The notes under the pieces are model-generated. The model was not told the origin of the DNA and did no database searches. It was given only the letters and a program-made list of their open reading frames with translations. A stretch of 64,000 nucleotides of DNA from Bacillota bacterium (lineage in GTDB: Bacteria > Bacillota > Sulfobacillia > JACIYH01), in the NCBI GenBank assembly GCA_030019365.1, contig JASEFA010000009.1, positions 1 to 64,000 on the forward strand, in the 5' to 3' direction. Each line of letters begins with the position of its first letter. The stretch's first letter is position 1. Below are positions 1 through 64,000 of this stretch, piece by piece. The position numbers and the translations under genes are program-made.

Positions 1-164
1 CCCTCAGCTAATCACAACATCCATGCCTATCCTGGCAACTTTCAATTTCTCTGACGCCGGCACAGCGCTGACGCACGGACTTGGCCAGGGCCGCCGGCAA
101 GCCAACAGCACGGCCGCTGACAGCGCCGCAAGCGGCGACCCGCAGGCGGAGTGCAGCGTTCACA

Positions 165-265
165 CCTTTCATGATCGGGGGCGTCCATCACCTTTCATGA
201 GGGGGGGCGTCCATCATTTTTCGTCGGACGGCGTCCGTGGTTTTTTGAAGGACGGTCATCCGCGG
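165..265. repeat. Degenerate 24-26 bp tandem array, four units
   Basis: Two near-identical units (165-190 and 191-216, cctttcatga followed by a G-run and gcgtccatca) are followed by two diverged units that keep the pattern of a T-run, a GGACGG core and a TCC trinucleotide (about 217-240 and 241-265). Similar T-run/GTCC repeats occur at the ends of some insertion sequences, but no element boundary or target duplication can be defined here. Confidence 0.55.
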
Positions 266-438
266 AGGCACCGCGGCGCCCTTCATCGGGCCGCGGCCAT
301 GCAGGTGGCGGGCAATTGACGATCTACTACCTGCAGTTACCAGCATTAGATAGTTAATTGCTCAGCCAAGCCAGCCGTATTCAGAGCTCATATGCCGGTT
401 ACGCCTCGCTGGGCTTTCGCGCTGCCCCCGTACCTCAG

Positions 439-467
439 TTTTTGCGGTACGTCGTACCGTGATTTTT
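439..467. repeat. Perfect inverted repeat flanked by T-runs
   Basis: CGGTAC (445-450) and GTACCG (454-459) form a perfect 6-bp dyad around GTC, with T-runs on both sides (439-443 and 462-467). On the plus strand it looks like a weak intrinsic terminator, but no plus-strand gene ends here. It may instead be a protein-binding site or an insertion-sequence relic. Confidence 0.4.
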
Positions 468-511
468 GTACGACTCCCCATTCCGGCGGCGGTGCACCCG
501 GGTGGGGTCAG

Positions 512-577
512 GTGGCCACGTCCAGGAGACGGCGGCGCACCCGCGCGGGATCAGTGGAAGGTGGCCACGTCCAGGAG
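512..577. repeat. 17-bp direct repeat copying the end of the permease gene
   Basis: The 17-mer gtggccacgtccaggag occurs at 512-528 and 561-577. The second copy is the last coding part of the permease gene that ends at 551; the first lies 49 bp further downstream. A gene end has therefore been duplicated in tandem, as is also seen at 44868-44932. Confidence 0.7.
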
Positions 578-1507
578 GCCACGCTGCCTGGCCACCCTCT
601 CACAACCCACCAGGACGGCCAGGCACACCAGCACCAGCAGCACGGCCGTGCCCAGCAGTATTGCCAGGATCATGCCATCTGACGCCCAGGCCAGGGAAGC
701 CGCCATGCCGTGGCCCAGGCAGGCCCGCCGCAGGCCCTCGACCCACCAGGTGAGCGGAAGCACACGGGAGACAGGCTGCACCCATGCGGGCAGGATGTCT
801 ATGGGATAGACCACGCCCGCCAGGACGTAGAACAGTCCCGCCACCGCCTCCGAGTACGCCCCACCGTGCCGGGCGCTGATCAGGTATACGCCGGCCAGGG
901 CCATCCCCATGGCCGCGCACGCCACCACCCCCAGCAGCAGCACGGGCAGGAAATACGGCCAGTTGACCCGGGCCAGGTGCAGGGGCAGCCCCAGGAACAG
1001 GCGGCCGAAGACGAGCAGGATCACCACGGAGAGCGCGCCGATGGCGGCGCCCGCCGCCGCGCGGCCCGTGATGTACCACTGCAGGCGTCCGGGCAGGATG
1101 TAGATGTAGCGGAAGGTGCGGAAGAACTCCCGGTCCTCCAGGATACACCAGCTCACCCCCATCATGACCTGCCCCACGAAGGCGAAGAAGGCGTTGCCCA
1201 GGTACACGTGGGCGAACATGGGCGATGAAAGGGCGTCCCGGGAGATCACCAGGTACATGAAGACCAGGATCAGCCCCTGTGCCACCGGCCGGAAGATGGA
1301 ATACACTGCGAACAGGAAGGGGTCGGTCCAGTTGGAGCCGATCTGCCAGCCCAGCCAGGCCCCCGTGCGCAGCACGTGCCACCCTCCCGCCTGGCGCAGC
1401 ACGTGCCACCCTCCCGCCCCGCGCAGCAGGTGGCTGTCCGACGCGCGCCGGCCGTCCCGGCTGCCCGCCCCGGAGGAGGGGGAGCTGCCGGTCGTCTTCA
1501 CTGCCAT
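551..1507 (-). CDS. ABC-2 type transporter permease (second membrane subunit)
   Basis: About 318 residues with six predicted membrane spans typical of the ABC-2 exporter permease superfamily, after a polar N-terminal stretch of about 45 residues. It is translationally coupled to the upstream permease: the ATG start lies inside the end of that gene, giving a 10-bp overlap (ATGGCAGTGA). With the other permease and the DrrA-like ATPase it should form a heterodimeric exporter of an unknown substrate such as a drug, lipid or polysaccharide. A longer frame reaching back to 1756 exists but would lie wholly inside the upstream gene, so the overlapping ATG is preferred. The N-terminus contains a short repeat (GGWHVLR twice). 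Confidence 0.85.
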   Translation of the reverse strand: MAVKTTGSSPSSGAGSRDGRRASDSHLLRGAGGWHVLRQAGGWHVLRTGAWLGWQIGSNWTDPFLFAVYSIFRPVAQGLILVFMYLVISRDALSSPMFAHVYLGNAFFAFVGQVMMGVSWCILEDREFFRTFRYIYILPGRLQWYITGRAAAGAAIGALSVVILLVFGRLFLGLPLHLARVNWPYFLPVLLLGVVACAAMGMALAGVYLISARHGGAYSEAVAGLFYVLAGVVYPIDILPAWVQPVSRVLPLTWWVEGLRRACLGHGMAASLAWASDGMILAILLGTAVLLVLVCLAVLVGCERVARQRGLLDVATFH

Positions 1508-2433
1508 CGCATGGTCAGCCTCCCTTCTCGCTTGGCGATCCGCTCCATGTGGGCCAGGGCCAGCGCGGCACCCACCAGGTACAGCACGGCCAGCCCGGCG
1601 TTGATGGCCACCTCCACCCCCGCCGGCAGGAGCCCCATGCCGGCATCGGCAAAGGCCAGCTGGCGGAGGGCGTCCAGCCCCAGGGTCAGGGGGACGACGC
1701 CCGCCAATGCCGCCGCCCAGAAGCCCAGGGCCCTGACCGGGAAGTAGAACCCGCACAGGAGGAATATGGGTTCCTGGAGGAGGTTGGACAGGTGCCAGGC
1801 CTCCCGCCCGTGCAGCAGGAAGAGAGAGGCAAACACCATCCCAAGTCCGTACAGGGCAATGAGGGTAACGAGGAACCCCACCACCAGGAGGCCCAAGGCA
1901 TCCGTACGGTACTTTACCCCGAAGGCGAGGCTGCCCAGTATCAGGGCCCCGGCCGCCCGCACCGTGGTCTGCACCATGCCTCCGAAGGCCATGCCCCCCA
2001 GAATGGCCATCCGGGAGATGGGAGCGACGAAGAACAGCTCCAGTTGCCCGCTCTGCTTGTCAAAGTAGAAGGTCGACCCCATCCCCCACAGCACGTGCAG
2101 CCAGTAGGCCGAGATGGCACCCCCCAGGATGACGTAGCCGACGAACACCTCGGGAGCCTTTATGGAGCGGTAGATGTACACGTAGGCGACCACACCCAGT
2201 ACGGGCAGGACGGTGTCGAAGAACAACCAGGAGAGCTCCCGGTTCGTCCCTACCACGCGGACGTAGGCACGTCCCCACAGTGCCCGTAGGTTGTCAACCA
2301 GGTACGAGCCCGCCGAGTGCCCTCCCCCGCGGCGCATGGAGTGTGCTGCGGTCCCGCCCGGCGCCGCCCCGGTGGGGTACGCCTCGGCACTCTCGGGAAT
2401 CCCGCGGGGAGACGATTCAGGCATGGTTGTCAC
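1498..2433 (-). CDS. ABC-2 type transporter permease (first membrane subunit)
   Basis: 311 residues with a hydrophilic N-terminus of about 55 residues and then about six membrane segments in the ABC-2 pattern. The GTG start at 2433 has a GGAGG site 9 bases upstream; an in-frame ATG at 2424 is less well placed. The gene overlaps the ATPase gene by 17 bp and the next permease by 10 bp, so all three are probably translated as one coupled operon. Substrate cannot be inferred; the DrrA-type ATPase suggests export rather than import. Confidence 0.87.
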   Translation of the reverse strand: MTTMPESSPRGIPESAEAYPTGAAPGGTAAHSMRRGGGHSAGSYLVDNLRALWGRAYVRVVGTNRELSWLFFDTVLPVLGVVAYVYIYRSIKAPEVFVGYVILGGAISAYWLHVLWGMGSTFYFDKQSGQLELFFVAPISRMAILGGMAFGGMVQTTVRAAGALILGSLAFGVKYRTDALGLLVVGFLVTLIALYGLGMVFASLFLLHGREAWHLSNLLQEPIFLLCGFYFPVRALGFWAAALAGVVPLTLGLDALRQLAFADAGMGLLPAGVEVAINAGLAVLYLVGAALALAHMERIAKREGRLTMRWQ

Positions 2434-3523
2434 CTGCGCCTTCCTCCAGCCCCCTGCCCACCAGGGACACGAAGACGTCCTCCAGGGTGGGTTCCTCCTT
2501 GCGGAAGGCCTTCACGCGGATGCCCGCCTCATCCATGCGTCCCATCACGGGGACGATGGCCGCCTCCTCGTGCAGGATCAGGCTCAGCTCGCACGCGCCG
2601 CTGCCGGGCACCACCCGCCGGCTCGAGGACTTCACCCCCGGCCAGCCTCCCACGGTGCCGGCCAAGCGCTCGTCCGCCGCCGCCCCGCCGTCGACCTCCA
2701 GGCGGATCACCACCTCCCGGCCCAGCGACCGCTTGAGGGCTGAAGGCGCACCGCAGGCCAGGATGCGCCCCCGGTCGATGATGGCCACCCGGTCGCACAG
2801 CTCGTCGGCCTCGGCCATGTAGTGCGTGGTCAGGAGCACGGTGCGGCCGGCCCGCTCGCCGATCCACTCCCGGATGAAGCCGCGGATGGCGCGGGCGGCA
2901 TTCACGTCAAGGCCCACCGTGGGTTCGTCCAGGAATATCACGGCCGGGTCGGAGATGAAACCGCGGGCGAAGTTCATCTTCTGCTTCTGGCCGGTGGACA
3001 GCCGGTTGATGCGGGAGTTGGCCTTCTCCCCCAGGCCCAGCCTCTCGATGAGACCGTCGACGCGCCGCATGGCCTCGCGCGAGGGGATGCCGTAGAACTG
3101 GGCGAACATCCACAGGTTCTCCCGCACGGTGAGGATGTCGTATCCCACCGATTCCCCGCCGGAAACCATGTTGATGATGCGCTTCACCGCCATGGGATCC
3201 TTCACCACGTCGTGGCCCCCCACCAGGGCCCGGCCCGACGTGGGGTAAAGGAGCGTGGCCAGGATCTTGATGAGGGTGGTCTTGCCTGCCCCGTTGGGGC
3301 CCAGCAGGCCGAACAGCTCCCCTTCCCGCACCTCCATGTCCACCCCACCCAGGGCGGTTACCTGCCGCACCACCCGGTCCCGCCGCCGCCGCAGCCAGCC
3401 CCCGCGCCCACCGCCCACGCCGGCATCTGGCTGCTCCGGGCCGGCGGCGGACCGCCCCCTGTTCTTCTTCTCACCACGGACGGAGAAGGTACGGGTGAGC
3501 TTCTCCACCTCTATCGCCAGCAT
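2417..3523 (-). CDS. DrrA-like ABC transporter ATP-binding protein
   Basis: 368 residues. The nucleotide-binding domain carries Walker A GPNGAGKT (about residue 77), signature LSTGQKQK, Walker B VIFLDEPTVGLD and the H-loop TTHYM. A C-terminal extension of about 100 residues, of the kind found in DrrA/CcmA-type exporters, follows. An unusual insertion of about 40 residues rich in Arg and Gly sits between the first beta strand and the rest of the N-terminal sheet (residues 17-55). The ATG at 3523 has GGGAGG 6 bases upstream. First gene of the exporter operon, behind a leader with promoter, short leader peptide and terminator (3539-3757), so expression is probably controlled by attenuation. Confidence 0.92.
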   Translation of the reverse strand: MLAIEVEKLTRTFSVRGEKKNRGRSAAGPEQPDAGVGGGRGGWLRRRRDRVVRQVTALGGVDMEVREGELFGLLGPNGAGKTTLIKILATLLYPTSGRALVGGHDVVKDPMAVKRIINMVSGGESVGYDILTVRENLWMFAQFYGIPSREAMRRVDGLIERLGLGEKANSRINRLSTGQKQKMNFARGFISDPAVIFLDEPTVGLDVNAARAIRGFIREWIGERAGRTVLLTTHYMAEADELCDRVAIIDRGRILACGAPSALKRSLGREVVIRLEVDGGAAADERLAGTVGGWPGVKSSSRRVVPGSGACELSLILHEEAAIVPVMGRMDEAGIRVKAFRKEEPTLEDVFVSLVGRGLEEGAGDNHA

Positions 3524-3538
3524 CTGAATCCTCCCATC

Positions 3539-3566
3539 AAAAGAGAGCCGGGTTGCCCCGGCTCTC
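3539..3566 (-). terminator. Intrinsic terminator in the exporter leader
   Basis: On the minus strand GAGAGCCGGG (3566-3557) pairs with CCCGGCTCTC (3552-3543) in a perfect 10-bp stem with a 4-base loop, followed at once by TTTT (3542-3539). It lies after the promoter and before the ATPase ribosome site, so it can only end transcription before the exporter genes. Its 5' arm (GAGCCGGG, 3564-3557) can alternatively pair with CCTGGCTC (3602-3595) over 8 bp with one G-U, which would be an antiterminator. Confidence 0.85.
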
Positions 3567-3593
3567 CCGCAGAAAAACGAAGACCCACCGGCT

Positions 3594-3624
3594 GGAGCCA
3601 GGGCAAGAAAGCCCTTGCCGCTCC
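3594..3624 (-). promoter_or_regulatory. Upstream leader hairpin that masks the antiterminator segment
   Basis: GGAG/CTCC outer pairs and a GGGC/GCCC inner stem form an imperfect hairpin that includes the CCTGGCTC segment (3602-3595) able to pair with the 5' arm of the terminator. The three elements (this hairpin, antiterminator, terminator) are mutually exclusive, as in known attenuators. Pairing was judged by eye. Confidence 0.55.
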
Positions 3625-3663
3625 GGCCAGGGGCCCGGACAGCCTCACCTGGACCGGGCGGTT

Positions 3664-3699
3664 TCAGGTTGCGCCGCTTACCTCACGGATGCGCACCAC
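3664..3699 (-). CDS. Putative leader peptide of the ABC exporter attenuator (11 aa)
   Basis: A GGAGGAGG ribosome site (3711-3704) lies 4 bases before a tandem GTG GTG start, giving the peptide MVRIREVSGAT or one residue less. An in-frame ATG at 3714 would give 16 residues but would place the ribosome site inside the coding sequence. The peptide starts only about 20 bases after the predicted transcription start and ends about 40 bases before the leader hairpin. Short, well-initiated leader frames followed by alternative hairpins are typical of ribosome-mediated attenuation of antibiotic-resistance ABC genes. No homologue of the peptide is recognised. Confidence 0.5.
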   Translation of the reverse strand: MVRIREVSGAT

Positions 3700-3727
3700 C
3701 GCACCTCCTCCCATCTCGACCCACGCG

Positions 3728-3757
3728 AGAATACCACACGCCTGCCACGCATGTCAA
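3728..3757 (-). promoter_or_regulatory. Sigma-A-type promoter of the ABC exporter operon
   Basis: TTGACA (3757-3752), an 18-base spacer and TATTCT (3733-3728). The predicted start near 3721 gives a leader of about 200 bases carrying the leader peptide and terminator. The pilO end at 3823 lies just upstream, so this promoter separates the exporter operon from the pilus operon. Confidence 0.75.
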
Positions 3758-3822
3758 TAACAGCCAACCGGACCGGGCGCCGGTGGCACTGCGGGGCCGG
3801 CGGCGACGAGCCGGCTGCTCCA

Positions 3823-4452
3823 TCAGCGGACGGGGCCAAACGGGTTCTCCCGTCCTTCCGATGGCGGTGGCAGCGGGGGAACCTGCAGCCTTACGGTCGG
3901 CCGAGGGGCAGTGGGACCCGTGACCGGAACAACCGGATTCAACTGGAAACCGATCTCCAGGTCAAACCGCACTGCCGCTCCCGCGGGCCGCAGCGACGCC
4001 AGGCTGATGCTGGCGGTATGCGGGAACCACCGCAGGGCCTGCAGGAACTCGGAAACCGGGCCGTATCCTCCTGTCCCACTTACGCGGACCGTGAACAGGC
4101 CCTTGTCGCCAGCGCCGAAGGTCAGCTGCTCCCAGGACAATCCCCAGATGTCCTGAGCAGCTTGCAGGAGCATGAGCACTTCCGAAGGACCAAAGGGAGC
4201 GCTCACATCCCGCCCCTCACGGGTAACTGCTTCACGCAACTCCTGCAGTCGATCGTCGAGAGCGGCCTCCTGGCCCTCCAGGTCACGCAGGCGGGATACC
4301 AGCTGCTCACCCTCGGTCACTTCCACCTTCAGCGCCCACAGGTGGCTCAGGGCGGGTAAGAGCATAGCGGCGGTCAAACCGCCGAGGACGAGGAGGCTCG
4401 CTGCCGCCGCCATGAGTAGCTTTTCTCTCTGCGTGAGCCCCCTCAGCTTCAT
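3823..4452 (-). CDS. pilO: Type IV pilus inner-membrane alignment protein, PilO-like
   Basis: 209 residues: a short cytoplasmic start, one membrane span (about 13-33), a coiled-coil stretch (about 38-75) and a compact domain of the PilO/GspM kind, with a Pro-rich tail. In type IV pilus machines PilO pairs with PilN to link the cytoplasmic PilM ring to the periplasm-side or wall-side parts. The ATG at 4452 overlaps the pilN stop (ATGA). Last gene of the pilus operon. The assignment rests on position after pilM-pilN and on architecture, since PilO sequences diverge strongly. Confidence 0.8.
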   Translation of the reverse strand: MKLRGLTQREKLLMAAAASLLVLGGLTAAMLLPALSHLWALKVEVTEGEQLVSRLRDLEGQEAALDDRLQELREAVTREGRDVSAPFGPSEVLMLLQAAQDIWGLSWEQLTFGAGDKGLFTVRVSGTGGYGPVSEFLQALRWFPHTASISLASLRPAGAAVRFDLEIGFQLNPVVPVTGPTAPRPTVRLQVPPLPPPSEGRENPFGPVR

Positions 4453-4976
4453 CTGCTCCCCTTCCAGGCGGCGGTGACGGTAAACACCAGAAGACCTTTC
4501 TGCTCGCCCCGCGTCACCTGGGCCAGAGCAACCCGGTCGAGGTAGGGGCACCCTTCGAGAGCCCGTACCAGGGCGGCAGTTGCCACCAGGTCAGCAGCCT
4601 GACCCGACAGATGCAGCGTCGTACCGTCCCAGCGCAACTCCCGCAATACGACCTGCGGAGGGGTGACACTCGCCAGAAACCAGAGGAGCTCGCCCCAGGG
4701 AGGAATCACGGCTCCGGTCGGAGTCCTCGCCTGGCCCAGCAACTGCTCCAGGCGGGCGACTTCCGCCTTCTTCTCGGCCACCCGGTCCAGCCGTGCCCTT
4801 TCGGCCTCCACCCGAGCCAATCTACCTTCCCATGCTTCCACCTGGTGGATCAATTCCATCCGTGCCCCTACCAGGCCGGCTATCAGCACGCCGGCAACCA
4901 TGGCCAGGACCAACCGCACCCGGCGCCTGCGGGTGCGCTCTTTGATCTCTCGCGGCAGCAGGTCAATGGTGGTCAC
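4449..4976 (-). CDS. pilN: Type IV pilus assembly protein PilN
   Basis: 175 residues beginning with the PilN hallmark INLLP-like motif (here IDLLPREI, residues 4-11), which binds the groove of PilM. A basic stretch, one membrane span (about 22-40), a coiled coil (about 45-80) and a ferredoxin-like domain follow. The GTG start overlaps the pilM stop as GTGA, and the stop overlaps the pilO start, so the three are coupled. The role is to connect cytoplasmic PilM to PilO. Confidence 0.88.
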   Translation of the reverse strand: MTTIDLLPREIKERTRRRRVRLVLAMVAGVLIAGLVGARMELIHQVEAWEGRLARVEAERARLDRVAEKKAEVARLEQLLGQARTPTGAVIPPWGELLWFLASVTPPQVVLRELRWDGTTLHLSGQAADLVATAALVRALEGCPYLDRVALAQVTRGEQKGLLVFTVTAAWKGSR

Positions 4977-6820
4977 CTCGTGTTCCCCCGCAATGACAAC
5001 CCCAGGGCGAGGAAGTGCTCCGGCCCGAAGGCCAGTGGGTCACAGGCCCATCTGACCCGGTCCTCGGGAAGTCGGGCGAGCCCGATCCACCGGGGACCGA
5101 CGGGAAGCCGACCCCACCGGGCCAGGGCCTGCTCCAACCACGAGGCCAGCACCTCGCAGAAACCTTGCAGCCTGGCCCCTCCCCCCGTCAGGAGAATTCG
5201 GGGCGCGACACCACGCTCACTCTGGTCCAGGTAGTACTCCACCGTCTTGCTGATCTCACCGGCCAGACGGTCCGCCAAAGGCCTCAGTTCGGAGATCTCC
5301 AGTCCGCGTTCCCTCTTGTAGGCCTCGGCAGCATCCTCCCCCACGCCGAGCTCCCGCTCGAGGACCTCCGTGAAGTGTTGTCCCCCCACCGGCAGTACCC
5401 GCGCGAGCAAGGGAGCGCCCTGCCGGCCGGCGAAAACCAGCGTCCCCATGGCCCCCGCATGCACACCTATGGTCAATACCGGCTGGGGATCCGGGCCCCG
5501 GTCCATGCTCCCCGCCAGCTCGAGCGCCCGCGCCAGTGCCACGCTATCGGTTTCCAGGGCAAGGGGTACCAGACCTCCCATTTCCACGACCTGTGCCAGT
5601 CCCCGCACCGTCCCAGAATGAGCAGCCACAAGCAATACCTTCATCTGACGCTCGCTCCGGCCGAGGACGGTAAAGTCCATCTCGGCCTCACTCCAGGGGA
5701 GAGGCAGGTAATGCTCCCCTTGCAGCCTGAACATGGCTTCCAACTCACGTCGCCCCATGGGGGGCAACTCTACCTGCCTGGTGATGACCCTCTGTCCGTC
5801 AACGGCGCTCACACAATGGCGACCCCGGAAGATGTTTCTCGCCTCCCTCAGGAGAGAGGCAACCCGGGCGAGATCCTGGATCTGTCCTCCCACAACCGCC
5901 CCCTCCGGCACCGGCCAGGTCCCGTAGCGCCAGATGGTGAGCATACCTCCGGACATTTCGGCCTGCACCACTTTCAGCCACCGGGAACCAATGTCGACGC
6001 CCAGGATTCCCCTTGCCCGGCCTGTCCCGGGCGCGAGGCCGGAAGACACATCCCGCCCGGCTGCAATACTCTCCGTGGCCTCTGCGGGTTCCTCCAGCTC
6101 CGCGGCTACCGCAGCCTCCTCGACCTCCCCGACCTCCGCCACCTCACAGATCATCTCGTCGCCGACTCTGCCCTCGACGGATCCCGCAGTTCCTGCGCTC
6201 TCGTCGTCGACTCCGGCCTCCACGGGTCCCGCGGCCCCCGCGCTCTCGCCGGGGACGCCGCCCTCCACCGACCCTGCTGCCACCGTGCCGGCGTCGTCGA
6301 CGCGGCTCCCCGCGGCAACGGCCTCCCGGCCGGCATCGGGGGGTACCACCGCCTGTGCCCCGCCAGGCGGCGATGTCGCCTCAGGCGAGCCTCCCACGGC
6401 CGGGGGCGTCTCTGCGGGAGCAGCACCCACCGGGAGAGTCCTCCCGGACAAATCCTCATCTGCCGCGGGCGTGACAATGGGGGGGACGGCGTCGTCAACT
6501 GGTGCAGTGCAGGGCGAACGTCCGTGAGCGCGCCATCCGGGGCGGGAAAAGAGAGAGACAGCAGCACGCAGGGGAGATCGTCCGCCATCCCGCGGGGCGT
6601 TGCGCCCTATGGTCCCGTCGATGGACAGCCGGGCGGGGAGAGGCGCGTATCGGGTCGGAGAAAGCGCAGGGAGCGGCCAGGCCTTACCGCTGGGCCGCTT
6701 CACCGCCGGCCCTGGCGCGAGCGGCAGAGGTCCCATCAAGCCCCGTACCTCAGGTTCCGTGATGCCATCAGCGACAACGGGGTGACGCGTTTTCCCCGGT
6801 CGCTCTCTCTTTACGGACAT
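4973..6820 (-). CDS. pilM: PilM, type IV pilus actin-like ATPase with a long N-terminal extension
   Basis: 615 residues from the ATG at 6820 (an in-frame GTG at 6841 is also possible). The conserved PilM/FtsA-like fold begins near residue 272 with ILGVDIGS and ends with the LTGGGARLQG phosphate-binding motif; this part has the normal length of about 340 residues. The first 270 residues are extra: low-complexity, rich in Pro, Ala, Gly and Glu, and include three imperfect 15-residue repeats (AGSVEGGVPGES-like, DNA about 6146-6277). Such an extension is not part of the usual family and is probably a disordered linker. PilM forms the cytoplasmic ring that binds PilN and the PilB/PilT motors. Confidence 0.87.
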   Translation of the reverse strand: MSVKRERPGKTRHPVVADGITEPEVRGLMGPLPLAPGPAVKRPSGKAWPLPALSPTRYAPLPARLSIDGTIGRNAPRDGGRSPLRAAVSLFSRPGWRAHGRSPCTAPVDDAVPPIVTPAADEDLSGRTLPVGAAPAETPPAVGGSPEATSPPGGAQAVVPPDAGREAVAAGSRVDDAGTVAAGSVEGGVPGESAGAAGPVEAGVDDESAGTAGSVEGRVGDEMICEVAEVGEVEEAAVAAELEEPAEATESIAAGRDVSSGLAPGTGRARGILGVDIGSRWLKVVQAEMSGGMLTIWRYGTWPVPEGAVVGGQIQDLARVASLLREARNIFRGRHCVSAVDGQRVITRQVELPPMGRRELEAMFRLQGEHYLPLPWSEAEMDFTVLGRSERQMKVLLVAAHSGTVRGLAQVVEMGGLVPLALETDSVALARALELAGSMDRGPDPQPVLTIGVHAGAMGTLVFAGRQGAPLLARVLPVGGQHFTEVLERELGVGEDAAEAYKRERGLEISELRPLADRLAGEISKTVEYYLDQSERGVAPRILLTGGGARLQGFCEVLASWLEQALARWGRLPVGPRWIGLARLPEDRVRWACDPLAFGPEHFLALGLSLRGNTR

Positions 6821-6847
6821 GGCCCTCTCCCGCCCGGGCACACCCGG

Positions 6848-7354
6848 TCAGCGCGGCGCATTGCGCGCCTGGACACCGGTTACCAGAGCTATGCCGGGCT
6901 CCCCCTGCAAACTTAGTGTTATGCGGTACAGACCACCGCTCTCCGAGTTGATCGAAAAAGCAGATACTCCCGTTAAGGCAACCGATCCGCCCGTCCACTC
7001 CGGCCACCCGTCGTACCAGTCCCGGGCGGACCGGTACACCTCCGACCCGACCAGGTAGTATTCCACGACTCTCCGCTCCCCACCTGCCCTTCTCACCGCG
7101 TAAGCGATACCATCGCCGCCGGATGCCGTGCGGACCTCGCATGCTGCCCTGAGCCCCGGTTCGTCGCCGGCCCCGTCCACCAGTTCCCTCAATACGGCCA
7201 CGGCCCGCTCCTGACGGTACGCCTGTTCCGTCGTGCGTCCGTAACCAGCGGCGAACAGCACCCAGGCCTGGTCGATCGCCAGCACCGCGATCCCGAGCAC
7301 GGCCACGGTCACCACTACCTCCACCAGAGTAAGACCCTTGTGCCCGTGGCGCAA
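6848..7354 (-). CDS. Minor prepilin (PilW/PulJ-like)
   Basis: 168 residues with a class III prepilin signal: short basic leader, cleavage after G in HKG|LTLVE, with the Glu5-type residue followed by a long hydrophobic helix (about 8-30). The TTG at 7354 with GGAGGT 7 bases upstream is chosen; GTG at 7360 sits directly on the ribosome site. It follows the previous prepilin by 2 bp. It should be processed by a prepilin peptidase, which is not encoded in this window, and take part in priming or tip assembly of the pilus. Confidence 0.82.
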   Translation of the reverse strand: MRHGHKGLTLVEVVVTVAVLGIAVLAIDQAWVLFAAGYGRTTEQAYRQERAVAVLRELVDGAGDEPGLRAACEVRTASGGDGIAYAVRRAGGERRVVEYYLVGSEVYRSARDWYDGWPEWTGGSVALTGVSAFSINSESGGLYRITLSLQGEPGIALVTGVQARNAPR

Positions 7355-7356
7355 GC

Positions 7357-7770
7357 TCACACCTCCGGGCGGTACCAGCGGTACCACAGGAATACAGCTT
7401 CGACTACGTTACGATCGCCCAATGCCAGCGACAAGCGCACGCGCACCATTCGCTCGGTCCCATGCCCCACAGGCTCGAGGGTCCGCGTGAGAACAAACTC
7501 AGTTCCGCCGTAATGCTCAAACGTCTGGGTGACGGGCGCAGACGGCTCCCCGATGGTCCCTCCTTCCAGGCCGGTCCTGGTTTCCTCGGCGGCGAGCACC
7601 AGCAACTCCAGCGCCTCCAGGCGGTAGCGGCTCAAGCTGACGCCGCGGGAGGCCGTAGCCAGACACGAAAGAAAGGGAAGCAGGGCTACGACCAGGATCG
7701 CGAGCCCCACCACCAGTTCGAGAAGGCTTACCCCCCTCTGTTCTCTTCGCCAGCGGCCCAGCCTCCTCAT
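7357..7770 (-). CDS. Minor prepilin (PilV/PulI-like)
   Basis: 137 residues with the prepilin motif RG|VSLLELVVGLAI (around residues 13-25) and a hydrophobic N-terminal helix. The ATG at 7770 overlaps the stop of the upstream PilX-like gene (ATGA), which fixes the start; the longer frame to 7863 would lack coupling and bury the prepilin signal. The name PilV is used in the structural sense; the member of the minor pilin set cannot be assigned from sequence alone. Confidence 0.82.
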   Translation of the reverse strand: MRRLGRWRREQRGVSLLELVVGLAILVVALLPFLSCLATASRGVSLSRYRLEALELLVLAAEETRTGLEGGTIGEPSAPVTQTFEHYGGTEFVLTRTLEPVGHGTERMVRVRLSLALGDRNVVEAVFLWYRWYRPEV

Positions 7771-9008
7771 GGTGCGCACCACGTACCCGCGGTAACCTGC
7801 CACCAACCCGCCAGCGGTTCCCACGGGAGGCCACCCCCGAGTTCTGCGATGGCTGGATTCCACTCACAGGCAGCCTGCTTCTCCTGAGTGAGAGAATGAC
7901 AGACCAGCGCCCCTTGAAGATGGGAATCCTTACCCATGGTCACATCCACATCAGGGGCGTACACCATAGCGACACACGCGGTTTTGTCCCCCAGCTCAAG
8001 GACCTCGGTGCTGTTGCCGGGCGCAAGTACCACCAGCACACGGGGCGCCTGGTCGTCAGCCGGCTGTGAACCCAGGACCGCTTTCCGATCAGCTACCAAC
8101 CTGCCTCTGATATTGAGAGTCACAGGGGCGTCCGCCGACTCCTGGGTCCACAGGGCATCCTTGCCCAGCAGGGTGGGCCCGTCAATGGTCCACGCGGACG
8201 GCCCCTCACTGTGCACCTTTCCGACCTTCCCCACGGACAACACCCAACCGTCCGAATCCGCCGGATCACCGTATACGTAGAACCGCACCTGCCCCGGCCC
8301 CACACACTGCAAGGTGGCCTTCTCGCCGAGGCGCACGTACCCCTTGACGTATACCCCCACCGGACCGTCCGCCTGGATTAGCAGGCTCTCGTTGTTTTTC
8401 ACATCGATGCGATCGAAGACATGGGTTCCGGCCGACAGGGACGTCCGGTAATCCCACTGGGACACAGGTGAGGGCAAAGCCGGCATCTCGAAGTCGATGG
8501 GTGGAGGAGAGAAATCGGGGCCGTAACGCGGATCTGCCGGATCGGTAGCGATAACACCATCCCGCTTGGGACCCGCCGAGAAGACGGAGCCAGGAACCAG
8601 CGGCTGCTGGCCTGCCTCCACGGTGACGAGCCGGGCAGCAACTCCGGCCCGCCCCGTGGCACGCACGAGCAGCCGCCGAGCCTCGTCGTTCCCCGCACGG
8701 GAGACCACAACCTGGTAGGAACCCAGCGCCCAATCCAGCGATGCCCCGGAGGAGAACTCCTTTTCACCTCCCGGGGCCGGAACATCCAGCGTACCCGAGT
8801 TCAGCTGATGCAGTGCGTCGGAAACTCCCGACTCCGCCAGATAGAGGGCCTGGGCACGGGCGATTTCCACCGCCGCCCGCCTGGACCCACTGGCCGCCCA
8901 TCCCAACAGCGACAGGCTTAGCACCGACAGGGCCGCAACGAACACCACCGCCAGCAACAGCACCGACCCTGCCTCAGCCGGCCGATCCTCGCCCCGGATG
9001 CTGCTCAC
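7767..9008 (-). CDS. PilX-like pilus-associated protein with a large C-terminal domain
   Basis: 413 residues. The N-terminus has one hydrophobic segment (about 14-38) with the GSVLLLAVVFVAALS pattern and a YLAESG motif, as in PilX N-domain proteins. The C-terminal 250 residues are beta-rich, resembling DUF7305-type domains of pilus-associated proteins (VLAPGNST and VYAPDVDV-like segments). It sits between the main pilin and the minor prepilins, so it probably contributes to the tip or to surface binding. GTG start at 9008, weak ribosome site. Confidence 0.75.
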   Translation of the reverse strand: MSSIRGEDRPAEAGSVLLLAVVFVAALSVLSLSLLGWAASGSRRAAVEIARAQALYLAESGVSDALHQLNSGTLDVPAPGGEKEFSSGASLDWALGSYQVVVSRAGNDEARRLLVRATGRAGVAARLVTVEAGQQPLVPGSVFSAGPKRDGVIATDPADPRYGPDFSPPPIDFEMPALPSPVSQWDYRTSLSAGTHVFDRIDVKNNESLLIQADGPVGVYVKGYVRLGEKATLQCVGPGQVRFYVYGDPADSDGWVLSVGKVGKVHSEGPSAWTIDGPTLLGKDALWTQESADAPVTLNIRGRLVADRKAVLGSQPADDQAPRVLVVLAPGNSTEVLELGDKTACVAMVYAPDVDVTMGKDSHLQGALVCHSLTQEKQAACEWNPAIAELGGGLPWEPLAGWWQVTAGTWCAP

Positions 9009-9061
9009 CAGCGCAGCCCCCGTACAGCCCTGTCTCCCGGGGTCAGTCTGCCTTCCCGTGC

Positions 9062-9463
9062 TCAGGGCCCGATAATGTCATCCTGGTATATTGTGATGGA
9101 GCTGGTGTCGCTGTCCCTGGCTTTGATCAGCGCGTAGAACCCGTGCGTAGCGTCAGTGGCGTAGCTCTGGAACGTGAAATTTGCCCTGCTCTCCTCGGCC
9201 GGCAGAGAGACATAGTCCAATATGCACGTGCGCAGCGCATCGTAACCGGCAATGCCACTCGGATATGCATTGTTTTCCGACCTGTACATGAGCAGGGCGG
9301 TCTGGATGTTCTTGGCGTCGGCCTTGGCGGCCTTCTTCTTGGCGTTGTCCACGTACCCGCCGACGGACGGAATGGCCACGGCCGCGAGCACACCCAGGAT
9401 GGTGATGACTACGACCAGCTCGATGAGAGTGAAGCCCCGACGGTCCCTCCTCAGACCCTTCAT
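9062..9463 (-). CDS. Type IV pilin, probably the major subunit (PilA/ComGC-like)
   Basis: 133 residues with a textbook prepilin signal: basic leader and RRG|FTLIELVVVITILGVLA, Glu at position 5 of the mature protein, then a short globular domain with a C-terminal beta region. The compact length and strong signal suggest the main pilin. ATG at 9463 with GGGAG about 11 bases upstream. The Wzy-like ligase gene lies directly upstream, which suggests the pilin may be glycosylated. Confidence 0.88.
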   Translation of the reverse strand: MKGLRRDRRGFTLIELVVVITILGVLAAVAIPSVGGYVDNAKKKAAKADAKNIQTALLMYRSENNAYPSGIAGYDALRTCILDYVSLPAEESRANFTFQSYATDATHGFYALIKARDSDTSSITIYQDDIIGP

Positions 9464-9571
9464 GATTCCATCCGCTCCCTTCGCTACCGGGCATCCCGCC
9501 CGTTAACTGAGGACATGTTCGCCATTTGTGGTAAAAATCCTCCCGACTACCACATTATCGGTAAATGCTGG

Positions 9572-11506
9572 TCAAGGCCCATATCCACCGGGTGGGCCGG
9601 TCAGCGATACCAGGAGCCGGGTCGCCTCCCGGAATACCGCCTCCAGTTCCGCCGCCGGGGCGCCCACAGCCTTCTGGAATTCAGAACGGTGAGAAAGCAT
9701 TAAGGCCAGCTCTTCCACCGCCCGTCGTTTCTGCCCGGCAGCCTCATATGCCAGGGCCAGGTGCAAGCGGATGCGCGGCTCCCAGCGGAAGAGGGTGACC
9801 GCCCGTTCCAGGTGCGCCAGGGCAGCAGGTACGTTTCCGGCTTCCACGTACAGGCTGCCAGCGAGGTCCTGGAGGTAAGGATCGTAAGGGTTGATCCGGG
9901 CACCCGCCAGAGCGGCATCAACGGCCCGCGCCCGCCAGTATGTGCGATCCCGCGCACCGCTCTCGCGGGCCTCCATCTCCCGGAGGATGTGGGCCAGCAA
10001 CATGGCGGTACGGGGATGCCCGGGCATGACGGCCCGGGCCACCTCGGCCCGGCGCAGAGCAAGGGGCAGGCTTCCCTCCTCCAGGGCATCCTGGGCCCGC
10101 TGGCGGGCTACCAGGGCGCCATATGGTCTCACTCCCAGAACCACCGCCACCAGGAGCAGGAGGGGCAGAAGCGTGGGTAGGGCGCGCGGCAACCATCTTC
10201 TCAGTGCGGTTGGAACAGAAACCCGATAGACAACCGCCGCCGATGGTGCCACCCTTACCATCACCCCCAGAAGGGTGAACAGGAGCAGCACGACGGCCGG
10301 AAACTGCAGGTCCAGATCAACCAGGCTGTGGGCCAGGATAGCGGAGACTCCCGCCGCGCTACCCGCGCCCACCCCGGCGCAAGTCATGACAGGATTGACG
10401 CCACGCCCGGTCCCGGTGGCGTCCTCCCCAGGGGGAGCTACGCGGGCACGAGCCCGGTGGCCCAACCGGCGCGCCCCCTGGACAGTGCCCGCCAGGGCGG
10501 CCACCACCGCTCCACCCCCCACCAAACCTAGCTCCGCCAGGAACTGCAGATAATCACTATGCAGGTAGCTGGCAAACAATTCCGGGGTGAGCTGGTAGGC
10601 CGTGGCTACCTGATGATACGATCTCGCTCCCAGGCCTACCCAGGGACTGGCCAGGAAGGCCCGCACACCGGAGCGCCAGAACTCCAGCCGCCCGGCCCAG
10701 GAAGCACTACCCCCCACCGTTATCACCCGCTCCCCCGCCAGGCTGAGGCTCCGGGCATGAGCCGAAACGGGCAGGCCCCGGCCGGCAGGTTGGAGCAGGA
10801 GGAGGGCCACGAAGATGAGGGCACCGCCCAGCACCGACAGGACCAGGCACCGGGCAGCGCGCCGGCGGTCGGGAGCCAGCCACAGGAACACGGCCAGCGC
10901 CAGGGGAACGGTCAGCAACGCTCCCCGGGAACCGGTGTACACAATGGAGGCGACCAGTGACGACGCGCACACGAGCCCGAGCGCGTACCACCTGCCCGCC
11001 GCCCCCGCAGCCAGCCCCAGGGTGACGGAGGCCAGTGCCAGCAGGTAGGCACCATAGCTGTTGGGATATGTGAAGGGACCGCTCATCCTGGCTGCGGGAA
11101 AGGATGAGGGGAAGTTCCAGTACTCATAAAGGGTGTATGTTGCCAGGGCGCCCCCGAGCAAGGTGAGCACACGGACCAGGCGAACCACGACCCCGTCATC
11201 CATCAGGCGAGAGATGCACACGTACAGCAGGGCGGCAGCGGACCAAAAGAGGGCCTGCTCGTAAGAATCCGAAGGAGCCACCGACCAGGACAGGCTCAGC
11301 GCCATGACCAGAGGCAGGGCAACCCACAAGTCCGGACCGTAAAAGTCCAGCCGGGCGGCAGCAGACTCGATACCGGGACGCAGCAGGAGGTACGCGGCGA
11401 ACACCACCAAAAGGTAGATGAGAGTGCGGGGGCCCGTGTACCACGAACCCAGCGGCCACGGCGAGACCAGAAGCGCTATTATCACCAGCCGGGCCGCCCA
11501 GGTCAT
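9572..11506 (-). CDS. O-antigen ligase/Wzy-family membrane protein with C-terminal TPRs
   Basis: 644 residues: about 12 membrane spans over residues 1-460 with the large loop of the Wzy_C family (around 230-330, WVGLGARSYHQ), followed by a soluble tail of about 170 residues with TPR-like helices. Wzy-family enzymes transfer polymerised glycans from lipid carriers to lipid A, to other sugars or, in PglL/PilO-type oligosaccharyltransferases, to pilin. Its place between pilC and the main pilin argues for pilin glycosylation, but donor and acceptor are not known. ATG at 11506; GTG at 11515 is an alternative. Confidence 0.8.
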   Translation of the reverse strand: MTWAARLVIIALLVSPWPLGSWYTGPRTLIYLLVVFAAYLLLRPGIESAAARLDFYGPDLWVALPLVMALSLSWSVAPSDSYEQALFWSAAALLYVCISRLMDDGVVVRLVRVLTLLGGALATYTLYEYWNFPSSFPAARMSGPFTYPNSYGAYLLALASVTLGLAAGAAGRWYALGLVCASSLVASIVYTGSRGALLTVPLALAVFLWLAPDRRRAARCLVLSVLGGALIFVALLLLQPAGRGLPVSAHARSLSLAGERVITVGGSASWAGRLEFWRSGVRAFLASPWVGLGARSYHQVATAYQLTPELFASYLHSDYLQFLAELGLVGGGAVVAALAGTVQGARRLGHRARARVAPPGEDATGTGRGVNPVMTCAGVGAGSAAGVSAILAHSLVDLDLQFPAVVLLLFTLLGVMVRVAPSAAVVYRVSVPTALRRWLPRALPTLLPLLLLVAVVLGVRPYGALVARQRAQDALEEGSLPLALRRAEVARAVMPGHPRTAMLLAHILREMEARESGARDRTYWRARAVDAALAGARINPYDPYLQDLAGSLYVEAGNVPAALAHLERAVTLFRWEPRIRLHLALAYEAAGQKRRAVEELALMLSHRSEFQKAVGAPAAELEAVFREATRLLVSLTGPPGGYGP

Positions 11507-11550
11507 ACGCCCCACCTTCGCCCCGAGCGAAACGGTCCCCGCAGAGTTCC

Positions 11551-12768
11551 TCAGCCCACGTAGCGCAGGACGGAGAACATGGGGAGGAAGAGGGAAATCA
11601 TGATGCCACCCACCACCACTCCCAGCAGGACGATGACCACTGGCTCAATCAAAGCTGTCATGCGGGCCGACAGTCGCTCGGCTTCCGTCTCGAAGGCCTC
11701 TGCCACCCTTACGAACATGCGGTCCAGGTTGCCGCTTTCCTCGCCCACCGCCACCATCTGACTCACCATGGGAGGGACGAAGGGCCCGGGAACCAGACCA
11801 CCGGAGAGGCCCCTTCCCTGCTGCACACTGGTCTCAGTCCGTTCCAGGACGTCGCGCAATACCAGGTTGGCTGCGGCCCGGCGCGCCACGGCCAGGGCGA
11901 CGGGGAGGGGAACCCCGGCGTCCAGCATGGCGGCCAGGGTGCGGGCGGTACGTGACCACGCTTGATCCACCAGCAGATCGCCCATCATGGGCAGCCGGAG
12001 CAGGAACCGCTCGTACCCCTCTCTCATTCCCCGCCGCCCCCGCAAAAGATGCCAGACAACCACCAGGGTGGCGATGCCGAGTGCCACCACGTACCAGAAG
12101 CGCCGCAAGAAGAAGCTCAGCCAGGCCAGCACCCGCGTGGGCAGCGGAAGCGGCGCCCCCAGCGTTTCGAACAGGGAAAGGAACCTGGGGACCACGAAGA
12201 ACATCAGGAAAAGCACCGCCGCACAGGCCACGACCAGCACGAGGGCAGGGTAAGTGAGGGAGGATTTGACTTTGGCCATAGCGGCGTCCTCGCGCTGAAA
12301 GTGATCGGCCAGTCGATTCAGCACATCTTCCAGGTTGCCCCCCACCTCACCCGCGGCCACCATGTTGGAAATGACTTCCGGAAACACCCGCCCCTGGGCG
12401 TACAGGGAAGCGCTGAAGGTATCGCCCGCCTCCAGCCTGGCGATGACCCGCCCCAGCACGGCGCCCAGGCGGGTCCCCCGATTCTGGCGCTGGAGCACGC
12501 GCAGAGAGGTGACGAGGGAGATGCCGGCCGCCAGCATAGTGGCAAGCTGGCGGCACAAGCGAGCGAGCTCGGTTCGGCTCAACGGCCGACCGGGGACCGT
12601 CAGTTCTCGCCGGACAGCCCGGGCTACATCCCGGTCTACCTCCAGGTTTGTCACGAGCAGGCCCCGAGACCTCAACTGGGCCAGGGCGGCCTGGCGGTCA
12701 GGCGCCTCCAGGCGTCCCCGGGCCACGCGCCCGTCCTGGTCTCGTGCCCTATACAGCCAGGCCGGCAT
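11551..12768 (-). CDS. pilC: Type IV pilus inner-membrane platform protein PilC (GspF family)
   Basis: 405 residues with the two repeated GspF domains (about 65-190 and 270-395) and three membrane spans. The recognisable pair of repeats reads AAGEVGGNLEDVL and VGEESGNLDRMF. PilC forms the membrane platform turned by PilB and PilT during pilus extension and retraction. The start overlaps the end of pilT by 20 bp, consistent with coupled translation. Confidence 0.93.
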   Translation of the reverse strand: MPAWLYRARDQDGRVARGRLEAPDRQAALAQLRSRGLLVTNLEVDRDVARAVRRELTVPGRPLSRTELARLCRQLATMLAAGISLVTSLRVLQRQNRGTRLGAVLGRVIARLEAGDTFSASLYAQGRVFPEVISNMVAAGEVGGNLEDVLNRLADHFQREDAAMAKVKSSLTYPALVLVVACAAVLFLMFFVVPRFLSLFETLGAPLPLPTRVLAWLSFFLRRFWYVVALGIATLVVVWHLLRGRRGMREGYERFLLRLPMMGDLLVDQAWSRTARTLAAMLDAGVPLPVALAVARRAAANLVLRDVLERTETSVQQGRGLSGGLVPGPFVPPMVSQMVAVGEESGNLDRMFVRVAEAFETEAERLSARMTALIEPVVIVLLGVVVGGIMISLFLPMFSVLRYVG

Positions 12769-13804
12769 ACCCCGCCCCCCCGCCCGCCAGCTTCACCCGC
12801 CGGACGCATTCCTCTTCGGAAATCAGCCCGGTATCGCGAAGGCGCTGGAGGGACTGGCGCATGGTGACCATACCGAGCGCGCTCCCCGTCTCCAGCACCG
12901 TTCCTAACTGGTGGAGCTTGCCTTCGCGGATCAGATTGGCGGCAGCCGGAGTGCACAGCAGCAGCTCGAACGCCGCCACCCGTCCCTGCCCGTCCGCCCG
13001 CGGGATCAACTGCTGCGCCGCCACCGCCACCAGCGCCCCGGCGAGCTGAACGCGCACCTGGTTCTGCTGGCCGGCCGGAAAGGCGTCCACGATGCGCGCC
13101 ACCGTCTGCGCGGCATCGATGGTGTGCAGCGTGGCCATGACCAGGTGTCCCGTTTCCGCCGCTGTGATGGCAGTGGCCATGGTCTCCAGGTCGCGCATTT
13201 CCCCGATCATAACCACATCCGGGTCCTGGCGCAAAGCCGACCGCAGCCCGGCGGCGAAGCTGGAGGTATCGGTACCCACCTCCCGCTGGTGGACCACGCT
13301 GCGCCGGTGGCGATGGAGGTATTCAATGGGGTCTTCCAGGGTAATGATGTGCCGCTCCGAATTGCGGTTGACGGTGTCTATGAGAGCTGCCAGGGTGGTC
13401 GACTTGCCGCTCCCCGCCGGACCGGTCACCAGAACCAGGCCCTTGGGGGCAAACGCCGCCACCACCAGGGCCGGGGGAATCCCCAGTTCGTCTAGGGAAG
13501 GTACCTCGGTCGGGATGACCCTGGCCGCGAAAGCTATGGTCCCCCGCTGGCGGAACACGCTGATGCGGAACCGGCCCAGGCCCGCCACCCCGTACGAGAA
13601 GTCGACCTGGCCGTCTCTCTCCAAATCCCCGCGTTGATCGGGGGTGGTCACCTCGTGAAGGAACTCGTTCATCTGGTCGGCACTCACTGCCGGCAGGGGG
13701 GTGCGTTCCAGTCGCCCGTCTACCCGGAGCACGGGAGGAAGACCCACACCCAGATGCAGGTCAGAGGCACCCCGGTGCACAGCATTCCCGAGCAAATCGC
13801 GCAT
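12749..13804 (-). CDS. pilT: Type IV pilus retraction ATPase PilT
   Basis: 351 residues: N-terminal PAS-like domain, Walker A GPAGSGKST (about residue 130), Asp box, Walker B DPDVVMIGEMRD and the His box TGHLVMATLHT. The length and the short C-terminal segment match PilT rather than PilB. Located between pilB and pilC, 18 bp after pilB. It hexamerises to power pilus retraction and twitching motility. The presence of a retraction ATPase favours a true motile pilus over a ComG-type competence pseudopilus. Confidence 0.93.
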   Translation of the reverse strand: MRDLLGNAVHRGASDLHLGVGLPPVLRVDGRLERTPLPAVSADQMNEFLHEVTTPDQRGDLERDGQVDFSYGVAGLGRFRISVFRQRGTIAFAARVIPTEVPSLDELGIPPALVVAAFAPKGLVLVTGPAGSGKSTTLAALIDTVNRNSERHIITLEDPIEYLHRHRRSVVHQREVGTDTSSFAAGLRSALRQDPDVVMIGEMRDLETMATAITAAETGHLVMATLHTIDAAQTVARIVDAFPAGQQNQVRVQLAGALVAVAAQQLIPRADGQGRVAAFELLLCTPAAANLIREGKLHQLGTVLETGSALGMVTMRQSLQRLRDTGLISEEECVRRVKLAGGGAGYAGLAV

Positions 13805-13822
13805 GGTGACGGACAGATTCGC

Positions 13823-15580
13823 TCACTCTCCTCCGAACGCAACCCGCCTGGCTTCTTCCAGCGAGATCTGGCCCAATAACGCCTTTTCGATGGCATCCTG
13901 TTCCAGGGTACGCATGCCTGCCCCCACCGCGTATTCGTGGATAGCCACCGCCGGCTGCCGGGCCAGGATGAGGTCGCGCACCCCCTGATCGACGCGCAGC
14001 AGTTCGAATATGCCCACGCGCCCCTGAAAACCCAGCCCCTCACAGCGGGGGCAACCGGAAGTCCGCTTCAACTCCAGCGGGCCGGGGGGCAGCGCTAGGG
14101 CAGCCCGTTCGGGAGCATCCTCCGGGAGCACGTGGGTCTGGGCACAATGGGGACACAGGCGCCTGGCCAGCCGTTGCGCCAGGACGGCCCGCAACGACGA
14201 AGCCACCAGGAACGGTTCCAGGCCCATCTCCAGCAATCGGCTCACGCTTTGGGCGGCCCTGCCGGTATGAAGGGTGCTGAGGACGAGGTGCCCGGTCAAG
14301 GCGGCCCGTATGGCAATCTCTGCCGTCTCGGGATCGCGTATCTCACCCACCATGATGATGTCCGGGTCCTGCCGCAGGATGGCACGCAGGGCCACTGCAA
14401 AGGTGAGGCCGGCCTTCTCGTTGATCTGCACCTGGCTGACCCCGGGGATGTGGTACTCCACGGGGTCCTCGACGGTTACCAGGTTCAGCCCGGGATCGTT
14501 CAGCCAGACCAGGGAGGCGTGAAGGGTGGTGGTCTTGCCCGAACCGGTGGGCCCGGTGACCAGTACCATGCCCCGGGCCTGGCGCAGGATTTCCCGGTAG
14601 GCATCTTGAACGTCGGGCAGAAATCCCAGATCCTCCAGGCGGGTGATGGCCTGAGCCCGGTCCAGCACCCTGATGCTCACTTTCTCGCCGTGCGCGGTAG
14701 GCAATGTGGCCACGCGCAGGTCCACCGACCGGCCCTGGTACTCAGCCCGAAAAGCCCCGTCTTGCGGCAACCGCCTTACCGAGATATCCATGCCCGCCAT
14801 CAGCTTGACCCGGGAAATGGCGGGGGCCTGGGCCCCCCGGGGCACATCCAGCGCCTCCCGCAGGATGCCGTCCACCCGGAACCTCACCCGAGCTCCGCGT
14901 TCGTGCGGTTCGATGTGGATGTCGGATGCCCGCGCGGAAAGAGCCTGCTCGATGATACCGGTCACCAGCCTGACGACAGGGGCCTGCTCCACGAGCTCTC
15001 GCAGCCTGAAGATCTCGATCTCCTGAGGTTCCTCGGGGGCCAGGGTTTCCTCCAGGAGTCCCATCTGGTACACGCGCCGGAGGGCATCCTCCAGCGCCCG
15101 ACCGGGCACCACCACCGGCTGTACGGTGAGCCCCGTGAGCAGGCCCACGTCCTCCTGAGCAAGTAAGTCCAGGGGGTTGGCCATGGCCAGTTCCAGGACC
15201 TTTCCTCGCCGGGCCAGAGGAAGCACCCGGTGCCGCCTGGCCACCTGCTCGGGGACGAGCTTCACTACCTCGCGCTCCGGGTTGACCGTGGAAGAAAAGC
15301 GGAATCCCAACTGCTCGGCGAGGGACCTGGCCAGCTCCTCCTCGCTGATCACCCCCATTTTGACCAGTGTTTCCCCCAGTTTCGTTCCCGACTGCCGGGC
15401 CTGTTCGAGGGCCTGTTCGAGCTGGGGAGCACTTATGCATCCTGATTCAACCAGGATCTCCCCCAGGCGCCTGGGTGGAATGCCAACCGCCCCCTTTACA
15501 GGTTTCGACTTCTCGTTCGCTCTGCAAGCGCTAAATCCTGCTCCGGTTGAGTTCCTGCCAGAGACGCCTGACGCGGGCAC
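13823..15580 (-). CDS. pilB: Type IV pilus extension ATPase PilB (GspE family)
   Basis: About 585 residues from the GTG at 15580. The MshEN N-domain begins near residue 34 (RRLGEILVESG). Then come Walker A GPTGSGKT (about 345), Walker B DPDIIMVGEIRD, and the tetracysteine zinc site CPHC...GCPRC. The start is uncertain: the GTG at 15580 lies inside coaE and lacks a ribosome site, whereas an ATT at 15481 has AAAGGGGG about 9 bases upstream and would give 552 residues, close to the usual size. PilB drives pilus assembly by ATP hydrolysis. Confidence 0.92.
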   Translation of the reverse strand: MPASGVSGRNSTGAGFSACRANEKSKPVKGAVGIPPRRLGEILVESGCISAPQLEQALEQARQSGTKLGETLVKMGVISEEELARSLAEQLGFRFSSTVNPEREVVKLVPEQVARRHRVLPLARRGKVLELAMANPLDLLAQEDVGLLTGLTVQPVVVPGRALEDALRRVYQMGLLEETLAPEEPQEIEIFRLRELVEQAPVVRLVTGIIEQALSARASDIHIEPHERGARVRFRVDGILREALDVPRGAQAPAISRVKLMAGMDISVRRLPQDGAFRAEYQGRSVDLRVATLPTAHGEKVSIRVLDRAQAITRLEDLGFLPDVQDAYREILRQARGMVLVTGPTGSGKTTTLHASLVWLNDPGLNLVTVEDPVEYHIPGVSQVQINEKAGLTFAVALRAILRQDPDIIMVGEIRDPETAEIAIRAALTGHLVLSTLHTGRAAQSVSRLLEMGLEPFLVASSLRAVLAQRLARRLCPHCAQTHVLPEDAPERAALALPPGPLELKRTSGCPRCEGLGFQGRVGIFELLRVDQGVRDLILARQPAVAIHEYAVGAGMRTLEQDAIEKALLGQISLEEARRVAFGGE

Positions 15581-16133
15581 GCAGGTCGTCCGGAGAGCCT
15601 TCGTTGGGGATGACGCGGTCGGCCAGGCGGGCCTTTTCCGCGAGGGGCATTTGCGCCCGCACGCGCTCCTCCGCTTCCCGCGGGGACATACCGGTGCGCC
15701 GGCAAAGGCGCTCAACTTGCTGCCTGGGGGTGCAGGTCACCACCCACACCTCGTCCACCATGCCCGGCATGCCAGCTTCCAGCAGCAACGGTGCGTCTAT
15801 CACCAGAACCCGCACACCCTGGCGCCGGGCCTGCTCAATGGACCCGCGAATGATCTCGATGATGGGGGGATGGGTGATGGCGTTCAGGTCGGCGAGAGCC
15901 TCCGGGTCATTGAAGACGACGTCCGCCAGGCGCTTGCGGTCGAGCGACCCGTCCGCACGCATGATCTCACGCCCGAACCGCTCTGCCACCCGCGCGAGCA
16001 CCGGGCTCCCCGGCGCCAGCACCTCCCGCGCTACCTCGTCGGCGTCCACCACCCGGGCACCCAGATCGCGCAGGATGGCCGCCACCGTGCTCTTGCCGCA
16101 GGCAATCCCGCCCGTCAGCCCTATCACCAGCAA
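15531..16133 (-). CDS. coaE: Dephospho-CoA kinase
   Basis: 200 residues, normal length. P-loop GLTGGIACGKST (residues 5-16) and the DADEVAREVL and DAPLLLEAG motifs of the CoaE family. It phosphorylates the 3'-OH of the ribose of dephospho-CoA, the last step of coenzyme A synthesis. TTG start at 16133 with GGGAG 7 bases upstream. Position near mutM and polA follows the Bacillota order, but an unrelated substrate-binding protein gene is inserted between mutM and coaE. Confidence 0.94.
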   Translation of the reverse strand: MLVIGLTGGIACGKSTVAAILRDLGARVVDADEVAREVLAPGSPVLARVAERFGREIMRADGSLDRKRLADVVFNDPEALADLNAITHPPIIEIIRGSIEQARRQGVRVLVIDAPLLLEAGMPGMVDEVWVVTCTPRQQVERLCRRTGMSPREAEERVRAQMPLAEKARLADRVIPNEGSPDDLRARVRRLWQELNRSRI

Positions 16134-16181
16134 CGCCGCACTCCCTCCATCCCACGATCGGCGCGCACCAGCAGGCGCCGG

Positions 16182-17801
16182 TTAGGGGGATTGCCACCAC
16201 CAGTCGTGGACGTTCCAGCACCAGCCGTAGGGCGACGCCACCGGACCCGTCAGCCCCGGTCTCACGGCCAGGAACACCCTCTCCGTCCACAAAGGCAAGA
16301 GGGGCACCTCCCGGCACACCAGGTCCGTCACCTGCTGGACCAGGGATTTCCTCGTGGCGGGGTCCAGCTCCTGCCGCAGCCGGTCGAGGAGCGCATCCAG
16401 GGCGGGCTGGCGGTAGGTGAACACGTTCCCACCCCTCCCTCCCGCGGGAATCTGCCCCGAATGCAGGAGGGGGGTAAGGTCTGGATTGGCGGGGAAGGGT
16501 TCGGGGATCAGTGCCAGGTCGTATTCGAAGGGCGGAAGCAGCCGGGCCACGAAAGCGTCCGGGTCTTCCTCCCGCACCGTGGCGCGTACGCCCACCGTCC
16601 CCATATACGCAGAGACGAGCCGGGCGGCCCGAGCCCGCAGGGGATCGTCTCGTGGCACCATCAGGTCGAGAGAAGGGGGTTCCCCCAGCTTCTGGACCAG
16701 CCTGCCGGCCGCACCCGGGTCGTACGTCCCCCACGCCACCTCGGGGGGATATGCCCAGGAGATGAGCGGCAGGGGGTGGGGGACCTCACGCACGCCCAGG
16801 GTTGACGCGAGCGTAGGGCGGTCGATGGCGTGGACAATAGCCCGGCGCAGGTCGGCCGGGACGCGCTGGCAGTTGAAAGCCAGGGCTATGTAGAAAGACT
16901 GATGGGTCTCGATCACCCGCCATCCCGCGGCCCGCGCTCGCTCCGCATCGCCGGGGAGCACGGGCCCGAAATCGACTTCTCCGCGCAGGACAGCGCGGCT
17001 GGCCTCCGCCAGGGAGGGATAGATGCGCACCACCAGACCGTCGAGATGAGGCCGCCCCCGGTGATACCGGAGGTGGGGGAGCAAGGCTATCTCCCGCGGC
17101 TCCCCGCCTGGCGACGCCGTCCCCCCTTGCCCTGGCTCCAGGCGGAAGGGACCCGTTCCCACCGGCTGGTGGGCTGCACCCGCCCCGTCGGTCAGCAGGT
17201 GGGCAGGCAGGATGGGCACCGTAGCCAGCCAGTAAGGGAAGCCGGCGTCGGGATGGCTCAGGAAGAATCGCACCGTGCGGCTGTCCACCCTCTGCCAGGT
17301 GAGCCCGGGAAGGGGATCCCGATGAGAACGGAGGGTGAACAGCACGTCATCGGACGTCACCTGTTGCCCATCGTGCCACACGGCATCGGGGCGAATCCGC
17401 ACCGTCCAGTAGGCGCCGCCCCGTCCTCCCGCCCAGCCCACCGCCAGATCGGGGAACACCTCCCCCCGGCCGTCCACGCCCGCCAGGGCAGAGAAGAGCA
17501 ACCCCGCCATGATTCGCTCCGCCGGGGTGCGCGCCTCCCGGGGATCCAGGGATGCCACTTCGCCCGGCAGGGCCACCCGCACTGTTCCTCCCTGCCGCAC
17601 CTGGGTGGTGGGCACGCTGGCGCGCGGTTGCCGCCGGCATCCCCCCGCCCCCACTCCCGGGAGCACGAGCAGCAGCGCGAGCAGCACCACGTACAATGAC
17701 ACTGCGGCCCGGCCGCCGGCGCCCGCCGGCGCCAGCATCCCCTGCCGGCCTCCCCCGCCGCCGGGCGGTCCCGGGCGGGCTTGAGGATCGAACCTCTCCA
17801 C
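16182..17801 (-). CDS. Family 5 extracellular solute-binding lipoprotein (peptide/nickel type), orphan
   Basis: 539 residues from the GTG at 17801 (GGGAGG 6 bases upstream). N-terminal hydrophobic segment followed by a Cys (AGGC, about residue 55), consistent with a lipoprotein signal preceded by a long Gly-rich stretch. The body matches SBP_bac_5 proteins such as OppA/DppA/NikA (DPREARTPAERI, GTGPFRLE, ALAFNCQR). No permease or ATPase genes are adjacent, so it must borrow a transporter encoded elsewhere or act in sensing. It sits between mutM and coaE, apparently as an insertion into the conserved order. Confidence 0.85.
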   Translation of the reverse strand: MERFDPQARPGPPGGGGGRQGMLAPAGAGGRAAVSLYVVLLALLLVLPGVGAGGCRRQPRASVPTTQVRQGGTVRVALPGEVASLDPREARTPAERIMAGLLFSALAGVDGRGEVFPDLAVGWAGGRGGAYWTVRIRPDAVWHDGQQVTSDDVLFTLRSHRDPLPGLTWQRVDSRTVRFFLSHPDAGFPYWLATVPILPAHLLTDGAGAAHQPVGTGPFRLEPGQGGTASPGGEPREIALLPHLRYHRGRPHLDGLVVRIYPSLAEASRAVLRGEVDFGPVLPGDAERARAAGWRVIETHQSFYIALAFNCQRVPADLRRAIVHAIDRPTLASTLGVREVPHPLPLISWAYPPEVAWGTYDPGAAGRLVQKLGEPPSLDLMVPRDDPLRARAARLVSAYMGTVGVRATVREEDPDAFVARLLPPFEYDLALIPEPFPANPDLTPLLHSGQIPAGGRGGNVFTYRQPALDALLDRLRQELDPATRKSLVQQVTDLVCREVPLLPLWTERVFLAVRPGLTGPVASPYGWCWNVHDWWWQSP

Positions 17802-17817
17802 GTGATTCCTCCCGGCC

Positions 17818-18633
17818 CTATCTTTGGCAGCGGGGGCAAAAGCATGTGCTGCGACCGCCCAGCCGCTGCCTGGCCACCGGTGCGCCGCAGCGCGGGCAGG
17901 GCTCCCCTTCCCTCCCGTACACCCGCAGCCGGAACACGAATTCACCGGGCTGGCCATCGCCGTCCCGGTAGTCGGAAAAGGTGGTTCCCCGGGCGCTGAT
18001 GGCCTCCGCGAGTACCTCTTGCAGGGCATCCCTCAGGGCCCCCACCTCGGCCCGGCTCAGTTCCCCGGCCGGGCGCAGGGGATGCACCCCGGCGCGGTGC
18101 AGGGCCTCATCCGCGTATATATTCCCGACCCCGGCCAGTATGTGCTGGTCGAGCAACACCGCCTTCACCGGGGCCCTGCGCCCGGAAAGCATGCCGGCGA
18201 GCACCGTGGCCGTGAAATCCCCGTCCAGCGGCTCCGGCCCCAACCGCAACCGGGGATGGGCATCCACGGCATCGGCCGCCAGCAGCTCCAGGTAACCGAA
18301 GCGGCGCTGATCCTGGTAGTACAGGTCCCCCCGGTCCAGGGAGAACACGGCGTGGACGTGCCGGCCAGGGCCCGGTTCCCCGGGCGGCACGAAGATGAGC
18401 CGGCCCGTCATCCCCAGGTGCGTGTGCAGCACCATCGGCCGCGCGTCGCCCAGGAAGATCAAGAGATGCTTGCCGCGCCTGTCCAGGGCGGTGATGCGCT
18501 GGCCGGCCGCGGCGCCGGGCTCCTCACCCCGCCACACCGAAGGAGTGAGCAGATCCACCCGCCCCACCACCTGCCCGAGCAGGTGGGGCTCGAGGGTGCG
18601 CCGGATGGTTTCCACCTCGGGCAACTCCGGCAT
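17818..18633 (-). CDS. mutM: Formamidopyrimidine-DNA glycosylase (Fpg)
   Basis: 271 residues beginning PELPEVETIRR, with the catalytic N-terminal Pro and the Glu next to it, a conserved Lys-containing GKHLL segment, the H2TH region and a C-terminal zinc finger (CPRC...CFCPRCQ). It removes 8-oxoguanine and formamidopyrimidines and nicks the abasic site. Starts 4 bp after the polA stop, giving the Bacillota polA-mutM pair. Confidence 0.96.
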   Translation of the reverse strand: MPELPEVETIRRTLEPHLLGQVVGRVDLLTPSVWRGEEPGAAAGQRITALDRRGKHLLIFLGDARPMVLHTHLGMTGRLIFVPPGEPGPGRHVHAVFSLDRGDLYYQDQRRFGYLELLAADAVDAHPRLRLGPEPLDGDFTATVLAGMLSGRRAPVKAVLLDQHILAGVGNIYADEALHRAGVHPLRPAGELSRAEVGALRDALQEVLAEAISARGTTFSDYRDGDGQPGEFVFRLRVYGREGEPCPRCGAPVARQRLGGRSTCFCPRCQR

Positions 18634-18637
18634 GGCG

Positions 18638-21499
18638 TCACAGGGGCGAGAGGTCGTACCAGGTGGGACCCGCGCTCAGATCCACCACCAGAGGCACGGC
18701 CAGATCCATCACCTTTTCCATACACGACCGCACCAGGCGGGCAGCATCGTCCAGCTCCTGCCGGGGAGCCTCCAGGATGAGCTCGTCGTGGACCTGCAGG
18801 ATGATGCGCGCGCGCATGCCCCGCCTGCTGAGTTCCCGGTGCAGGTTGACCATGGCCAGCTTGATGATGTCGGCCGCGCTCCCCTGCAGGGGGGTATTGA
18901 TGGCGGTACGCTCGGCGAACCCCCGCTCCTGGGGATTGCGACTCAGTATGGTGGGCAGCTGCCGCCGCCGTCCCATCAGGGTGGTGACGAATCCCTGCGT
19001 GCGCGCCGTCCCGAGCACCTCGTCGATCCACCTGCGCACCCCGGGGTAGCGCAGGAAGTAGCTGGTGATGTACTCCCGTGCTTCCCCGCGACCGATGCCC
19101 AGCTGCTGGGCCAGGCCAAAGTCACTGATCCCGTATACGATCCCGAAGTTGACCGCCTTCGCCCGGGACCGCATCTCGGCGGTGACTCCGTCCAGAGGGA
19201 CCCCGAAAACCTCCGAGGCGGTACGCCGGTGGATGTCCTCCCCGTTCCGGAACGCCTCCACCAGGCCGGGGTCACCGGACACGTGGGCGAGGAGCCGCAG
19301 CTCGATCTGGGAGTAGTCGCCCGAAAGGAGAAGCCAGCCCTCCTCGGGGACGAACACCTGGCGGATGCGGCGGCCCAGCTCGTCCCGCACCGGGATGTTC
19401 TGCAGGTTGGGATCGTTGGAGGAAAGCCGGCCAGTGGCCGTGACCACCTGGTTGAAGGTGGTGTGGACCCGTCCCGTGGCCGGGTTCACCAAAGCGGGCA
19501 TGCCGTCGAGGTAAGTCCCCTTGAGCTTCACCATGGTGCGGTGCTCCAGGATCTTCTCCACCACGGGGTGGACAGCGCGCAGCTCCTCCAGGGCCTCCGC
19601 GCTGGTGGAATACCCGGTCTTGGTACGGTGTTTGGCCGGCAACCCCAGTTTGTCGAAGAGGACCTCCTGCAACTGCTGGGTGGAGTTGATGTTGAACGTG
19701 CACCCCGCCAGGCGATGGACCTCCCGGGCCACGGCCTCGATGCGGCGCCCGAAGTCGTTGGCCAGCTCGCGCACGCGTTCGAGGTCCAGCCGCACACCCA
19801 CCCGCTCCATCTCAGCCAGCACAGGGAGCAGGGGCATCTCCACCTCGTCCATCAGGCGGCCGAGGCCGGCTGCTTCCAGCTCAGCTCGCAGGGGAGTGAT
19901 AACGTCCCGGCAGCAGGCAGCCTTTCCACCCAGAAGAGAGGCGGCAGTACGCACGTCCAGGGACCGGAATGAGGCTGCCTGTTTGCCCTTGCCCAGCACG
20001 TCCTCCCGCGACGGCACCTTCCGGCCCAGGAACTGGTGGGCAAGCTGCGTGACGGGGTACGCCGATCGCGTGGGATCGAGCAGGTAGGCGGCCAGCGCGG
20101 TGTCGAAGGTCATGCCCCGTGGACGGACGCCCTTCCCCAGCAACCAGACCAGGAGCGACTTCAGGTCGTGCCCGCTCTTGGGTACGGATTCGTCTGCCAG
20201 CAGCCCGGTCAACTGCCCCCTGATCTCGTCCCAGGACAGCCCCTGCCCGCCGGTCGCGAGGGGCACATACAGCACCCGGCCGGGCGCCGCCAGCGCCAGT
20301 CCCACCAGGCTGGCACGCACCGCCGGTGATCCCTCAAGGTGGGCGGCGACCCCCAGGGTCCCCCGCCTGCACGCCTCCAGGAAAGACGGCCAGACCTCTT
20401 CCAGTTCCCTGGCGGAGGCCACCGCCTCCGCCTCCGGCAGACCCTCGCCCATGGCGCCAACCACCGCTTCCCGCCCGCGGGAAAGGTCCTGTTCCGGCTC
20501 AACACCTCCCTGTCCGCCGGGCGCCGGCACGGCGCCTCCCGTCCCGGCGGGGACCGAGACAGTTCCTCCCCCCCCGGCGGGGATCGAGACAGTACCTCCC
20601 GCCCCGGCCGGCGAACCTTCCCGGTCCAGCACCTCGAGCAGTTTCTGCCAGACGCTGCGCAACTCGAGCCTCTGGAACAGCTCCTCCGCGCGCTCCAGGT
20701 CGGCCGGCCGCCAGCGGCAGGCCTCCAGGTCGACTTCCAGTGGCACATCCGCATCGATGGTGGCCAGCTTCCGCGAGAGCAGGGCCTGCTCCCGATGAGT
20801 GAGCAATGCCTCCCTCACCCGCCGGTTCTCCTCCACCTCGCCGGCGTGTTCCAGAACCGCATCCAGGCTGCCCCAGCGCCGGATGAGGCGATACGCGATC
20901 TTCTCGCCGATCCCTGGCACTCCGGGGATGTTGTCCGAGGCATCCCCCATCAGGCCCTTGACGTCGGGCACCTGGGCTGGGGTAATACCGAATTCCCGCT
21001 CCATGGCTTCCCGGTCATACCGTACCAGGTCGGTGATGCCGCGGCGGGTAAGAACCACGTGCACGTCTTCATCGACCAGCTGGAGGGCGTCGCGATCGCC
21101 GGTGACGATGAGCACCCCCAGCCCGGCGCGGCTACCCTCGCGGGCCAGCTTCCCCAGGATGTCGTCCGCTTCGTAACCCTCTTTCTCGAAGACGGGCACT
21201 CCCAGAGACAGGAGCACTTCTTTGAGGACGGGCACCTGCATCCGGAACTCCTCCGGACTCCCGGCCCGCTGGGCCTTGTACCCCTCGTACTCGACATGAC
21301 GGAAGGTGGGTTCGGCCCGGTCGAAGGCCACCGCCAGGTAGCCAGGCCGCTCCCCCTGGACCAGGCGCAGCATCATGGCCAGGAAGCCGTGGATGGCACT
21401 GGTGGGCACGCCGCCGGACGTCTTCAGGTCGGGCAGCGCCCAGAAGGCCCGGTGGGCCAGGCTGTTACCATCAATGAGGATCACGCGGTCCCGCGCCAC
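18638..21499 (-). CDS. polA: DNA polymerase I
   Basis: 953 residues from the GTG at 21499. The 5'-3' exonuclease/flap domain covers about 1-290 (ILIDGNSLAHRAF, DNIPGVPGIGEK). A Gly/Pro-rich linker with repeated short units is at about 295-345. The 3'-5' exonuclease-like domain (about 355-540) lacks the Asp-x-Glu metal pair (LGVAAHLEG), so proofreading is probably absent. The polymerase domain carries motif A SGDYSQIELR (about 727), motif B KAVNFGIVYG and motif C QVHDELILE. Roles are Okazaki fragment maturation and repair synthesis. Confidence 0.95.
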   Translation of the reverse strand: MARDRVILIDGNSLAHRAFWALPDLKTSGGVPTSAIHGFLAMMLRLVQGERPGYLAVAFDRAEPTFRHVEYEGYKAQRAGSPEEFRMQVPVLKEVLLSLGVPVFEKEGYEADDILGKLAREGSRAGLGVLIVTGDRDALQLVDEDVHVVLTRRGITDLVRYDREAMEREFGITPAQVPDVKGLMGDASDNIPGVPGIGEKIAYRLIRRWGSLDAVLEHAGEVEENRRVREALLTHREQALLSRKLATIDADVPLEVDLEACRWRPADLERAEELFQRLELRSVWQKLLEVLDREGSPAGAGGTVSIPAGGGGTVSVPAGTGGAVPAPGGQGGVEPEQDLSRGREAVVGAMGEGLPEAEAVASARELEEVWPSFLEACRRGTLGVAAHLEGSPAVRASLVGLALAAPGRVLYVPLATGGQGLSWDEIRGQLTGLLADESVPKSGHDLKSLLVWLLGKGVRPRGMTFDTALAAYLLDPTRSAYPVTQLAHQFLGRKVPSREDVLGKGKQAASFRSLDVRTAASLLGGKAACCRDVITPLRAELEAAGLGRLMDEVEMPLLPVLAEMERVGVRLDLERVRELANDFGRRIEAVAREVHRLAGCTFNINSTQQLQEVLFDKLGLPAKHRTKTGYSTSAEALEELRAVHPVVEKILEHRTMVKLKGTYLDGMPALVNPATGRVHTTFNQVVTATGRLSSNDPNLQNIPVRDELGRRIRQVFVPEEGWLLLSGDYSQIELRLLAHVSGDPGLVEAFRNGEDIHRRTASEVFGVPLDGVTAEMRSRAKAVNFGIVYGISDFGLAQQLGIGRGEAREYITSYFLRYPGVRRWIDEVLGTARTQGFVTTLMGRRRQLPTILSRNPQERGFAERTAINTPLQGSAADIIKLAMVNLHRELSRRGMRARIILQVHDELILEAPRQELDDAARLVRSCMEKVMDLAVPLVVDLSAGPTWYDLSPL

Positions 21500-21589
21500 C
21501 GCTCCCGCCCCCCATGCACAGTAATAACCGCCACATCTCCCACCCCCGATGTGCACCACGTACGCCCCTTACACTATACCACCAAATAG

Positions 21590-21616
21590 AAAAGGCCGGG
21601 TGCGATACACCCGGCC
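21590..21616 (-). terminator. Intrinsic terminator after the DUF4349/anti-sigma gene
   Basis: GGCCGGGTG and CACCCGGCC form a perfect 9-bp stem (21616-21608 with 21602-21594) with a 5-base loop, followed on the minus strand by TTTTC (21593-21589). It lies just after the end at 21635 and before polA, separating the two transcription units. Confidence 0.9.
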
Positions 21617-21634
21617 CCGCATATGCCGGAAATG

Positions 21635-22897
21635 TTAACGGTGCCAGCGTCCGTGCCCGAAGCGGGCATACACCAGCCAGGCCAGGCCGCCCAGCAACAG
21701 CACCGGGAATGCCTGGGCTACGTATACGATTGCCTCCTGTCCCAGCCTCTCCATCGCCTGCACCGTCCCCACGAAGGCCACCTGCGCCCTCTGCCAGGGA
21801 CCCAGGGTGGCCACCATACCTGCCTCGCGGAGGACCACCTGCAAGGCGGCCATGTTCTGGTCCTCCTGCAGATACTTCATCCGCGACTCCAGCGATTCAA
21901 TGTCGGCCTGCAACCGGTATACCTCGTACTGGATGCGCAGCACCTCGTCGATGTTGCGCGCGTTGGCCAGCAGGTCATTGAGGGCCTTCTCCTGCACCCG
22001 CATGATGCGCAGGCGGGCCTCTGCGTCCACCCAATCCTGGGTGAGGCTGCGGGTGGTCACCTTCTCTCCCAGCACCCGGCCCAGATCGCGGGCCTTGGCC
22101 ATGACCCCGCTCAGGGAGCCACCCGGGACCCGCACCACCACCACGGCCTGGCGCCTGCCGTCCTGCGACGTCACCGTGGAGTCCTGCAGGTAGCCGGCCG
22201 CCTCCTCGGCCAGGGAGGTGAGGCGTGACACGGCCTGGTCGATGTCCACCACCTGCAGATCCATCTCGCCCTGCAGGGCGGCCTGCATCCCCTGTACCTG
22301 GCCGGCCGCCACCCAGGCACCGCCTCCCGCGGACTGGGGCCGCACATCGGGAGCCACGGCCGGACCGGTGACCTGGCTCAGCCCGGCGCTGCGATCGCTA
22401 CTGGCCACCTCGGTCCCGGTGAGGACGCGATCCTGCGCTCCTTGATCCCATTGGGGGGAAGACGCACGGCCGAGGTCACCAGACAACAGCGAGGGCGCCA
22501 GGAAGGGGTTGGCCGCCGGCATCCACCAGCCCCGACCCAGGCCGGCCAGCGTCACCAGGCTGGACCCCAGGAACACCACCAGACATGCCACTGCCAGGGC
22601 ACGCGCCCAGGCGGGAGGGAAGGAAACCGGACCGGGCAAAAGGCGCCCCAGTCTGGGTGCCAGCACCAGCCGCCACGACCGTCGCGTCAAGCTGTCGTGC
22701 AGGCTCTCCCCGAATCCCGCGGGAAGGGGCTCTTCGGGCAACGCTCCCAGGGCGTCCACCAGCGCCTGCAGCTCTGCAAGTTCGCACCGGCATTCCTCGC
22801 ACTGGTCCAGGTGCTCCTCGAGATCTGCCCGCTCCGCCGCCGGGAGTTCCCCATCTACGCACAGGGACAGGAGTTCACGCGCCTGCTGGCAGTTCAA
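21635..22897 (-). CDS. Zinc-finger anti-sigma factor with DUF4349 domain
   Basis: 420 residues. The N-terminus is a zf-HC2 anti-sigma domain (HLDQCEEC, His29/Cys33/Cys36). A membrane span at about 96-116, a Ser/Gly-rich region, and a DUF4349-like extracytoplasmic domain (about 205-390) with a coiled coil around the YEVYRLQADIESLESR segment follow, then a second membrane span near the C-terminus. The TTG start overlaps the stop of the sigma factor gene (TTGA), so the two are made together. It probably holds the sigma factor at the membrane and releases it on an envelope signal; the signal is unknown. Confidence 0.85.
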   Translation of the reverse strand: MNCQQARELLSLCVDGELPAAERADLEEHLDQCEECRCELAELQALVDALGALPEEPLPAGFGESLHDSLTRRSWRLVLAPRLGRLLPGPVSFPPAWARALAVACLVVFLGSSLVTLAGLGRGWWMPAANPFLAPSLLSGDLGRASSPQWDQGAQDRVLTGTEVASSDRSAGLSQVTGPAVAPDVRPQSAGGGAWVAAGQVQGMQAALQGEMDLQVVDIDQAVSRLTSLAEEAAGYLQDSTVTSQDGRRQAVVVVRVPGGSLSGVMAKARDLGRVLGEKVTTRSLTQDWVDAEARLRIMRVQEKALNDLLANARNIDEVLRIQYEVYRLQADIESLESRMKYLQEDQNMAALQVVLREAGMVATLGPWQRAQVAFVGTVQAMERLGQEAIVYVAQAFPVLLLGGLAWLVYARFGHGRWHR

Positions 22898-23529
22898 CGA
22901 CCGGGCCTCCCTCTGTCACTTCTGACGTTCGGGCCCGAAAAAAGTTCCTGGGAGGCAAACCTTGCCTTCAGGGCGCTGCGGGCCCGGTTCAGGCGCGATT
23001 TGACCGTGCCCAGAGATATGTCCAGCGCTTCGGCGATCTCTTCGTAAGCGAGACCCTCGATATCCCGCAACACCAGCACGGCGCGGAACTCCGGGCTGAG
23101 GGACCGTATCCCCTCCCAGATGACCTCACGCACTTCCCGGCCTTCCGCCTCTTCCACAGGATCGCCCGCCGTGGAAACGAGTTGCCGCGGGGTCTTCTCC
23201 CCTTCCGCCGAGGCCAGGGGTTCGTCGAGAGACACGGCCGGATGGCGGCGACGGCGCCTGGCCTCGTCGCGGCACACATTGAAGGTGATGCGATACAGCC
23301 ATGTGGAGAAGGCACACTCCCCGCGGAAATCCCGCAGGCTGACGAATGCGCGCAGCAGCGCCTCCTGGGCCAGGTCACTGGCGTCTTCGGGATTGCGGCT
23401 GAGGCGGAGGGCAAGGTTGTAGACCTTCTGCATGTATGGCGCGATTAACTCTTCGAAGGCCTCCACGTTGCCGCGCCTGCACCGCTCAAGGAGGCCTTCG
23501 GCATAGCTGTCCAGAGGGACCCCCTCCAT
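22894..23529 (-). CDS. ECF-type RNA polymerase sigma factor (SigW-like)
   Basis: 211 residues with region 2 (DLAQEALLRAFVSL, FRGECAFSTWLYRI) and region 4 (LSPEFRAVLVLRDIEGLAYEEIAEAL, here in pieces SPEFRAVL and YEEIAEALDIS), joined by an acidic linker. ATG at 23529, 16 bp after the L,D-transpeptidase gene and coupled to the downstream anti-sigma gene. Sequence resembles the SigW group that handles envelope stress. A cell-wall enzyme immediately upstream fits that role. Confidence 0.92.
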   Translation of the reverse strand: MEGVPLDSYAEGLLERCRRGNVEAFEELIAPYMQKVYNLALRLSRNPEDASDLAQEALLRAFVSLRDFRGECAFSTWLYRITFNVCRDEARRRRRHPAVSLDEPLASAEGEKTPRQLVSTAGDPVEEAEGREVREVIWEGIRSLSPEFRAVLVLRDIEGLAYEEIAEALDISLGTVKSRLNRARSALKARFASQELFSGPNVRSDRGRPGR

Positions 23530-23545
23530 TCAAAGGGCCAGAAAC

Positions 23546-24343
23546 CTAGTTCGACACCTCATGCCCAACTCCTTTCCCTCCCAGCCAGGAACCTTCGTCC
23601 AGCAGGCGCACAACCGGTTCCTCGCGGGCCGGGGCGGCCGCCCATACGAGAACCGGACCTTCTTCCACCCAGGCGAAGGCATCCTCACCCAGGGGCAGCG
23701 CCTCTTCGGGCCAGGGGCAGAGGCTCGCCACCCGCTGGGGAGCCGGCCTCATGCGGCCATACGGGTCCGGCCACACCATCAGCGCCGTCCCCCAGCTGGC
23801 AGGATCGGCCACCAACCTCTCATACACTATTCGCACCGGCACTCCCTGATATGCCCACCGCCAGAGCAGGGCCACGTCGCTCTCTGACAGCCTGATACAT
23901 CCGCGGGAAACCGCGTGACCGATGGACGCCGGCGCGTTGGTGCCGTGGAGGCCGTAACCGGGCAGGCTCAGGGCCAGGAAGCGCGAGCCCAGGGGGTTAT
24001 CCGGTCCGGGCGGTACCGGAGGACCCCCCTCGGGAGGATACCAGGTGGGACGCATGCGCCTGGCCACCACCCGATAGATGCCCGTGGGAGTGGGCTGCGA
24101 TGGCTTCCCTATCGCCACCTGGTAGCAACCGCGCAGCAGCCCGTCCCTCCACACCTGGAGGCGCATGGCGGGCAGATTCAGCATGAGGAAGTCACGAGGG
24201 AACTCCCCCACCCCCCCAGGGTGCGGCATCGTACCCGCCACCGCCTGCGCCTCCTCGCACGCAACCGCGGTGCCACCACCAGAGCCGCACACGCCAGCCA
24301 GCAGTACTCCAAGCAGGGTCAGGACGACCCGACGTAGCCACAC
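23546..24343 (-). CDS. L,D-transpeptidase (YkuD domain), secreted
   Basis: 265 residues: signal peptide (about 1-28), then a YkuD catalytic domain with HGTNAP...SRGCIRL (about 134-153), giving the catalytic Cys and His. A C-terminal extension of about 70 residues has no recognised domain. It forms 3-3 crosslinks in peptidoglycan or anchors proteins. GTG start at 24343 lacks a clear ribosome site. It lies just upstream of the sigma/anti-sigma pair, suggesting a shared envelope function. Confidence 0.88.
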   Translation of the reverse strand: MWLRRVVLTLLGVLLAGVCGSGGGTAVACEEAQAVAGTMPHPGGVGEFPRDFLMLNLPAMRLQVWRDGLLRGCYQVAIGKPSQPTPTGIYRVVARRMRPTWYPPEGGPPVPPGPDNPLGSRFLALSLPGYGLHGTNAPASIGHAVSRGCIRLSESDVALLWRWAYQGVPVRIVYERLVADPASWGTALMVWPDPYGRMRPAPQRVASLCPWPEEALPLGEDAFAWVEEGPVLVWAAAPAREEPVVRLLDEGSWLGGKGVGHEVSN

Positions 24344-24472
24344 GAGTGCCAGGGAGGATCACATCCCGCCCTAGCACTCTATGCGCGCTAACGCCGCCTC
24401 TTCTCCTCCGGCGGACGCCGTGCCCGGCACTTGCTCAACTGGCGTCGCACAAAACGCACCGTTACAATGGAG

Positions 24473-24501
24473 TTGCAGGGGCACGAACGGTTTGCTAAGA
24501 T
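24473..24501 (+). promoter_or_regulatory. Promoter of tRNA-Leu
   Basis: TTGCAG (24473-24478), a 17-base spacer and TAAGAT (24496-24501), 8 bases before the first base of the tRNA. Position and spacing fit a sigma-A promoter for this single tRNA gene. Confidence 0.75.
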
Positions 24502-24509
24502 AGGCTTGG

Positions 24510-24597
24510 GCCGGAGTGCTGGAACAGGCAGACGGGTCCGCCTCAAAAGCGGATGGGGTTAATCCCCGTGTGGGTTCGATTCCCACCTCCGGCACCA
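24510..24597 (+). tRNA. tRNA-Leu (anticodon CAA)
   Basis: 88 bases with CCA encoded. The acceptor arm GCCGGAG (24510-24516) pairs with CTCCGGC (24587-24593). The anticodon stem CCGC/GCGG encloses the loop CTCAAAA, so the anticodon is CAA (reads UUG). The long variable arm (GGGG/CCCC) is typical of class II leucine tRNA, and the T-loop is TTCGATT. The palindrome-rich block that follows makes this tRNA a possible integration target, though no att duplication was found by eye. Confidence 0.97.
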
Positions 24598-24724
24598 GTA
24601 CTCCCCTTCCGGGACATCGACATTGCGGTCTGGATTGACCCGCCTGTGGGCCCACATGCGCCAGTTCCTGCACGGCATCTTGCACGCCTGATCACATGTT
24701 GCAGGCCTGTGCATCACTTAAGTA

Positions 24725-24748
24725 CCGGTCACCCTTCCGTATGACCGG
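24725..24748. repeat. Perfect 7-bp inverted repeat (CCGGTCA/TGACCGG)
   Basis: CCGGTCA (24725-24731) and TGACCGG (24742-24748) are separated by 10 bases. The GTCA/TGAC core is the same as in the neighbouring 22-bp dyads, but with a wider centre, so it may be a diverged member. Confidence 0.7.
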
Positions 24749-24755
24749 AGGCCCA

Positions 24756-24809
24756 CACCGTCACCCAGTTGACAGTATCGGCCCCCACACGGTCAGCTGA
24801 GTGACACTG
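24756..24809 (+). repeat. Paired 22-bp dyad, locus 1 pair A
   Basis: Two copies of CACnGTCA-N6-TGACnGTG-like dyads at 24756-24777 and 24788-24809, 32 bp apart start to start, with the 10-bp spacer tcggccccca. The right arms deviate slightly (TGACAGTA and TGACACTG). Confidence 0.88.
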
Positions 24810-24842
24810 ATGCCCCCCGGCACCTCGCCAAGGGGGAATGCT

Positions 24843-24865
24843 GGTCACATAACTGGCAAGTGACC
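24843..24865. repeat. GGTCAC/GTGACC inverted repeat
   Basis: GGTCAC (24843-24848) and GTGACC (24860-24865) with an 11-base centre, lying between the two dyad pairs. It shares the GTCA half-site but not the spacing of the family. Confidence 0.6.
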
Positions 24866-24879
24866 GCACTTATGGTAAC

Positions 24880-24898
24880 GGTCCGGAGCGACCGGACC
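24880..24898. repeat. Perfect hairpin GGTCCGG/CCGGACC
   Basis: A 7-bp perfect stem with a 5-base loop (agcga), between the dyad pairs. It lacks a following T-run. Confidence 0.65.
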
Positions 24899-24933
24899 CG
24901 GGCGAGGTCGAGGACTGGCGGGGGAGAACTCCA

Positions 24934-24987
24934 CACGGTCAGCTCACTGACAGTGAAAGGCCCCGCACGGTCAACTGGCTGACGGTG
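24934..24987 (+). repeat. Paired 22-bp dyad, locus 1 pair B
   Basis: Copies at 24934-24955 (CACGGTCA...TGACAGTG) and 24966-24987 (CACGGTCA...TGACGGTG), again exactly 32 bp apart, with the spacer aaaggccccg. These are the two most symmetrical members on this side. Confidence 0.92.
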
Positions 24988-25062
24988 TGGAACCGAGCGT
25001 TAGGGGGCCGGAGATCAGGGGGAGTCAGGGGACGCGGGGGGGTCGTGCGCCAAGGGGAGGAG

Positions 25063-26871
25063 TCAGGGGACGCGGGCGCGGCCGCGGTAGACAAGGCCGC
25101 GGCGGGCGTCCACGGTGACCACGGCGCCGGTCTCAAGCCTGCGGGTGGCATCTTCGGCGCCGATCACGGCGGGAAGATCCAACTCCAGGGCACAGATGGC
25201 GGCGTGGGAACTGAGGCCACCCTCCTCGACCACCAGGGCTGACGCCCGGCGCAGCAGGGGGACGTAGCCCGCGTCGGTGGCAGGCGCCACCAGCACATCG
25301 CCGGGCTGGAAGCGGCTCTGGATCTGCTCCAGGGAACGGCCGGCGCACACGCGGCCGGAGCCCGCCCGGAAGCCGACGCCGCGGCCCTGCAGGAGGATTT
25401 CCCCCACGGTGTGGACGCGCAGCAGGTTGGTGGTGCCAGGCACCCCCACGGGAATGCCGGCCGTGATCACCACCAGGTCGCCCTGGGATATGTATCCGGC
25501 CGCCAGGCAGGTGGCGATGGCCTCGGAGAACATCTCCTCGGGGTCTGCGGTCTGGGAGGCGGGCAGGGGCTGGACGCCCCATACCAGGGCCAGGCGCCGC
25601 CGCACGCGCTCGTGAGGGCTCAAGGCCAGCACCGGGCAGGCCGGCCGGTATTTGGCCACCATGCGGGCCGTGTATCCCGACTGGGTGGGGGTGATGATGG
25701 CGGCGGCCCCGAGGTCGCGGGCGGCTCGGCAACTGGCGTGGCTGATGGCGTCGGTCACCGCCTCCAGGGGAGCACCCTCCCGGGCGGCCAGGATGCGGTC
25801 GTAGGGGAGAGCTTCTTCGGTGCGGGCGGCGATGCGGGCCATGAACGCCACCGCCTCCACCGGGTACTTGCCGGTAGCCGTTTCCGCCGACAGCATCACG
25901 GCGTCCGTGCCGTCCAGGATGGCGTTGGCCACATCCGACGCCTCGGCCCGGGTGGCGACGGGTCGCTCCACCATTGACTCCAGCATCTGGGTGGCGGTGA
26001 TGACCGGTTTGCCCAGCCGGTTGCAGCGGGCGATGAGGTCCTTCTGCACCAGGGGAACCTCCTCTGCCGGCATCTCCACTCCCAGGTCGCCCCGGGCCAC
26101 CATGAGCCCATCGGAGATCTTCAGGATGGCATCCAGATCCTGCAGGGCCTGGCGCGTTTCGATCTTGGCCACGATTTCCTGGTCGCCGCCCAGTTCCTCC
26201 GCCACCCGGCGAACCTCCACCACGTCGCCAGCGCTGCGCACGAAGGAGCAGGCGAAGAAATCCACCTCCTGGCGGACTCCCCAGGCGATGGCCTCCCGGT
26301 CCGCATCGGAGACGGCGGGCAACCGGAGCAGGCCGCCCGGCACCACCACCTTCTTCCCCTGGGCCAGGATGCCCCCGCGCTCCACCCGGCAGCGCACCTC
26401 GTCGCCGGCCACCCCTTCCACGACGAGAGCTATGTTGCCATCGTCCAGGAGCAGGAGCTGGCCGGGAGAGACGTCGCCGGCGAACCCTCGATAGTTGACA
26501 GCCGCCCGCCCGACAGGGGTGTCCCCACCCCGGTGGCCCCCCGGGAGGTCTTCGACCGTGCCCGCGGACGTCGAGGCCGTGGTGAGGGAGAACCTGGCGC
26601 CCCTGTCCAGCAGCACCGAGCCTCCGAGGATGGGACCCACGCGCACCTCGGGGCCGCGCAGGTCGACCAGGACACCCAGGGTGGCCTTCTCCTCGCGGCA
26701 CACCCGGCGCAGGGTCTCCAGCCGGGCCTGGTGCTCCTCCAGCCGCCCGTGGGACATGTTCAGGCGGGCCACATTCAGGCCGGCCCGCACCATGGCCCGC
26801 AGCACCTCGCCGTCCGAAGACGACGGCCCCAGGGTGGCCACCACCTTGGTGCGGCGCCATCTCCCGCTCAT
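25063..26871 (-). CDS. pyk: Pyruvate kinase with C-terminal phosphohistidine-type domain
   Basis: 602 residues, longer than the usual 470. The N-terminal part is standard pyruvate kinase (TKVVATLGPSS at the start, KIET with the active Lys, DGLMVARGDLGVE, ATQMLESM). The last 80 residues form a PEP-utilising mobile domain with GGLSSHAAI, as in many Bacillota pyruvate kinases; its catalytic role there is unclear. Last step of glycolysis: PEP plus ADP to pyruvate plus ATP. The effector-binding C-domain is present. Follows pfkA with 86 bp between them, probably one operon. Confidence 0.96.
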   Translation of the reverse strand: MSGRWRRTKVVATLGPSSSDGEVLRAMVRAGLNVARLNMSHGRLEEHQARLETLRRVCREEKATLGVLVDLRGPEVRVGPILGGSVLLDRGARFSLTTASTSAGTVEDLPGGHRGGDTPVGRAAVNYRGFAGDVSPGQLLLLDDGNIALVVEGVAGDEVRCRVERGGILAQGKKVVVPGGLLRLPAVSDADREAIAWGVRQEVDFFACSFVRSAGDVVEVRRVAEELGGDQEIVAKIETRQALQDLDAILKISDGLMVARGDLGVEMPAEEVPLVQKDLIARCNRLGKPVITATQMLESMVERPVATRAEASDVANAILDGTDAVMLSAETATGKYPVEAVAFMARIAARTEEALPYDRILAAREGAPLEAVTDAISHASCRAARDLGAAAIITPTQSGYTARMVAKYRPACPVLALSPHERVRRRLALVWGVQPLPASQTADPEEMFSEAIATCLAAGYISQGDLVVITAGIPVGVPGTTNLLRVHTVGEILLQGRGVGFRAGSGRVCAGRSLEQIQSRFQPGDVLVAPATDAGYVPLLRRASALVVEEGGLSSHAAICALELDLPAVIGAEDATRRLETGAVVTVDARRGLVYRGRARVP

Positions 26872-26957
26872 GGTCGTCCTTCACCTCTCATCTCTCCTCG
26901 TCCTCGGTCCACCCCGAACCCCGAGGCCTGGCGTCGGCGGGGCCTGGGGGGAACAGG

Positions 26958-27917
26958 TCAGATGGCGAGGACGTGGGTAAGCTCCCACAGCTGGCGGTCG
27001 AGGGCCCTCCGCCCCGAAAGCACCTGGGGGAAGGGCGTGAACCTGACCTCACCACCCTCGATTCCCGCCATGACCCCGCTCATCCCCTGCCGCAAGGCTT
27101 CGGCTGCCGCCGCGCCCAGGCGGCTGGCCAGCGTGCGGTCATACGCGGTGGGCGATCCCCCCCGCTGGATGTGTCCGAGCACGGTGACCCGGGTCTCCAT
27201 GCCAGTACGGGACTGTACTTCGCGGGCCACGTCGTAGGCGCTGCCCGCCCCTTCCGCCACCACGATGAGATCGTGCTTCTTGCCGCGGTTGCGGCCGCGG
27301 AGCACGCGGGCGCATATCTCCTCGATGGGCTCGGGGAACTCGGGCACCACCACCGATTCCGCCCCCGCCGCCAGGCCCACCGCCAGGGCGAGATGGCCCG
27401 TATCCCGGCCCATCACCTCGATGAGGAAGATGCGCTCGTGGGAGGTGGCGGTATCGCGGATGCGGTCGATGGCCCAGACCGCGGTGTTGACCGCGGTGTC
27501 GAACCCGATGGCATGCTCGGTAAAGGGGATGTCGTCGTCGATGGTGGCGGGAACCCCCACCACGGGGAAACCCAGCTCGTGCAGCGCCTGGGCTCCCCGG
27601 AAAGACCCGTCCCCCCCTATCACCACCAGCCCGTCGATCCCGGCTGCCCGGAGATGCGCGATGGCCTTCTCCTGAGCCGGGCGCTGCTTGAACTCCTCGC
27701 ATCTGGCCGTGAAAAGCACGGTGCCGCCCCGGTGCAGGATCCCTCCCACCGCCCCCAGGGGCAGGGGCCGGAACCCGCCCGAAAGCAAACCCGCGAACCC
27801 ATGCTCGATGCCGGTTGCCTCGCTCCCGGAAGCTACCGCCTGCCGGACCACTGCCCGCAGGGCCGCATTCATCCCCGGAGCGTCGCCACCGCTGGTCAGG
27901 ACGCCGACTCTACCCAC
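26958..27917 (-). CDS. pfkA: ATP-dependent 6-phosphofructokinase
   Basis: 319 residues from the GTG at 27917 (GAGGTT 6 bases upstream), exactly the family length; the longer frame to 27977 is not supported. Motifs are GGDAPGMN (about 11), GGDGSFRGA (about 102), TIDDDIP (about 124) and MGRDTGHLA (about 168). The Gly of the ATP site GGDGS, together with the short length, favours the ATP-dependent enzyme over the PPi type. Forms the dnaE-(small gene)-pfkA-pyk cluster typical of Bacillota, minus the acc genes. Confidence 0.96.
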   Translation of the reverse strand: MGRVGVLTSGGDAPGMNAALRAVVRQAVASGSEATGIEHGFAGLLSGGFRPLPLGAVGGILHRGGTVLFTARCEEFKQRPAQEKAIAHLRAAGIDGLVVIGGDGSFRGAQALHELGFPVVGVPATIDDDIPFTEHAIGFDTAVNTAVWAIDRIRDTATSHERIFLIEVMGRDTGHLALAVGLAAGAESVVVPEFPEPIEEICARVLRGRNRGKKHDLIVVAEGAGSAYDVAREVQSRTGMETRVTVLGHIQRGGSPTAYDRTLASRLGAAAAEALRQGMSGVMAGIEGGEVRFTPFPQVLSGRRALDRQLWELTHVLAI

Positions 27918-27973
27918 TGCCGCAACCTCACCAGGCCTCGACCCATGCCCACATTGCCGCCGCCTGCGCAACC

Positions 27974-28219
27974 TCACCAGGCGTCGTCACAGCCATAGAT
28001 TCTGCCCAGGACCACCTGCAAAATCCGCGTGGCCTCGACGGCCTCGCTCCTGGGCACCAGGACCTCAATGGGCGAGGGTCCCGCCACCGCCTGCACGGGG
28101 CGGAGCAGGACGTAGAATCCCTCCCGAACCAGCGCCTCCCGGGCAGCCTCTGCCACCGAATGGTGGGGAGCGACATACACCACCTTCCAGACCCCGGTCG
28201 CCGTCTTGCTCCCGCCCAT
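27974..28219 (-). CDS. Small conserved protein between dnaE and pfkA (DUF2007-like)
   Basis: 81 residues from the ATG at 28219 (GGGAGG 4 bases upstream). Alternating beta/alpha pattern (VWKVVYVAPHHSVAEAAREAL, here cited as VVYVAP and AAREAL; then IEVLVPRSEAVEA) resembles putative signal-transducing DUF2007-type proteins. No signal peptide or membrane span. Function unknown; the position inside a replication/glycolysis operon is shared by small genes in other Bacillota. Confidence 0.75.
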   Translation of the reverse strand: MGGSKTATGVWKVVYVAPHHSVAEAAREALVREGFYVLLRPVQAVAGPSPIEVLVPRSEAVEATRILQVVLGRIYGCDDAW

Positions 28220-28292
28220 GATACCTCCCGGCTCTCCGGCCCGTACCGCTGCGGTAACGGGCCCCTGGGTTCTCTGAACAGGCCCTGGCGGG

Positions 28293-31200
28293 CTAGCCCA
28301 CCTCTCCCGCCGCGTAAACGGCGCCATCCCCAAGCAGATCCTGCAACTCCCATCGCAACTCGTTGGTATCCTCCACCCACAGGCCCGGATCGACCAGGAT
28401 CGCCTTCTTCCGCCCTGCGAAATCAACCCGTACCGGCATGCTGCCCGGATATCGCGCCAGGATGCCCTTCAACTCGCGCAGGGCTTTTTCCTCCTGCTCC
28501 GCCGTGCGGAGCGCCACCACCAGCGACCCCGGGCAGGCCAGGGGGACCACCTCCTCGGCCATCACCTTAGCCACGCGCTGCCCTTCTTCGCCCTCGGATC
28601 GCTGCAGGGTCCCCTTCACCAGGACCACCGCGTCCTTCACCAGGCACCCCCGGAAGCGCTCGAAAACCCGCGGAAACACCACCACCTCGACGTGCCCCGA
28701 CATATCTTCCAGTTCCACGAATCCCATCGGTTCCCCTGCCCTGGTGGTAATGCGCTTGATGCCCAGCACCACACCCCCCACCGTAACCGCGCTTCCGTCG
28801 GGCGCATCGGCCAGGGCCCCGCAGCGGCAGGTGGCCCCCCTCTCCAGGTGCTGGCGGTAGGAGTCGAGAGGGTGACCGGAAAGGTACAGGCCGAGCACTT
28901 CCTTTTCCATGGCCAGCAGGGCCTGCGGGGGGAATTCGGGCACGCCCGGCAGCTGATCCTGAGCGGCGAAGGCCTCCGCCCCCAGGTCGAAGAATGACAG
29001 CTGCCCGGCCCCGCGGGAGTCTCCCTGACCCCGCTCCAGGGCCTGATCGAGGATGGCCATGAGTTGGGCCCGCCGGGCCCCCAGGGTATCGAAGGCCCCT
29101 GCCTTGATGAGGCTTTCCGCTGCCCTGCGGTTGAGGAGGCGGGTGTCCACCCGTTCGCAGAAGTCGTGGAGAGAACGGAAGGGCCCCTGCTGGCGCGCCC
29201 GCACGATGGATTCGATGGCCGCCCGGCCCAGGTTCTTCACGGCCCCCAGGCCGAAACGGATGGCATCGCGCCCGTCCTCGTCCCTTTCGATGCTGAATGC
29301 CAGCTCCCCCCGGTTGATGTCGGGGGGCAGCAGGGTCACCCCCAGGCGACGGCACTCGTCTATGTACAGGGCCACGTCGTCACTGGAGTCCATCACCGAG
29401 GTGAGGAGGGCCACCATGTATGGCAGGGGATAGTGGGCTTTGAGGTACGCCGTGCGGTAGGCCAGCAGGGCGTAGGCAGCCGCATGACTGCGGTTGAAGG
29501 CGTAACCGGCAAACCGCTCGATGGCCGCGAACACCTGCTCCGCCACCTGGCGATCCACTCCCCGGCTCACCGCACCTTCGATGAAACGAACCCTTTGCGC
29601 CGCCACCAGTTCCGGCTTCTTCTTGGCCATCCCCCGGCGCAAGAGGTCGGCCTGGGCCAGGGTAAATCCGGCCAGGCGCGACACCACCTGCATGACCTGC
29701 TCCTGGTAGATCATCACGCCGTAGGTGTCCTTCAGGATGGGCTCCAGGCTGGGATGCAGGTACCGGGCCCCGCTCTGCTTGGCACGCTGGTACTCGGGTA
29801 TCTGCTCCATGGGACCGGGGCGCACCAGGGCCACGATGGCCACGATGTCCTCGAAGGTGGCGGGGCGCAGCTGGCGCAGGAGGTCCTGAACCCAGCCGGC
29901 TTCCAGCTGGAATATCCCCAGGGTCTCCCCCCGCCCGAGGAGCGCATACACCGCCGGGTCGTCCAGCGCTATCGTGTTCCAATCCACCCGCTGCCCCATC
30001 TTCTCGATCAGCTTCACCGCGTGGTCGATGACGGTGAGGTTGCGCAGCCCCAGGAAGTCCATCTTGAGGAGGCCCAGTTCCTCCAGCACTTCCATGGGGA
30101 ACTGGGTGACCACGGCGCCGTCAGGCGTCTTCTGCAAGGGCACCAGGCCCACCAGGGGTTCGGGGGCAATGACCACGCCGGCGGCATGTACGGAAGCGTG
30201 CCGGGGCATTCCCTCCATGCGGCGGGCCAGATCGATGAGTTCCCGTACCTCCTCCCGGCCCCGATATGCCTGGGCCAGGTCGGGACTGGTGGCCAGGGCC
30301 TGCTCCAGGGTGATGCCCAGCACGGCGGGGACCATCTTGGCGATGCGATCCACTTCCCCGTACGGGAGACCCAGGGCGCGGCCCACGTCGCGGATGGCGG
30401 CCCGGGCCTTCATGGTACCGAAGGTGACGATCTGGGCCACGCAGTCCTGGCCGTATTTCTCCACCACGTAACGGATCACTTCGTCGCGCCGTTCAAAACA
30501 GAAGTCGATGTCCATGTCCGGCATGGTGACCCGATCGGGGTTGAGGAAGCGCTCGAAGAGAAGCCCGTGACGGAGGGGATCGACGTCGGTGATCCCCAGC
30601 ACGTAGGCGACCAGGCTCCCGGCGGCCGATCCCCGTCCTGGCCCTACCGGGATGCCGTTCTGCCGCGCGAATTCCACGAAGTCCCAAACGATCAGGAAGT
30701 AGCCCGGGTATCCCATGCGCTCGATCATGGTCAGTTCGTACTCCAGGCGCTCCCTCACCTCGGGGGGCGGGTCGGCGTAGCGCCCGGGCAGCCGCTGGTA
30801 GCAGAGATGGCGCAGGTGGGAGGCCTCGCTGTGTCCCTCGGGGACGGGGAACTGGGGAAGGTGAAGCCGGCCGGACGGGAGCTCCACCTGGCAGCTCTCG
30901 GCGATGTCCAGGGTGGCTTCCAGAGCCTGGGGCAATTCCCGGAAGAGGCCGGCCATCTCCTCGGGCGAGCGCAGGTAGAACTGGTCCGAGCCAAACCGCA
31001 GGCGCCCGGGGTCGTCCACGGTGGTCTGGGTCTGGATGCACAGGAGGACGTCGTGCATACGGGCGTCCGCCTGCTCCAGGTAATGCACGTCGTTGGTGGC
31101 CACCAGGCCCACTCCCATTTCCCGGGCCAGGCGCACCATCTCCCGGTTGACCTGGCGCTGGGGGGCCAGGCCGTTCTCCTGCACCTCCAGATAGAAGGAA

Positions 31201-31727
31201 TCCCGGCCGAACAGCTCCCGGTACCTGGCCACCACCTCCCGGGCGCGCCGACCGTCGTCTCCCGCCTGCTCGCCCTCCAGGATGGCGCGCGGGACCTCCC
31301 CGGCCAGACAGGCACTCAGGGCAACCAGCCCCCCATGGTACCGCTCGAGCAACTCCCAGTCCACCCGTGGTCGGTAGTAGAATCCCTCCAGGTGAGCCAG
31401 GGAGACCAGGCGCACCAGGTTGCGATAACCCTCCTGGTCGCGGGCCAGCAGGACCAGGTGATGGGGGTCCTCATCCACCTTGGGCTGACGGTCGTGCCGG
31501 GTACGCCGCGCCACGTACACCTCGCACCCCAGGACGGGCTTGATGCCGTGCTGCCGGCAGGACTGGTAGAAGGGCACCACCCCGTACATGACCCCGTGGT
31601 CCGTGACCGCCAGGGCCGTGCATCCCATGGCCGCCGCCCGGGAAACCGCCTGTTCCACGCGGGCGGCGCCGTCCAGCAGGCTGAATTCGGTGTGCAGATG
31701 GAGGTGATTGAATCGGGCCGAACCCAT
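28293..31727 (-). CDS. dnaE: DNA polymerase III alpha subunit (DnaE type)
   Basis: 1144 residues from the ATG at 31727 (GGGGAGG 8 bases upstream). The PHP domain starts with HLHTEFSLLDG. The polymerase active site has PDMDIDF (about residue 402) and GRGSAAGSLVAYVLGI just before it. The HhH and OB-fold regions follow, ending in a C-terminal segment with FVELEDMSGHVEVVVFP. No PolC-type exonuclease insertion is present, so it is a DnaE1/DnaE3-like replicase subunit. Divergent from the zinc-ribbon gene. Confidence 0.96.
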   Translation of the reverse strand: MGSARFNHLHLHTEFSLLDGAARVEQAVSRAAAMGCTALAVTDHGVMYGVVPFYQSCRQHGIKPVLGCEVYVARRTRHDRQPKVDEDPHHLVLLARDQEGYRNLVRLVSLAHLEGFYYRPRVDWELLERYHGGLVALSACLAGEVPRAILEGEQAGDDGRRAREVVARYRELFGRDSFYLEVQENGLAPQRQVNREMVRLAREMGVGLVATNDVHYLEQADARMHDVLLCIQTQTTVDDPGRLRFGSDQFYLRSPEEMAGLFRELPQALEATLDIAESCQVELPSGRLHLPQFPVPEGHSEASHLRHLCYQRLPGRYADPPPEVRERLEYELTMIERMGYPGYFLIVWDFVEFARQNGIPVGPGRGSAAGSLVAYVLGITDVDPLRHGLLFERFLNPDRVTMPDMDIDFCFERRDEVIRYVVEKYGQDCVAQIVTFGTMKARAAIRDVGRALGLPYGEVDRIAKMVPAVLGITLEQALATSPDLAQAYRGREEVRELIDLARRMEGMPRHASVHAAGVVIAPEPLVGLVPLQKTPDGAVVTQFPMEVLEELGLLKMDFLGLRNLTVIDHAVKLIEKMGQRVDWNTIALDDPAVYALLGRGETLGIFQLEAGWVQDLLRQLRPATFEDIVAIVALVRPGPMEQIPEYQRAKQSGARYLHPSLEPILKDTYGVMIYQEQVMQVVSRLAGFTLAQADLLRRGMAKKKPELVAAQRVRFIEGAVSRGVDRQVAEQVFAAIERFAGYAFNRSHAAAYALLAYRTAYLKAHYPLPYMVALLTSVMDSSDDVALYIDECRRLGVTLLPPDINRGELAFSIERDEDGRDAIRFGLGAVKNLGRAAIESIVRARQQGPFRSLHDFCERVDTRLLNRRAAESLIKAGAFDTLGARRAQLMAILDQALERGQGDSRGAGQLSFFDLGAEAFAAQDQLPGVPEFPPQALLAMEKEVLGLYLSGHPLDSYRQHLERGATCRCGALADAPDGSAVTVGGVVLGIKRITTRAGEPMGFVELEDMSGHVEVVVFPRVFERFRGCLVKDAVVLVKGTLQRSEGEEGQRVAKVMAEEVVPLACPGSLVVALRTAEQEEKALRELKGILARYPGSMPVRVDFAGRKKAILVDPGLWVEDTNELRWELQDLLGDGAVYAAGEVG

Positions 31728-31743
31728 CACGCCCACCTCCCCT

Positions 31744-31772
31744 TTGACGATGAATACCATAGGTGATAATCT
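31744..31772 (+). promoter_or_regulatory. Promoter for the zinc-ribbon gene
   Basis: TTGACG (31744-31749), 17-base spacer, TAATCT (31767-31772), followed by G-rich ribosome sites and the GTG at 31801. It supports the plus-strand frame as a real gene. Confidence 0.6.
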
Positions 31773-31800
31773 TTGGAGGAATAGAAGGGGGGAATCTCCC

Positions 31801-32058
31801 GTGCCCTGGAAAAGGTGCCCCAACTGCCACAGGCTCTCCTATTCGGCGGCCACCACCCCCATACGCTGGATATGCCCGCACTGCGAGCACGACCTGACCC
31901 TCATTCCCGACATCGTTCCCGACCGGGCGGAAATCGAAGCGGAGTTTGCGCATGTTGAGGGTTGGGAGGAGTGGAAGCGGCAGTACAAAGGGCCGCCAAG
32001 GGACACTCGGAGCACCGGGGGCGCCGGGCCCGGCACACTTGCCGACCATGGACGATGA
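31801..32058 (+). CDS. Small zinc-ribbon protein, 3' end overlapping nth
   Basis: 85 residues from the GTG at 31801, with a G-run ribosome site about 8 bases upstream and a good promoter (31744-31772). Two CPxC knuckles (CPNC near residue 6 and CPHC near residue 26) predict a zinc ribbon; the rest is acidic. The last 158 bp overlap the 3' end of the convergent nth gene, so the tail may be variable. An in-frame ATG at 31753 would lengthen it but lies inside the promoter. Function unknown. Confidence 0.6.
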   Translation: MPWKRCPNCHRLSYSAATTPIRWICPHCEHDLTLIPDIVPDRAEIEAEFAHVEGWEEWKRQYKGPPRDTRSTGGAGPGTLADHGR

Positions 32059-32650
32059 GGTTGACGTGCAGGCGAAAGTAGCGCTCCGGGTCCAGGCTCT
32101 CCTGTAAGATCTTTTGCGTCCGCACCCGGTCCACCTTCTCGGGCACGAGACCCAGCCTGCGCGCCACCCGGTACACGTGGGTATCCACCGGAAACGCCGC
32201 CCGCCCCAGCCCGAAGAGCAGGACGCAGGCAGCCGTCTTGGGACCCACTCCGGGCAACCCTTCGAGAAACCGACGCGCCTCCTCCGCGGGCATCCCGCGC
32301 AGGAAGTCCAGGGAAACCCCGCCGCCGCGGACCTGGAGTGCTTTGAGGATATCCAGGATGCGCAGGGCCTTCTGGCGCCCCAGGCCGGCGGGAGCAATGA
32401 GCTTTTCCAGTTGAGCAGTCGAGGCTCCGAGCAGCATCTCCCAGCGGGGGAAACGTTCCTTCAGGCGGCGGAACGCCGCCAGGCTGGCCCGATCGGTGGT
32501 AGCCTGGGACAGCACCGTGGCCACCAGCACGTCTACCGGGTTGGAGTCCACCTGTCCCAGTAACAGGGCGGACCGGTCACCGCCATATCGCTCCTGCAAC
32601 AGGCGGTCCACCGCCGCCACCAGATCCTGATCGATGGGGCCCCAGCTCAT
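31901..32650 (-). CDS. nth: Endonuclease III (DNA glycosylase/AP lyase)
   Basis: 249 residues. Helix-hairpin-helix LPGVGPKTAAC with the catalytic Lys (about 136), VDTHVYRV with the catalytic Asp, and the 4Fe-4S ligands Cys-x6-Cys-x2-Cys-x5-Cys near the C-terminus (CRARRPRCSECPLAALC). Removes oxidised pyrimidines. The ATG overlaps the murD stop (ATGA). A tail of about 25 residues after the last Cys is longer than usual and lies over the zinc-ribbon frame. Confidence 0.93.
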   Translation of the reverse strand: MSWGPIDQDLVAAVDRLLQERYGGDRSALLLGQVDSNPVDVLVATVLSQATTDRASLAAFRRLKERFPRWEMLLGASTAQLEKLIAPAGLGRQKALRILDILKALQVRGGGVSLDFLRGMPAEEARRFLEGLPGVGPKTAACVLLFGLGRAAFPVDTHVYRVARRLGLVPEKVDRVRTQKILQESLDPERYFRLHVNLIVHGRQVCRARRPRCSECPLAALCTAASTPPNPQHAQTPLRFPPGRERCRE

Positions 32651-34089
32651 GATGCACCCTCCCCCGCCATACGCCGCACCAGCTCTGCGAATATCGTCCC
32701 CCTCTCTTCGTAGTTCCGGAACATATCGAAAGAAGCGCAGGCGGGAGAGAGCAGCACGGTGTCCCCGGACCGGGCCAGAGAGCGGGCCAGCTCCACCGCC
32801 TCGGCCATGCCGCCCACCTCATGCAGTACCGGTGCGGGCAGATCGGGCCCGGGCAGCTGCTCCACGGCCGCGCGGATGCGGGGGGCGGTGGCACCCATCA
32901 GTATCAGGTGACGCACCCGGCCCGGCAGGGCGCGGGCAAAGCTGGTGAAGTCCAGCTTCTTGTCGTACCCCCCGGCGATCAGGATAAGGGGTCCGGGCAG
33001 GGCGGCCAGCGCGGCCCGGGCCCGGTCGGGGGTGGTGGCGATGGAGTCGTCGACGTACAGCACCCCGTCCACCTCCGCCACCCGCTCCAGGCGATGGGAA
33101 ACTCCGGCAAAGTCGCCCAGCACCTCCGCCATGGCGGCCCGCCCGGCCCCCATCAGCCCGGCGGCGGTCACGGCGGCCAGGGCGTTGAGCAGGTTGTGAC
33201 GTCCCACCAGACGCAGGCTGCCCACCGCGCACACCGGGCGGGCTTCCTCCCCCGGCAGACGCAACACCACCTGCCGGGCTGCGCCCCCCCCCTCCACCCA
33301 TGCCCCCTGCGGGAAAGGCCCGCGTTCCCCGAAGAAGAGGACCTTCCCGGGTGCCTCCTCTGCCAGGGGCGCCACCAGCTCGTCCTCTCCGTTGAGGACG
33401 GCGCAGTCCCGCGGCCCCTGAAACAGGAAAACCCGGCGTTTGGCCGCCACATACTCGTCCCAGGAGGAGTGGACGTCCATGTGGTCGGGGAGGAGGTTCA
33501 GCAGCACTCCCACGTGGGGGCTGCGCCCGGTGAGCTCCAGCTGAAATGACGAAAGCTCCAGGACCACGCGGGCGTCGGACGGAATACGATCCACCCGGTC
33601 GATGAGGGGTAGCCCGATGTTACCCCCCAGGTACACCTGATAGCCCGATGCCTCCAGCATGCGGGCCACCAGCGTGGAGGTGGTGGTCTTACCCGCACTG
33701 CCGGTGATTCCCACCACGGGGGCCGGACACAGCTCCAGGAAGAGGGGGATCTCCCCGGAAACCACGGCGCCCCGGCGGCGGGCCTCCTCCACCTGGGGAA
33801 GGCGCTTGGGCATCCCCGGCGTGAGGAAGATGACGTCGAATCCTTCATCCAGGGCGTCCAGGTAGCCGGGACCGAGCACGGCACGCACGGGGGACGCCCG
33901 CTCCCTTGCGCCCGGCCCACCCGGGCCCGCCTGGGCCTGGCGTACTTCTTCCAGGCGACCGGCCAGTTCCTCGGCTGGCTTCCGGTCCAGGACGGTCACC
34001 CGCGCCCCCTGGAGCAGGAGAAACCGTACCAGGCCCAGGTTGGAGACGCCCAGGCCGACCACTGCCACCTTCTTGCCCTTGAGGTGCAA
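32647..34089 (-). CDS. murD: UDP-N-acetylmuramoyl-L-alanine--D-glutamate ligase
   Basis: 480 residues. Mur ligase motifs: GITGSAGKTTT ATP-binding loop (about 130), LELSSFQLE, NLLPDHMD and VDDSIATTPDR, plus an N-terminal Rossmann-like domain (VAVVGLGVSNLGL). Adds D-glutamate to UDP-MurNAc-L-Ala in peptidoglycan synthesis. It is not in a dcw cluster here but sits between a TPR protein gene and nth. TTG start at 34089 has a G-run upstream. Confidence 0.94.
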   Translation of the reverse strand: MHLKGKKVAVVGLGVSNLGLVRFLLLQGARVTVLDRKPAEELAGRLEEVRQAQAGPGGPGARERASPVRAVLGPGYLDALDEGFDVIFLTPGMPKRLPQVEEARRRGAVVSGEIPLFLELCPAPVVGITGSAGKTTTSTLVARMLEASGYQVYLGGNIGLPLIDRVDRIPSDARVVLELSSFQLELTGRSPHVGVLLNLLPDHMDVHSSWDEYVAAKRRVFLFQGPRDCAVLNGEDELVAPLAEEAPGKVLFFGERGPFPQGAWVEGGGAARQVVLRLPGEEARPVCAVGSLRLVGRHNLLNALAAVTAAGLMGAGRAAMAEVLGDFAGVSHRLERVAEVDGVLYVDDSIATTPDRARAALAALPGPLILIAGGYDKKLDFTSFARALPGRVRHLILMGATAPRIRAAVEQLPGPDLPAPVLHEVGGMAEAVELARSLARSGDTVLLSPACASFDMFRNYEERGTIFAELVRRMAGEGAS

Positions 34090-34093
34090 CAGT

Positions 34094-36088
34094 TCACCCC
34101 CGGGTATAGCTTCCCTCGCTGAGAAGGCCCATCATTTCAGCTTTGAATGCCCGGTCGTAGCGGCCCCGGCGGAGAGCTGTCAGCAGCCGGGGGAGTGCCC
34201 CGTCATCCCCGAAGTCCAGGGTGGGCCAGGTGGCCAGGAAAGCATCGCGCCCGTGCTTCCACGCCGCCTTGAAGTAGCGCAGGCCATCCCTGGGATCACC
34301 CGCCCGCAGAGCGCACGCACCCAGCAGGGCAAGGGCCACGGGGTGATACCGCTCGCGAGCCATCACCCGACGGCAAACCGCCTCGCACGTCACCAGGTCC
34401 CCCTGCCGCAGGCAAACCTGGCCGTACGCCACCTGGGCAGCGGTGTCCTCGGGAACCGCCCCCAGGTAGCGCTCCCAGGCTTCTCGGGCTTTGTCGGCCC
34501 TGCCCGTCCGCTGGTAGGCGAAGGCCAGCCGGCGCAGGTATCCCATGTCTTCGGGGTCCAGACGGCAGGCGTCCTCCCACCAGCGCATCGCTTCCTCCCA
34601 GTCTCCCCGCCGGGCCTGCAGCTCCCCCAGGTCGCACGCCGTGCGGGGGTCATTGCGGTTGAGAGCGTAGCCGCGCTCCAGGACCTCGCGGGCCTCCTCG
34701 AGCTCGCCCCTCTCCATGTGCCATACGCCCAGCACACGGTAGACCCCCGGGTCAGCCGGCTGCAGCCGCCGGGCGCGCTCGGCGTACTCGCGCGCCAGGG
34801 CGAAGCTCCTTCCCCCGGTGTGCACCAGGGAGGCGGCCAGGAGGATGGCCGGGTCACTGGGGTATCGGCGCACGGCCGCATCCACCGTCCGGGAAGCCAG
34901 ATCGTAGACGGGGCAATGGGCGTACGCTTCCAGGAGCAGATCGTGGAGTTGCTCGTCCAGATCAGGCGGCAACTCCAGGGTCAGGGCTTCCTCCAGTACC
35001 TCCCACGCCTCCTCCCAGCGGTCGAGGGAGGCATAGAGGTCGGCCAGAAAGACCCGCGCGTATCCTTCCTGTCTGTCCTGGCGACGGACCTCTTCCCACA
35101 GGCGGGAGGCCCCGTAGTAATCGCCCACGGCGGCATTGGCCAGCCCCAGCTTCACCTTGGCCTCAGCGTCGTCAGGATAGGCGAAAAGGAGGCGCTCCAG
35201 GTATCCCCGCGCCGCCTGGTAATCCTCCTGCTCGAGGGCCACGTTGGCCAGGGTATGCAGGGAGGGACCGTAGGCGTTCAGCCCGGAAACCGTCTTCTGC
35301 CACTCCCGCACCGCCTGCTCAACGTCACCATTCAGGTAATACACCATCCCCAGGAGGTGGCGGGCCATGGGGTACTGGGGATCGGCAAGCAAAGCCTGCC
35401 GGGCCATCAAGGAGGCGCGGTGCAGGTTCCCCAGGTGGTAGAGGTACAGCTCGCCCAGGCGGCAGTACGCCTCGGTGCAGGAGGGTTCCACCTCTACGGC
35501 CTGACGGAGGTGGGCGATGGCCTCGTTGTGACGTCCCTCCCGGATCTCCACCAGCGCCGCCCCCACCATGGCGGAGGCATCGCGCGTATAGAGCCCGAGG
35601 GCCTGCCGGAAATGATCGCCCGCCAGATCGACCCTGCCCGCCTGCAGATAAATGCGCCCGAGCAGGTTGTGGGCTTCGGCGTCCTCCCGCCCGGTGGCCA
35701 GGATACGGTGCAAAGCCCGGGCCGCCTCGTCGTAGCGGCGGAAGCGGGCATAGATGCGACCCAGCAGCTTGAGGCTCGCCGGGTCGCCGTTTCCCTTCAG
35801 CAGGGGGCGGAGGGGATCAATCACTGCGGTCATGCGCTGCTCCGTCCACTCCCGCCCCAGAGCCCCTCCCACCATCCAGTCCTCACAGGAATCCAGCAGG
35901 ACCTCCGCCAGCTGGCGACGGATGTCCGGGTTGTGGGGATCTTCATCCATCGCCTGGTATAGAGCCCGGGCGGCGTAACGGTGGTTGCCGCGGGCCAGGT
36001 GACCGGCCGCGCGGGAGAGCAGGCGGGCCACTCTCCTCTTCGTGGTTTCTCCAGTGCGTGCCTCCCGGACGCTTTCCTTCTTCTCCAA
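34094..36088 (-). CDS. Large tetratricopeptide repeat protein
   Basis: 664 residues made almost entirely of TPR helices (about 15 repeats with the W-LG-Y-A-F-A-P pattern), no signal peptide and no membrane span. Stops 4 bp before murD, suggesting an operon with murD and nth. Such proteins scaffold complexes; the partner is not evident. The start is taken as the TTG at 36088, whose nearest G-rich ribosome site is about 14 bases away; it is uncertain. Confidence 0.82.
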   Translation of the reverse strand: MEKKESVREARTGETTKRRVARLLSRAAGHLARGNHRYAARALYQAMDEDPHNPDIRRQLAEVLLDSCEDWMVGGALGREWTEQRMTAVIDPLRPLLKGNGDPASLKLLGRIYARFRRYDEAARALHRILATGREDAEAHNLLGRIYLQAGRVDLAGDHFRQALGLYTRDASAMVGAALVEIREGRHNEAIAHLRQAVEVEPSCTEAYCRLGELYLYHLGNLHRASLMARQALLADPQYPMARHLLGMVYYLNGDVEQAVREWQKTVSGLNAYGPSLHTLANVALEQEDYQAARGYLERLLFAYPDDAEAKVKLGLANAAVGDYYGASRLWEEVRRQDRQEGYARVFLADLYASLDRWEEAWEVLEEALTLELPPDLDEQLHDLLLEAYAHCPVYDLASRTVDAAVRRYPSDPAILLAASLVHTGGRSFALAREYAERARRLQPADPGVYRVLGVWHMERGELEEAREVLERGYALNRNDPRTACDLGELQARRGDWEEAMRWWEDACRLDPEDMGYLRRLAFAYQRTGRADKAREAWERYLGAVPEDTAAQVAYGQVCLRQGDLVTCEAVCRRVMARERYHPVALALLGACALRAGDPRDGLRYFKAAWKHGRDAFLATWPTLDFGDDGALPRLLTALRRGRYDRAFKAEMMGLLSEGSYTRG

Positions 36089-36165
36089 CGGTGCGTAAGC
36101 CCCCCGATAGTTTCTCCCTGCTCATTCGACGCCGACAGGCGTATCCCTCTCGGGACGGGGTCCTA

Positions 36166-36235
36166 CCGCGGCGCCACCATACCGGATCGGTGCCGCGTCT
36201 TCCGCGGCGCCACCATCCCGGATCCGTGCGGCGTC
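36166..36235. repeat. 34-bp direct repeat, two copies
   Basis: CCGCGGCGCCACCAT followed by a similar 19-bp tail occurs at 36166-36199 and 36202-36235 (period 36, three mismatches). It lies in the roughly 200-bp gap between the TPR gene and the MBL gene, where no other feature is seen. Confidence 0.8.
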
Positions 36236-36297
36236 CCGCCGCGGGTCCATCGTCCCGGTTTCAGTGTACTGCGATATCCCGCCCCTTCGTGTCATCG

Positions 36298-37038
36298 TCA
36301 TACCTGGTAGCGGCTGCCCTCGCCCGCCAGCTCCACCGGCAGTCCCGCTTCGCCCAGCGCCGCCTGGGCCTCTTCCAGCACCCTGGCCCAGTCGGCGGTC
36401 GGCCAGAGGTGGGTAAGGAGCAGCCGCCTGGCCCGGGCCCGCCGCCCCAGCCCTCCGGCCTCCCTGCCTGTCAGGTGACCGGGTGACCTGCTGCCGTCCT
36501 CGAGCAGTGTGGCCTCGCAGAGCAGGAGATCTGCCTCGGCGGCGAATCCCACCAGGGGATCGTGCCAGCCCGTGTCCCCCGTGTACACCAGCTTCCTTCC
36601 CCCGTGCTCGATGGCCATGGCGTACGTAAGGACGGGATGGGGCACGGCCAGGAACCGAAACACCATCCCCCCCAGCTCAAGCTTCTCGTCGGGGTCGATG
36701 GGCCGGAGTTCGAGCACCTGCTTGTAACGCAGGCGCTCGAACTCCTCTTCGGGCAAGGGGGGAGCATAAACGGCCAGGGGCCGCGCCCGCGTCCCCTCGG
36801 CGAGGGCTCGCTGCACAGCGTACCGCAATACCAGGAGATCGGACATGTGGTCTCCGTGCAGGTGAGAAAGAACCACCGCATCCAGGCCCCGGAAGTCCGC
36901 GTGCCGTCCCAGGTTGGACATCACCCCACTGCCACAGTCCACCAGGATCGAGGCGGGACCCGCCTGTACCAGGTATCCCGAGCAGGCTCTTCCCGCCGCC
37001 GGATACCCGCCGCAAACCCCCAGTACGGTCAGCTGCAT
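36298..37038 (-). CDS. MBL-fold metallohydrolase
   Basis: 246 residues from the ATG at 37038 (GGAGG 8 bases upstream). Metallo-beta-lactamase fold with HLHGDH (about 57-62) and a TGDTGWHD motif further on; the sequence resembles the RNase Z/PhnP/AtsA-like branch. Substrate unknown; candidates are RNA 3' ends, phosphodiesters or lactones. Lies 53 bp after argS on the same strand. Confidence 0.88.
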   Translation of the reverse strand: MQLTVLGVCGGYPAAGRACSGYLVQAGPASILVDCGSGVMSNLGRHADFRGLDAVVLSHLHGDHMSDLLVLRYAVQRALAEGTRARPLAVYAPPLPEEEFERLRYKQVLELRPIDPDEKLELGGMVFRFLAVPHPVLTYAMAIEHGGRKLVYTGDTGWHDPLVGFAAEADLLLCEATLLEDGSRSPGHLTGREAGGLGRRARARRLLLTHLWPTADWARVLEEAQAALGEAGLPVELAGEGSRYQV

Positions 37039-37090
37039 GCTTCGAACCTCCGTTTCAGCCGGTCCGGGGCGCTTCCCTGGCACCGGCGCT

Positions 37091-39070
37091 TCACATCACA
37101 CTGGGGGCTGGAATGCCCAGGATACCCAGGCTGCCGGCCATCACCCGGCGGAAGGCGTCCACCAGTGCCAGACGAAATCGCCGTTTCTCCGCTTCCGCCC
37201 CCAGCACGGGGGTGGTCTCGTAGAACCCGGTGAAGGCCTGGGCCAGCGCGTAGGCGTAATCGGCGAAGAGGGAGGGCAGGTTCAGGTCGCACGCCTTGGC
37301 CAGCACCACCGGCATCTCCATCATCTTCATCACCAGAGCCTTCTCCGCCGGTCCCGGCTCCGGCTCAGACCCGCCCGCTGCCCCAGGCGGCTCCGGCTCG
37401 GGCCCGTCGAACCCGGCTTCGGAGAGCAGCCCCCGCTCCTCGGCCCGGGCCAGGATGCTGCAGGCCCGGGCGTGGGCGTACTGCAGGTAGGGTCCGCTGT
37501 TCCCCTGCATGCTGAGGGCCTCGTGGAAGTCGAATGCCACCAGGGTATTGGGATGAAACCTGACCATGTAATACCGGACCGCCCCGCAGGCAATGGAGCG
37601 GGCGATTTCCTCCCCCCGGGCCGGCTCCAGGTCGGGGTGGCGGGCCTCCACTTCCCCGAGGGCCAGGCGGGCGGCAGCCGCCAGCAGATCCTTGGCCTTC
37701 ACCCCCACCCCCTTCCGCCCGGACATGGCCACCGCTCCGGCGTCCTCTTCCACCTCGACGCCCAGCTCCCGGGCCGCCTGGGGCGAGAGAGCAACCACCT
37801 CGTAGGCGAAGTGGATGGAGTTGCGCGCCGCCTCCTCGAAACCCAGCCGGCGCAGGGAGTACCGCAGCACGTCCTGCAGGTACTTCTGCCTCACGTCGAT
37901 GACGTTGATCACCCGCCAGGCCCGGCCAAAATCGCCCTCCTGACCGCCCGACGTGATGGATGTCCACAGGGTGCTGCCGTCCGGCTGTTCCACATAGGGC
38001 CGGTAGCGGAAGTCCTTCCCCAGCAGCCCGAACTTCCACAGCTGGTACGCTATGTCCTTCGCCGTATAGGTGGCAGTGCCGTCAGAGCGCACCAGGATCT
38101 TGTCGGGATTCTCCAGGTCGGCGAACTCGGGCAGATCGGAAAGCCTGACCACCCAGCATCCTGCGTTGGGGCCGGTCTCTTCCCTCACCAGCGTGCCCTG
38201 CACCCGTAGCTTCTCGAAGGCATGGCGGAAGAAGCCGGCCCGCAAGATGTCCGACTCCCAGGTGAGGAGGTCGTAGTAGATCCCCAGGGGCCACATGGTG
38301 TGAAGGTGCTCCCTCACGATGCCCTCCGCCACCTCCCGGGCGGTGCGCGCCACCTCATTGTCCCCTTCTTCGATGAGGGAGAGCACCCGGCGCCGGTACT
38401 CCCGCGCCTCGGGGTCCCGCTCGTACAGCTCCTGCACCTCGGTGTAGAGGTCCCAGCAGAAATAGTCGAACGGTTCGTCCGGGCGCGGGCGGTGGTTCAG
38501 CCGGTGCAGCCCCACCACGATGTCGGCCACCTGCACCCCGGTGTCGTCGATGTAGTTCTGCACCTCCGCCCGGTATCCCCGCGCCCGGTAGAGACGGGCC
38601 AGGGTATCTCCCAGGCAGGCGTTGCGCAGGTGGCCGATGTGCGCTGCCTTGTTGGGGTTGATGTTGGTGTGCTCGATCACCACCTTGGGCCCGGTACCGG
38701 CCTTGCTCCGTCCGTACCTCTCCCCGCGTTCGGCCACCTGGGCCAGGAACTCCCCGGCCACCTTCGCCGCGTCCAGCCGGAAGTTGACGTATCCGGGGGC
38801 GCTGGCCGTCACCTCCCGCACCCAGGGGAGCTCACCCCCGGAGATGCGGGCGCCGATGCTCTCCGCCACCTGCCGGGCCATCTCCACGGGCGGTCGCCGC
38901 AGCACCCGGGCCAGGGTCAGGCACACCGGAGAGGACAGATCCCCGAACTCCTCCCGGGGCGGGGTTTCCAGCCCCACCTCCTCCGGCGCCAGTGCGGCTC
39001 CCAACCCCTTCACTGCCCCCGCCAGGGCCTCCCGCAACGCCTCCTGTAGACTCGCCAGGTCCAGTTTCAC
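37091..39070 (-). CDS. argS: Arginyl-tRNA synthetase
   Basis: 659 residues, longer than the usual 550-580 because of an acidic Pro/Gly-rich insertion of about 30 residues (around 555-585). HIGH motif AHIGHLRN (about 145) preceded by NINPNKA, degenerate KMSKS (MSGRKGVGV, about 452), N-terminal Arg-tRNA synthetase domain and C-terminal DALR anticodon-binding domain. GTG start at 39070. Confidence 0.95.
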   Translation of the reverse strand: MKLDLASLQEALREALAGAVKGLGAALAPEEVGLETPPREEFGDLSSPVCLTLARVLRRPPVEMARQVAESIGARISGGELPWVREVTASAPGYVNFRLDAAKVAGEFLAQVAERGERYGRSKAGTGPKVVIEHTNINPNKAAHIGHLRNACLGDTLARLYRARGYRAEVQNYIDDTGVQVADIVVGLHRLNHRPRPDEPFDYFCWDLYTEVQELYERDPEAREYRRRVLSLIEEGDNEVARTAREVAEGIVREHLHTMWPLGIYYDLLTWESDILRAGFFRHAFEKLRVQGTLVREETGPNAGCWVVRLSDLPEFADLENPDKILVRSDGTATYTAKDIAYQLWKFGLLGKDFRYRPYVEQPDGSTLWTSITSGGQEGDFGRAWRVINVIDVRQKYLQDVLRYSLRRLGFEEAARNSIHFAYEVVALSPQAARELGVEVEEDAGAVAMSGRKGVGVKAKDLLAAAARLALGEVEARHPDLEPARGEEIARSIACGAVRYYMVRFHPNTLVAFDFHEALSMQGNSGPYLQYAHARACSILARAEERGLLSEAGFDGPEPEPPGAAGGSEPEPGPAEKALVMKMMEMPVVLAKACDLNLPSLFADYAYALAQAFTGFYETTPVLGAEAEKRRFRLALVDAFRRVMAGSLGILGIPAPSVM

Positions 39071-39255
39071 TCACTCCCTTGCCGTCGCCAGACCGACGGG
39101 TCGCCGCCCGCCCTCCGGTGCGAACTATTCCTCGGGACCGGAGGACAACCACCGGTATTCTAGCCAAGTTCATCATGGCACTCAAGCACCAGTACAGGGG
39201 CGCGGATGGCGCAGGTGCGGAACGGCATGGGCGGGCTGGTGCGGGGCAGGCGCGC

Positions 39256-39283
39256 TTGACAAGAAGGGTGGAGACCATAATCA
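39256..39283 (+). promoter_or_regulatory. Promoter of the DUF1646 transporter gene
   Basis: TTGACA (39256-39261), 16-base spacer, TAATCA (39278-39283). The start near 39290 gives a leader of about 155 bases that contains three 27-bp repeats and a hairpin, unusually long for this window. Confidence 0.65.
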
Positions 39284-39305
39284 TGTAGGGGACAAAAGGG
39301 GAGTC

Positions 39306-39386
39306 GGGCAGGCCGGCGCCCCCCGCAGGAGAGGGCAGGCCGGCGCCCCCCGCAGGAGAGGGCAGGCCGGCGCCCTCCCCCAGGAG
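39306..39386 (+). repeat. 27-bp tandem repeat, three copies, in the transporter leader
   Basis: Units at 39306-39332 and 39333-39359 are identical (GGGCAGGCCGGCGCC then CCCCGCAGGAGA); the third (39360-39386) differs at a few bases near its end. Each contains a self-complementary GC-rich core and an AGGAG that resembles a ribosome site. A further perfect hairpin, CGGGCTC/GAGCCCG, follows at 39387-39404. Confidence 0.92.
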
Positions 39387-39446
39387 CGGGCTCCCGAGAG
39401 CCCGGCGGACTGCCGCCCACCAAGGTCGCGAGGAGTGAGACAAGAG

Positions 39447-40463
39447 ATGCTGGCGGGTCTGGTCGCCATCCTGGTGCTGGTCCTGGTACTTCCATTTGCC
39501 GTACGTCGGGTAGAAGAAAACCTGGAAGCGTTTCTGTTCGTGATGGGGGTGGCGGCCACCCTGGTCTCCCGTACCCTCAGCGTGCACCTGGTCCTGCACG
39601 CCCTGCGCGAGCCCCTGATGATCACCACGGCCGTCTTCGTGGCCGGTCTGCTCTTCAAGGTGTTCGAGAAGCAGGTGGGGGCGACGGTGGGGGGATCCGT
39701 GAACAGGCTGTCCCTGCCCCTCTTCGCGGCTCTGGTGGTGTTTGTGCTGAGCCTTCTGTCCAGCATCATCACCGCCATCATCGCTTCCCTGGTACTGGTG
39801 GAAATCGTCAACCTGCTCCCCATCGACAGGAAGGAGAGAGTATCCTTCACCGTGGTGGCGTGCCTGGCCATCGGCCTGGGAGCCGCCCTCACCCCGGTGG
39901 GTGAACCCCTTTCCACCATAGCCACGTCCAAGATGGGACAGGGGTTCTGGTACCTGGCCCGGCTGCTGGTCAAGGACATCTTGCCGGGCATCGCCGTGCT
40001 GGCGGCCTTCTCCGCTTTCCTGCTGCGCAGGCGGGTGGTTACCCGGGAGGGAAATCACCGGGAGACCCCGGCAGAAACGTACCGTGACGTCATCGTCAGG
40101 GCCGTGAAGGTGTACCTCTTCGTGATGGCCCTGGTTCTCCTGGGCGAAGGGTTCAAGCCGTTCATCGACATGTACGTGCTCCGGCTGAGTCCCCCGCTTC
40201 TCTACTGGGTGAACACGATTTCCGCGGTCGTGGACAACGCCACCCTTACGGCAGCCGAGATTACCCACGAGATGACGAATGCTCAGGTGCGGGCCATCCT
40301 CATGGGCCTGCTCATCTCAGGGGGCATGCTCATCCCCGGCAACATCCCCAACATCATCTCGGCGAGCAAGCTCGGCATCGGCAGCCGGGAGTGGGCCCGT
40401 ACCGGCATCCCTCTCTGCCTGGTGCTGCTCGTCGGATACTTCCTGATCCTCTTTGTGCTCTGA
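39447..40463 (+). CDS. DUF1646 family membrane transporter (predicted cation antiporter)
   Basis: 338 residues with about nine membrane segments. It matches the DUF1646 branch of the ion-transporter superfamily (LGAALTPVGEPLSTIATSK, VVDNATLTAAE, LISGGMLIPGNIPN motifs, the last with the paired Asn-Pro pattern). Known DUF1646 genes are linked to sodium homeostasis and in several bacteria are preceded by the DUF1646 RNA motif, a sodium riboswitch class. ATG at 39447; GTG at 39435 is an alternative. One of the few plus-strand genes; its end faces the SASP-like gene and overlaps its frame by 147 bp. Confidence 0.87.
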   Translation: MLAGLVAILVLVLVLPFAVRRVEENLEAFLFVMGVAATLVSRTLSVHLVLHALREPLMITTAVFVAGLLFKVFEKQVGATVGGSVNRLSLPLFAALVVFVLSLLSSIITAIIASLVLVEIVNLLPIDRKERVSFTVVACLAIGLGAALTPVGEPLSTIATSKMGQGFWYLARLLVKDILPGIAVLAAFSAFLLRRRVVTREGNHRETPAETYRDVIVRAVKVYLFVMALVLLGEGFKPFIDMYVLRLSPPLLYWVNTISAVVDNATLTAAEITHEMTNAQVRAILMGLLISGGMLIPGNIPNIISASKLGIGSREWARTGIPLCLVLLVGYFLILFVL

Positions 40464-40769
40464 CCCCGGCCGGGCCGGAGTCGCTGCCGCCGGGGGCGGC
40501 TCCCGCGGCGCGGGTGCCCGGGTGCGGTGGTAGAGCAGGCCGCCCAGGCGTCCTGTCTCGGCGGCGCTCAGCCCGCCCCACCCGCGCGCCTGCACTTTCT
40601 CCCAGAGTCCCAGCTCCCGGGCGATGGCCTCCTTCAGGGGGGCGAGGGGATCTTCCTTCTTCTTGCTGGCAGGCACCGGCTCCCACCCCCCTTCCCGGCC
40701 CTCGCGGGGAAACCCCGCTTGCGGGCGCTGCTTCCGCCCTCCAGTCTCCCCGAGGTATCCCCGGCCCAT
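40317..40769 (-). CDS. Alpha/beta-type small acid-soluble spore protein-like gene with antisense 3' extension
   Basis: 150-residue frame. Residues about 36-85 match the alpha/beta SASP pattern: KEAIARELGLWEKVQ, then GWGGLSAAETGRLGGLL, as in the shorter Clostridia-type SASPs that coat spore DNA. The remaining 65 residues have no SASP similarity and read the antisense of the end of the DUF1646 gene because no stop intervenes. ATG at 40769 with GGAGG about 11 bases upstream. The SASP match is an inference from the motif; a shorter gene would need a missed stop. Confidence 0.6.
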   Translation of the reverse strand: MGRGYLGETGGRKQRPQAGFPREGREGGWEPVPASKKKEDPLAPLKEAIARELGLWEKVQARGWGGLSAAETGRLGGLLYHRTRAPAPREPPPAAATPARPGSEHKEDQEVSDEQHQAERDAGTGPLPAADAELARRDDVGDVAGDEHAP

Positions 40770-40804
40770 CCATCACCCGCCCTCCAGCATATGGCCGGCA
40801 GCCC

Positions 40805-40868
40805 GGCCGGAGGCGATCGCCGACGGCAGGACGCCCATCTATGCGGCGGCCGGAGGTGATCGCCGACG
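40805..40868. repeat. 21-bp direct repeat, two copies
   Basis: GGCCGGAGGCGATCGCCGACG at 40805-40825 (quoted here as GGCCGGAGG and GATCGCCGACG) and the same with one change at 40848-40868, between the SASP-like gene and the ABC exporter gene. Confidence 0.75.
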
Positions 40869-40881
40869 ACATGGCGCCCGG

Positions 40882-42678
40882 CTAGACGGCGGCAGGGGGA
40901 ACGGCGGCGAACTGCATCTGGTAGAGGCGGTGGTACATGCCGCCCCGGGCCAGGAGATCCTGGTGAGTGCCCGTTTCCACTATGCGCCCCCCGTCCAGGA
41001 CGTAGATGCGGTCGACATCCCGCACCGTGGAGAGGCGGTGGGCGATGACGATGGCAGTGCGCCCCTTGAGCAACCGGCGCAGGGCCTCCTGGATGAGGGC
41101 CTCGGTATAAGGGTCCACGCTGGCGGTAGCCTCGTCTAGCACCAGGATGGCCGGATCGGCCAGCAGGGCACGGGCGAAAGCCAGGAGCTGGCGCTGCCCC
41201 ACGGAAATGCGGGCCCCCCTCTCCCCCACCTCGGTGTCGTACCCCTGGGGAAGCCGGGAGATGAAAGCGTCTGCCCCCACGGCGCGGGCGGCATCCTCCA
41301 CCTCCCGATCGGAGGCGCCCGGCCGGCCGTAGCGGATGTTTTCGCTGATGGTGCCCGAGAAGGCGAAGTTCTCCTGCAGGACCACTCCCATCTGGCGGCG
41401 CAGGGAGGCCAGGGTGACGCGCCGGACGTCGTGGCCGTCCACGGTGATGCGCCCCTGCTCCGGGTCATAGAAGCGCGCCAGCAGGCTGATCACCGTGGTC
41501 TTGCCCGCCCCGGTGGGCCCCACCAGGGCGATGGTTTCCCCCGGCCGCGCCTGCAGGTTGATGCGGTGCAGTACCTCCTGACCGGGCTCGTAGGAGAAGC
41601 TCACGTCCTCGAAGCTGACGTGCCCCCGCACCGGGGGTAATTCCAGGGCATCAGGGGCGTCCTTCACCTGGGGCTCCGTGGCCAGGATCTCCAGGATGCG
41701 CTCCATGGACACACCGGCCGAAAGGAACACGCTGTAGATCTGGGTTATCTCCCTGATGGGCATGAAAAACCGGGTGAGATAGTTCAGGAACGCCACCACC
41801 GTGCCCAGGGGGATTTGCCCCAGGAAGATGAGGTGGCCACCGTACCAGACCAGCACCGCCGAGCCCACCGCCCCCACCAGCTCCACCGCCGGGTAGAATG
41901 CCGACTCCAGGGCGGCGGCCTGCACGTTGGCCCGGAAGTTACGGGCATTGATGTCGTCAAACCGCTCCGCATTGACATCTTCCCGGGAGAAGGCCTGGGT
42001 TACCCGCACGCCCGAGATGGACTCCTGCAGGTTGGCGTTTACGTCGGCTATGCGCCGTCTCACCCGGTGGAAGGCCTGCACCAGCCTGCCCTGGAATCCC
42101 CAGGTGAGCAACAGGAGGAGGGGGAGAACCGTGAACGAAGCCAGCGCCAGGGGGGCGTCGATGCGCAGCATGACATAGATGATGCCCGCTATGCTCGTGA
42201 GGTCCCCCAGCGTGCTCACAAGACCGGAGGTGATGAGCTGGCTCAGGGCATCTACGTCGTTGGTGACCCGGGACATCACCCGGCCCACCTGGGTGCGGTC
42301 CCAGAAGTCGGGGCCCAGGCGGAGAAGGTGGGCGAAGAGACGCTGGCGCACGTCGAAGACGATAGTCTGTCCCACCCGCGACATGATGTACACCTGGGCG
42401 TACAGGGCCAGCCACTGGAGGAGGTAGGCGGCGAGGTAGAGCGCACCGGCACCCAGCACCCCGTGCAGGTTCCGGGCCGGGATGTACCGGTCGATGACCA
42501 GCTTGATCAGGTACGGCCCGGGCAAGCCCAGGGCGGCCACCAGGAGCACCAGGGCGGTGGCCAGCGAGAGCGGGCCCAGGTGAGGTCGCAGCCAGCGGGC
42601 CAGCTCCCGGTAGGTGCGGCGGCTCACCTGGGAGAGGCGGGCATCGGCGTCCAGGGCGTCATGAGGTCCGAACCACAT
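40882..42678 (-). CDS. ABC exporter subunit (YheH/LmrD-like, transmembrane plus ATPase)
   Basis: 598 residues: six-span ABC membrane domain (about 30-330) fused to a nucleotide-binding domain with Walker A GPTGAGKTT (about 386), a non-canonical signature ISVGQRQ, Walker B LVLDEATASVD and H-loop AHRLS. The ATG at 42678 lies in the end of the partner gene (20-bp overlap). The altered signature is common in one half of heterodimeric exporters such as YheH. With the partner it probably exports drugs or lipids. Confidence 0.9.
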   Translation of the reverse strand: MWFGPHDALDADARLSQVSRRTYRELARWLRPHLGPLSLATALVLLVAALGLPGPYLIKLVIDRYIPARNLHGVLGAGALYLAAYLLQWLALYAQVYIMSRVGQTIVFDVRQRLFAHLLRLGPDFWDRTQVGRVMSRVTNDVDALSQLITSGLVSTLGDLTSIAGIIYVMLRIDAPLALASFTVLPLLLLLTWGFQGRLVQAFHRVRRRIADVNANLQESISGVRVTQAFSREDVNAERFDDINARNFRANVQAAALESAFYPAVELVGAVGSAVLVWYGGHLIFLGQIPLGTVVAFLNYLTRFFMPIREITQIYSVFLSAGVSMERILEILATEPQVKDAPDALELPPVRGHVSFEDVSFSYEPGQEVLHRINLQARPGETIALVGPTGAGKTTVISLLARFYDPEQGRITVDGHDVRRVTLASLRRQMGVVLQENFAFSGTISENIRYGRPGASDREVEDAARAVGADAFISRLPQGYDTEVGERGARISVGQRQLLAFARALLADPAILVLDEATASVDPYTEALIQEALRRLLKGRTAIVIAHRLSTVRDVDRIYVLDGGRIVETGTHQDLLARGGMYHRLYQMQFAAVPPAAV

Positions 42679-44419
42679 GGCCGGCCTCCTCCCGCGTACC
42701 ACCCAGCTGCGTCTCGTATATCTTCCGGTAGAGCGCGCTGGACCGCACCAGCTCCTCGTGGGTGCCCCTGCCCACAATGCGTCCCTGGTCCAGGACCACT
42801 ATCAGGTCGGCTGTCCGGACGGTGGAGAGTCTCTGGGCGATGATGAACGAAGTGCGATCCCGCAGGAGCCGGACGAACTCCTGCTGGATGCGGTACTCCG
42901 TCTCGGCGTCGACGCTGGAGGTTGATTCGTCGAACAGCAGGATGCGGGCGTCCATGAGGAGGGCCCGGGCTATGGCCACCCGCTGCTTCTGACCTCCGGA
43001 GAGCCCCACCCCCCGCTCCCCGATCACGGTGTCGTACCCCTGGGGCAGGGACGCGATGAAGTCGTGGATGTGAGCGGCCTGCGCGGCCCTGGCCACCTCT
43101 TCCAGGGTGGCCTCGGGGCGCCCGTAGGCGATGTTCTCCCGGATGGAAGCCGAAAAGAGGAAGGTCTCCTGGGTCACCACCCCCACCTGCCGGCGCAGGC
43201 TGTCCAGGGTCATGTCGCGCACGTCCACCCCGTCGATGAGCACCTGCCCCTGTTCCACGTCGTAGAAGCGGGGGATGAGGTGGATCAGGCTGCTCTTTCC
43301 CGACCCGGTGGGGCCCAGGATAACCACCGTCTGCCCGGGGAGCACCTCCAGGTCGATGTTCTCCAGGGCCCGGAATCCAGAACGGTAGCGGAAGGAGACC
43401 TTCTCAAAGCGGACCTGACCGCGGAAGGGGGGCATGGCGACCGCCCCCGGCTTCTCCTGCACTTCCGCGGGGGTGTCCAGGAGCTCAAACAGGCGCCCGG
43501 CCGCCGCCGTCCCCCGCGAGGTAAGGTTGACCAGGAACCCCAGCTGGCGGATGGGCATCATGAGCTGCCCCAGGTAGGACGTGAACGCCACCAGACCGCC
43601 CACGGTAAGGCGGCCCAGCATCACCTCCCGCCCCCCGTACCCCAGCACCAGGGCCGTACCCGCCGCCCCCAGGAAATTCATGTAGGGACCCCAGAAAGCC
43701 GCTCCCCGCAGGGCCTTCATGGTCATGTCCATATACAGCCGGTTCTGGACCGTGAACTTCGCCCTTTCCAGGTCCTCGCGTGCGAAGGACTGCACCACCC
43801 TGATACCGGCCAGGCTCTCCTGCAGGTAGGCGGTCAGCACGGCCATCTGCTGGTGGATCTGTCGCCACAGGGGGCGCACCCGGCGACCGAACTCCACCAC
43901 CGCATGGACCAGCGGGGGGAGCACGACCATGGACACCAGGGTCAGCCTCCAGTTGAGCCGCAAGAGCACCGCCACGGTGATGAGCACCTGCAGCAGGCTG
44001 TTTCCCATGCCCATGATGCCCATGGCCATGAACCGGTTGACCGTCTCCACGTCTATGGTGAGCCGCGACATGATCTGCCCGGTCTGGGCCTGATCGTAGA
44101 AGCCGAAGGAGAGCTGCTGCAGATGACCGAAAAGCCGGTTGCGCAGGTCATATGTAACCCGCTGGGCCACGTACTGCATGGAGTACCGCTGCAGGAAGCG
44201 GGATATCCCCTGCATCGCCGCCACCGCCACCAGGGCCAGGGCGCCCCAGGGCAGCAGCCCCCAGCGGCCCTGCTGCAGGATGGAGTCCACCACCCACATG
44301 AGCACCCAGGGGGAAAGGGCAGCCAGCACGGGCACCACCAGGATCATGAGGATGCCTCCGGCCAGCCGGCCCCGGTAAGGTCGCAGAAACGGCCCCAGCC
44401 GGCGCAGGACCCCCATCAT
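42659..44419 (-). CDS. ABC exporter subunit (YheI/LmrC-like, transmembrane plus ATPase)
   Basis: 586 residues: six membrane spans, then Walker A GPTGSGKSS (about 368), canonical signature LSGGQKQR, Walker B LLFDESTSSVD and H-loop AQRLS, where the usual His is replaced by Gln. The two subunits thus carry complementary departures from consensus (H-loop here, signature in the partner), the typical asymmetry of heterodimeric exporters. Its ATG region overlaps the abrB-like stop by 4 bp. Confidence 0.9.
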   Translation of the reverse strand: MMGVLRRLGPFLRPYRGRLAGGILMILVVPVLAALSPWVLMWVVDSILQQGRWGLLPWGALALVAVAAMQGISRFLQRYSMQYVAQRVTYDLRNRLFGHLQQLSFGFYDQAQTGQIMSRLTIDVETVNRFMAMGIMGMGNSLLQVLITVAVLLRLNWRLTLVSMVVLPPLVHAVVEFGRRVRPLWRQIHQQMAVLTAYLQESLAGIRVVQSFAREDLERAKFTVQNRLYMDMTMKALRGAAFWGPYMNFLGAAGTALVLGYGGREVMLGRLTVGGLVAFTSYLGQLMMPIRQLGFLVNLTSRGTAAAGRLFELLDTPAEVQEKPGAVAMPPFRGQVRFEKVSFRYRSGFRALENIDLEVLPGQTVVILGPTGSGKSSLIHLIPRFYDVEQGQVLIDGVDVRDMTLDSLRRQVGVVTQETFLFSASIRENIAYGRPEATLEEVARAAQAAHIHDFIASLPQGYDTVIGERGVGLSGGQKQRVAIARALLMDARILLFDESTSSVDAETEYRIQQEFVRLLRDRTSFIIAQRLSTVRTADLIVVLDQGRIVGRGTHEELVRSSALYRKIYETQLGGTREEAGHVVRTS

Positions 44420-44766
44420 GCTCCCTCGCCACCCACCGGTTCGCCCCTGCTCCCGGTCGGCTGTTCCCCGCCGGGCCGCCGACCAGCGCGCTCTTCGTCG
44501 CGGTCGGCATCCTCGAGGCGCAGGCCCACCGCCCGCAACAGGTCCTGCAGGTACTCGGTGACGAGGTCGGCCTTGAGCATGATCAATCCATTGCCGTGGT
44601 GATTGCCGAACACCATGACCTTATCGCCGATCTCCAGGCCCAGCTCCTTGCGCGCCTCCACCGGGATGACCACCTGGCCGCGCTCCCCCACGGTCGAGGA
44701 GCCGTAGAACCTGCCTCCCGGCAGATGCCCCACATGGCCCACCTTCTTGCCCAACGCACCCACCAC
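44416..44766 (-). CDS. AbrB/SpoVT-type transcriptional regulator
   Basis: 116 residues. The swapped-hairpin DNA-binding domain covers about 20-66 (STVGERGQVVIP and EARKELGLEIGDKV), followed by a short helix and a charged Gly/Arg tail. First gene of the operon with the two ABC exporter subunits and overlapping the first by 4 bp. A perfect 10-bp inverted repeat directly after its TATAAT box suggests that it or a partner represses its own operon. GTG start at 44766. Confidence 0.88.
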   Translation of the reverse strand: MVGALGKKVGHVGHLPGGRFYGSSTVGERGQVVIPVEARKELGLEIGDKVMVFGNHHGNGLIMLKADLVTEYLQDLLRAVGLRLEDADRDEERAGRRPGGEQPTGSRGEPVGGEGA

Positions 44767-44779
44767 CGGATATGAAAAG

Positions 44780-44811
44780 TACGATGGGTATCACCCATCG
44801 TACATATTATA
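44780..44811 (-). promoter_or_regulatory. Promoter with overlapping perfect operator (abrB-like/exporter operon)
   Basis: TATAAT at 44811-44806; the predicted start lies inside a perfect dyad TACGATGGGT-3-ACCCATCGTA (44780-44789 and 44793-44802). A protein bound there would block initiation. The -35 region (TTCCGC at 17 bases) is poor. Confidence 0.85.
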
Positions 44812-44867
44812 TCGCCTCTCGAAAGACTGCGGAAGGGGGCCACACCGGTGCCGTCACACGGCCCGCC

Positions 44868-44932
44868 GGCCTGCCGGCTACCGCCGCGACACCAGGCTGA
44901 TGGCCTGCCGGCTACCGCCGCGACACCAGGCT
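44868..44932. repeat. 31-bp tandem duplication of a gene end
   Basis: The 31-mer at 44902-44932 forms the last codons of the anti-sigma-like gene (stop at 44912) plus downstream bases. An identical copy lies at 44868-44898, with a 3-bp gap (period 34). Perfect identity suggests a recent event. Confidence 0.9.
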
Positions 44933-46372
44933 AGCGTCCACGTAGCCGACCGTACCCGCTTCTCCCACCAGCAGCAGGCCTTCCTGCCCGGTGCCATCGG
45001 AATCAAAGAAGTGCACCGACCGCAACGCCTCGCCCATCTCCGGGAAGGCCAGCCGGCGCACCCGGTACAGGCCCGGTCGGAACCAGGCGGCCATGCCCCC
45101 CCGGGGAACCCACTCCAGGACCGCCACCTCTCCCGCCGGATCTACTCCCGCCAGGATTGCCCCCGACGATACCGCCGTCCCAGGGCGGAAGAGGGGAGCC
45201 GCCAGCTTGCGCCAGCGCAAACGCCCATCCCGTCCCTCACCCAGATACGACACTTGTTCCTGGCCCGCCCTCACCGTCAGGTACACCGTGAGCCCTCTCT
45301 CCCCCTGGAACCCCGCCAGGTCGACGAGGTCGGGGTCGACGGACGCCCGGTATGGCGGCCCAGCCAGCTCCTCGGTATCAAGACCGCTGTGCTGCCAGGC
45401 CAGCAACCACAACCTGGCCTGGTATCCCTCCTGCTGCCGCATGGTTCCCGCGGCCAGGACTGTGCTCACGCCCGAGCCTCCCGGCAACGCCGCGAGGCGA
45501 CGTATGGGGCCGGGCAGGCTGACGGCGGCCGGTTGCCCGTTCAGCCGCAGGGCACCGGTGCCATCGACCCACAGGGCCTGCGGGGTCTCGTCGCCTGGGA
45601 GCAGCACGAGAGAACCCGATCCTCCGGCTGCCGGGAGGAGGTTCTCCCCGCCCACCAGCGACCCTTCCACATAGCGCCAAACCCTGCCCGTGCCCGTCAC
45701 CACCACGGCCTGCCCCGAGACCGCACCCGCATAAGCCAGCGGCTCGGCCAGCCGTACCTCCTGCACGTCGGGTGCCGCCGCCAGGCCGGCGGGGCGGGCC
45801 AACCCCCCCATCTGGACGGTGCCCGCGGCCGCATTCTCCTGGGCGGTGGTTGAGCCCAGCACGGGCACGCGGCGCACCCGGGCGGGAGCGGCCTTGGCGC
45901 TGTACCACCCTCCCTCGGGCGTACGGTCCGACGCCGTCACCTGACCCGCTCCCCCGGGCGTCGGGGCGGAGCCCGCCCCGGGCACCGCGGCCGGGCGGGA
46001 GGCGCCTCCCGCCTGAACTTCACTACCCTCTCCGGGAGCGCGCGCAGACATGAGCAGGCCCCGTGCCCCGGGGACCTCCTCGACCACTGGAGGCACCTGC
46101 GCGCGCAGGTCGATCACCACGCCCCCCATCATGATGAGCACCATCGCCGCCACCGCCGCCAGGCGGAGGGCGTACACCACCCGACGCCGGCTCTCCCGGG
46201 CCAGGACCTGGGGCACCCGGGCCAGCACTCGCCGTCGCATGCTGACGTCGAACACCAGGTCCGGCGGGATCAGCCCCTCGGCCCACGCCGGCATGGTTCG
46301 GAGCAGTTGCTCACAGGAACCAGTGTCCGGACTCTTAACTCTACCCGGTCTTCGGCCCCGCTCCCTGGTCAT
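44912..46372 (-). CDS. Membrane anti-sigma-like protein with large extracytoplasmic domain
   Basis: 486 residues: cytoplasmic N-terminus of about 65 residues without a zinc-finger motif, one membrane span (about 68-86), a Pro/Ala/Gly-rich linker (about 95-170) and a beta-rich domain that could be a propeller. The ATG overlaps the stop of the ECF sigma gene (ATGA), the arrangement expected of an anti-sigma factor. The sensing domain matches no family recognised here; the signal is unknown. Confidence 0.72.
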   Translation of the reverse strand: MTRERGRRPGRVKSPDTGSCEQLLRTMPAWAEGLIPPDLVFDVSMRRRVLARVPQVLARESRRRVVYALRLAAVAAMVLIMMGGVVIDLRAQVPPVVEEVPGARGLLMSARAPGEGSEVQAGGASRPAAVPGAGSAPTPGGAGQVTASDRTPEGGWYSAKAAPARVRRVPVLGSTTAQENAAAGTVQMGGLARPAGLAAAPDVQEVRLAEPLAYAGAVSGQAVVVTGTGRVWRYVEGSLVGGENLLPAAGGSGSLVLLPGDETPQALWVDGTGALRLNGQPAAVSLPGPIRRLAALPGGSGVSTVLAAGTMRQQEGYQARLWLLAWQHSGLDTEELAGPPYRASVDPDLVDLAGFQGERGLTVYLTVRAGQEQVSYLGEGRDGRLRWRKLAAPLFRPGTAVSSGAILAGVDPAGEVAVLEWVPRGGMAAWFRPGLYRVRRLAFPEMGEALRSVHFFDSDGTGQEGLLLVGEAGTVGYVDASLVSRR

Positions 46373-46944
46373 GAGGTCCAGCCCTCTTTCTCTAACAGGG
46401 TCTTCAGCATGAGCCTGGCCCGGTGTAACCTGGATCTCACCGTAGCGGGCACCACGCCCGTGGCCCGCGCGATCTCTATCGTGTCGTAACCGCTCCAGTA
46501 GTGCAGCATCACCACGTCCCTGTACACCGGCGGCAATCTCCTCACCATGGAGAGCATCCTCTGCTCCTCTACCCGCCGCCACCCTCCCTCCCCATCGTCC
46601 CCCGGCGTGGCCGGAAGGGGATCGGCCACCAGCATGGTACGACCGGCGGCTCGTTGCCGGTCCCGGCACAGGTTAAGGCAGATGCGCCCCAACCATACGC
46701 CCAGCTGACACTCTCCCCGGAACTGGCTCCCCTTCGCCAGAGCCCGCAGGAAGGTTTCCTGAGCCACGTCCTCCGACTCGTGGCGATCTCCCAGGGTGAG
46801 GTAGGCGAGGCGGAGGATGTAGTCACCGTACTTCTGCATGGCCTGCTCCAGGGCCCGGCCCGGGTCGGAACGGTAGACCCGGAGCCACTCTGCGGCTTCG
46901 GGCACCACACCTCGACCCGATGCCGGTATGTCGGTTCCACTCAT
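46369..46944 (-). CDS. ECF RNA polymerase sigma factor
   Basis: 191 residues from the ATG at 46944. Region 2 (YGDYILRLAYLTLGD, EDVAQETFLRAL) and region 4 (LPPVYRDVVMLHYWSGYDT, IARATGVVPATVRSRL) are complete. Coupled to the membrane protein gene downstream. The ribosome site is weak. A short perfect inverted repeat CTTGC/GCAAG lies upstream at about 46964-46976. Confidence 0.9.
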   Translation of the reverse strand: MSGTDIPASGRGVVPEAAEWLRVYRSDPGRALEQAMQKYGDYILRLAYLTLGDRHESEDVAQETFLRALAKGSQFRGECQLGVWLGRICLNLCRDRQRAAGRTMLVADPLPATPGDDGEGGWRRVEEQRMLSMVRRLPPVYRDVVMLHYWSGYDTIEIARATGVVPATVRSRLHRARLMLKTLLEKEGWTS

Positions 46945-47220
46945 ATGACGCCCCACGTCCCGCTTGCGTTGCAAGCCCGATGTCGACCGAATCCGCCAGC
47001 CTAAGCAATTCTGCTCCGACGGTCGTGTTTCCTCTGCAACGTTTGCCGGGCCTGACCCGTCTGTAGAGCGGGTGGCAGGCAGGCCGGCTACCGGGAAGCA
47101 GTCCGCCCCGCACGCCCGAGTCTGGAGGGTCGGGACCTGACGCCCGCAAGAGAGGCGCGGCCGCACCGGAGGAAATACCAGCGCCCCGCCATCCTTCCGG
47201 TGCGATTCGCGCCTTCTTGC
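46945..47220. other. Gap between the ECF sigma gene and the radical SAM gene
   Basis: 276 bases with no supported gene. It must hold the sigma-operon promoter; the only visible symmetry is the short CTTGC/GCAAG repeat. No terminator with a T-run is seen for the radical SAM gene. Confidence 0.55.
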
Positions 47221-48651
47221 TCAGGACTTGCCCGGCGAACCGGCCAGGTGCCCTCGCAGGTAGAAGCGAGGGTTCAAGCTGCACCTGACGCCGCGGGCGA
47301 TCCGCCACACGTGGGAGAGGGACACTCGCCCCGCCGCCAGATTCCGGAAGAGGATCATGACGTTGGGGACCAGGTACCAGCCCGAACGCACCGCCGTCCG
47401 GTAGAGGGACGTAAACTCCCGGTAGAACTCCTCCAGCTTGAGACGGGTGGGAACCACGCTGTGGAACAGGTCATAGAGCTCGTAGTTGCTGGTGGTGAGC
47501 CGGTCCCTCCATTTGCGGTACAGATCCGTCCCCGGCAACGGGGTGAGCACGGCGATGGAGGGTGCTGAAATCCGGTATCTGCGCAGGAAAGAGCGCAGCT
47601 TCTCGAACTGGCGCCTGGTGTACTCGGGATCCACGATGAACGACGGCGTGACCGCTATGCCCAGCCGCCGCAGCAAGTCCAGGGCCCGCACGTTGTTCTC
47701 CACCGTGTTCCCCTTGTTGAGCGCCTGCAACTCCTCGTCATCCACCTTCTCGATCCCGATGAACACGCGGTACAGGCCCACTTCCTTCCACAGGCGCAAG
47801 AGGTCCGGGTGCTTGACCACGGTGTCGCTGCGGGCCTGAATGGTGTAACGATGGCGGATGCGGTTCTGGCGCAGCTCCCGGGCGATGGCCTCCGCCCGCG
47901 GCACGCTGAGAAGGAAGTTGTCGTCGGTGATAAGGACGTACTCCTCCCGCACTCCGTCGAGCTCCTCTGCCACCCGCACCGGGCTCTTCACCCGTACCGT
48001 CCCCCCATAGAACTTCCACACCGAACAGAAGGTGCACCGGTGGGGACACCCGCGGGCGGTTTCCACGGAGGCCATGGGAGCTTGCAGCCCCAGGTAGTAC
48101 TGACGGCGGTACCGGGCGGCCAGGTGCCGGGCAACCGGAGGCAGCTCGTCCAGGGCCGCGGGCGTCCGGGCACCCGTTGCCACCTGCCCCGACCGGGTGT
48201 TGAGCACCAGGCCGGGCACATCCCGCAGGCAGCCGCCCCCGGCCACCGTGTCAACCAGCTCCCGTGCGGTAATCTCACCCTCCCCCACCACCACCGCATC
48301 CACCTCGGGAACGGCGAAATCCTCCGGGGACAGGGAGGCGTGATGGCCGCCGACGAAAACAAAGCATTCCGGCCGTCGTTCCTTGACCCGCCGCGCCAGC
48401 GCGCGGGTGCGGTAGACGTCCATCGTGAACCCGCAGCCTATCCCGCACATCCCGGGCTCGAATTCGGCCAGCGCGTGCTCGAGGTCGCGCGGCACCAGAA
48501 GATCGAGAAGCATCACCTCGTGAGGAGGACCGGGCCGCGGGTCGAGCAGCGCGCCCCCCACCGCTTCCAGGCCCAGGGGCTCCACCACGGCAGTGCCGCC
48601 GAAGCCCACGCCTCCTTTGGGGCGGGGCTGAACCAACAGAACTCTCGCCAC
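47221..48651 (-). CDS. B12-binding domain radical SAM protein
   Basis: 476 residues from the GTG at 48651 (GGGAGGGG 8 bases upstream; ATG at 48669 is possible). N-terminal cobalamin-binding Rossmann domain (LLVQPRP, FVFVGGHHAS) and a radical SAM domain with ARGCPHRCTFCSVW (Cys-x3-Cys-x2-Cys, about 200). The order and the C-terminal helical part resemble B12-dependent methyltransferases such as the hopanoid methylase HpnR and related enzymes, but the substrate cannot be assigned. Downstream of nrdJ, another B12-dependent gene. Confidence 0.85.
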   Translation of the reverse strand: MARVLLVQPRPKGGVGFGGTAVVEPLGLEAVGGALLDPRPGPPHEVMLLDLLVPRDLEHALAEFEPGMCGIGCGFTMDVYRTRALARRVKERRPECFVFVGGHHASLSPEDFAVPEVDAVVVGEGEITARELVDTVAGGGCLRDVPGLVLNTRSGQVATGARTPAALDELPPVARHLAARYRRQYYLGLQAPMASVETARGCPHRCTFCSVWKFYGGTVRVKSPVRVAEELDGVREEYVLITDDNFLLSVPRAEAIARELRQNRIRHRYTIQARSDTVVKHPDLLRLWKEVGLYRVFIGIEKVDDEELQALNKGNTVENNVRALDLLRRLGIAVTPSFIVDPEYTRRQFEKLRSFLRRYRISAPSIAVLTPLPGTDLYRKWRDRLTTSNYELYDLFHSVVPTRLKLEEFYREFTSLYRTAVRSGWYLVPNVMILFRNLAAGRVSLSHVWRIARGVRCSLNPRFYLRGHLAGSPGKS

Positions 48652-48709
48652 CTGCACCACCCCTCCCATATCTTGCGCCCCAAAGCCAGCCCACCCGACC
48701 GTCCCCGCT

Positions 48710-48765
48710 GCCGGGATCGTCCTCGGTGGCCAGGATCGTCCTCAATGCCGGGGTCGTCCCCGGCG
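48710..48765. repeat. 18-19 bp tandem repeat, three copies
   Basis: GCCGGGATCGTCCTCGGTG (48710-48728), GCCAGGATCGTCCTCAAT (48729-48746) and GCCGGGGTCGTCCCCGG plus two bases (48747-48765), in the gap between nrdJ and the radical SAM gene. No T-run follows. Confidence 0.8.
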
Positions 48766-48784
48766 GCTGCCAGCGCCGCACCAG

Positions 48785-51529
48785 CTAGCCGCAACGGGAG
48801 TACCCGCAGAAGTGGCACACCAGGCAGCCGCTTTCGTGGGTGAGATGGCCGCCGCACTCGGGACAGGCACCCATGTGGTTGTCCACAGGATCCAGGGTCA
48901 CTGCCACCGCGTCGCTCGGGCCCGGATTGCCGCCTCCCACCCCGCCGGGCACGTCCTCGGCGGCGGCGTCCTCACGGGCGCCATCCTCCCGGGCGGAAGC
49001 TTCGCCACCGGCACTTGCACGGGCGGCAGCCTCGCGGCCGGCGGCCTTCCGCTTCAAATAGCGTTCCAGGACGATGCCGATGGCATCCGGGCAGGAGAGC
49101 ACCATCCCCCCGCCTTCCAGCCAGGCGGGAGACGGGCAACGGATTCCTCGCAGTTCCTTCACGATGGACTCGGGCCGCACCCCCGACCGCAGGGCCAGCG
49201 AAATGAGCCGGGCCACCGCCTCGGACTGGGACGCCGCACACCCGCCCGACTTGCCCATCGAGGCAAACACCTCGCACAGGCCGTAGTCGTCCTCGTTGAT
49301 GGTCACATAGAGGTTCCCGCAACCCGTCTTGATGCGCTCAGTCGCGCCCCGAGTCACCGCCGGTCGCGCCCGCGGCGTGATGCCGTTCGGGCCGCCCGCG
49401 GTGGCCGCGGCCGCCACCCGCGGGCCGGCTCCCCCGCCCTCAGCCACCGGCGGCTCGCCCGCACCCGCGGATGCGGACTCACCCACACTCGGGCCGCCAC
49501 CTGCGCTGCCCGCGGGTCCCGCGACCCCCTCGCGGCGCCCCTCCTCCCCGGCAGGGCCTGGTACTGCCCTTTTCTTCAACGCCCCCACGTTCAGCACCTG
49601 CTCCTCCCGGCTGCGATCGCGATAGATGGTCACACCCTTGCACCCCAGCTCATAGGCCAGGAAATACACCTTCGCCACATCCTCGCAGGTGGCCTGGTTG
49701 GGCATGTTCACCGTCTTGGAGACGGCATTGTCTGTATGGGCCTGGAAAGCGGCCTGCATGCGGATGTGCCACTCCGGGTCGACCTCGAGGGCGGTCACGA
49801 AAACCCGCTGCCAGCGCTCGGGGACCTCGGGCAGGCCCCGCACCGACCCGCGCTCCGCCACCACCCGCATCAGCTCCGGGGTGCGGAACCCCTCCCTCTG
49901 GGCCACCTCCTCGAAGAGGGGGTTCACCTCCACGAGTTGCCGTCCCTCCAGCACCTTGCGGAAGAAAGCCAGGGCAAAGAGGGGCTCGATGCCCGACGAG
50001 CAGCCGGCGATGATGCTGACGGTCCCCGTGGGGGCGATGGTGGTGAGAGTAGCGTTGCGCACCGGGGGCCCGTCCCGGAACACGCTGCGGCCGAAGTTGG
50101 GGAATGCCCCCCGCTCCCCGGCCAGCTCCCGGGTCGCCTCCAGGGCCTGCCCGCGGATGAACCCCATCACCTCGTCGGCCAGCCGCAGAGCCTCCTCGGA
50201 GTGGTAGGAGATGCCCAGCTTGATGAGCATGTCCGCCCAGCCCATCACCCCCAACCCGATCTTCCGGTTGCCGTGCGCCATAACCTCGATTTCCGGCAGG
50301 GGGTACCTGTTGGCGTCTATGATGTTGTCCAGACAACGGACACCCAGACGGCTGAGCCGGGCCAGCTCTTCCCAATCGATGGCTTCCCGGGCGTGCGCCA
50401 ACCCGGGCCCCGGTCCCCCGCTGGAATCGCAATCAGGCCTTACAACCTGAGAAAGGTTGATAGAACCGAGGCAACACGCCTCGTGCGGTAGCAGGGGCTG
50501 TTCGCCGCAGGGATTGGTACTCTCGATTTCACCCAATTCTGGCGTGGGGTTATCCCGGTTCAGGCGATCGAGGAATACGATGCCGGGCTCGCCGTTCCGC
50601 CAGGCGCCCTCCACTATGCGGTCGAACACCTGGCGCGCCCGCAGGCGCCCCACCGCCTTACCCGTGCGGGGGTTGATCAGGTCGTACTCGGCATCCTCCT
50701 TCACCCCCCGCATGAACTCCTCGGTGATGCCCACGGAGATGTTGAAGTTGGTGATGTCGGCGTTGTCCTGCTTGCTGGTGATGAACTCCAGGATGTCGGG
50801 GTGATCCACCCGCAGGATACCCATGTTCGCCCCCCGGCGCGTGCCTCCTTGCTTGATGGCCTCGGTGGCCGCGTTGAACACGCGCATGAAGGAGACCGGT
50901 CCGGACGCCACGCCTCCCGTGGTACGCACCACGTCGTTCTTGGGACGCAGGCGCGAGAAGCTCATCCCGGTGCCGCCGCCGGACTGGTGGATGAGGGCGG
51001 CGTGCTTGATACTCTCGAAGATGCCCGCCAGGGAGTCCTCCACCGGCAGCACGAAACAGGCGGATAGCTGGCTCAGCTCCCGGCCCGCGTTCATGAGGGT
51101 GGGGGAATTGAACATGAACTGCTTCTCCGTCATGGCCTGGTAAAGCTCATCCTGGAAGGACCGGATGCGGGTGCTTTCCCGCTCCATCACCCGGACCAGT
51201 TCATCGAAGGATACTCTCATGTGCCCGTGAGCGTCCAGCCATATGTAAGCCCGCTGCAGCATCTCCCAGTCCCAGCGGGTAAGACCCTCGACGGCCCCGA
51301 CCCGCTCCGGGCGTGCCTGGGCATCGGGGGCCGGCTCGGCGTGGGGTGCCTGGGTCCCCGCGGGATCGTAAGCGTCCGGCAGATAGAGGCCTTCCACCAG
51401 GGAGATGTTCCGCGCCACGCGTCGGAACAGTTGCGCGGGTGTCTCCACCACTTTCCCCTGCTCATCTTTGGCCAGATACCTCTTGCGCAGCACCACCAGC
51501 GCGTTCTCACTGAACCCCAGCTCGGCCAC
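48785..51529 (-). CDS. nrdJ: Adenosylcobalamin-dependent ribonucleotide reductase (class II)
   Basis: 914 residues. Catalytic barrel with SACFVLPVEDS, the radical Cys region STNPCGEQPLLPHEACCLG (about 335-353), and IAPTGTVSIIAG. C-terminal TSCPD-type domain (TINEDDYGLCEVF) and a terminal zinc ribbon (CPECGGH...CHFCGYSRCG). A Gly/Ala-rich linker of about 75 residues separates the barrel from the TSCPD domain. Reduces ribonucleotides using B12, without oxygen. GTG start at 51529, 15 bp after nrdR. Confidence 0.95.
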   Translation of the reverse strand: MAELGFSENALVVLRKRYLAKDEQGKVVETPAQLFRRVARNISLVEGLYLPDAYDPAGTQAPHAEPAPDAQARPERVGAVEGLTRWDWEMLQRAYIWLDAHGHMRVSFDELVRVMERESTRIRSFQDELYQAMTEKQFMFNSPTLMNAGRELSQLSACFVLPVEDSLAGIFESIKHAALIHQSGGGTGMSFSRLRPKNDVVRTTGGVASGPVSFMRVFNAATEAIKQGGTRRGANMGILRVDHPDILEFITSKQDNADITNFNISVGITEEFMRGVKEDAEYDLINPRTGKAVGRLRARQVFDRIVEGAWRNGEPGIVFLDRLNRDNPTPELGEIESTNPCGEQPLLPHEACCLGSINLSQVVRPDCDSSGGPGPGLAHAREAIDWEELARLSRLGVRCLDNIIDANRYPLPEIEVMAHGNRKIGLGVMGWADMLIKLGISYHSEEALRLADEVMGFIRGQALEATRELAGERGAFPNFGRSVFRDGPPVRNATLTTIAPTGTVSIIAGCSSGIEPLFALAFFRKVLEGRQLVEVNPLFEEVAQREGFRTPELMRVVAERGSVRGLPEVPERWQRVFVTALEVDPEWHIRMQAAFQAHTDNAVSKTVNMPNQATCEDVAKVYFLAYELGCKGVTIYRDRSREEQVLNVGALKKRAVPGPAGEEGRREGVAGPAGSAGGGPSVGESASAGAGEPPVAEGGGAGPRVAAAATAGGPNGITPRARPAVTRGATERIKTGCGNLYVTINEDDYGLCEVFASMGKSGGCAASQSEAVARLISLALRSGVRPESIVKELRGIRCPSPAWLEGGGMVLSCPDAIGIVLERYLKRKAAGREAAARASAGGEASAREDGAREDAAAEDVPGGVGGGNPGPSDAVAVTLDPVDNHMGACPECGGHLTHESGCLVCHFCGYSRCG

Positions 51530-51544
51530 TCCCTCTCCCCCTCT

Positions 51545-52039
51545 CTAGCCTGACGTGGTTGCGGCGGGCCCGCCTCTGCGACCTTCCCGCTCGCGCAGCA
51601 GGCGCTGTACCTCTTCGGCAAACCGCCTCAGATCGGCGAACTGCCTGTACACCGACGCAAAGCGCACGTAGGCCACCTCATCCAGTTCCCGCAGGTGCTC
51701 CATGACCATCTCACCGATGAGGCGCGACTCCACCTCCCGCTCTCCCCGCGAGCGCAGTTCCTTCTCTATCTCCCGCACCACCTGGTGCAGCCGCTCGGAA
51801 TGCACCGGCCTCTTCTCGCACGCCTTAAGCAGCCCCCCCAGAATCTTGGCGGGGTCGAACTGCTCCCGCCGCCCATCCTTCTTCACCACCACCAGAGGAA
51901 GCTCGTCCACCTTCTCATAGGTCGTAAACCGACGCTGGCAACTCTCACACTCGCGTCGCCTGCGGATAACCGCACCGTCCTCCGTTGGACGCGAGTCGAG
52001 AACCCTGCTCTCGGGGAACCCGCAATACGGGCACTTCAC
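51545..52039 (-). CDS. nrdR: Transcriptional repressor NrdR
   Basis: 164 residues from the GTG at 52039 (MKCPYCG start typical of the family; the frame to 52063 is not needed). N-terminal zinc ribbon with CPYC and CESC, then an ATP-cone domain ([16 protein letters not shown]). It senses ATP/dATP and represses reductase genes. First gene of the nrdR-nrdJ operon, probably autoregulated through the promoter at 52166-52193. Confidence 0.95.
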
Positions 52040-52165
52040 ACCCTCACCCCGCCCTACCACCACCTACCCCCGACGGCTCCGCCGGGCAACAGCCATGCAC
52101 GACCCCGCCGGGCAGCACGCCCAGGGCGTACTGAAGTTTCACCCACATCTTGGCCTGGCGTCGCT

Positions 52166-52193
52166 ATTATACCACCATATGTGGGGGATGCAA
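52166..52193 (-). promoter_or_regulatory. Promoter of nrdR-nrdJ with a possible NrdR box
   Basis: TTGCAT (52193-52188), 16-base spacer, TATAAT (52171-52166). The spacer contains an imperfect dyad around CATATG with a GTGG-type half, weakly like an NrdR box; only one half matches the known consensus well. Confidence 0.6.
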
Positions 52194-52255
52194 GTCCCTG
52201 CAAGCCTAACCTGGGGTCGTCAGCGGGGAGGCAGCCGGTCCACACTCCCTCTTGC

Positions 52256-52564
52256 TCACCTTGCCTCCCCCGGGCTCGGCGTCGAGATGCACCCCCACAG
52301 CACCCAGTGTCTGCGCCCGCCCGCCCGATCCAGATACAGCCGGAATCGCATGCCGTCTTCCGTCTCCACCTCGTAACAGGTGCGGTGTCGCCTCTGGTAC
52401 CACTTCTTCCGGCTCGGGGCAGCCGTCCCGAAGCCGTAATCGTCCCATCGCGCCACTACCGCCTTCACCCGGTATGTGCGATCCCCCCAGGTGAAGCTCA
52501 CGGGCCTCTTCCAGCCAGCCTCCTGGACCCAATCTACTTGAACGGTCCTGCCGATGAATTCCAT
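52256..52564 (-). CDS. Small protein resembling DUF6504
   Basis: 102 residues from the ATG at 52564. Beta-rich with conserved Trp and Arg (VSFTWGDRTYRVKAVVA, RTCYEVETEDGMRFRLYLD, HWVLWGC). The pattern resembles DUF6504 proteins, whose function is unknown. No signal peptide or membrane span. The ribosome site is poor. Lies between nrdR and the winged-helix/nuclease gene on the same strand. Confidence 0.72.
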   Translation of the reverse strand: MEFIGRTVQVDWVQEAGWKRPVSFTWGDRTYRVKAVVARWDDYGFGTAAPSRKKWYQRRHRTCYEVETEDGMRFRLYLDRAGGRRHWVLWGCISTPSPGEAR

Positions 52565-52642
52565 CAAGGCACCGATCCCGTCCCCCGCCCATCCCGCTGA
52601 CGATCTCTCTGCTCGCCCCATGATATCATGGCGCCGCCCGTA

Positions 52643-53395
52643 TCAGCCACGGCCACTAATCTTCCGCTGATAGGCTGTGCTGAGCCGGGTGAGAAACACA
52701 AGCCGGGGGTCATCTCGGGGCACCTCGCGCAGAGGAAGAAGGCCTTCGATCTTGCGGCCGATACCATCGTAGCTCAGGTCTTCGGGGTGGACGATGACCA
52801 CCTTGATGCCACGCTCCTGGCTCAGGGCTCTCTTGGTGGCGTCCCGCACCATCGCCTGCCTGGCCCTGTCCACATCGGGATACTTCTCCGTGGGGCCGTA
52901 GTGCTGGCTCCCGTTGAACTCGAAGGCCACTCCGCAAAAGTACCACCTGTCGAACTCCAGGTTCTCTCCGGACTGCGGGTTCTCGAGGAAACCCGGGCGG
53001 ACATTGTCGGCGTAATCCTTCGAGGCGACCCGCAGGCTGAGCCACTCCTTCATGAGGGCCTCTCCCTTGAAGTCGGCCGACTCAAGGTGCCTCTTCATTT
53101 CGGCCAACTCGGCCTCCATCCGTTCCCGATCCACGTCGTGAAGAACGTACGCTGTTTGCCGGCCGGAACGCACGTACTGGAACTCCAACCAGCCCCGGTC
53201 GGCCAGCACCCGCAGGTAGCCACGCATGGTGGTCGGGCTGCGCACCCCCACCGCCTTCATGAGGTCCCGACGTTTGAGCGAACAACGCCCGCTGCCATTC
53301 TCGCAGTACGTGGCCAGCACCAGGTACGTCAACTTCACCTCGGCAGGCAGAGAAGGGTCGCGCACAAGGCCCACAGGCACTCGAACACGGATCAC
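52643..53395 (-). CDS. Winged-helix protein fused to a Vsr/DUF559-like nuclease domain
   Basis: 250 residues from the GTG at 53395 (GGGAGG 9 bases upstream). Residues about 8-90 form a winged helix of the HTH_36/replication-initiator kind (LPAEVKLTYLVLATYC, LKRRDLMKAVGV, LRVLADRGWLE). A helical linker (about 95-140) follows, then a nuclease-like domain with VAFEFNGSQHYG, DATKRAL and KVVIVHP (about 160-225), resembling very-short-patch/DUF559 restriction-type folds. The longer frame to 53605 would add two repeats of 12 residues from the upstream tandem repeat. It may recognise the neighbouring repeats; that is inference. Confidence 0.7.
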   Translation of the reverse strand: MIRVRVPVGLVRDPSLPAEVKLTYLVLATYCENGSGRCSLKRRDLMKAVGVRSPTTMRGYLRVLADRGWLEFQYVRSGRQTAYVLHDVDRERMEAELAEMKRHLESADFKGEALMKEWLSLRVASKDYADNVRPGFLENPQSGENLEFDRWYFCGVAFEFNGSQHYGPTEKYPDVDRARQAMVRDATKRALSQERGIKVVIVHPEDLSYDGIGRKIEGLLPLREVPRDDPRLVFLTRLSTAYQRKISGRG

Positions 53396-53519
53396 GAAGC
53401 CACACCTCCCTTCCCACGATTCGGCGCCCGCCGCTGCATTCCTCCCATAATTTGGGTCTGCTCTGCATCGTCCTGTCGGTTCCTGCGGGGCTCCGTGAAG
53501 CCGCCAGCCTGGTGACGCG

Positions 53520-53649
53520 AGCACCCGCAGCACACCATCCGGGCAGCACCGGGGGAGCACCCGCAGCACACCATCCGGGCAGCACCGGGGGAGTGCCCGC
53601 AGCACACCGCCGGGGGCAGCACGACGGGGAACACGCGCAGCACACCGTC
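53520..53649. repeat. 36-bp iteron-like tandem repeat, three and a half copies
   Basis: Two identical units (53520-53555 and 53556-53591), a third with changes (53592-53629) and a partial fourth that runs into the first dyad (53630-53649). All share CGCAGCACACC. They lie 125 bp upstream of the winged-helix/nuclease gene. Confidence 0.93.
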
Positions 53650-53696
53650 AGCCGACTGACCGTGATCGCCGTCGCACAGTCAGCCTGCTGACAGTC
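53643..53696 (+). repeat. Paired 22-bp dyad, locus 2 pair A
   Basis: Copies at 53643-53664 (CACCGTCA...TGACCGTG) and 53675-53696 (CACAGTCA...TGACAGTC), 32 bp apart, spacer atcgccgtcg. Confidence 0.92.
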
Positions 53697-53788
53697 ACCT
53701 CCGCAAAGGCCGTTCTCGGTGATCTCCCTCTTAACATAATCCACCGAGAGCGGGCTTATGACTACCATCCGGCCCGGTCCACCAGCCA

Positions 53789-53842
53789 CACTGTCAGCGC
53801 ACTGACCATGTTAAGCCCCGCACTGTCAGCGTGTTGACACTC
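53789..53842 (+). repeat. Paired 22-bp dyad, locus 2 pair B
   Basis: Copies at 53789-53810 (CACTGTCA...TGACCATG) and 53821-53842 (CACTGTCA...TGACACTC), 32 bp apart, spacer ttaagccccg. They form the last 16 codons and stop of the truncated sfsA frame. Confidence 0.9.
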
Positions 53843-54228
53843 CGGATCACCCCGGCAGGCAGTCCCTGCCAGCCACCATCCCGGATCGCTTCCGCCACCA
53901 GCAGGGGCGGGAGCCGCGCATCCACACACACCAGGCCCGCCCGCCACTCTACCAGAAGGAGATCTGCTGCCGTGCGGCGGTCGGCCCGCCGGTCCGTGCC
54001 GCGGTCCGCACGACCGGCAGAGGCAGCGTGCAACCAGCCGGGCGGCGCCAGCCACACGCGGGTACCTGGTACGAGCAGTTCCCCGAGGCGACGGCTGTTG
54101 GGGACGAGGACCGTCACGGCCCCGGCTCCACCGTCAACGAGCGCAGAGAAGCGAGAAACCCTGCTCACGAAAACACCGGGCCGAAGGTCATCCGGAAGCC
54201 TAATGCTGTCCACCCGGCGAAGGGTCAT
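53794..54228 (-). pseudogene. sfsA: Truncated sfsA (sugar fermentation stimulation protein homologue)
   Basis: 144-residue frame whose first 115 residues match the N-terminal OB-like domain of SfsA (VSRVSRFSALVDGG, VPNSRRLGELLVPGTRVWLAPPG, CVDARLPPLLVAEAI). A full SfsA is about 230 residues; the C-terminal nuclease-like domain with its conserved RxD...ExKSV residues is missing. The frame ends in the dyad repeats, which encode its last codons. It probably represents a gene broken by a rearrangement at the repeats. An R/D-rich insertion (RGTDRRADRRT) is also unusual. No ribosome site at the ATG. Confidence 0.72.
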
Positions 54229-54262
54229 GAGGAAGTCTCATGGAGTCCACCCGGCGAAGGGT
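54208..54262. repeat. 18-bp direct repeat at the start of the sfsA fragment
   Basis: GTCCACCCGGCGAAGGGT at 54208-54225 and 54245-54262 (period 37). The first copy lies in the beginning of the sfsA frame, the second upstream of it. Confidence 0.85.
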
Positions 54263-54273
54263 TGGGCAATGTG

Positions 54274-54846
54274 TCACGGCGTCAACCGGGGTCGCCGGGT
54301 GAAGCCGTACTCGCCCACCTGCCCGCCGAAGGCGTAATACTTCTCGATGGCGTACACCGGAGGAGCAACCCGGGCAGGATCGATGTCGCCCTCAGCCAGC
54401 ACATCGGGGTCGGCATGGACCGAGAGTACCCGCCCCACGAAGAGCTCGTGGCTCCCCAGGGGAACGCGCTGCTCCACCCGACATTCCAGGTTGACGGGAA
54501 ACTCGGCCACCAGCGGCACCGTCACCCGCGAGCCGGCCACGGGCGTCAGCCCAAGAGCGGCGAACTTGTCCACATCCCTGCCCGACCTGGTGCCGCAGAA
54601 ATCCAACAGGTGAACCTGTTCGGCCCGCGGGATGTTTACGGTGAATTCCCCCCGGTCGGCCAGGATGCGATAGGAGTGGCGATCGGGGCGGAGCGATATC
54701 CCCACCATGGGAGGCCGCGAGCACAGGGTCCCCACCCAGGCCAGGGTTACCAGGTTGGGCTTCTCCGTGTCGCCCACACACACGACCACCACGGGCAGGG
54801 GAAACAGCTGGGTGCCTGGCTCCAACTCCACCTTACCTGCTACCAC
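54274..54846 (-). CDS. Flavin reductase-like (FMN-binding split barrel) protein
   Basis: 190 residues from the GTG at 54846 (GGAGGA 8 bases upstream). Flavin_Reduct domain: LVTLAWVGTLCSRPPMVGISLRP, cited in parts as LAWVGTLCS and GISLRP, and GEFTVNIP and FPVNLECRV. The sequence is closer to stand-alone flavoredoxin-like proteins of anaerobes than to HpaC. It should bind FMN and reduce it or pass electrons. Divergent from the kinase-GH4 gene; the partner is unknown. Confidence 0.88.
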   Translation of the reverse strand: MVAGKVELEPGTQLFPLPVVVVCVGDTEKPNLVTLAWVGTLCSRPPMVGISLRPDRHSYRILADRGEFTVNIPRAEQVHLLDFCGTRSGRDVDKFAALGLTPVAGSRVTVPLVAEFPVNLECRVEQRVPLGSHELFVGRVLSVHADPDVLAEGDIDPARVAPPVYAIEKYYAFGGQVGEYGFTRRPRLTP

Positions 54847-54977
54847 CAGGAACACTCCTCCCTCCAAGAATAGACTTCCACCTCACACGGACGTACCGGA
54901 CGGGGCGGGGACCGGCAGGACCGCCGACCAGCGGAGGCGAACTCCGGCATGAACACCGCAGCGCGGAGGTGACGGCG

Positions 54978-57368
54978 ATGCGTCTGGTGCTGGGCGTCGA
55001 TGCCGGGGCGACCAAGACCCTCGCCGCGGCAGCCGATCCGGCCGGCCGGATCAGGGGATGGGGACGTGCCGGATGCGGCAACTTCCAGGTCAACGGCACG
55101 GGGGCCGCCCGGGAGGTCAGCCGGGCCGTGCGCCGGGCCCTGGCCATGGCCGGAGCGGAGCCTTCCCACGTGGCGGCCGCCTACTACGGCATGGCAGGTG
55201 CCGATCGGCCCACCGACTTTGCCCATATCCATTCTTTCCTCGAACCGATCAACCCTGCCTCACGGTGGGAAGTGGAAAACGACGCTACCATCGCCCTCAT
55301 TGCCGCCACCGGCCGCCGGGTGGGGGTGGTGGTGGTATGCGGTACCGGGTTCAACTGCCTGGCCTTCCACCGCGACGGCACCCGCCTGCAGGTGGGTGGC
55401 CTGGGTTACGTCTTCGGCGACTTCGCCGGGGCCGCTCAGGTGGGCGCGGAGGTGATCCGGGCCGCCACCCGCGCCCACGACGGACGGGGGCCCGCCACCG
55501 CCCTGCTCGACCTGCTCAGGCAGCAGTTAAGCGTGCAGGACCCGTCCGACCTGGCCGCCATGATGTACGAGGGAGCGGCCCGGCCCGTTCACCCGGGCGA
55601 ACTGGCGCCCCTCGCCTTCCGGGCCGCGGCCGCGGGCGACGCCGTAGCCACGGACATCCTCCATCGCTCTGCCCGGGAAATGGCTCTCGCCGCCAGGGTA
55701 GCCATCAAGCGCGCTGGCCTGGATGCCCTCCCCCGCATACCGGTGGTCCTGGCCGGGGCCCTGCTGCAGGGAGACCCCGGCCGGTTCCTGGCACCGGTCA
55801 TCGCCGCCGACATCGACGAGGCCCACCCCGCGGCAGAAGTCACCGTTCTGGACACGGACCCCGTGCTCGGGGCCGTGATGGCAGCACTGCAACTTGCGGG
55901 CAGCGACGTGAACGAGGAGGTCGCCCGCACCGTGCGCTCGTCGTGGGAGGCCATGCGCCGGGACCGCCCGATGGCAGCAGAGACAGAACCGGGGCCGGCG
56001 GGCGAGCGCGGGGCGGGCGCCGAGGCAGGGGCAGGGCCGGCGGGCGAGCGCGGCCTCAAGGTGGCGGTGGTGGGCGGGGCAAGCACGTACACGCCCGAAC
56101 TGATCGCCGGACTGGTGGACGCCAGGGACTACCTCCCCATGCGCGAGCTGGTCCTCATGGATCCCGATTCCCCCCGCCTGGAAGCGGTGGGAGGACTGGC
56201 CCGCCGCATGCTGGAGGACGCGGGCCGGGGAGATGCCCTGCGCCTCTCGGGCGAACTGGACGAAGCCCTGCGGGGCGCGGATTTCGTGATCGTGCAGGTC
56301 AGGGTGGGCGGGATGGCCGCCAGGCGGCTCGACGAGCGCATCCCCCTGGAACTGGGGTGCATCGGGCAGGAAACGGTGGGGGCCGGAGGGATCTCCTCCG
56401 CCCTCAGGACCGTGCCGGTGATACTGGACATCTCCCGCCGGATGGAACGGCTCTGCCCCGGCGCCTGGCTGATCAACTTCACCAACCCCTCCGGGCTGGT
56501 CACCGAGGCCCTGTACCGCCATGCGGACGTGCGGGCCGTGGGCCTGTGCAACGTCCCCACCACCATGAAGACGGCCCTGGCCGCGGCCCTGGCGACTACG
56601 GTCGGCGGCCGGCAGGATGAGCGTTTCCGCACCGGCGGTGGCGGCAAAGCGCAGATTCAGCTGGACTACCGCGGTCTGAACCACCTGGGGTGGTTCATGG
56701 GGGTGCGGGACGCTGAAGGCCGGGAACTCCTGCCGGTGATCCTCACGGGTCACCTCGAGCAGGTGGCAGAACGGGTCAATGTGGACACAGACCTCATCGC
56801 GGCCTGGGGAGCCATACCGAATCCCTACCTGCGCTACTACTGCCATCCGGACCGGGTGCTGGCAGAAATGAAGGCATCGGGCCACACCCGGGCGGACGAA
56901 GTCATCGACCTGGAAAGGCGGCTGCTCGAGATATACCGGAATCCCGCCGTCCGCCGCCGTCCCCCCGAGCTGGACGGCAGGGGTGGTGCCTTCTATTCCG
57001 TGGCGGCCGTCGAGCTGATGCTTGCGCTGGCCGGGATACGGCCGGGAGAGCACGTGGTGTCCGTGCCGCACGAGGGCAGGCTGGCGGACCTGCCCCGGGA
57101 CACGGTGGCGGAACTGACCTGCCAGGTGGAGCGGGACGAGATCACGCCGGCGGCCGCGGGGCCTCTGCCACCGGGCACGGCCGGACTGGTGCGCACGGTC
57201 AAGGAGTGCGAGCTGCTCGCCATAGAGGCGGCGGTCAAAGGCTCCCGCTCCCTGGCGTACCTGGCGCTGGCCTCCCATCCCCTGGTCCCCTCGGCAGAGG
57301 TGGCCCGGCAACTCCTGGACCACCTCCTGGCAGCCCACCGCCCGTACCTGCCTTCCGGTCTCCAGTAA
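54978..57368 (+). CDS. Fusion of a BadF/N-acetylglucosamine-kinase-type kinase and a GH4 6-phosphoglycosidase
   Basis: 796 residues. Residues 1 to about 320 are a BadF/BadG-type sugar kinase (GVDAGATKT phosphate loop, CGTGFN, GYVFGDFAGA), like GlcNAc kinases of COG2971. A Gly/Ala/Glu linker (about 330-360) with the motif GPAGERG twice follows. From about residue 361 there is a GH4 enzyme: NAD-binding VAVVGGASTYTPEL, NFTNPSGLVTEAL, the metal ligand Cys in LCNVP (about 525) and His in NHLGW (about 572), as in LicH/CelF 6-phospho-beta-glucosidases. GH4 acts by an NAD- and Mn-dependent oxidation mechanism. ATG at 54978 with GGAGGTG 6 bases upstream. The two steps would phosphorylate a disaccharide or monosaccharide and cleave the 6-phosphoglycoside. 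Confidence 0.9.
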   Translation: MRLVLGVDAGATKTLAAAADPAGRIRGWGRAGCGNFQVNGTGAAREVSRAVRRALAMAGAEPSHVAAAYYGMAGADRPTDFAHIHSFLEPINPASRWEVENDATIALIAATGRRVGVVVVCGTGFNCLAFHRDGTRLQVGGLGYVFGDFAGAAQVGAEVIRAATRAHDGRGPATALLDLLRQQLSVQDPSDLAAMMYEGAARPVHPGELAPLAFRAAAAGDAVATDILHRSAREMALAARVAIKRAGLDALPRIPVVLAGALLQGDPGRFLAPVIAADIDEAHPAAEVTVLDTDPVLGAVMAALQLAGSDVNEEVARTVRSSWEAMRRDRPMAAETEPGPAGERGAGAEAGAGPAGERGLKVAVVGGASTYTPELIAGLVDARDYLPMRELVLMDPDSPRLEAVGGLARRMLEDAGRGDALRLSGELDEALRGADFVIVQVRVGGMAARRLDERIPLELGCIGQETVGAGGISSALRTVPVILDISRRMERLCPGAWLINFTNPSGLVTEALYRHADVRAVGLCNVPTTMKTALAAALATTVGGRQDERFRTGGGGKAQIQLDYRGLNHLGWFMGVRDAEGRELLPVILTGHLEQVAERVNVDTDLIAAWGAIPNPYLRYYCHPDRVLAEMKASGHTRADEVIDLERRLLEIYRNPAVRRRPPELDGRGGAFYSVAAVELMLALAGIRPGEHVVSVPHEGRLADLPRDTVAELTCQVERDEITPAAAGPLPPGTAGLVRTVKECELLAIEAAVKGSRSLAYLALASHPLVPSAEVARQLLDHLLAAHRPYLPSGLQ

Positions 57369-57427
57369 CGACCGGGAAACGACCGGAGCCGGGCAACAGA
57401 GCCAGGCATCAGGTGCGGGCAGGGCGG

Positions 57428-59263
57428 TCAGGCCAGACCCAGTTCGGCCAGTCTGGCCTCCGTGGGGACGCCGGTGTCGGGGTCCCATCCCATCATGCCG
57501 TAATACAGGCGCAGGGCCTGTTCCAACCCCTCCCGGGGAACGCTCACCCCATCCAGGGGTCCGCCGGCGAACGGTTCGTGGAAGCGGGGGTGCAGCACGT
57601 CCTCTTCCCGTCTCCAACCCTGCCTGAGGTTGAAGAGGCGGGCCAGCGTGGCCACCCGTTCCCCCACCTTCTCCAACTCGAACAGGGAGGTGTTCCAGCC
57701 GGTAACGACCCTCACCAGATCGGCGAGCTGGTGGTACGTCCAGGGGACGAAGTAGCAGACCACGGCGGAATCCTGGAAGTGACGCCAGTTGGTCACGTAA
57801 GTAAACAGCCGCACCTTGTCAGGGCCCAGGTCGTGCAGGGGAACGGGCCCTGCCAGGCCGAACACGCCCGCCTCCTTCACCGACGAGGATCCTTCCTTCA
57901 TCCAGATGGTGTCGTGCAGGTTGTGGCAGTGGTCGGCCCCGGTGGGGGAAACGGCATAACCCAGCCCAAGAGCGTGCTTCAGGCGGGGCTCGTGCATGGG
58001 CACCTCCTGGCCCTTTACCTGCACCGCCCACGACTCGCTTCCCTGGCCCAGGAAGCGGGCCGCCCTGAGCGTTCCCTCAGCGAGCAGGTCCCCAATACCC
58101 TCCCGGCCCGCGATCTGCCGCACCAGCTCCAGCATGCCCTCCGCGTCCCCGAAGCGGGGCAACCTCCTCCCCTGCCAGGCGTCCAGCACCCCGCGTTCGG
58201 CGCATTCCATGGCGAAGGCCACCGTTACCCCGGTGGAGATGCTGTCAAGCCCCTGGGCCGCACATATCTCATTGGCCTTGCACACCGCGGCCAGATCATC
58301 CACGCCGCAGGAGGAGCCCAGAGCCGCCACCGTCTCATACTCGGGCCCTCCGTAACGGGGATAGGGTGAGGTGGCCTTCACCACCCGCTTGCACCGGATG
58401 GGGCAGGCGTAACAGCTCTCCCGGCCCGCCAGCAGGGTAGCGGTCATGGTGCGGCCGTCTATCTTTTCGACTCCCTCAAACGATCCCTGGCAGAAGTTCC
58501 GGGTGGGGAGTCCCCCCTGGGCGGAGAGGGCTGCCGTGCCCCCGGCCGTCCCGTGCTCGTGCAGGCCCCAGGCCTTTTCTCTCCAGGTGGTGCTCATTTC
58601 CCGCACCAGCCTGCGGAAGCCGGCCTCGTCGGCCACCGGGACGGAGGCGTCACCCCGCACGGCGACGGCGCGCAGCTTCTTGGACCCCATCACCGCCCCC
58701 AACCCGGTCCTGCCTGCGAAGTGGGTGAGGTCGTTCACCACGCAGGCGAACCTCACCAGCTTCTCGCCCGCTGGCCCGCACTGGCACACCCGGAGGCGGG
58801 ACCCCAGCTCCTCCCGCAGGCGGGCTTCTACGTCAGCCGTCTCCAGGCCCCAGAGGTGGCGGGCATCCCTGATCTCCGCCCCGCCGTCGTGGATCCAGAG
58901 GTACGCCGGGACGGGTGAGCGTCCCTCCACCACCAGGGCATCGAAACCCGCCCGCTTGAGCTCTGCCCCCCAGAATCCGCCGGCCTCGGCGCTGCCCAAC
59001 CGCCCGGTCAAGGGGCTCAGGGCCGCCACCCCGTTGCGCCCGCATCCGGGCGCAGGAACCCCGGTCAGGATTCCGGGGGCAAACACCAGCCTGTTCTCGG
59101 GTCCCAGGGGATCGGCCCCCTCGGGCACCTCGCGCCACAGGAGGTACGCAGCCAGACCCCGTCCTCCCATCAGGCGGCGCAACGGCACTTCTTCGAGCGG
59201 CTCAATGCCTACCCGCCCCCGGGTGAGATCCACCCGGAGCAGCTTTCCCCACCAGCCTCCCAT
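57428..59263 (-). CDS. Aldehyde:ferredoxin oxidoreductase (tungsten-dependent family)
   Basis: 611 residues from the ATG at 59263 (G-run 6 bases upstream). Family motifs: LRVDLTRGRV near the start, GGRGLAAYLL, GRTGLGAVMGSKKL, and the 4Fe-4S motif CYACPIRC (about 281-288) with a later Cys ligand (VVCYFVPW). Uses a tungsto- or molybdo-bispyranopterin cofactor to oxidise aldehydes to acids with ferredoxin. The subfamily is not determined. No cofactor or ferredoxin genes adjoin it. Convergent with the kinase-GH4 gene. Confidence 0.92.
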   Translation of the reverse strand: MGGWWGKLLRVDLTRGRVGIEPLEEVPLRRLMGGRGLAAYLLWREVPEGADPLGPENRLVFAPGILTGVPAPGCGRNGVAALSPLTGRLGSAEAGGFWGAELKRAGFDALVVEGRSPVPAYLWIHDGGAEIRDARHLWGLETADVEARLREELGSRLRVCQCGPAGEKLVRFACVVNDLTHFAGRTGLGAVMGSKKLRAVAVRGDASVPVADEAGFRRLVREMSTTWREKAWGLHEHGTAGGTAALSAQGGLPTRNFCQGSFEGVEKIDGRTMTATLLAGRESCYACPIRCKRVVKATSPYPRYGGPEYETVAALGSSCGVDDLAAVCKANEICAAQGLDSISTGVTVAFAMECAERGVLDAWQGRRLPRFGDAEGMLELVRQIAGREGIGDLLAEGTLRAARFLGQGSESWAVQVKGQEVPMHEPRLKHALGLGYAVSPTGADHCHNLHDTIWMKEGSSSVKEAGVFGLAGPVPLHDLGPDKVRLFTYVTNWRHFQDSAVVCYFVPWTYHQLADLVRVVTGWNTSLFELEKVGERVATLARLFNLRQGWRREEDVLHPRFHEPFAGGPLDGVSVPREGLEQALRLYYGMMGWDPDTGVPTEARLAELGLA

Positions 59264-59285
59264 CCCAGACCCCCCGTGCAAGAGA

Positions 59286-60548
59286 CTACCTGATGAATAC
59301 GGGGATGCGCAGCACTGTTCCTGCCGCCCCCTCGTCCTCGGGAGGCTGATAGCTCACCTCCACTATTCCCGCACTGGAAGTCAGAGGCCGGGTGAAATAC
59401 AGCCATTCGGCGAACCAGCCCGGCCCGGAGCCTTCCGCCCCCGAGCACAGGCTTGCCGACCGGGAAGCCAGTTCCCGACCCCGGGAATCCATCAGCGTCA
59501 CGCTTACCTGACCGCGGGACCACCGGGCGGTACCGACCACCAGCACCTCGCCCTCCAGGCTGGCCTGAGTGACGGGACTCACCACCCAGAGGTCGGGCCC
59601 CCCCAGCTGCAGGAGCCCCGCCAGCACCCCGGCCCACTCGGCACGGGAGATCATCTCCCGCTCCACCCAGGGACGGCCGGAGCCATCCGGGATGGCCGCG
59701 CCTGCTTCGTCCCCGGCCGCCCGGTGCAACCACTCCACGAGGGTTGCACCGTCAAGAGCTTCGCCCGGTGAGAACGCCTCGTGGCTGCGGGCATCCGGTA
59801 CGATCCCCCGTCTCATTGCCTCGGCCAGGTAAGGCAGCACCCAGTGCTCCCGGGGCACATCGGAAAACCCGATCTCGGCCGTCGCTCTCGCCATCCCCAC
59901 GGGCAGGCCCCGTCCGGGCAGGGCCTCCACCAGGGACTTGATCGCCTCCGCCCGGGTGAGCGCCCCCTGGGGCCGAAACATCCCGTCCGGATACCCGGAG
60001 AACACTCCCCGCAGCGTCAGGGCCAGGACGGCCCCGTCATCCGCGTCTCCCTGCAGGTCGGGAAACCCTGCGAAGACCACGCGGGGGTCGGGTGCCACCC
60101 CCTCCGGACCCGCCGGGAGCCAGGGGCGGCCTCCCGCCCTTACGACAACTCTGTCCACATCGGGAAACTGGCAGAGGGTATGAACGATGGCCTGTACGGC
60201 CAGGTTTGCCAGGCTCCCCCGCGGCTCCGGTTTGCCCGGTTGCAGATCCACCGAAGCGATGCGGCTCGCCACCGTCAGGCGCTCCACGCGGGTACCGCGG
60301 GGCAGGGCCGGACCTACCACATCGCCAGCCCGTGGCCCCCGGCACAGGGCCTCCAGGACGTCCCGGTAGGGACTGGCTCCTTCCCACAGGAACACCCTGA
60401 CGGGCAACAGCCAGGCGGGTTGCCCGCGGGGGAAGTTCAAGTAGAGCAGCCGCGCCTGCCCGGCCTGGGCGTGCACCTCCGGCAGCACCCCTGCGGCCAG
60501 CACTGCACCCGCGACCAGCACCGCGCACATAAACCGAGCAACACGCAC
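59286..60548 (-). CDS. Secreted GerMN-SLH-Gmad2 protein
   Basis: About 420 residues from the GTG at 60548 (TTG at 60566 is possible). Signal peptide (about 1-28), GerMN domain (about 35-155: YRDVLEALCRGP, LPRGTRVERLTV, VDLQPG, QFPDVDRVVV), one to two S-layer homology repeats (about 165-285: GVFSGYPDGMFRPQGALTRAEA in part, EHWVLPYLAEAMRRGIV), and a Gmad2-type domain (about 315-415: VSPVTQASLEGEVLVVGTA). GerMN and Gmad2 occur in spore germination proteins; the SLH repeats would tie it to the cell wall. The combination suggests a cell-surface or spore-wall protein. Confidence 0.82.
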   Translation of the reverse strand: MRVARFMCAVLVAGAVLAAGVLPEVHAQAGQARLLYLNFPRGQPAWLLPVRVFLWEGASPYRDVLEALCRGPRAGDVVGPALPRGTRVERLTVASRIASVDLQPGKPEPRGSLANLAVQAIVHTLCQFPDVDRVVVRAGGRPWLPAGPEGVAPDPRVVFAGFPDLQGDADDGAVLALTLRGVFSGYPDGMFRPQGALTRAEAIKSLVEALPGRGLPVGMARATAEIGFSDVPREHWVLPYLAEAMRRGIVPDARSHEAFSPGEALDGATLVEWLHRAAGDEAGAAIPDGSGRPWVEREMISRAEWAGVLAGLLQLGGPDLWVVSPVTQASLEGEVLVVGTARWSRGQVSVTLMDSRGRELASRSASLCSGAEGSGPGWFAEWLYFTRPLTSSAGIVEVSYQPPEDEGAAGTVLRIPVFIR

Positions 60549-60582
60549 CCTGGCGTCCCCACCCAACTCCGTATCTACCCGT

Positions 60583-63500
60583 TTAGACTCCAGGCCTATC
60601 CTCGCGGTTCCCCCTCCGGGCGACCAGCAGGAACAGCTTGCCCAGGATTTCGAGCAGTTCCGAGAACTCCTCCATGGTTACCTCCTCGCCGGAACGCACC
60701 ATGGCCTGAGCTGGCTTCCTGGCAGAAGCCGAGGCGGGGGTGCCCCCGGAGGCAACCGCAGCACCGGCGAACAGGGAAGGCTCCAGCAACGCGCCGGCAG
60801 CAGGCGACGCGGCCGGGGGTGCGGCAGCGCCGGCGGCGGAGGACGGTGATGGCACGGGGGCCCCGCTGGCGGCAGGCGACGGCGCGGCCGGGGATGCGGC
60901 AACGGCGGCGGCGGCGGAGGACGGCGCGGGAGCAGGGGCAGCCTCAGAGGCGGGCTGCCACCGGCGGGTACCGGCCAGCAGGCTGTACGCGACGGGGATC
61001 ACCAGCAGGGTGAGGGCAGTGGAGGTGGTGAGACCGCCCACCACGGCCCGGGCCAGAGGGGCGTTCAACTCCCCGCCCTCGCCCCAACCAAGGGCGAGGG
61101 GCAGCAGACCCAGGAGGGTGGTGAGGGCGGTCATGAGGACGGGACGCACCCGCACGCCTGCCCCCTGCACGATGGCTTCCCGGCCCTCCAGGCCCCGGCG
61201 GCGGAGCTGGTTGATGTAGTCCACCATCACGATCGCGTTGTTGACCACGATCCCGGCCAGGATGATGCCGCCGATGTAGGCAGTTATGCCCAGGGAGGTT
61301 CCGGTGGCGTACAGGGTACCCACCACGCCCACGAAGGCCAGCGGAACGGTCAGCATGATGATCAGGGGGTGAAGCAGCGATTCGAACTGGGTGGCCATGA
61401 CCATGTAGACCAGGGCCACGGAGAGGGCCAGGGCCAGGTTCAGCCCACTGAAGCCCTCCTCCATCATCGCCGAGGCACCCCCGATTTCCACCGTGACTCC
61501 CTCCGGCAGGTCCAGGCCGCCCAGGACCTTCCCGACGTCGGTGGTCACGCTGCCCAGGTCGCGCCCCTCCACCAGAGCGGTGATGAGGGCGGAAGGCCGC
61601 TGCCCGTCCCGGGTCATGCTCACCGGCCCCCGCGCCTCCCTCAGGCTGGCCACGTCCCCCAGCTTCACCGCCTGGCCGGACGATGCCAGGATGGGCACCG
61701 ACTCCACGTCCCCCGGAGTGGGGAAGTGTCCGAAGTCCTGGCGCACCCTTACCGGCAGGGACTCCGAACCCAGCTCCACCCTGGTGACTATCTGCCCCTT
61801 GACGGCATTGCTCACCGCCATGGCCACCTGGGCGGGAGTGACACCCCGGGCCAGGGCCGTGTCCCGATCCACGGAGACATCAAGCTCCGGTTTCGCCTCT
61901 TCCAGGTTGGACTCCAGATTGCGCAGACCCACCACGTCCCGCAGCGCAGTCATGACGCGATCTGTCGATTCCGGAAGCCGACCGGAATCCAGGCTCTTTA
62001 CGTACACCTGCATGCTGTTCCAGGCCATGCCACTGGCACTGCTGGCGAAAGACTGCATGTTGAAGGTGACCTGGGCCGGGCCCCTGATTTCCTCCACACG
62101 CTGTCGCACCCGGTCCATGATTTCGGCCGTGCTGGCCTTTCGCTCTTTCTCGGGGACCAGGTTCACCAGGATCTGCGCCCTCGACGTCCCGCCGGTCACA
62201 CCGCGGGCCACTACCCCGAAGCCTTCCCCGCTGCCCACCGTGGTGGTATCCAGCTCGACCTCGGGGAACCCGTCCAGGATGGTCTCGATCTCTTTGGCCT
62301 TGGCGCTGGTCGCCTCCAGATCGGTACCGGCGGGCATGGCGATGTCGATGGTGAAGGCGCCTTCGTCGGTCACGGGGAGGAACTCCGTTCCTATGCCCGG
62401 TGCCAGGTAGGCCGCCCCGCCCAGGCAGAGCAGCACGCCCAGCACCACCACCGCCCGGTGTCCCAGGCACCAGCGCAGGGTGCGGGCGTATGCCCCCTCC
62501 TTGGGAGCGCGACCCCCCCTGCTCCGCGGGCGGAAAAGATGGGCGGCCATGGCCGGTACCAGCGTCACCGCCACCACCAGGCTGGCGGCCAGGGCGAAGC
62601 TCACCGTAAGCGCCAGCTCGCGGAAGAGGTGCCCGGTGATGCCTCCCACGAACACCACGGGCAGGAAGACGGCCAGGGTGGTGAGAGTGGAGGCGGTGAT
62701 GGCCATGGCCACCTCGGAGGTGCCGGTGATGGCGGCCCGATGCGGATCTTCCCCCTGGTCCAGGTGGCGGAAGATGCTCTCGATGACCACGATGGCATTG
62801 TCCACCAGCATCCCCACCCCTAGGGCCAGGCCGCCCAGGGTCATGATGTTGAGGGTGAGGCCGGAGAAGTGCAGGAGCACGAAGGTAGCCACCACCGAGA
62901 AGGGAATGGCCACGGCGATGGCAAAGGTGCTGGCCAGGTGGCGCAGGAACAGGAAGAGAACCAGGACCGCCAGGGCCCCCCCGGCGAGCAGGTTATCCCG
63001 CAGGGTGCCCAGGAACATCTCGATGATGCGGGCCTGGTCCATTGCCACGAAGATCTTGGCCCCGGGATAGTCCTTCCGGATGGCATCCAGCTCTTCCCGC
63101 AACCGGCGGGCCACCTGGACCGTGTTGGCGTCTCCTTCCTTCTGGATGGAGAGCTCCACGCTGGGGCTGCCGCCCGTCCGGGAGACGGAGGTGGAAGGGG
63201 CAAACCCGCGCTCCACCGTGGCCACGTCAGCCAATCTGACCGGACGCATCACCGGCCGGGCTGGCGCGGGCCTCGAGCGGGCACCGGTCGCCAGCGAGCT
63301 CGCGTTTGCGGAGCCGTCCGGCGGTCTGGCACCCGCGCCCGCGGCGCCGGGGACGGCGTAATACCCCACCACCAGGTCGCGCAGGTCGTCAAGGGTCTGC
63401 AGGCGCCCGGACAGCCTGACCCCCAGCTCCCGGCCGTCCTTCCGCACGGAGCCCAGGGGCCAGTCCAGGTTGGAAGCCCTGATGACGCCCGCTATCTGAT

Positions 63501-64000
63501 CCTGAGTGAGCCCGTAACGGTCGACTGCTGCCGGGTCCAGATCCACCTGGATCTCGGGGTCACTGGAGCCGAATACCTCGACCGCAGCCACGCCGTCGAT
63601 GCTCTCCAGGCGGGGCTTGAGCACCTCGCGGGCAAAGGTCGTGGTCTCCCCCAGGTCCCCTTCCGTGGCCACGGTGAGCGACATCACCGGCATGAGGGTG
63701 GGATCGAACTTCACCAGGAACGGCCGCCTCGCCCCTTCGGGGAGGTTCACCTGGTCTACCCGCTCGGCCACGCCGGACCGCGCCTCGGCCATGTCCGTAC
63801 CCCAGGCGAACTGCAGGATCACCACCGACACGCCTTCCTGGGAAATGGAACGGCAGTCCGTCACTCCCGGGGTGGTGGCCGCCGCCGCCTCGATGGGCTC
63901 CGTCACCAGCGACGAAACCTCCCGCGCGGAAGCCCCGGGATACGAGGTGATGGCCGCCACCACCGGTGCGTTCAACCGGGGGAGCAACTCCAGTCTCAGG
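60583..64000 (-). CDS. RND family efflux transporter (AcrB/MdtB-like), 5' end outside the window
   Basis: About 1139 residues are visible; the first 30-40 residues with the initial membrane span are missing to the right of 64000. The remaining sequence shows the porter domain (YPGASAREVSSLVTEPIE), the two sets of membrane spans, and the GVGMLVDNAIVV and GIVVNNAIVMVDYI motifs. The C-terminal 130 residues after the last span are a Pro/Ala/Ser-rich linker and a short charged helix, much longer than in most RND proteins. A Gly/Ser-rich insertion is present in the first porter loop. Should export hydrophobic compounds by proton antiport; the adaptor gene would be expected upstream, outside the window. 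Confidence 0.93.
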   Translation of the reverse strand, partial: LRLELLPRLNAPVVAAITSYPGASAREVSSLVTEPIEAAAATTPGVTDCRSISQEGVSVVILQFAWGTDMAEARSGVAERVDQVNLPEGARRPFLVKFDPTLMPVMSLTVATEGDLGETTTFAREVLKPRLESIDGVAAVEVFGSSDPEIQVDLDPAAVDRYGLTQDQIAGVIRASNLDWPLGSVRKDGRELGVRLSGRLQTLDDLRDLVVGYYAVPGAAGAGARPPDGSANASSLATGARSRPAPARPVMRPVRLADVATVERGFAPSTSVSRTGGSPSVELSIQKEGDANTVQVARRLREELDAIRKDYPGAKIFVAMDQARIIEMFLGTLRDNLLAGGALAVLVLFLFLRHLASTFAIAVAIPFSVVATFVLLHFSGLTLNIMTLGGLALGVGMLVDNAIVVIESIFRHLDQGEDPHRAAITGTSEVAMAITASTLTTLAVFLPVVFVGGITGHLFRELALTVSFALAASLVVAVTLVPAMAAHLFRPRSRGGRAPKEGAYARTLRWCLGHRAVVVLGVLLCLGGAAYLAPGIGTEFLPVTDEGAFTIDIAMPAGTDLEATSAKAKEIETILDGFPEVELDTTTVGSGEGFGVVARGVTGGTSRAQILVNLVPEKERKASTAEIMDRVRQRVEEIRGPAQVTFNMQSFASSASGMAWNSMQVYVKSLDSGRLPESTDRVMTALRDVVGLRNLESNLEEAKPELDVSVDRDTALARGVTPAQVAMAVSNAVKGQIVTRVELGSESLPVRVRQDFGHFPTPGDVESVPILASSGQAVKLGDVASLREARGPVSMTRDGQRPSALITALVEGRDLGSVTTDVGKVLGGLDLPEGVTVEIGGASAMMEEGFSGLNLALALSVALVYMVMATQFESLLHPLIIMLTVPLAFVGVVGTLYATGTSLGITAYIGGIILAGIVVNNAIVMVDYINQLRRRGLEGREAIVQGAGVRVRPVLMTALTTLLGLLPLALGWGEGGELNAPLARAVVGGLTTSTALTLLVIPVAYSLLAGTRRWQPASEAAPAPAPSSAAAAVAASPAAPSPAASGAPVPSPSSAAGAAAPPAASPAAGALLEPSLFAGAAVASGGTPASASARKPAQAMVRSGEEVTMEEFSELLEILGKLFLLVARRGNREDRPGV

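Follow-up and report, generated by a model that had tools for sequence, protein, structure and literature searches.

A predicted ribosome-mediated transcription attenuator with two interlocked terminators upstream of an ABC-2-type exporter operon in an uncultivated Bacillota lineage

Which signal decides whether RNA polymerase proceeds into a three-gene ABC exporter operon that is preceded by a promoter, a reading frame of only 11 codons and two terminator-like hairpins? This question is raised by a locus in the window, i.e., the whole stretch of 64,000 nucleotides analyzed, which corresponds to contig C9 of a 2.9-Mb genome. All parts of the putative attenuator lie on the minus strand (as do all features given below), with a type IV pilus-like operon (PilM, GspM-like and GspF-like genes, ending at 3823) upstream and the ABC operon downstream. 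The latter encodes a DrrA-type exporter ATPase (2417..3523; PF00005, PF13732; TIGR01188 at 3e-86, yet with 289 bits under the cut-off of 312) and two ABC-2 permeases assigned to PF01061, permease 1 (1498..2433) and permease 2 (551..1459, with the 5' boundary approximate due to the choice of start codon). Scores of the permeases against TIGR01247 reach 48 and 34 bits at a cut-off of 223, and a full match to the DrrAB-type family models (drrA, drrB) was not obtained. As judged from Pfam domains, the operon encodes an ABC-2 exporter outside the named DrrAB subfamily, putatively exporting drugs in accordance with its drug-exporter type. Close orthologs of permease 1 (50–63% identity; L038–L115) are found in Methanomassiliicoccales and Thermoplasmata archaea as well as in Bipolaricaulota, Chloroflexota and Zixibacteria, and this spread suggests wide transfer of the exporter. 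In the upstream operon, the PilM frame (4973–6841) shows about 278 low-complexity Pro/Ala/Gly/Glu-rich residues ahead of the PilM domain, representing either the result of a mis-set start or a disordered extension.

The sequence-only reading of this DNA had suggested the logic of ribosome-mediated attenuation, starting with a strong promoter and a well-initiated frame of 11 codons, and both of these elements are present. The promoter scan identified a sigma-70-type site (TTGACA-18-TATTCT, with TG ahead of the -10 box; 3728..3757) as the sole promoter-like sequence in 1.5 kb, where 0.1 would be expected, and transcription probably starts near 3721, about 22 nt 5' of the leader GTG. The frame (3664..3699; GTG GTG CGC ATC CGT GAG GTA AGC GGC GCA ACC TGA) follows the Shine-Dalgarno (SD) sequence GGGAGGAGG and is predicted to be translated into the peptide MVRIREVSGAT. 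Promoter and SD-led frame are both conserved in a genome of the same genus, designated G001 in the following. In the order promoter, SD-led short frame and strong U-tailed hairpin, these elements occur once in the 64-kb window when considering both strands (128 kb of strand-sequence).

Two intrinsic terminators can be deduced in the region separating the leader frame from the first gene. Hairpin T1 (3572..3636, the hairpin itself spanning about 3636–3583) is formed by segment B (GGGCCCCTGGCCGGAGC, 3620..3636) as 5' arm and a 3' arm containing segment C (TTGCCCTGGCTC, 3595..3606), and is itself terminator-like since its own U-tract TTCGTTTTTC follows at 3581–3572. In the sequence-only reading, T1 had been correctly recognized as an upstream hairpin, while this U-tract and the terminator-like nature were missed. 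Hairpin T2 (3543..3566) consists of a perfect 10-bp stem, GAGAGCCGGG/CCCGGCTCTC, between segments D (GAGCCGGGGCAA, 3553..3564, providing 5' arm and loop) and E, followed by the modest tail TTTTGAT, and corresponds to the perfect terminator that had been claimed before the first gene. Segment A (CCGCCCGGTCCAGG, 3648..3661) starts 2 nt past the leader stop and is the antiterminator partner of B, with the pairing extending to GCGG at 3621–3618. The five segments make up an interlocked switch, likewise missed in the sequence-only reading, in which the ON pairings are A:B (13 bp) and C:D (12 bp), and the OFF pairings are B:C (T1) and D:E (T2). In the folding calculations, the A:B helix comprises 4+4+5 bp with two single-base bulges and, for stalled ribosomes, has a minimum energy of about -30 kcal/mol. 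Because C, in the 3' arm of T1, captures D, A:B and C:D occur together and exclude both T1 and T2. A pairing with the 5' arm of the terminator had already been noted and exists as C:D, albeit over 12 and not 8 bp. Counting against the model, segment E is able to pair with the exporter SD in the ON fold. T2 was also considered as the main terminator, and this candidate was demoted as its tail is weak in G001 (TTCTTG), whereas the T1 tail is identical there. A search against Rfam with the window and 11 ortholog loci did not return a known leader family.

The competition for segment B is predicted to depend on the position of the ribosome. With the RNA folded up to the T1 loop, where the polymerase then sits and which was taken as the decision point, B is held upstream at a probability of 0.88 with the ribosomal A site at codons 1–10, 0.67 at codon 11 and only 0.24 at the stop codon. 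The same calculation for G001 gives values of 0.88, 0.68 and 0.42, respectively. In silico, antiterminator and terminator are thus mutually exclusive and ribosome-dependent (0.88 versus 0.24), with a sensitivity to the leading edge assumed for the ribosome, as holding of B amounts to 0.76 at +9 and to 0.24 from +12 on. The C:D pairing appears once the RNA extends to the T2 loop. Dinucleotide-shuffled upstream regions rarely hold B so strongly (p 0.02 by energy and 0.007 by pairing probability), and the overall folding energy is mildly unusual (z -1.86). Evidence exceeding chance lies in the conservation and the specific A:B pairing. In the global minimum-energy structure, both terminators are present in every ribosome state, and at equilibrium OFF is more stable than ON by about 7–9 kcal/mol; hence, the switch must be kinetic, with ON presumably winning by forming first.

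Of two same-genus genomes compared, G001 possesses both operon and leader and G002 neither of them, and when searching the DNA of 154 genomes of the class for the leader, the same-genus copy was the only real match. Bearing in mind that this comparison involves just two closely similar sequences, identity between window and G001 amounts to 24/30 in the promoter, 92% over A to E, 98% over A to B and 100% over D to E. The leader frame of G001, MFKIREEGGSI, has the same length and stop position, with DNA only 58% identical and 7 of 12 codons differing by replacement, and has the [R/K]IRE core and Gly at position 9 in common with the window peptide. Geometry and RNA are consequently kept more than the peptide, considering the 92% identity of A to E versus 58% in the frame. 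The conservation of frame and pairing asked for along with the sequence-only reading is seen in the one same-genus genome having the operon; the exact peptide is not kept beyond [R/K]-I-R-E and Gly9.

Outside the genus, six further orthologous operons (G003, G021, G026, G045, G057 and G074) from four other families of the class each show a promoter, a leader frame and a terminator-like hairpin ahead of the gene, in leaders lacking DNA similarity to the window leader. The corresponding peptides are MIRLRIRSAIRLASACISAGGPWDIR (G003), MIPAAVVFRESHGFVCPRNMSLK (G021), MGRLNGRIELAIG...GSREPGSLPLRVISRP (G026), MIRSFVRLRSTKAALLAIGRDSHARLTGSREPGSLLPPVSF (G045), MILSFLRFRSIGAALSGAGRDNCARLSGSREPGSLLPPVMTDR (G057) and MAVRLIRDSVGGITVGFFASSKRVALGRRSS (G074). 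The terminator is clear in all but G003, where the hairpin is weaker and the U-tail poor; the SD of G021 is imperfect, and the extended -10 motif TGGTA recurs ahead of most orthologous leaders. Folding indicates for all six that an early ribosome leaves the 5' arm of the terminator paired with upstream RNA, and that this pairing is lost or reduced once the ribosome is near the frame end. Compared with shuffled sequences, upstream pairing is significant when combining nine tests (p 0.0016) and marginally so by Fisher's method with one leader per family (p 0.02); the test fails in ZC4RG06, and G003, G021 and G074 are individually not significant. The promoter of G005 is followed by a terminator but by no clear frame, and in G010 and G087 the ATPase gene sits downstream of another gene and has no leader. 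Nothing resembling the leader stood out ahead of the archaeal, Chloroflexota and Bipolaricaulota orthologs, which were screened for SD-led short frames only. The proposed attenuation logic is supported in that the exclusive pairings respond in silico to the ribosome position and the same order of elements is found again ahead of orthologous ABC operons in several related genomes.

Some of these leaders show additional features. Those of G026, G045 and G057 (L145, L146 and L147) have the peptide stretch GSREPGSL in common. Its codons look like the 3' arm of the terminator and, by prediction, can pair with the 5' arm, so that RNA pairing may be the reason for keeping this peptide motif. When the SREPGS codons of the three leaders were used as a degenerate search pattern, no further leader ahead of other genes was revealed. 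An R-E-x-x-G peptide motif common to all leaders was also considered and dropped, as it is absent in G003 and G074. In ZC4RG06 (L100) and G493 (L141), which belong to different lineages, the leader peptides upstream of the ABC ATPase end alike, with SGFAHPEPTSRFL and SGHARPEETVSHL, respectively, directly before the stop. Near the end of the former locus (L100:4763–4829), the DUF3800-VIII RNA family scores 39.8 bits at a cut-off of 40.2.

From these data, the locus probably represents a ribosome-mediated transcription attenuator of the three-gene ABC-2-type exporter operon. Alternatively, an attenuator with equally clear terminator and antiterminator might be switched by a metabolite or protein binding to the leader RNA, with translation of the frame playing no role, and the far higher conservation of the RNA 3' of the frame (92%) than of the frame itself (58%) would agree with this. 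Such control is nevertheless improbable, as neither an Rfam match nor an aptamer-like domain beyond A to E is found, SD, frame length and the location of A directly after the stop are all kept, and the orthologous operons are preceded by frames which differ in sequence but are similar in geometry. Slightly less probable still is that the hairpins merely serve as constitutive terminator or insulator of the pilus-like operon, whose co-directional genes do end upstream of them at 3823, and that the short frame is incidental. Against this speaks the strong promoter that separates the hairpins from the pil genes, and it is at this promoter that conservation begins, the similarity between window and G001 stopping at the -35 box (local score 22 versus 21 for shuffles). 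Moreover, the G001 leader precedes the same ABC operon with a different gene upstream, far from the pilO homologue (contigs C33 and C19), and as far as can be deduced from the two genomes the leader travels with the ABC operon and not with its neighbours. Equally improbable is an attenuator sensing starvation for amino acids instead of drugs, for although Arg and Ile codons occupy positions 3–5, where stalling would allow the antiterminator to form, no codon occurs in a run, the genes under control encode an exporter rather than a biosynthetic pathway, and the amino acids vary between related leaders.

In the ribosome-mediated attenuator thus preferred, quick reading of the 11-codon leader would bring the ribosome to the stop codon, where it covers A, so that B would pair with C to form terminator T1. 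A polymerase getting past T1 would then meet T2 (D:E), and the operon would be mostly off. Segment A would stay free when the ribosome is halted at one of codons 1–10; a macrolide-like drug acting on R-I-R might, for instance, arrest it with the P site occupied by Ile4 and the A site by Arg5. A:B could then form before C is made, C would capture D, and with C:D formed both terminators would be avoided and the exporter genes transcribed. The model also predicts readthrough from an untranslated leader.

As for the inducer, the term antibiotic-sensing in the sequence-only reading is plausible, the hint in the sequence being limited to the early Arg-X-Arg. Such a +X+ motif close to the peptide start, as in the window leader, is known to cause ribosome arrest mostly by ketolides and also by macrolides, the P site being occupied by the X codon while addition of the second basic residue fails (PMC8298421). 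An early Arg/Lys-X-Arg/Lys is present in 5 of the 10 leader peptides (permutation p 0.003), i.e., half of them are without it, and in 3/7 when counted by lineage (p 0.04). In the window (R3-I4-R5), G001 (K3-I4-R5) and G003, it takes the form [R/K]-[I/L]-R at codons 3–5, and in G045 and G057 that of R-[L/F]-R at codons 7–9. A macrolide-like inducer is possible on these grounds, and only tentatively proposed.

Taken together, an uncultivated Bacillota lineage may, with some reservation, be seen as retaining ribosome-sensing attenuation of one ABC exporter family, with a nearly free turnover of both leader peptide and RNA structure; in the genus of the window, the attenuator would take the form of an interlocked tandem-terminator switch, in which one early arrest releases two terminators and which is ON by default without translation. 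An uncharacterized exporter family, ranging from Bacillota to Methanomassiliicoccales archaea, would thereby gain a testable function, namely, export induced by ribosome-targeting compounds. In addition, the natural series of leaders from several families, having different peptides and the same logic, could reveal which parts of antibiotic-sensing leaders are constrained.

While this type of switch is known, the present example and its several relatives appear not to have been described, according to a limited search of the open literature. Closest by logic is bmrB-bmrCD of Bacillus subtilis, where a leader frame with terminator and antiterminator likewise precedes an ABC exporter, in that case for multiple drugs, and where fast translation results in termination and slowed translation in readthrough (PMC4191407). 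The bmrB frame, however, has the size of 54 codons (162 nt) with the terminator inside and bears no recognizable similarity to the present leader, in which 11 codons are followed by two interlocked hairpins outside the frame. Furthermore, readthrough falls when translation of bmrB is abolished (PMC4191407), whereas the naked RNA is here predicted to read through. A very short +X+ leader peptide ahead of efflux genes is shared with mef(E)/mel of Streptococcus pneumoniae, which employs a different pump and a different antiterminator; the peptides have only the +X+ pattern in common. This motif is used by its leader MTASMRLR and by the M..MRLR leader of erm(K)/erm(D), and transcription attenuation, as predicted here, governs mef(E)/mel as well as erm(K) (PMC4335068). 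Leaders of the erm(K)/erm(D) type resemble the present one by an early [R/K]-[I/L]-R and undergo macrolide arrest at Arg-Leu-Arg (PMC8298421, PMC4335068), but control a methylase gene, while the leader studied here precedes an exporter and is a candidate for such arrest. In a survey covering premature terminators broadly, predicted attenuators before ABC transporter genes already form a recognized large class with 205 candidates (PMC2965389). Hence, given the logic shared with bmrB-bmrCD and the size of this class, the locus belongs to an already known kind of switch, for which its tandem terminator arrangement is unusually tidy.
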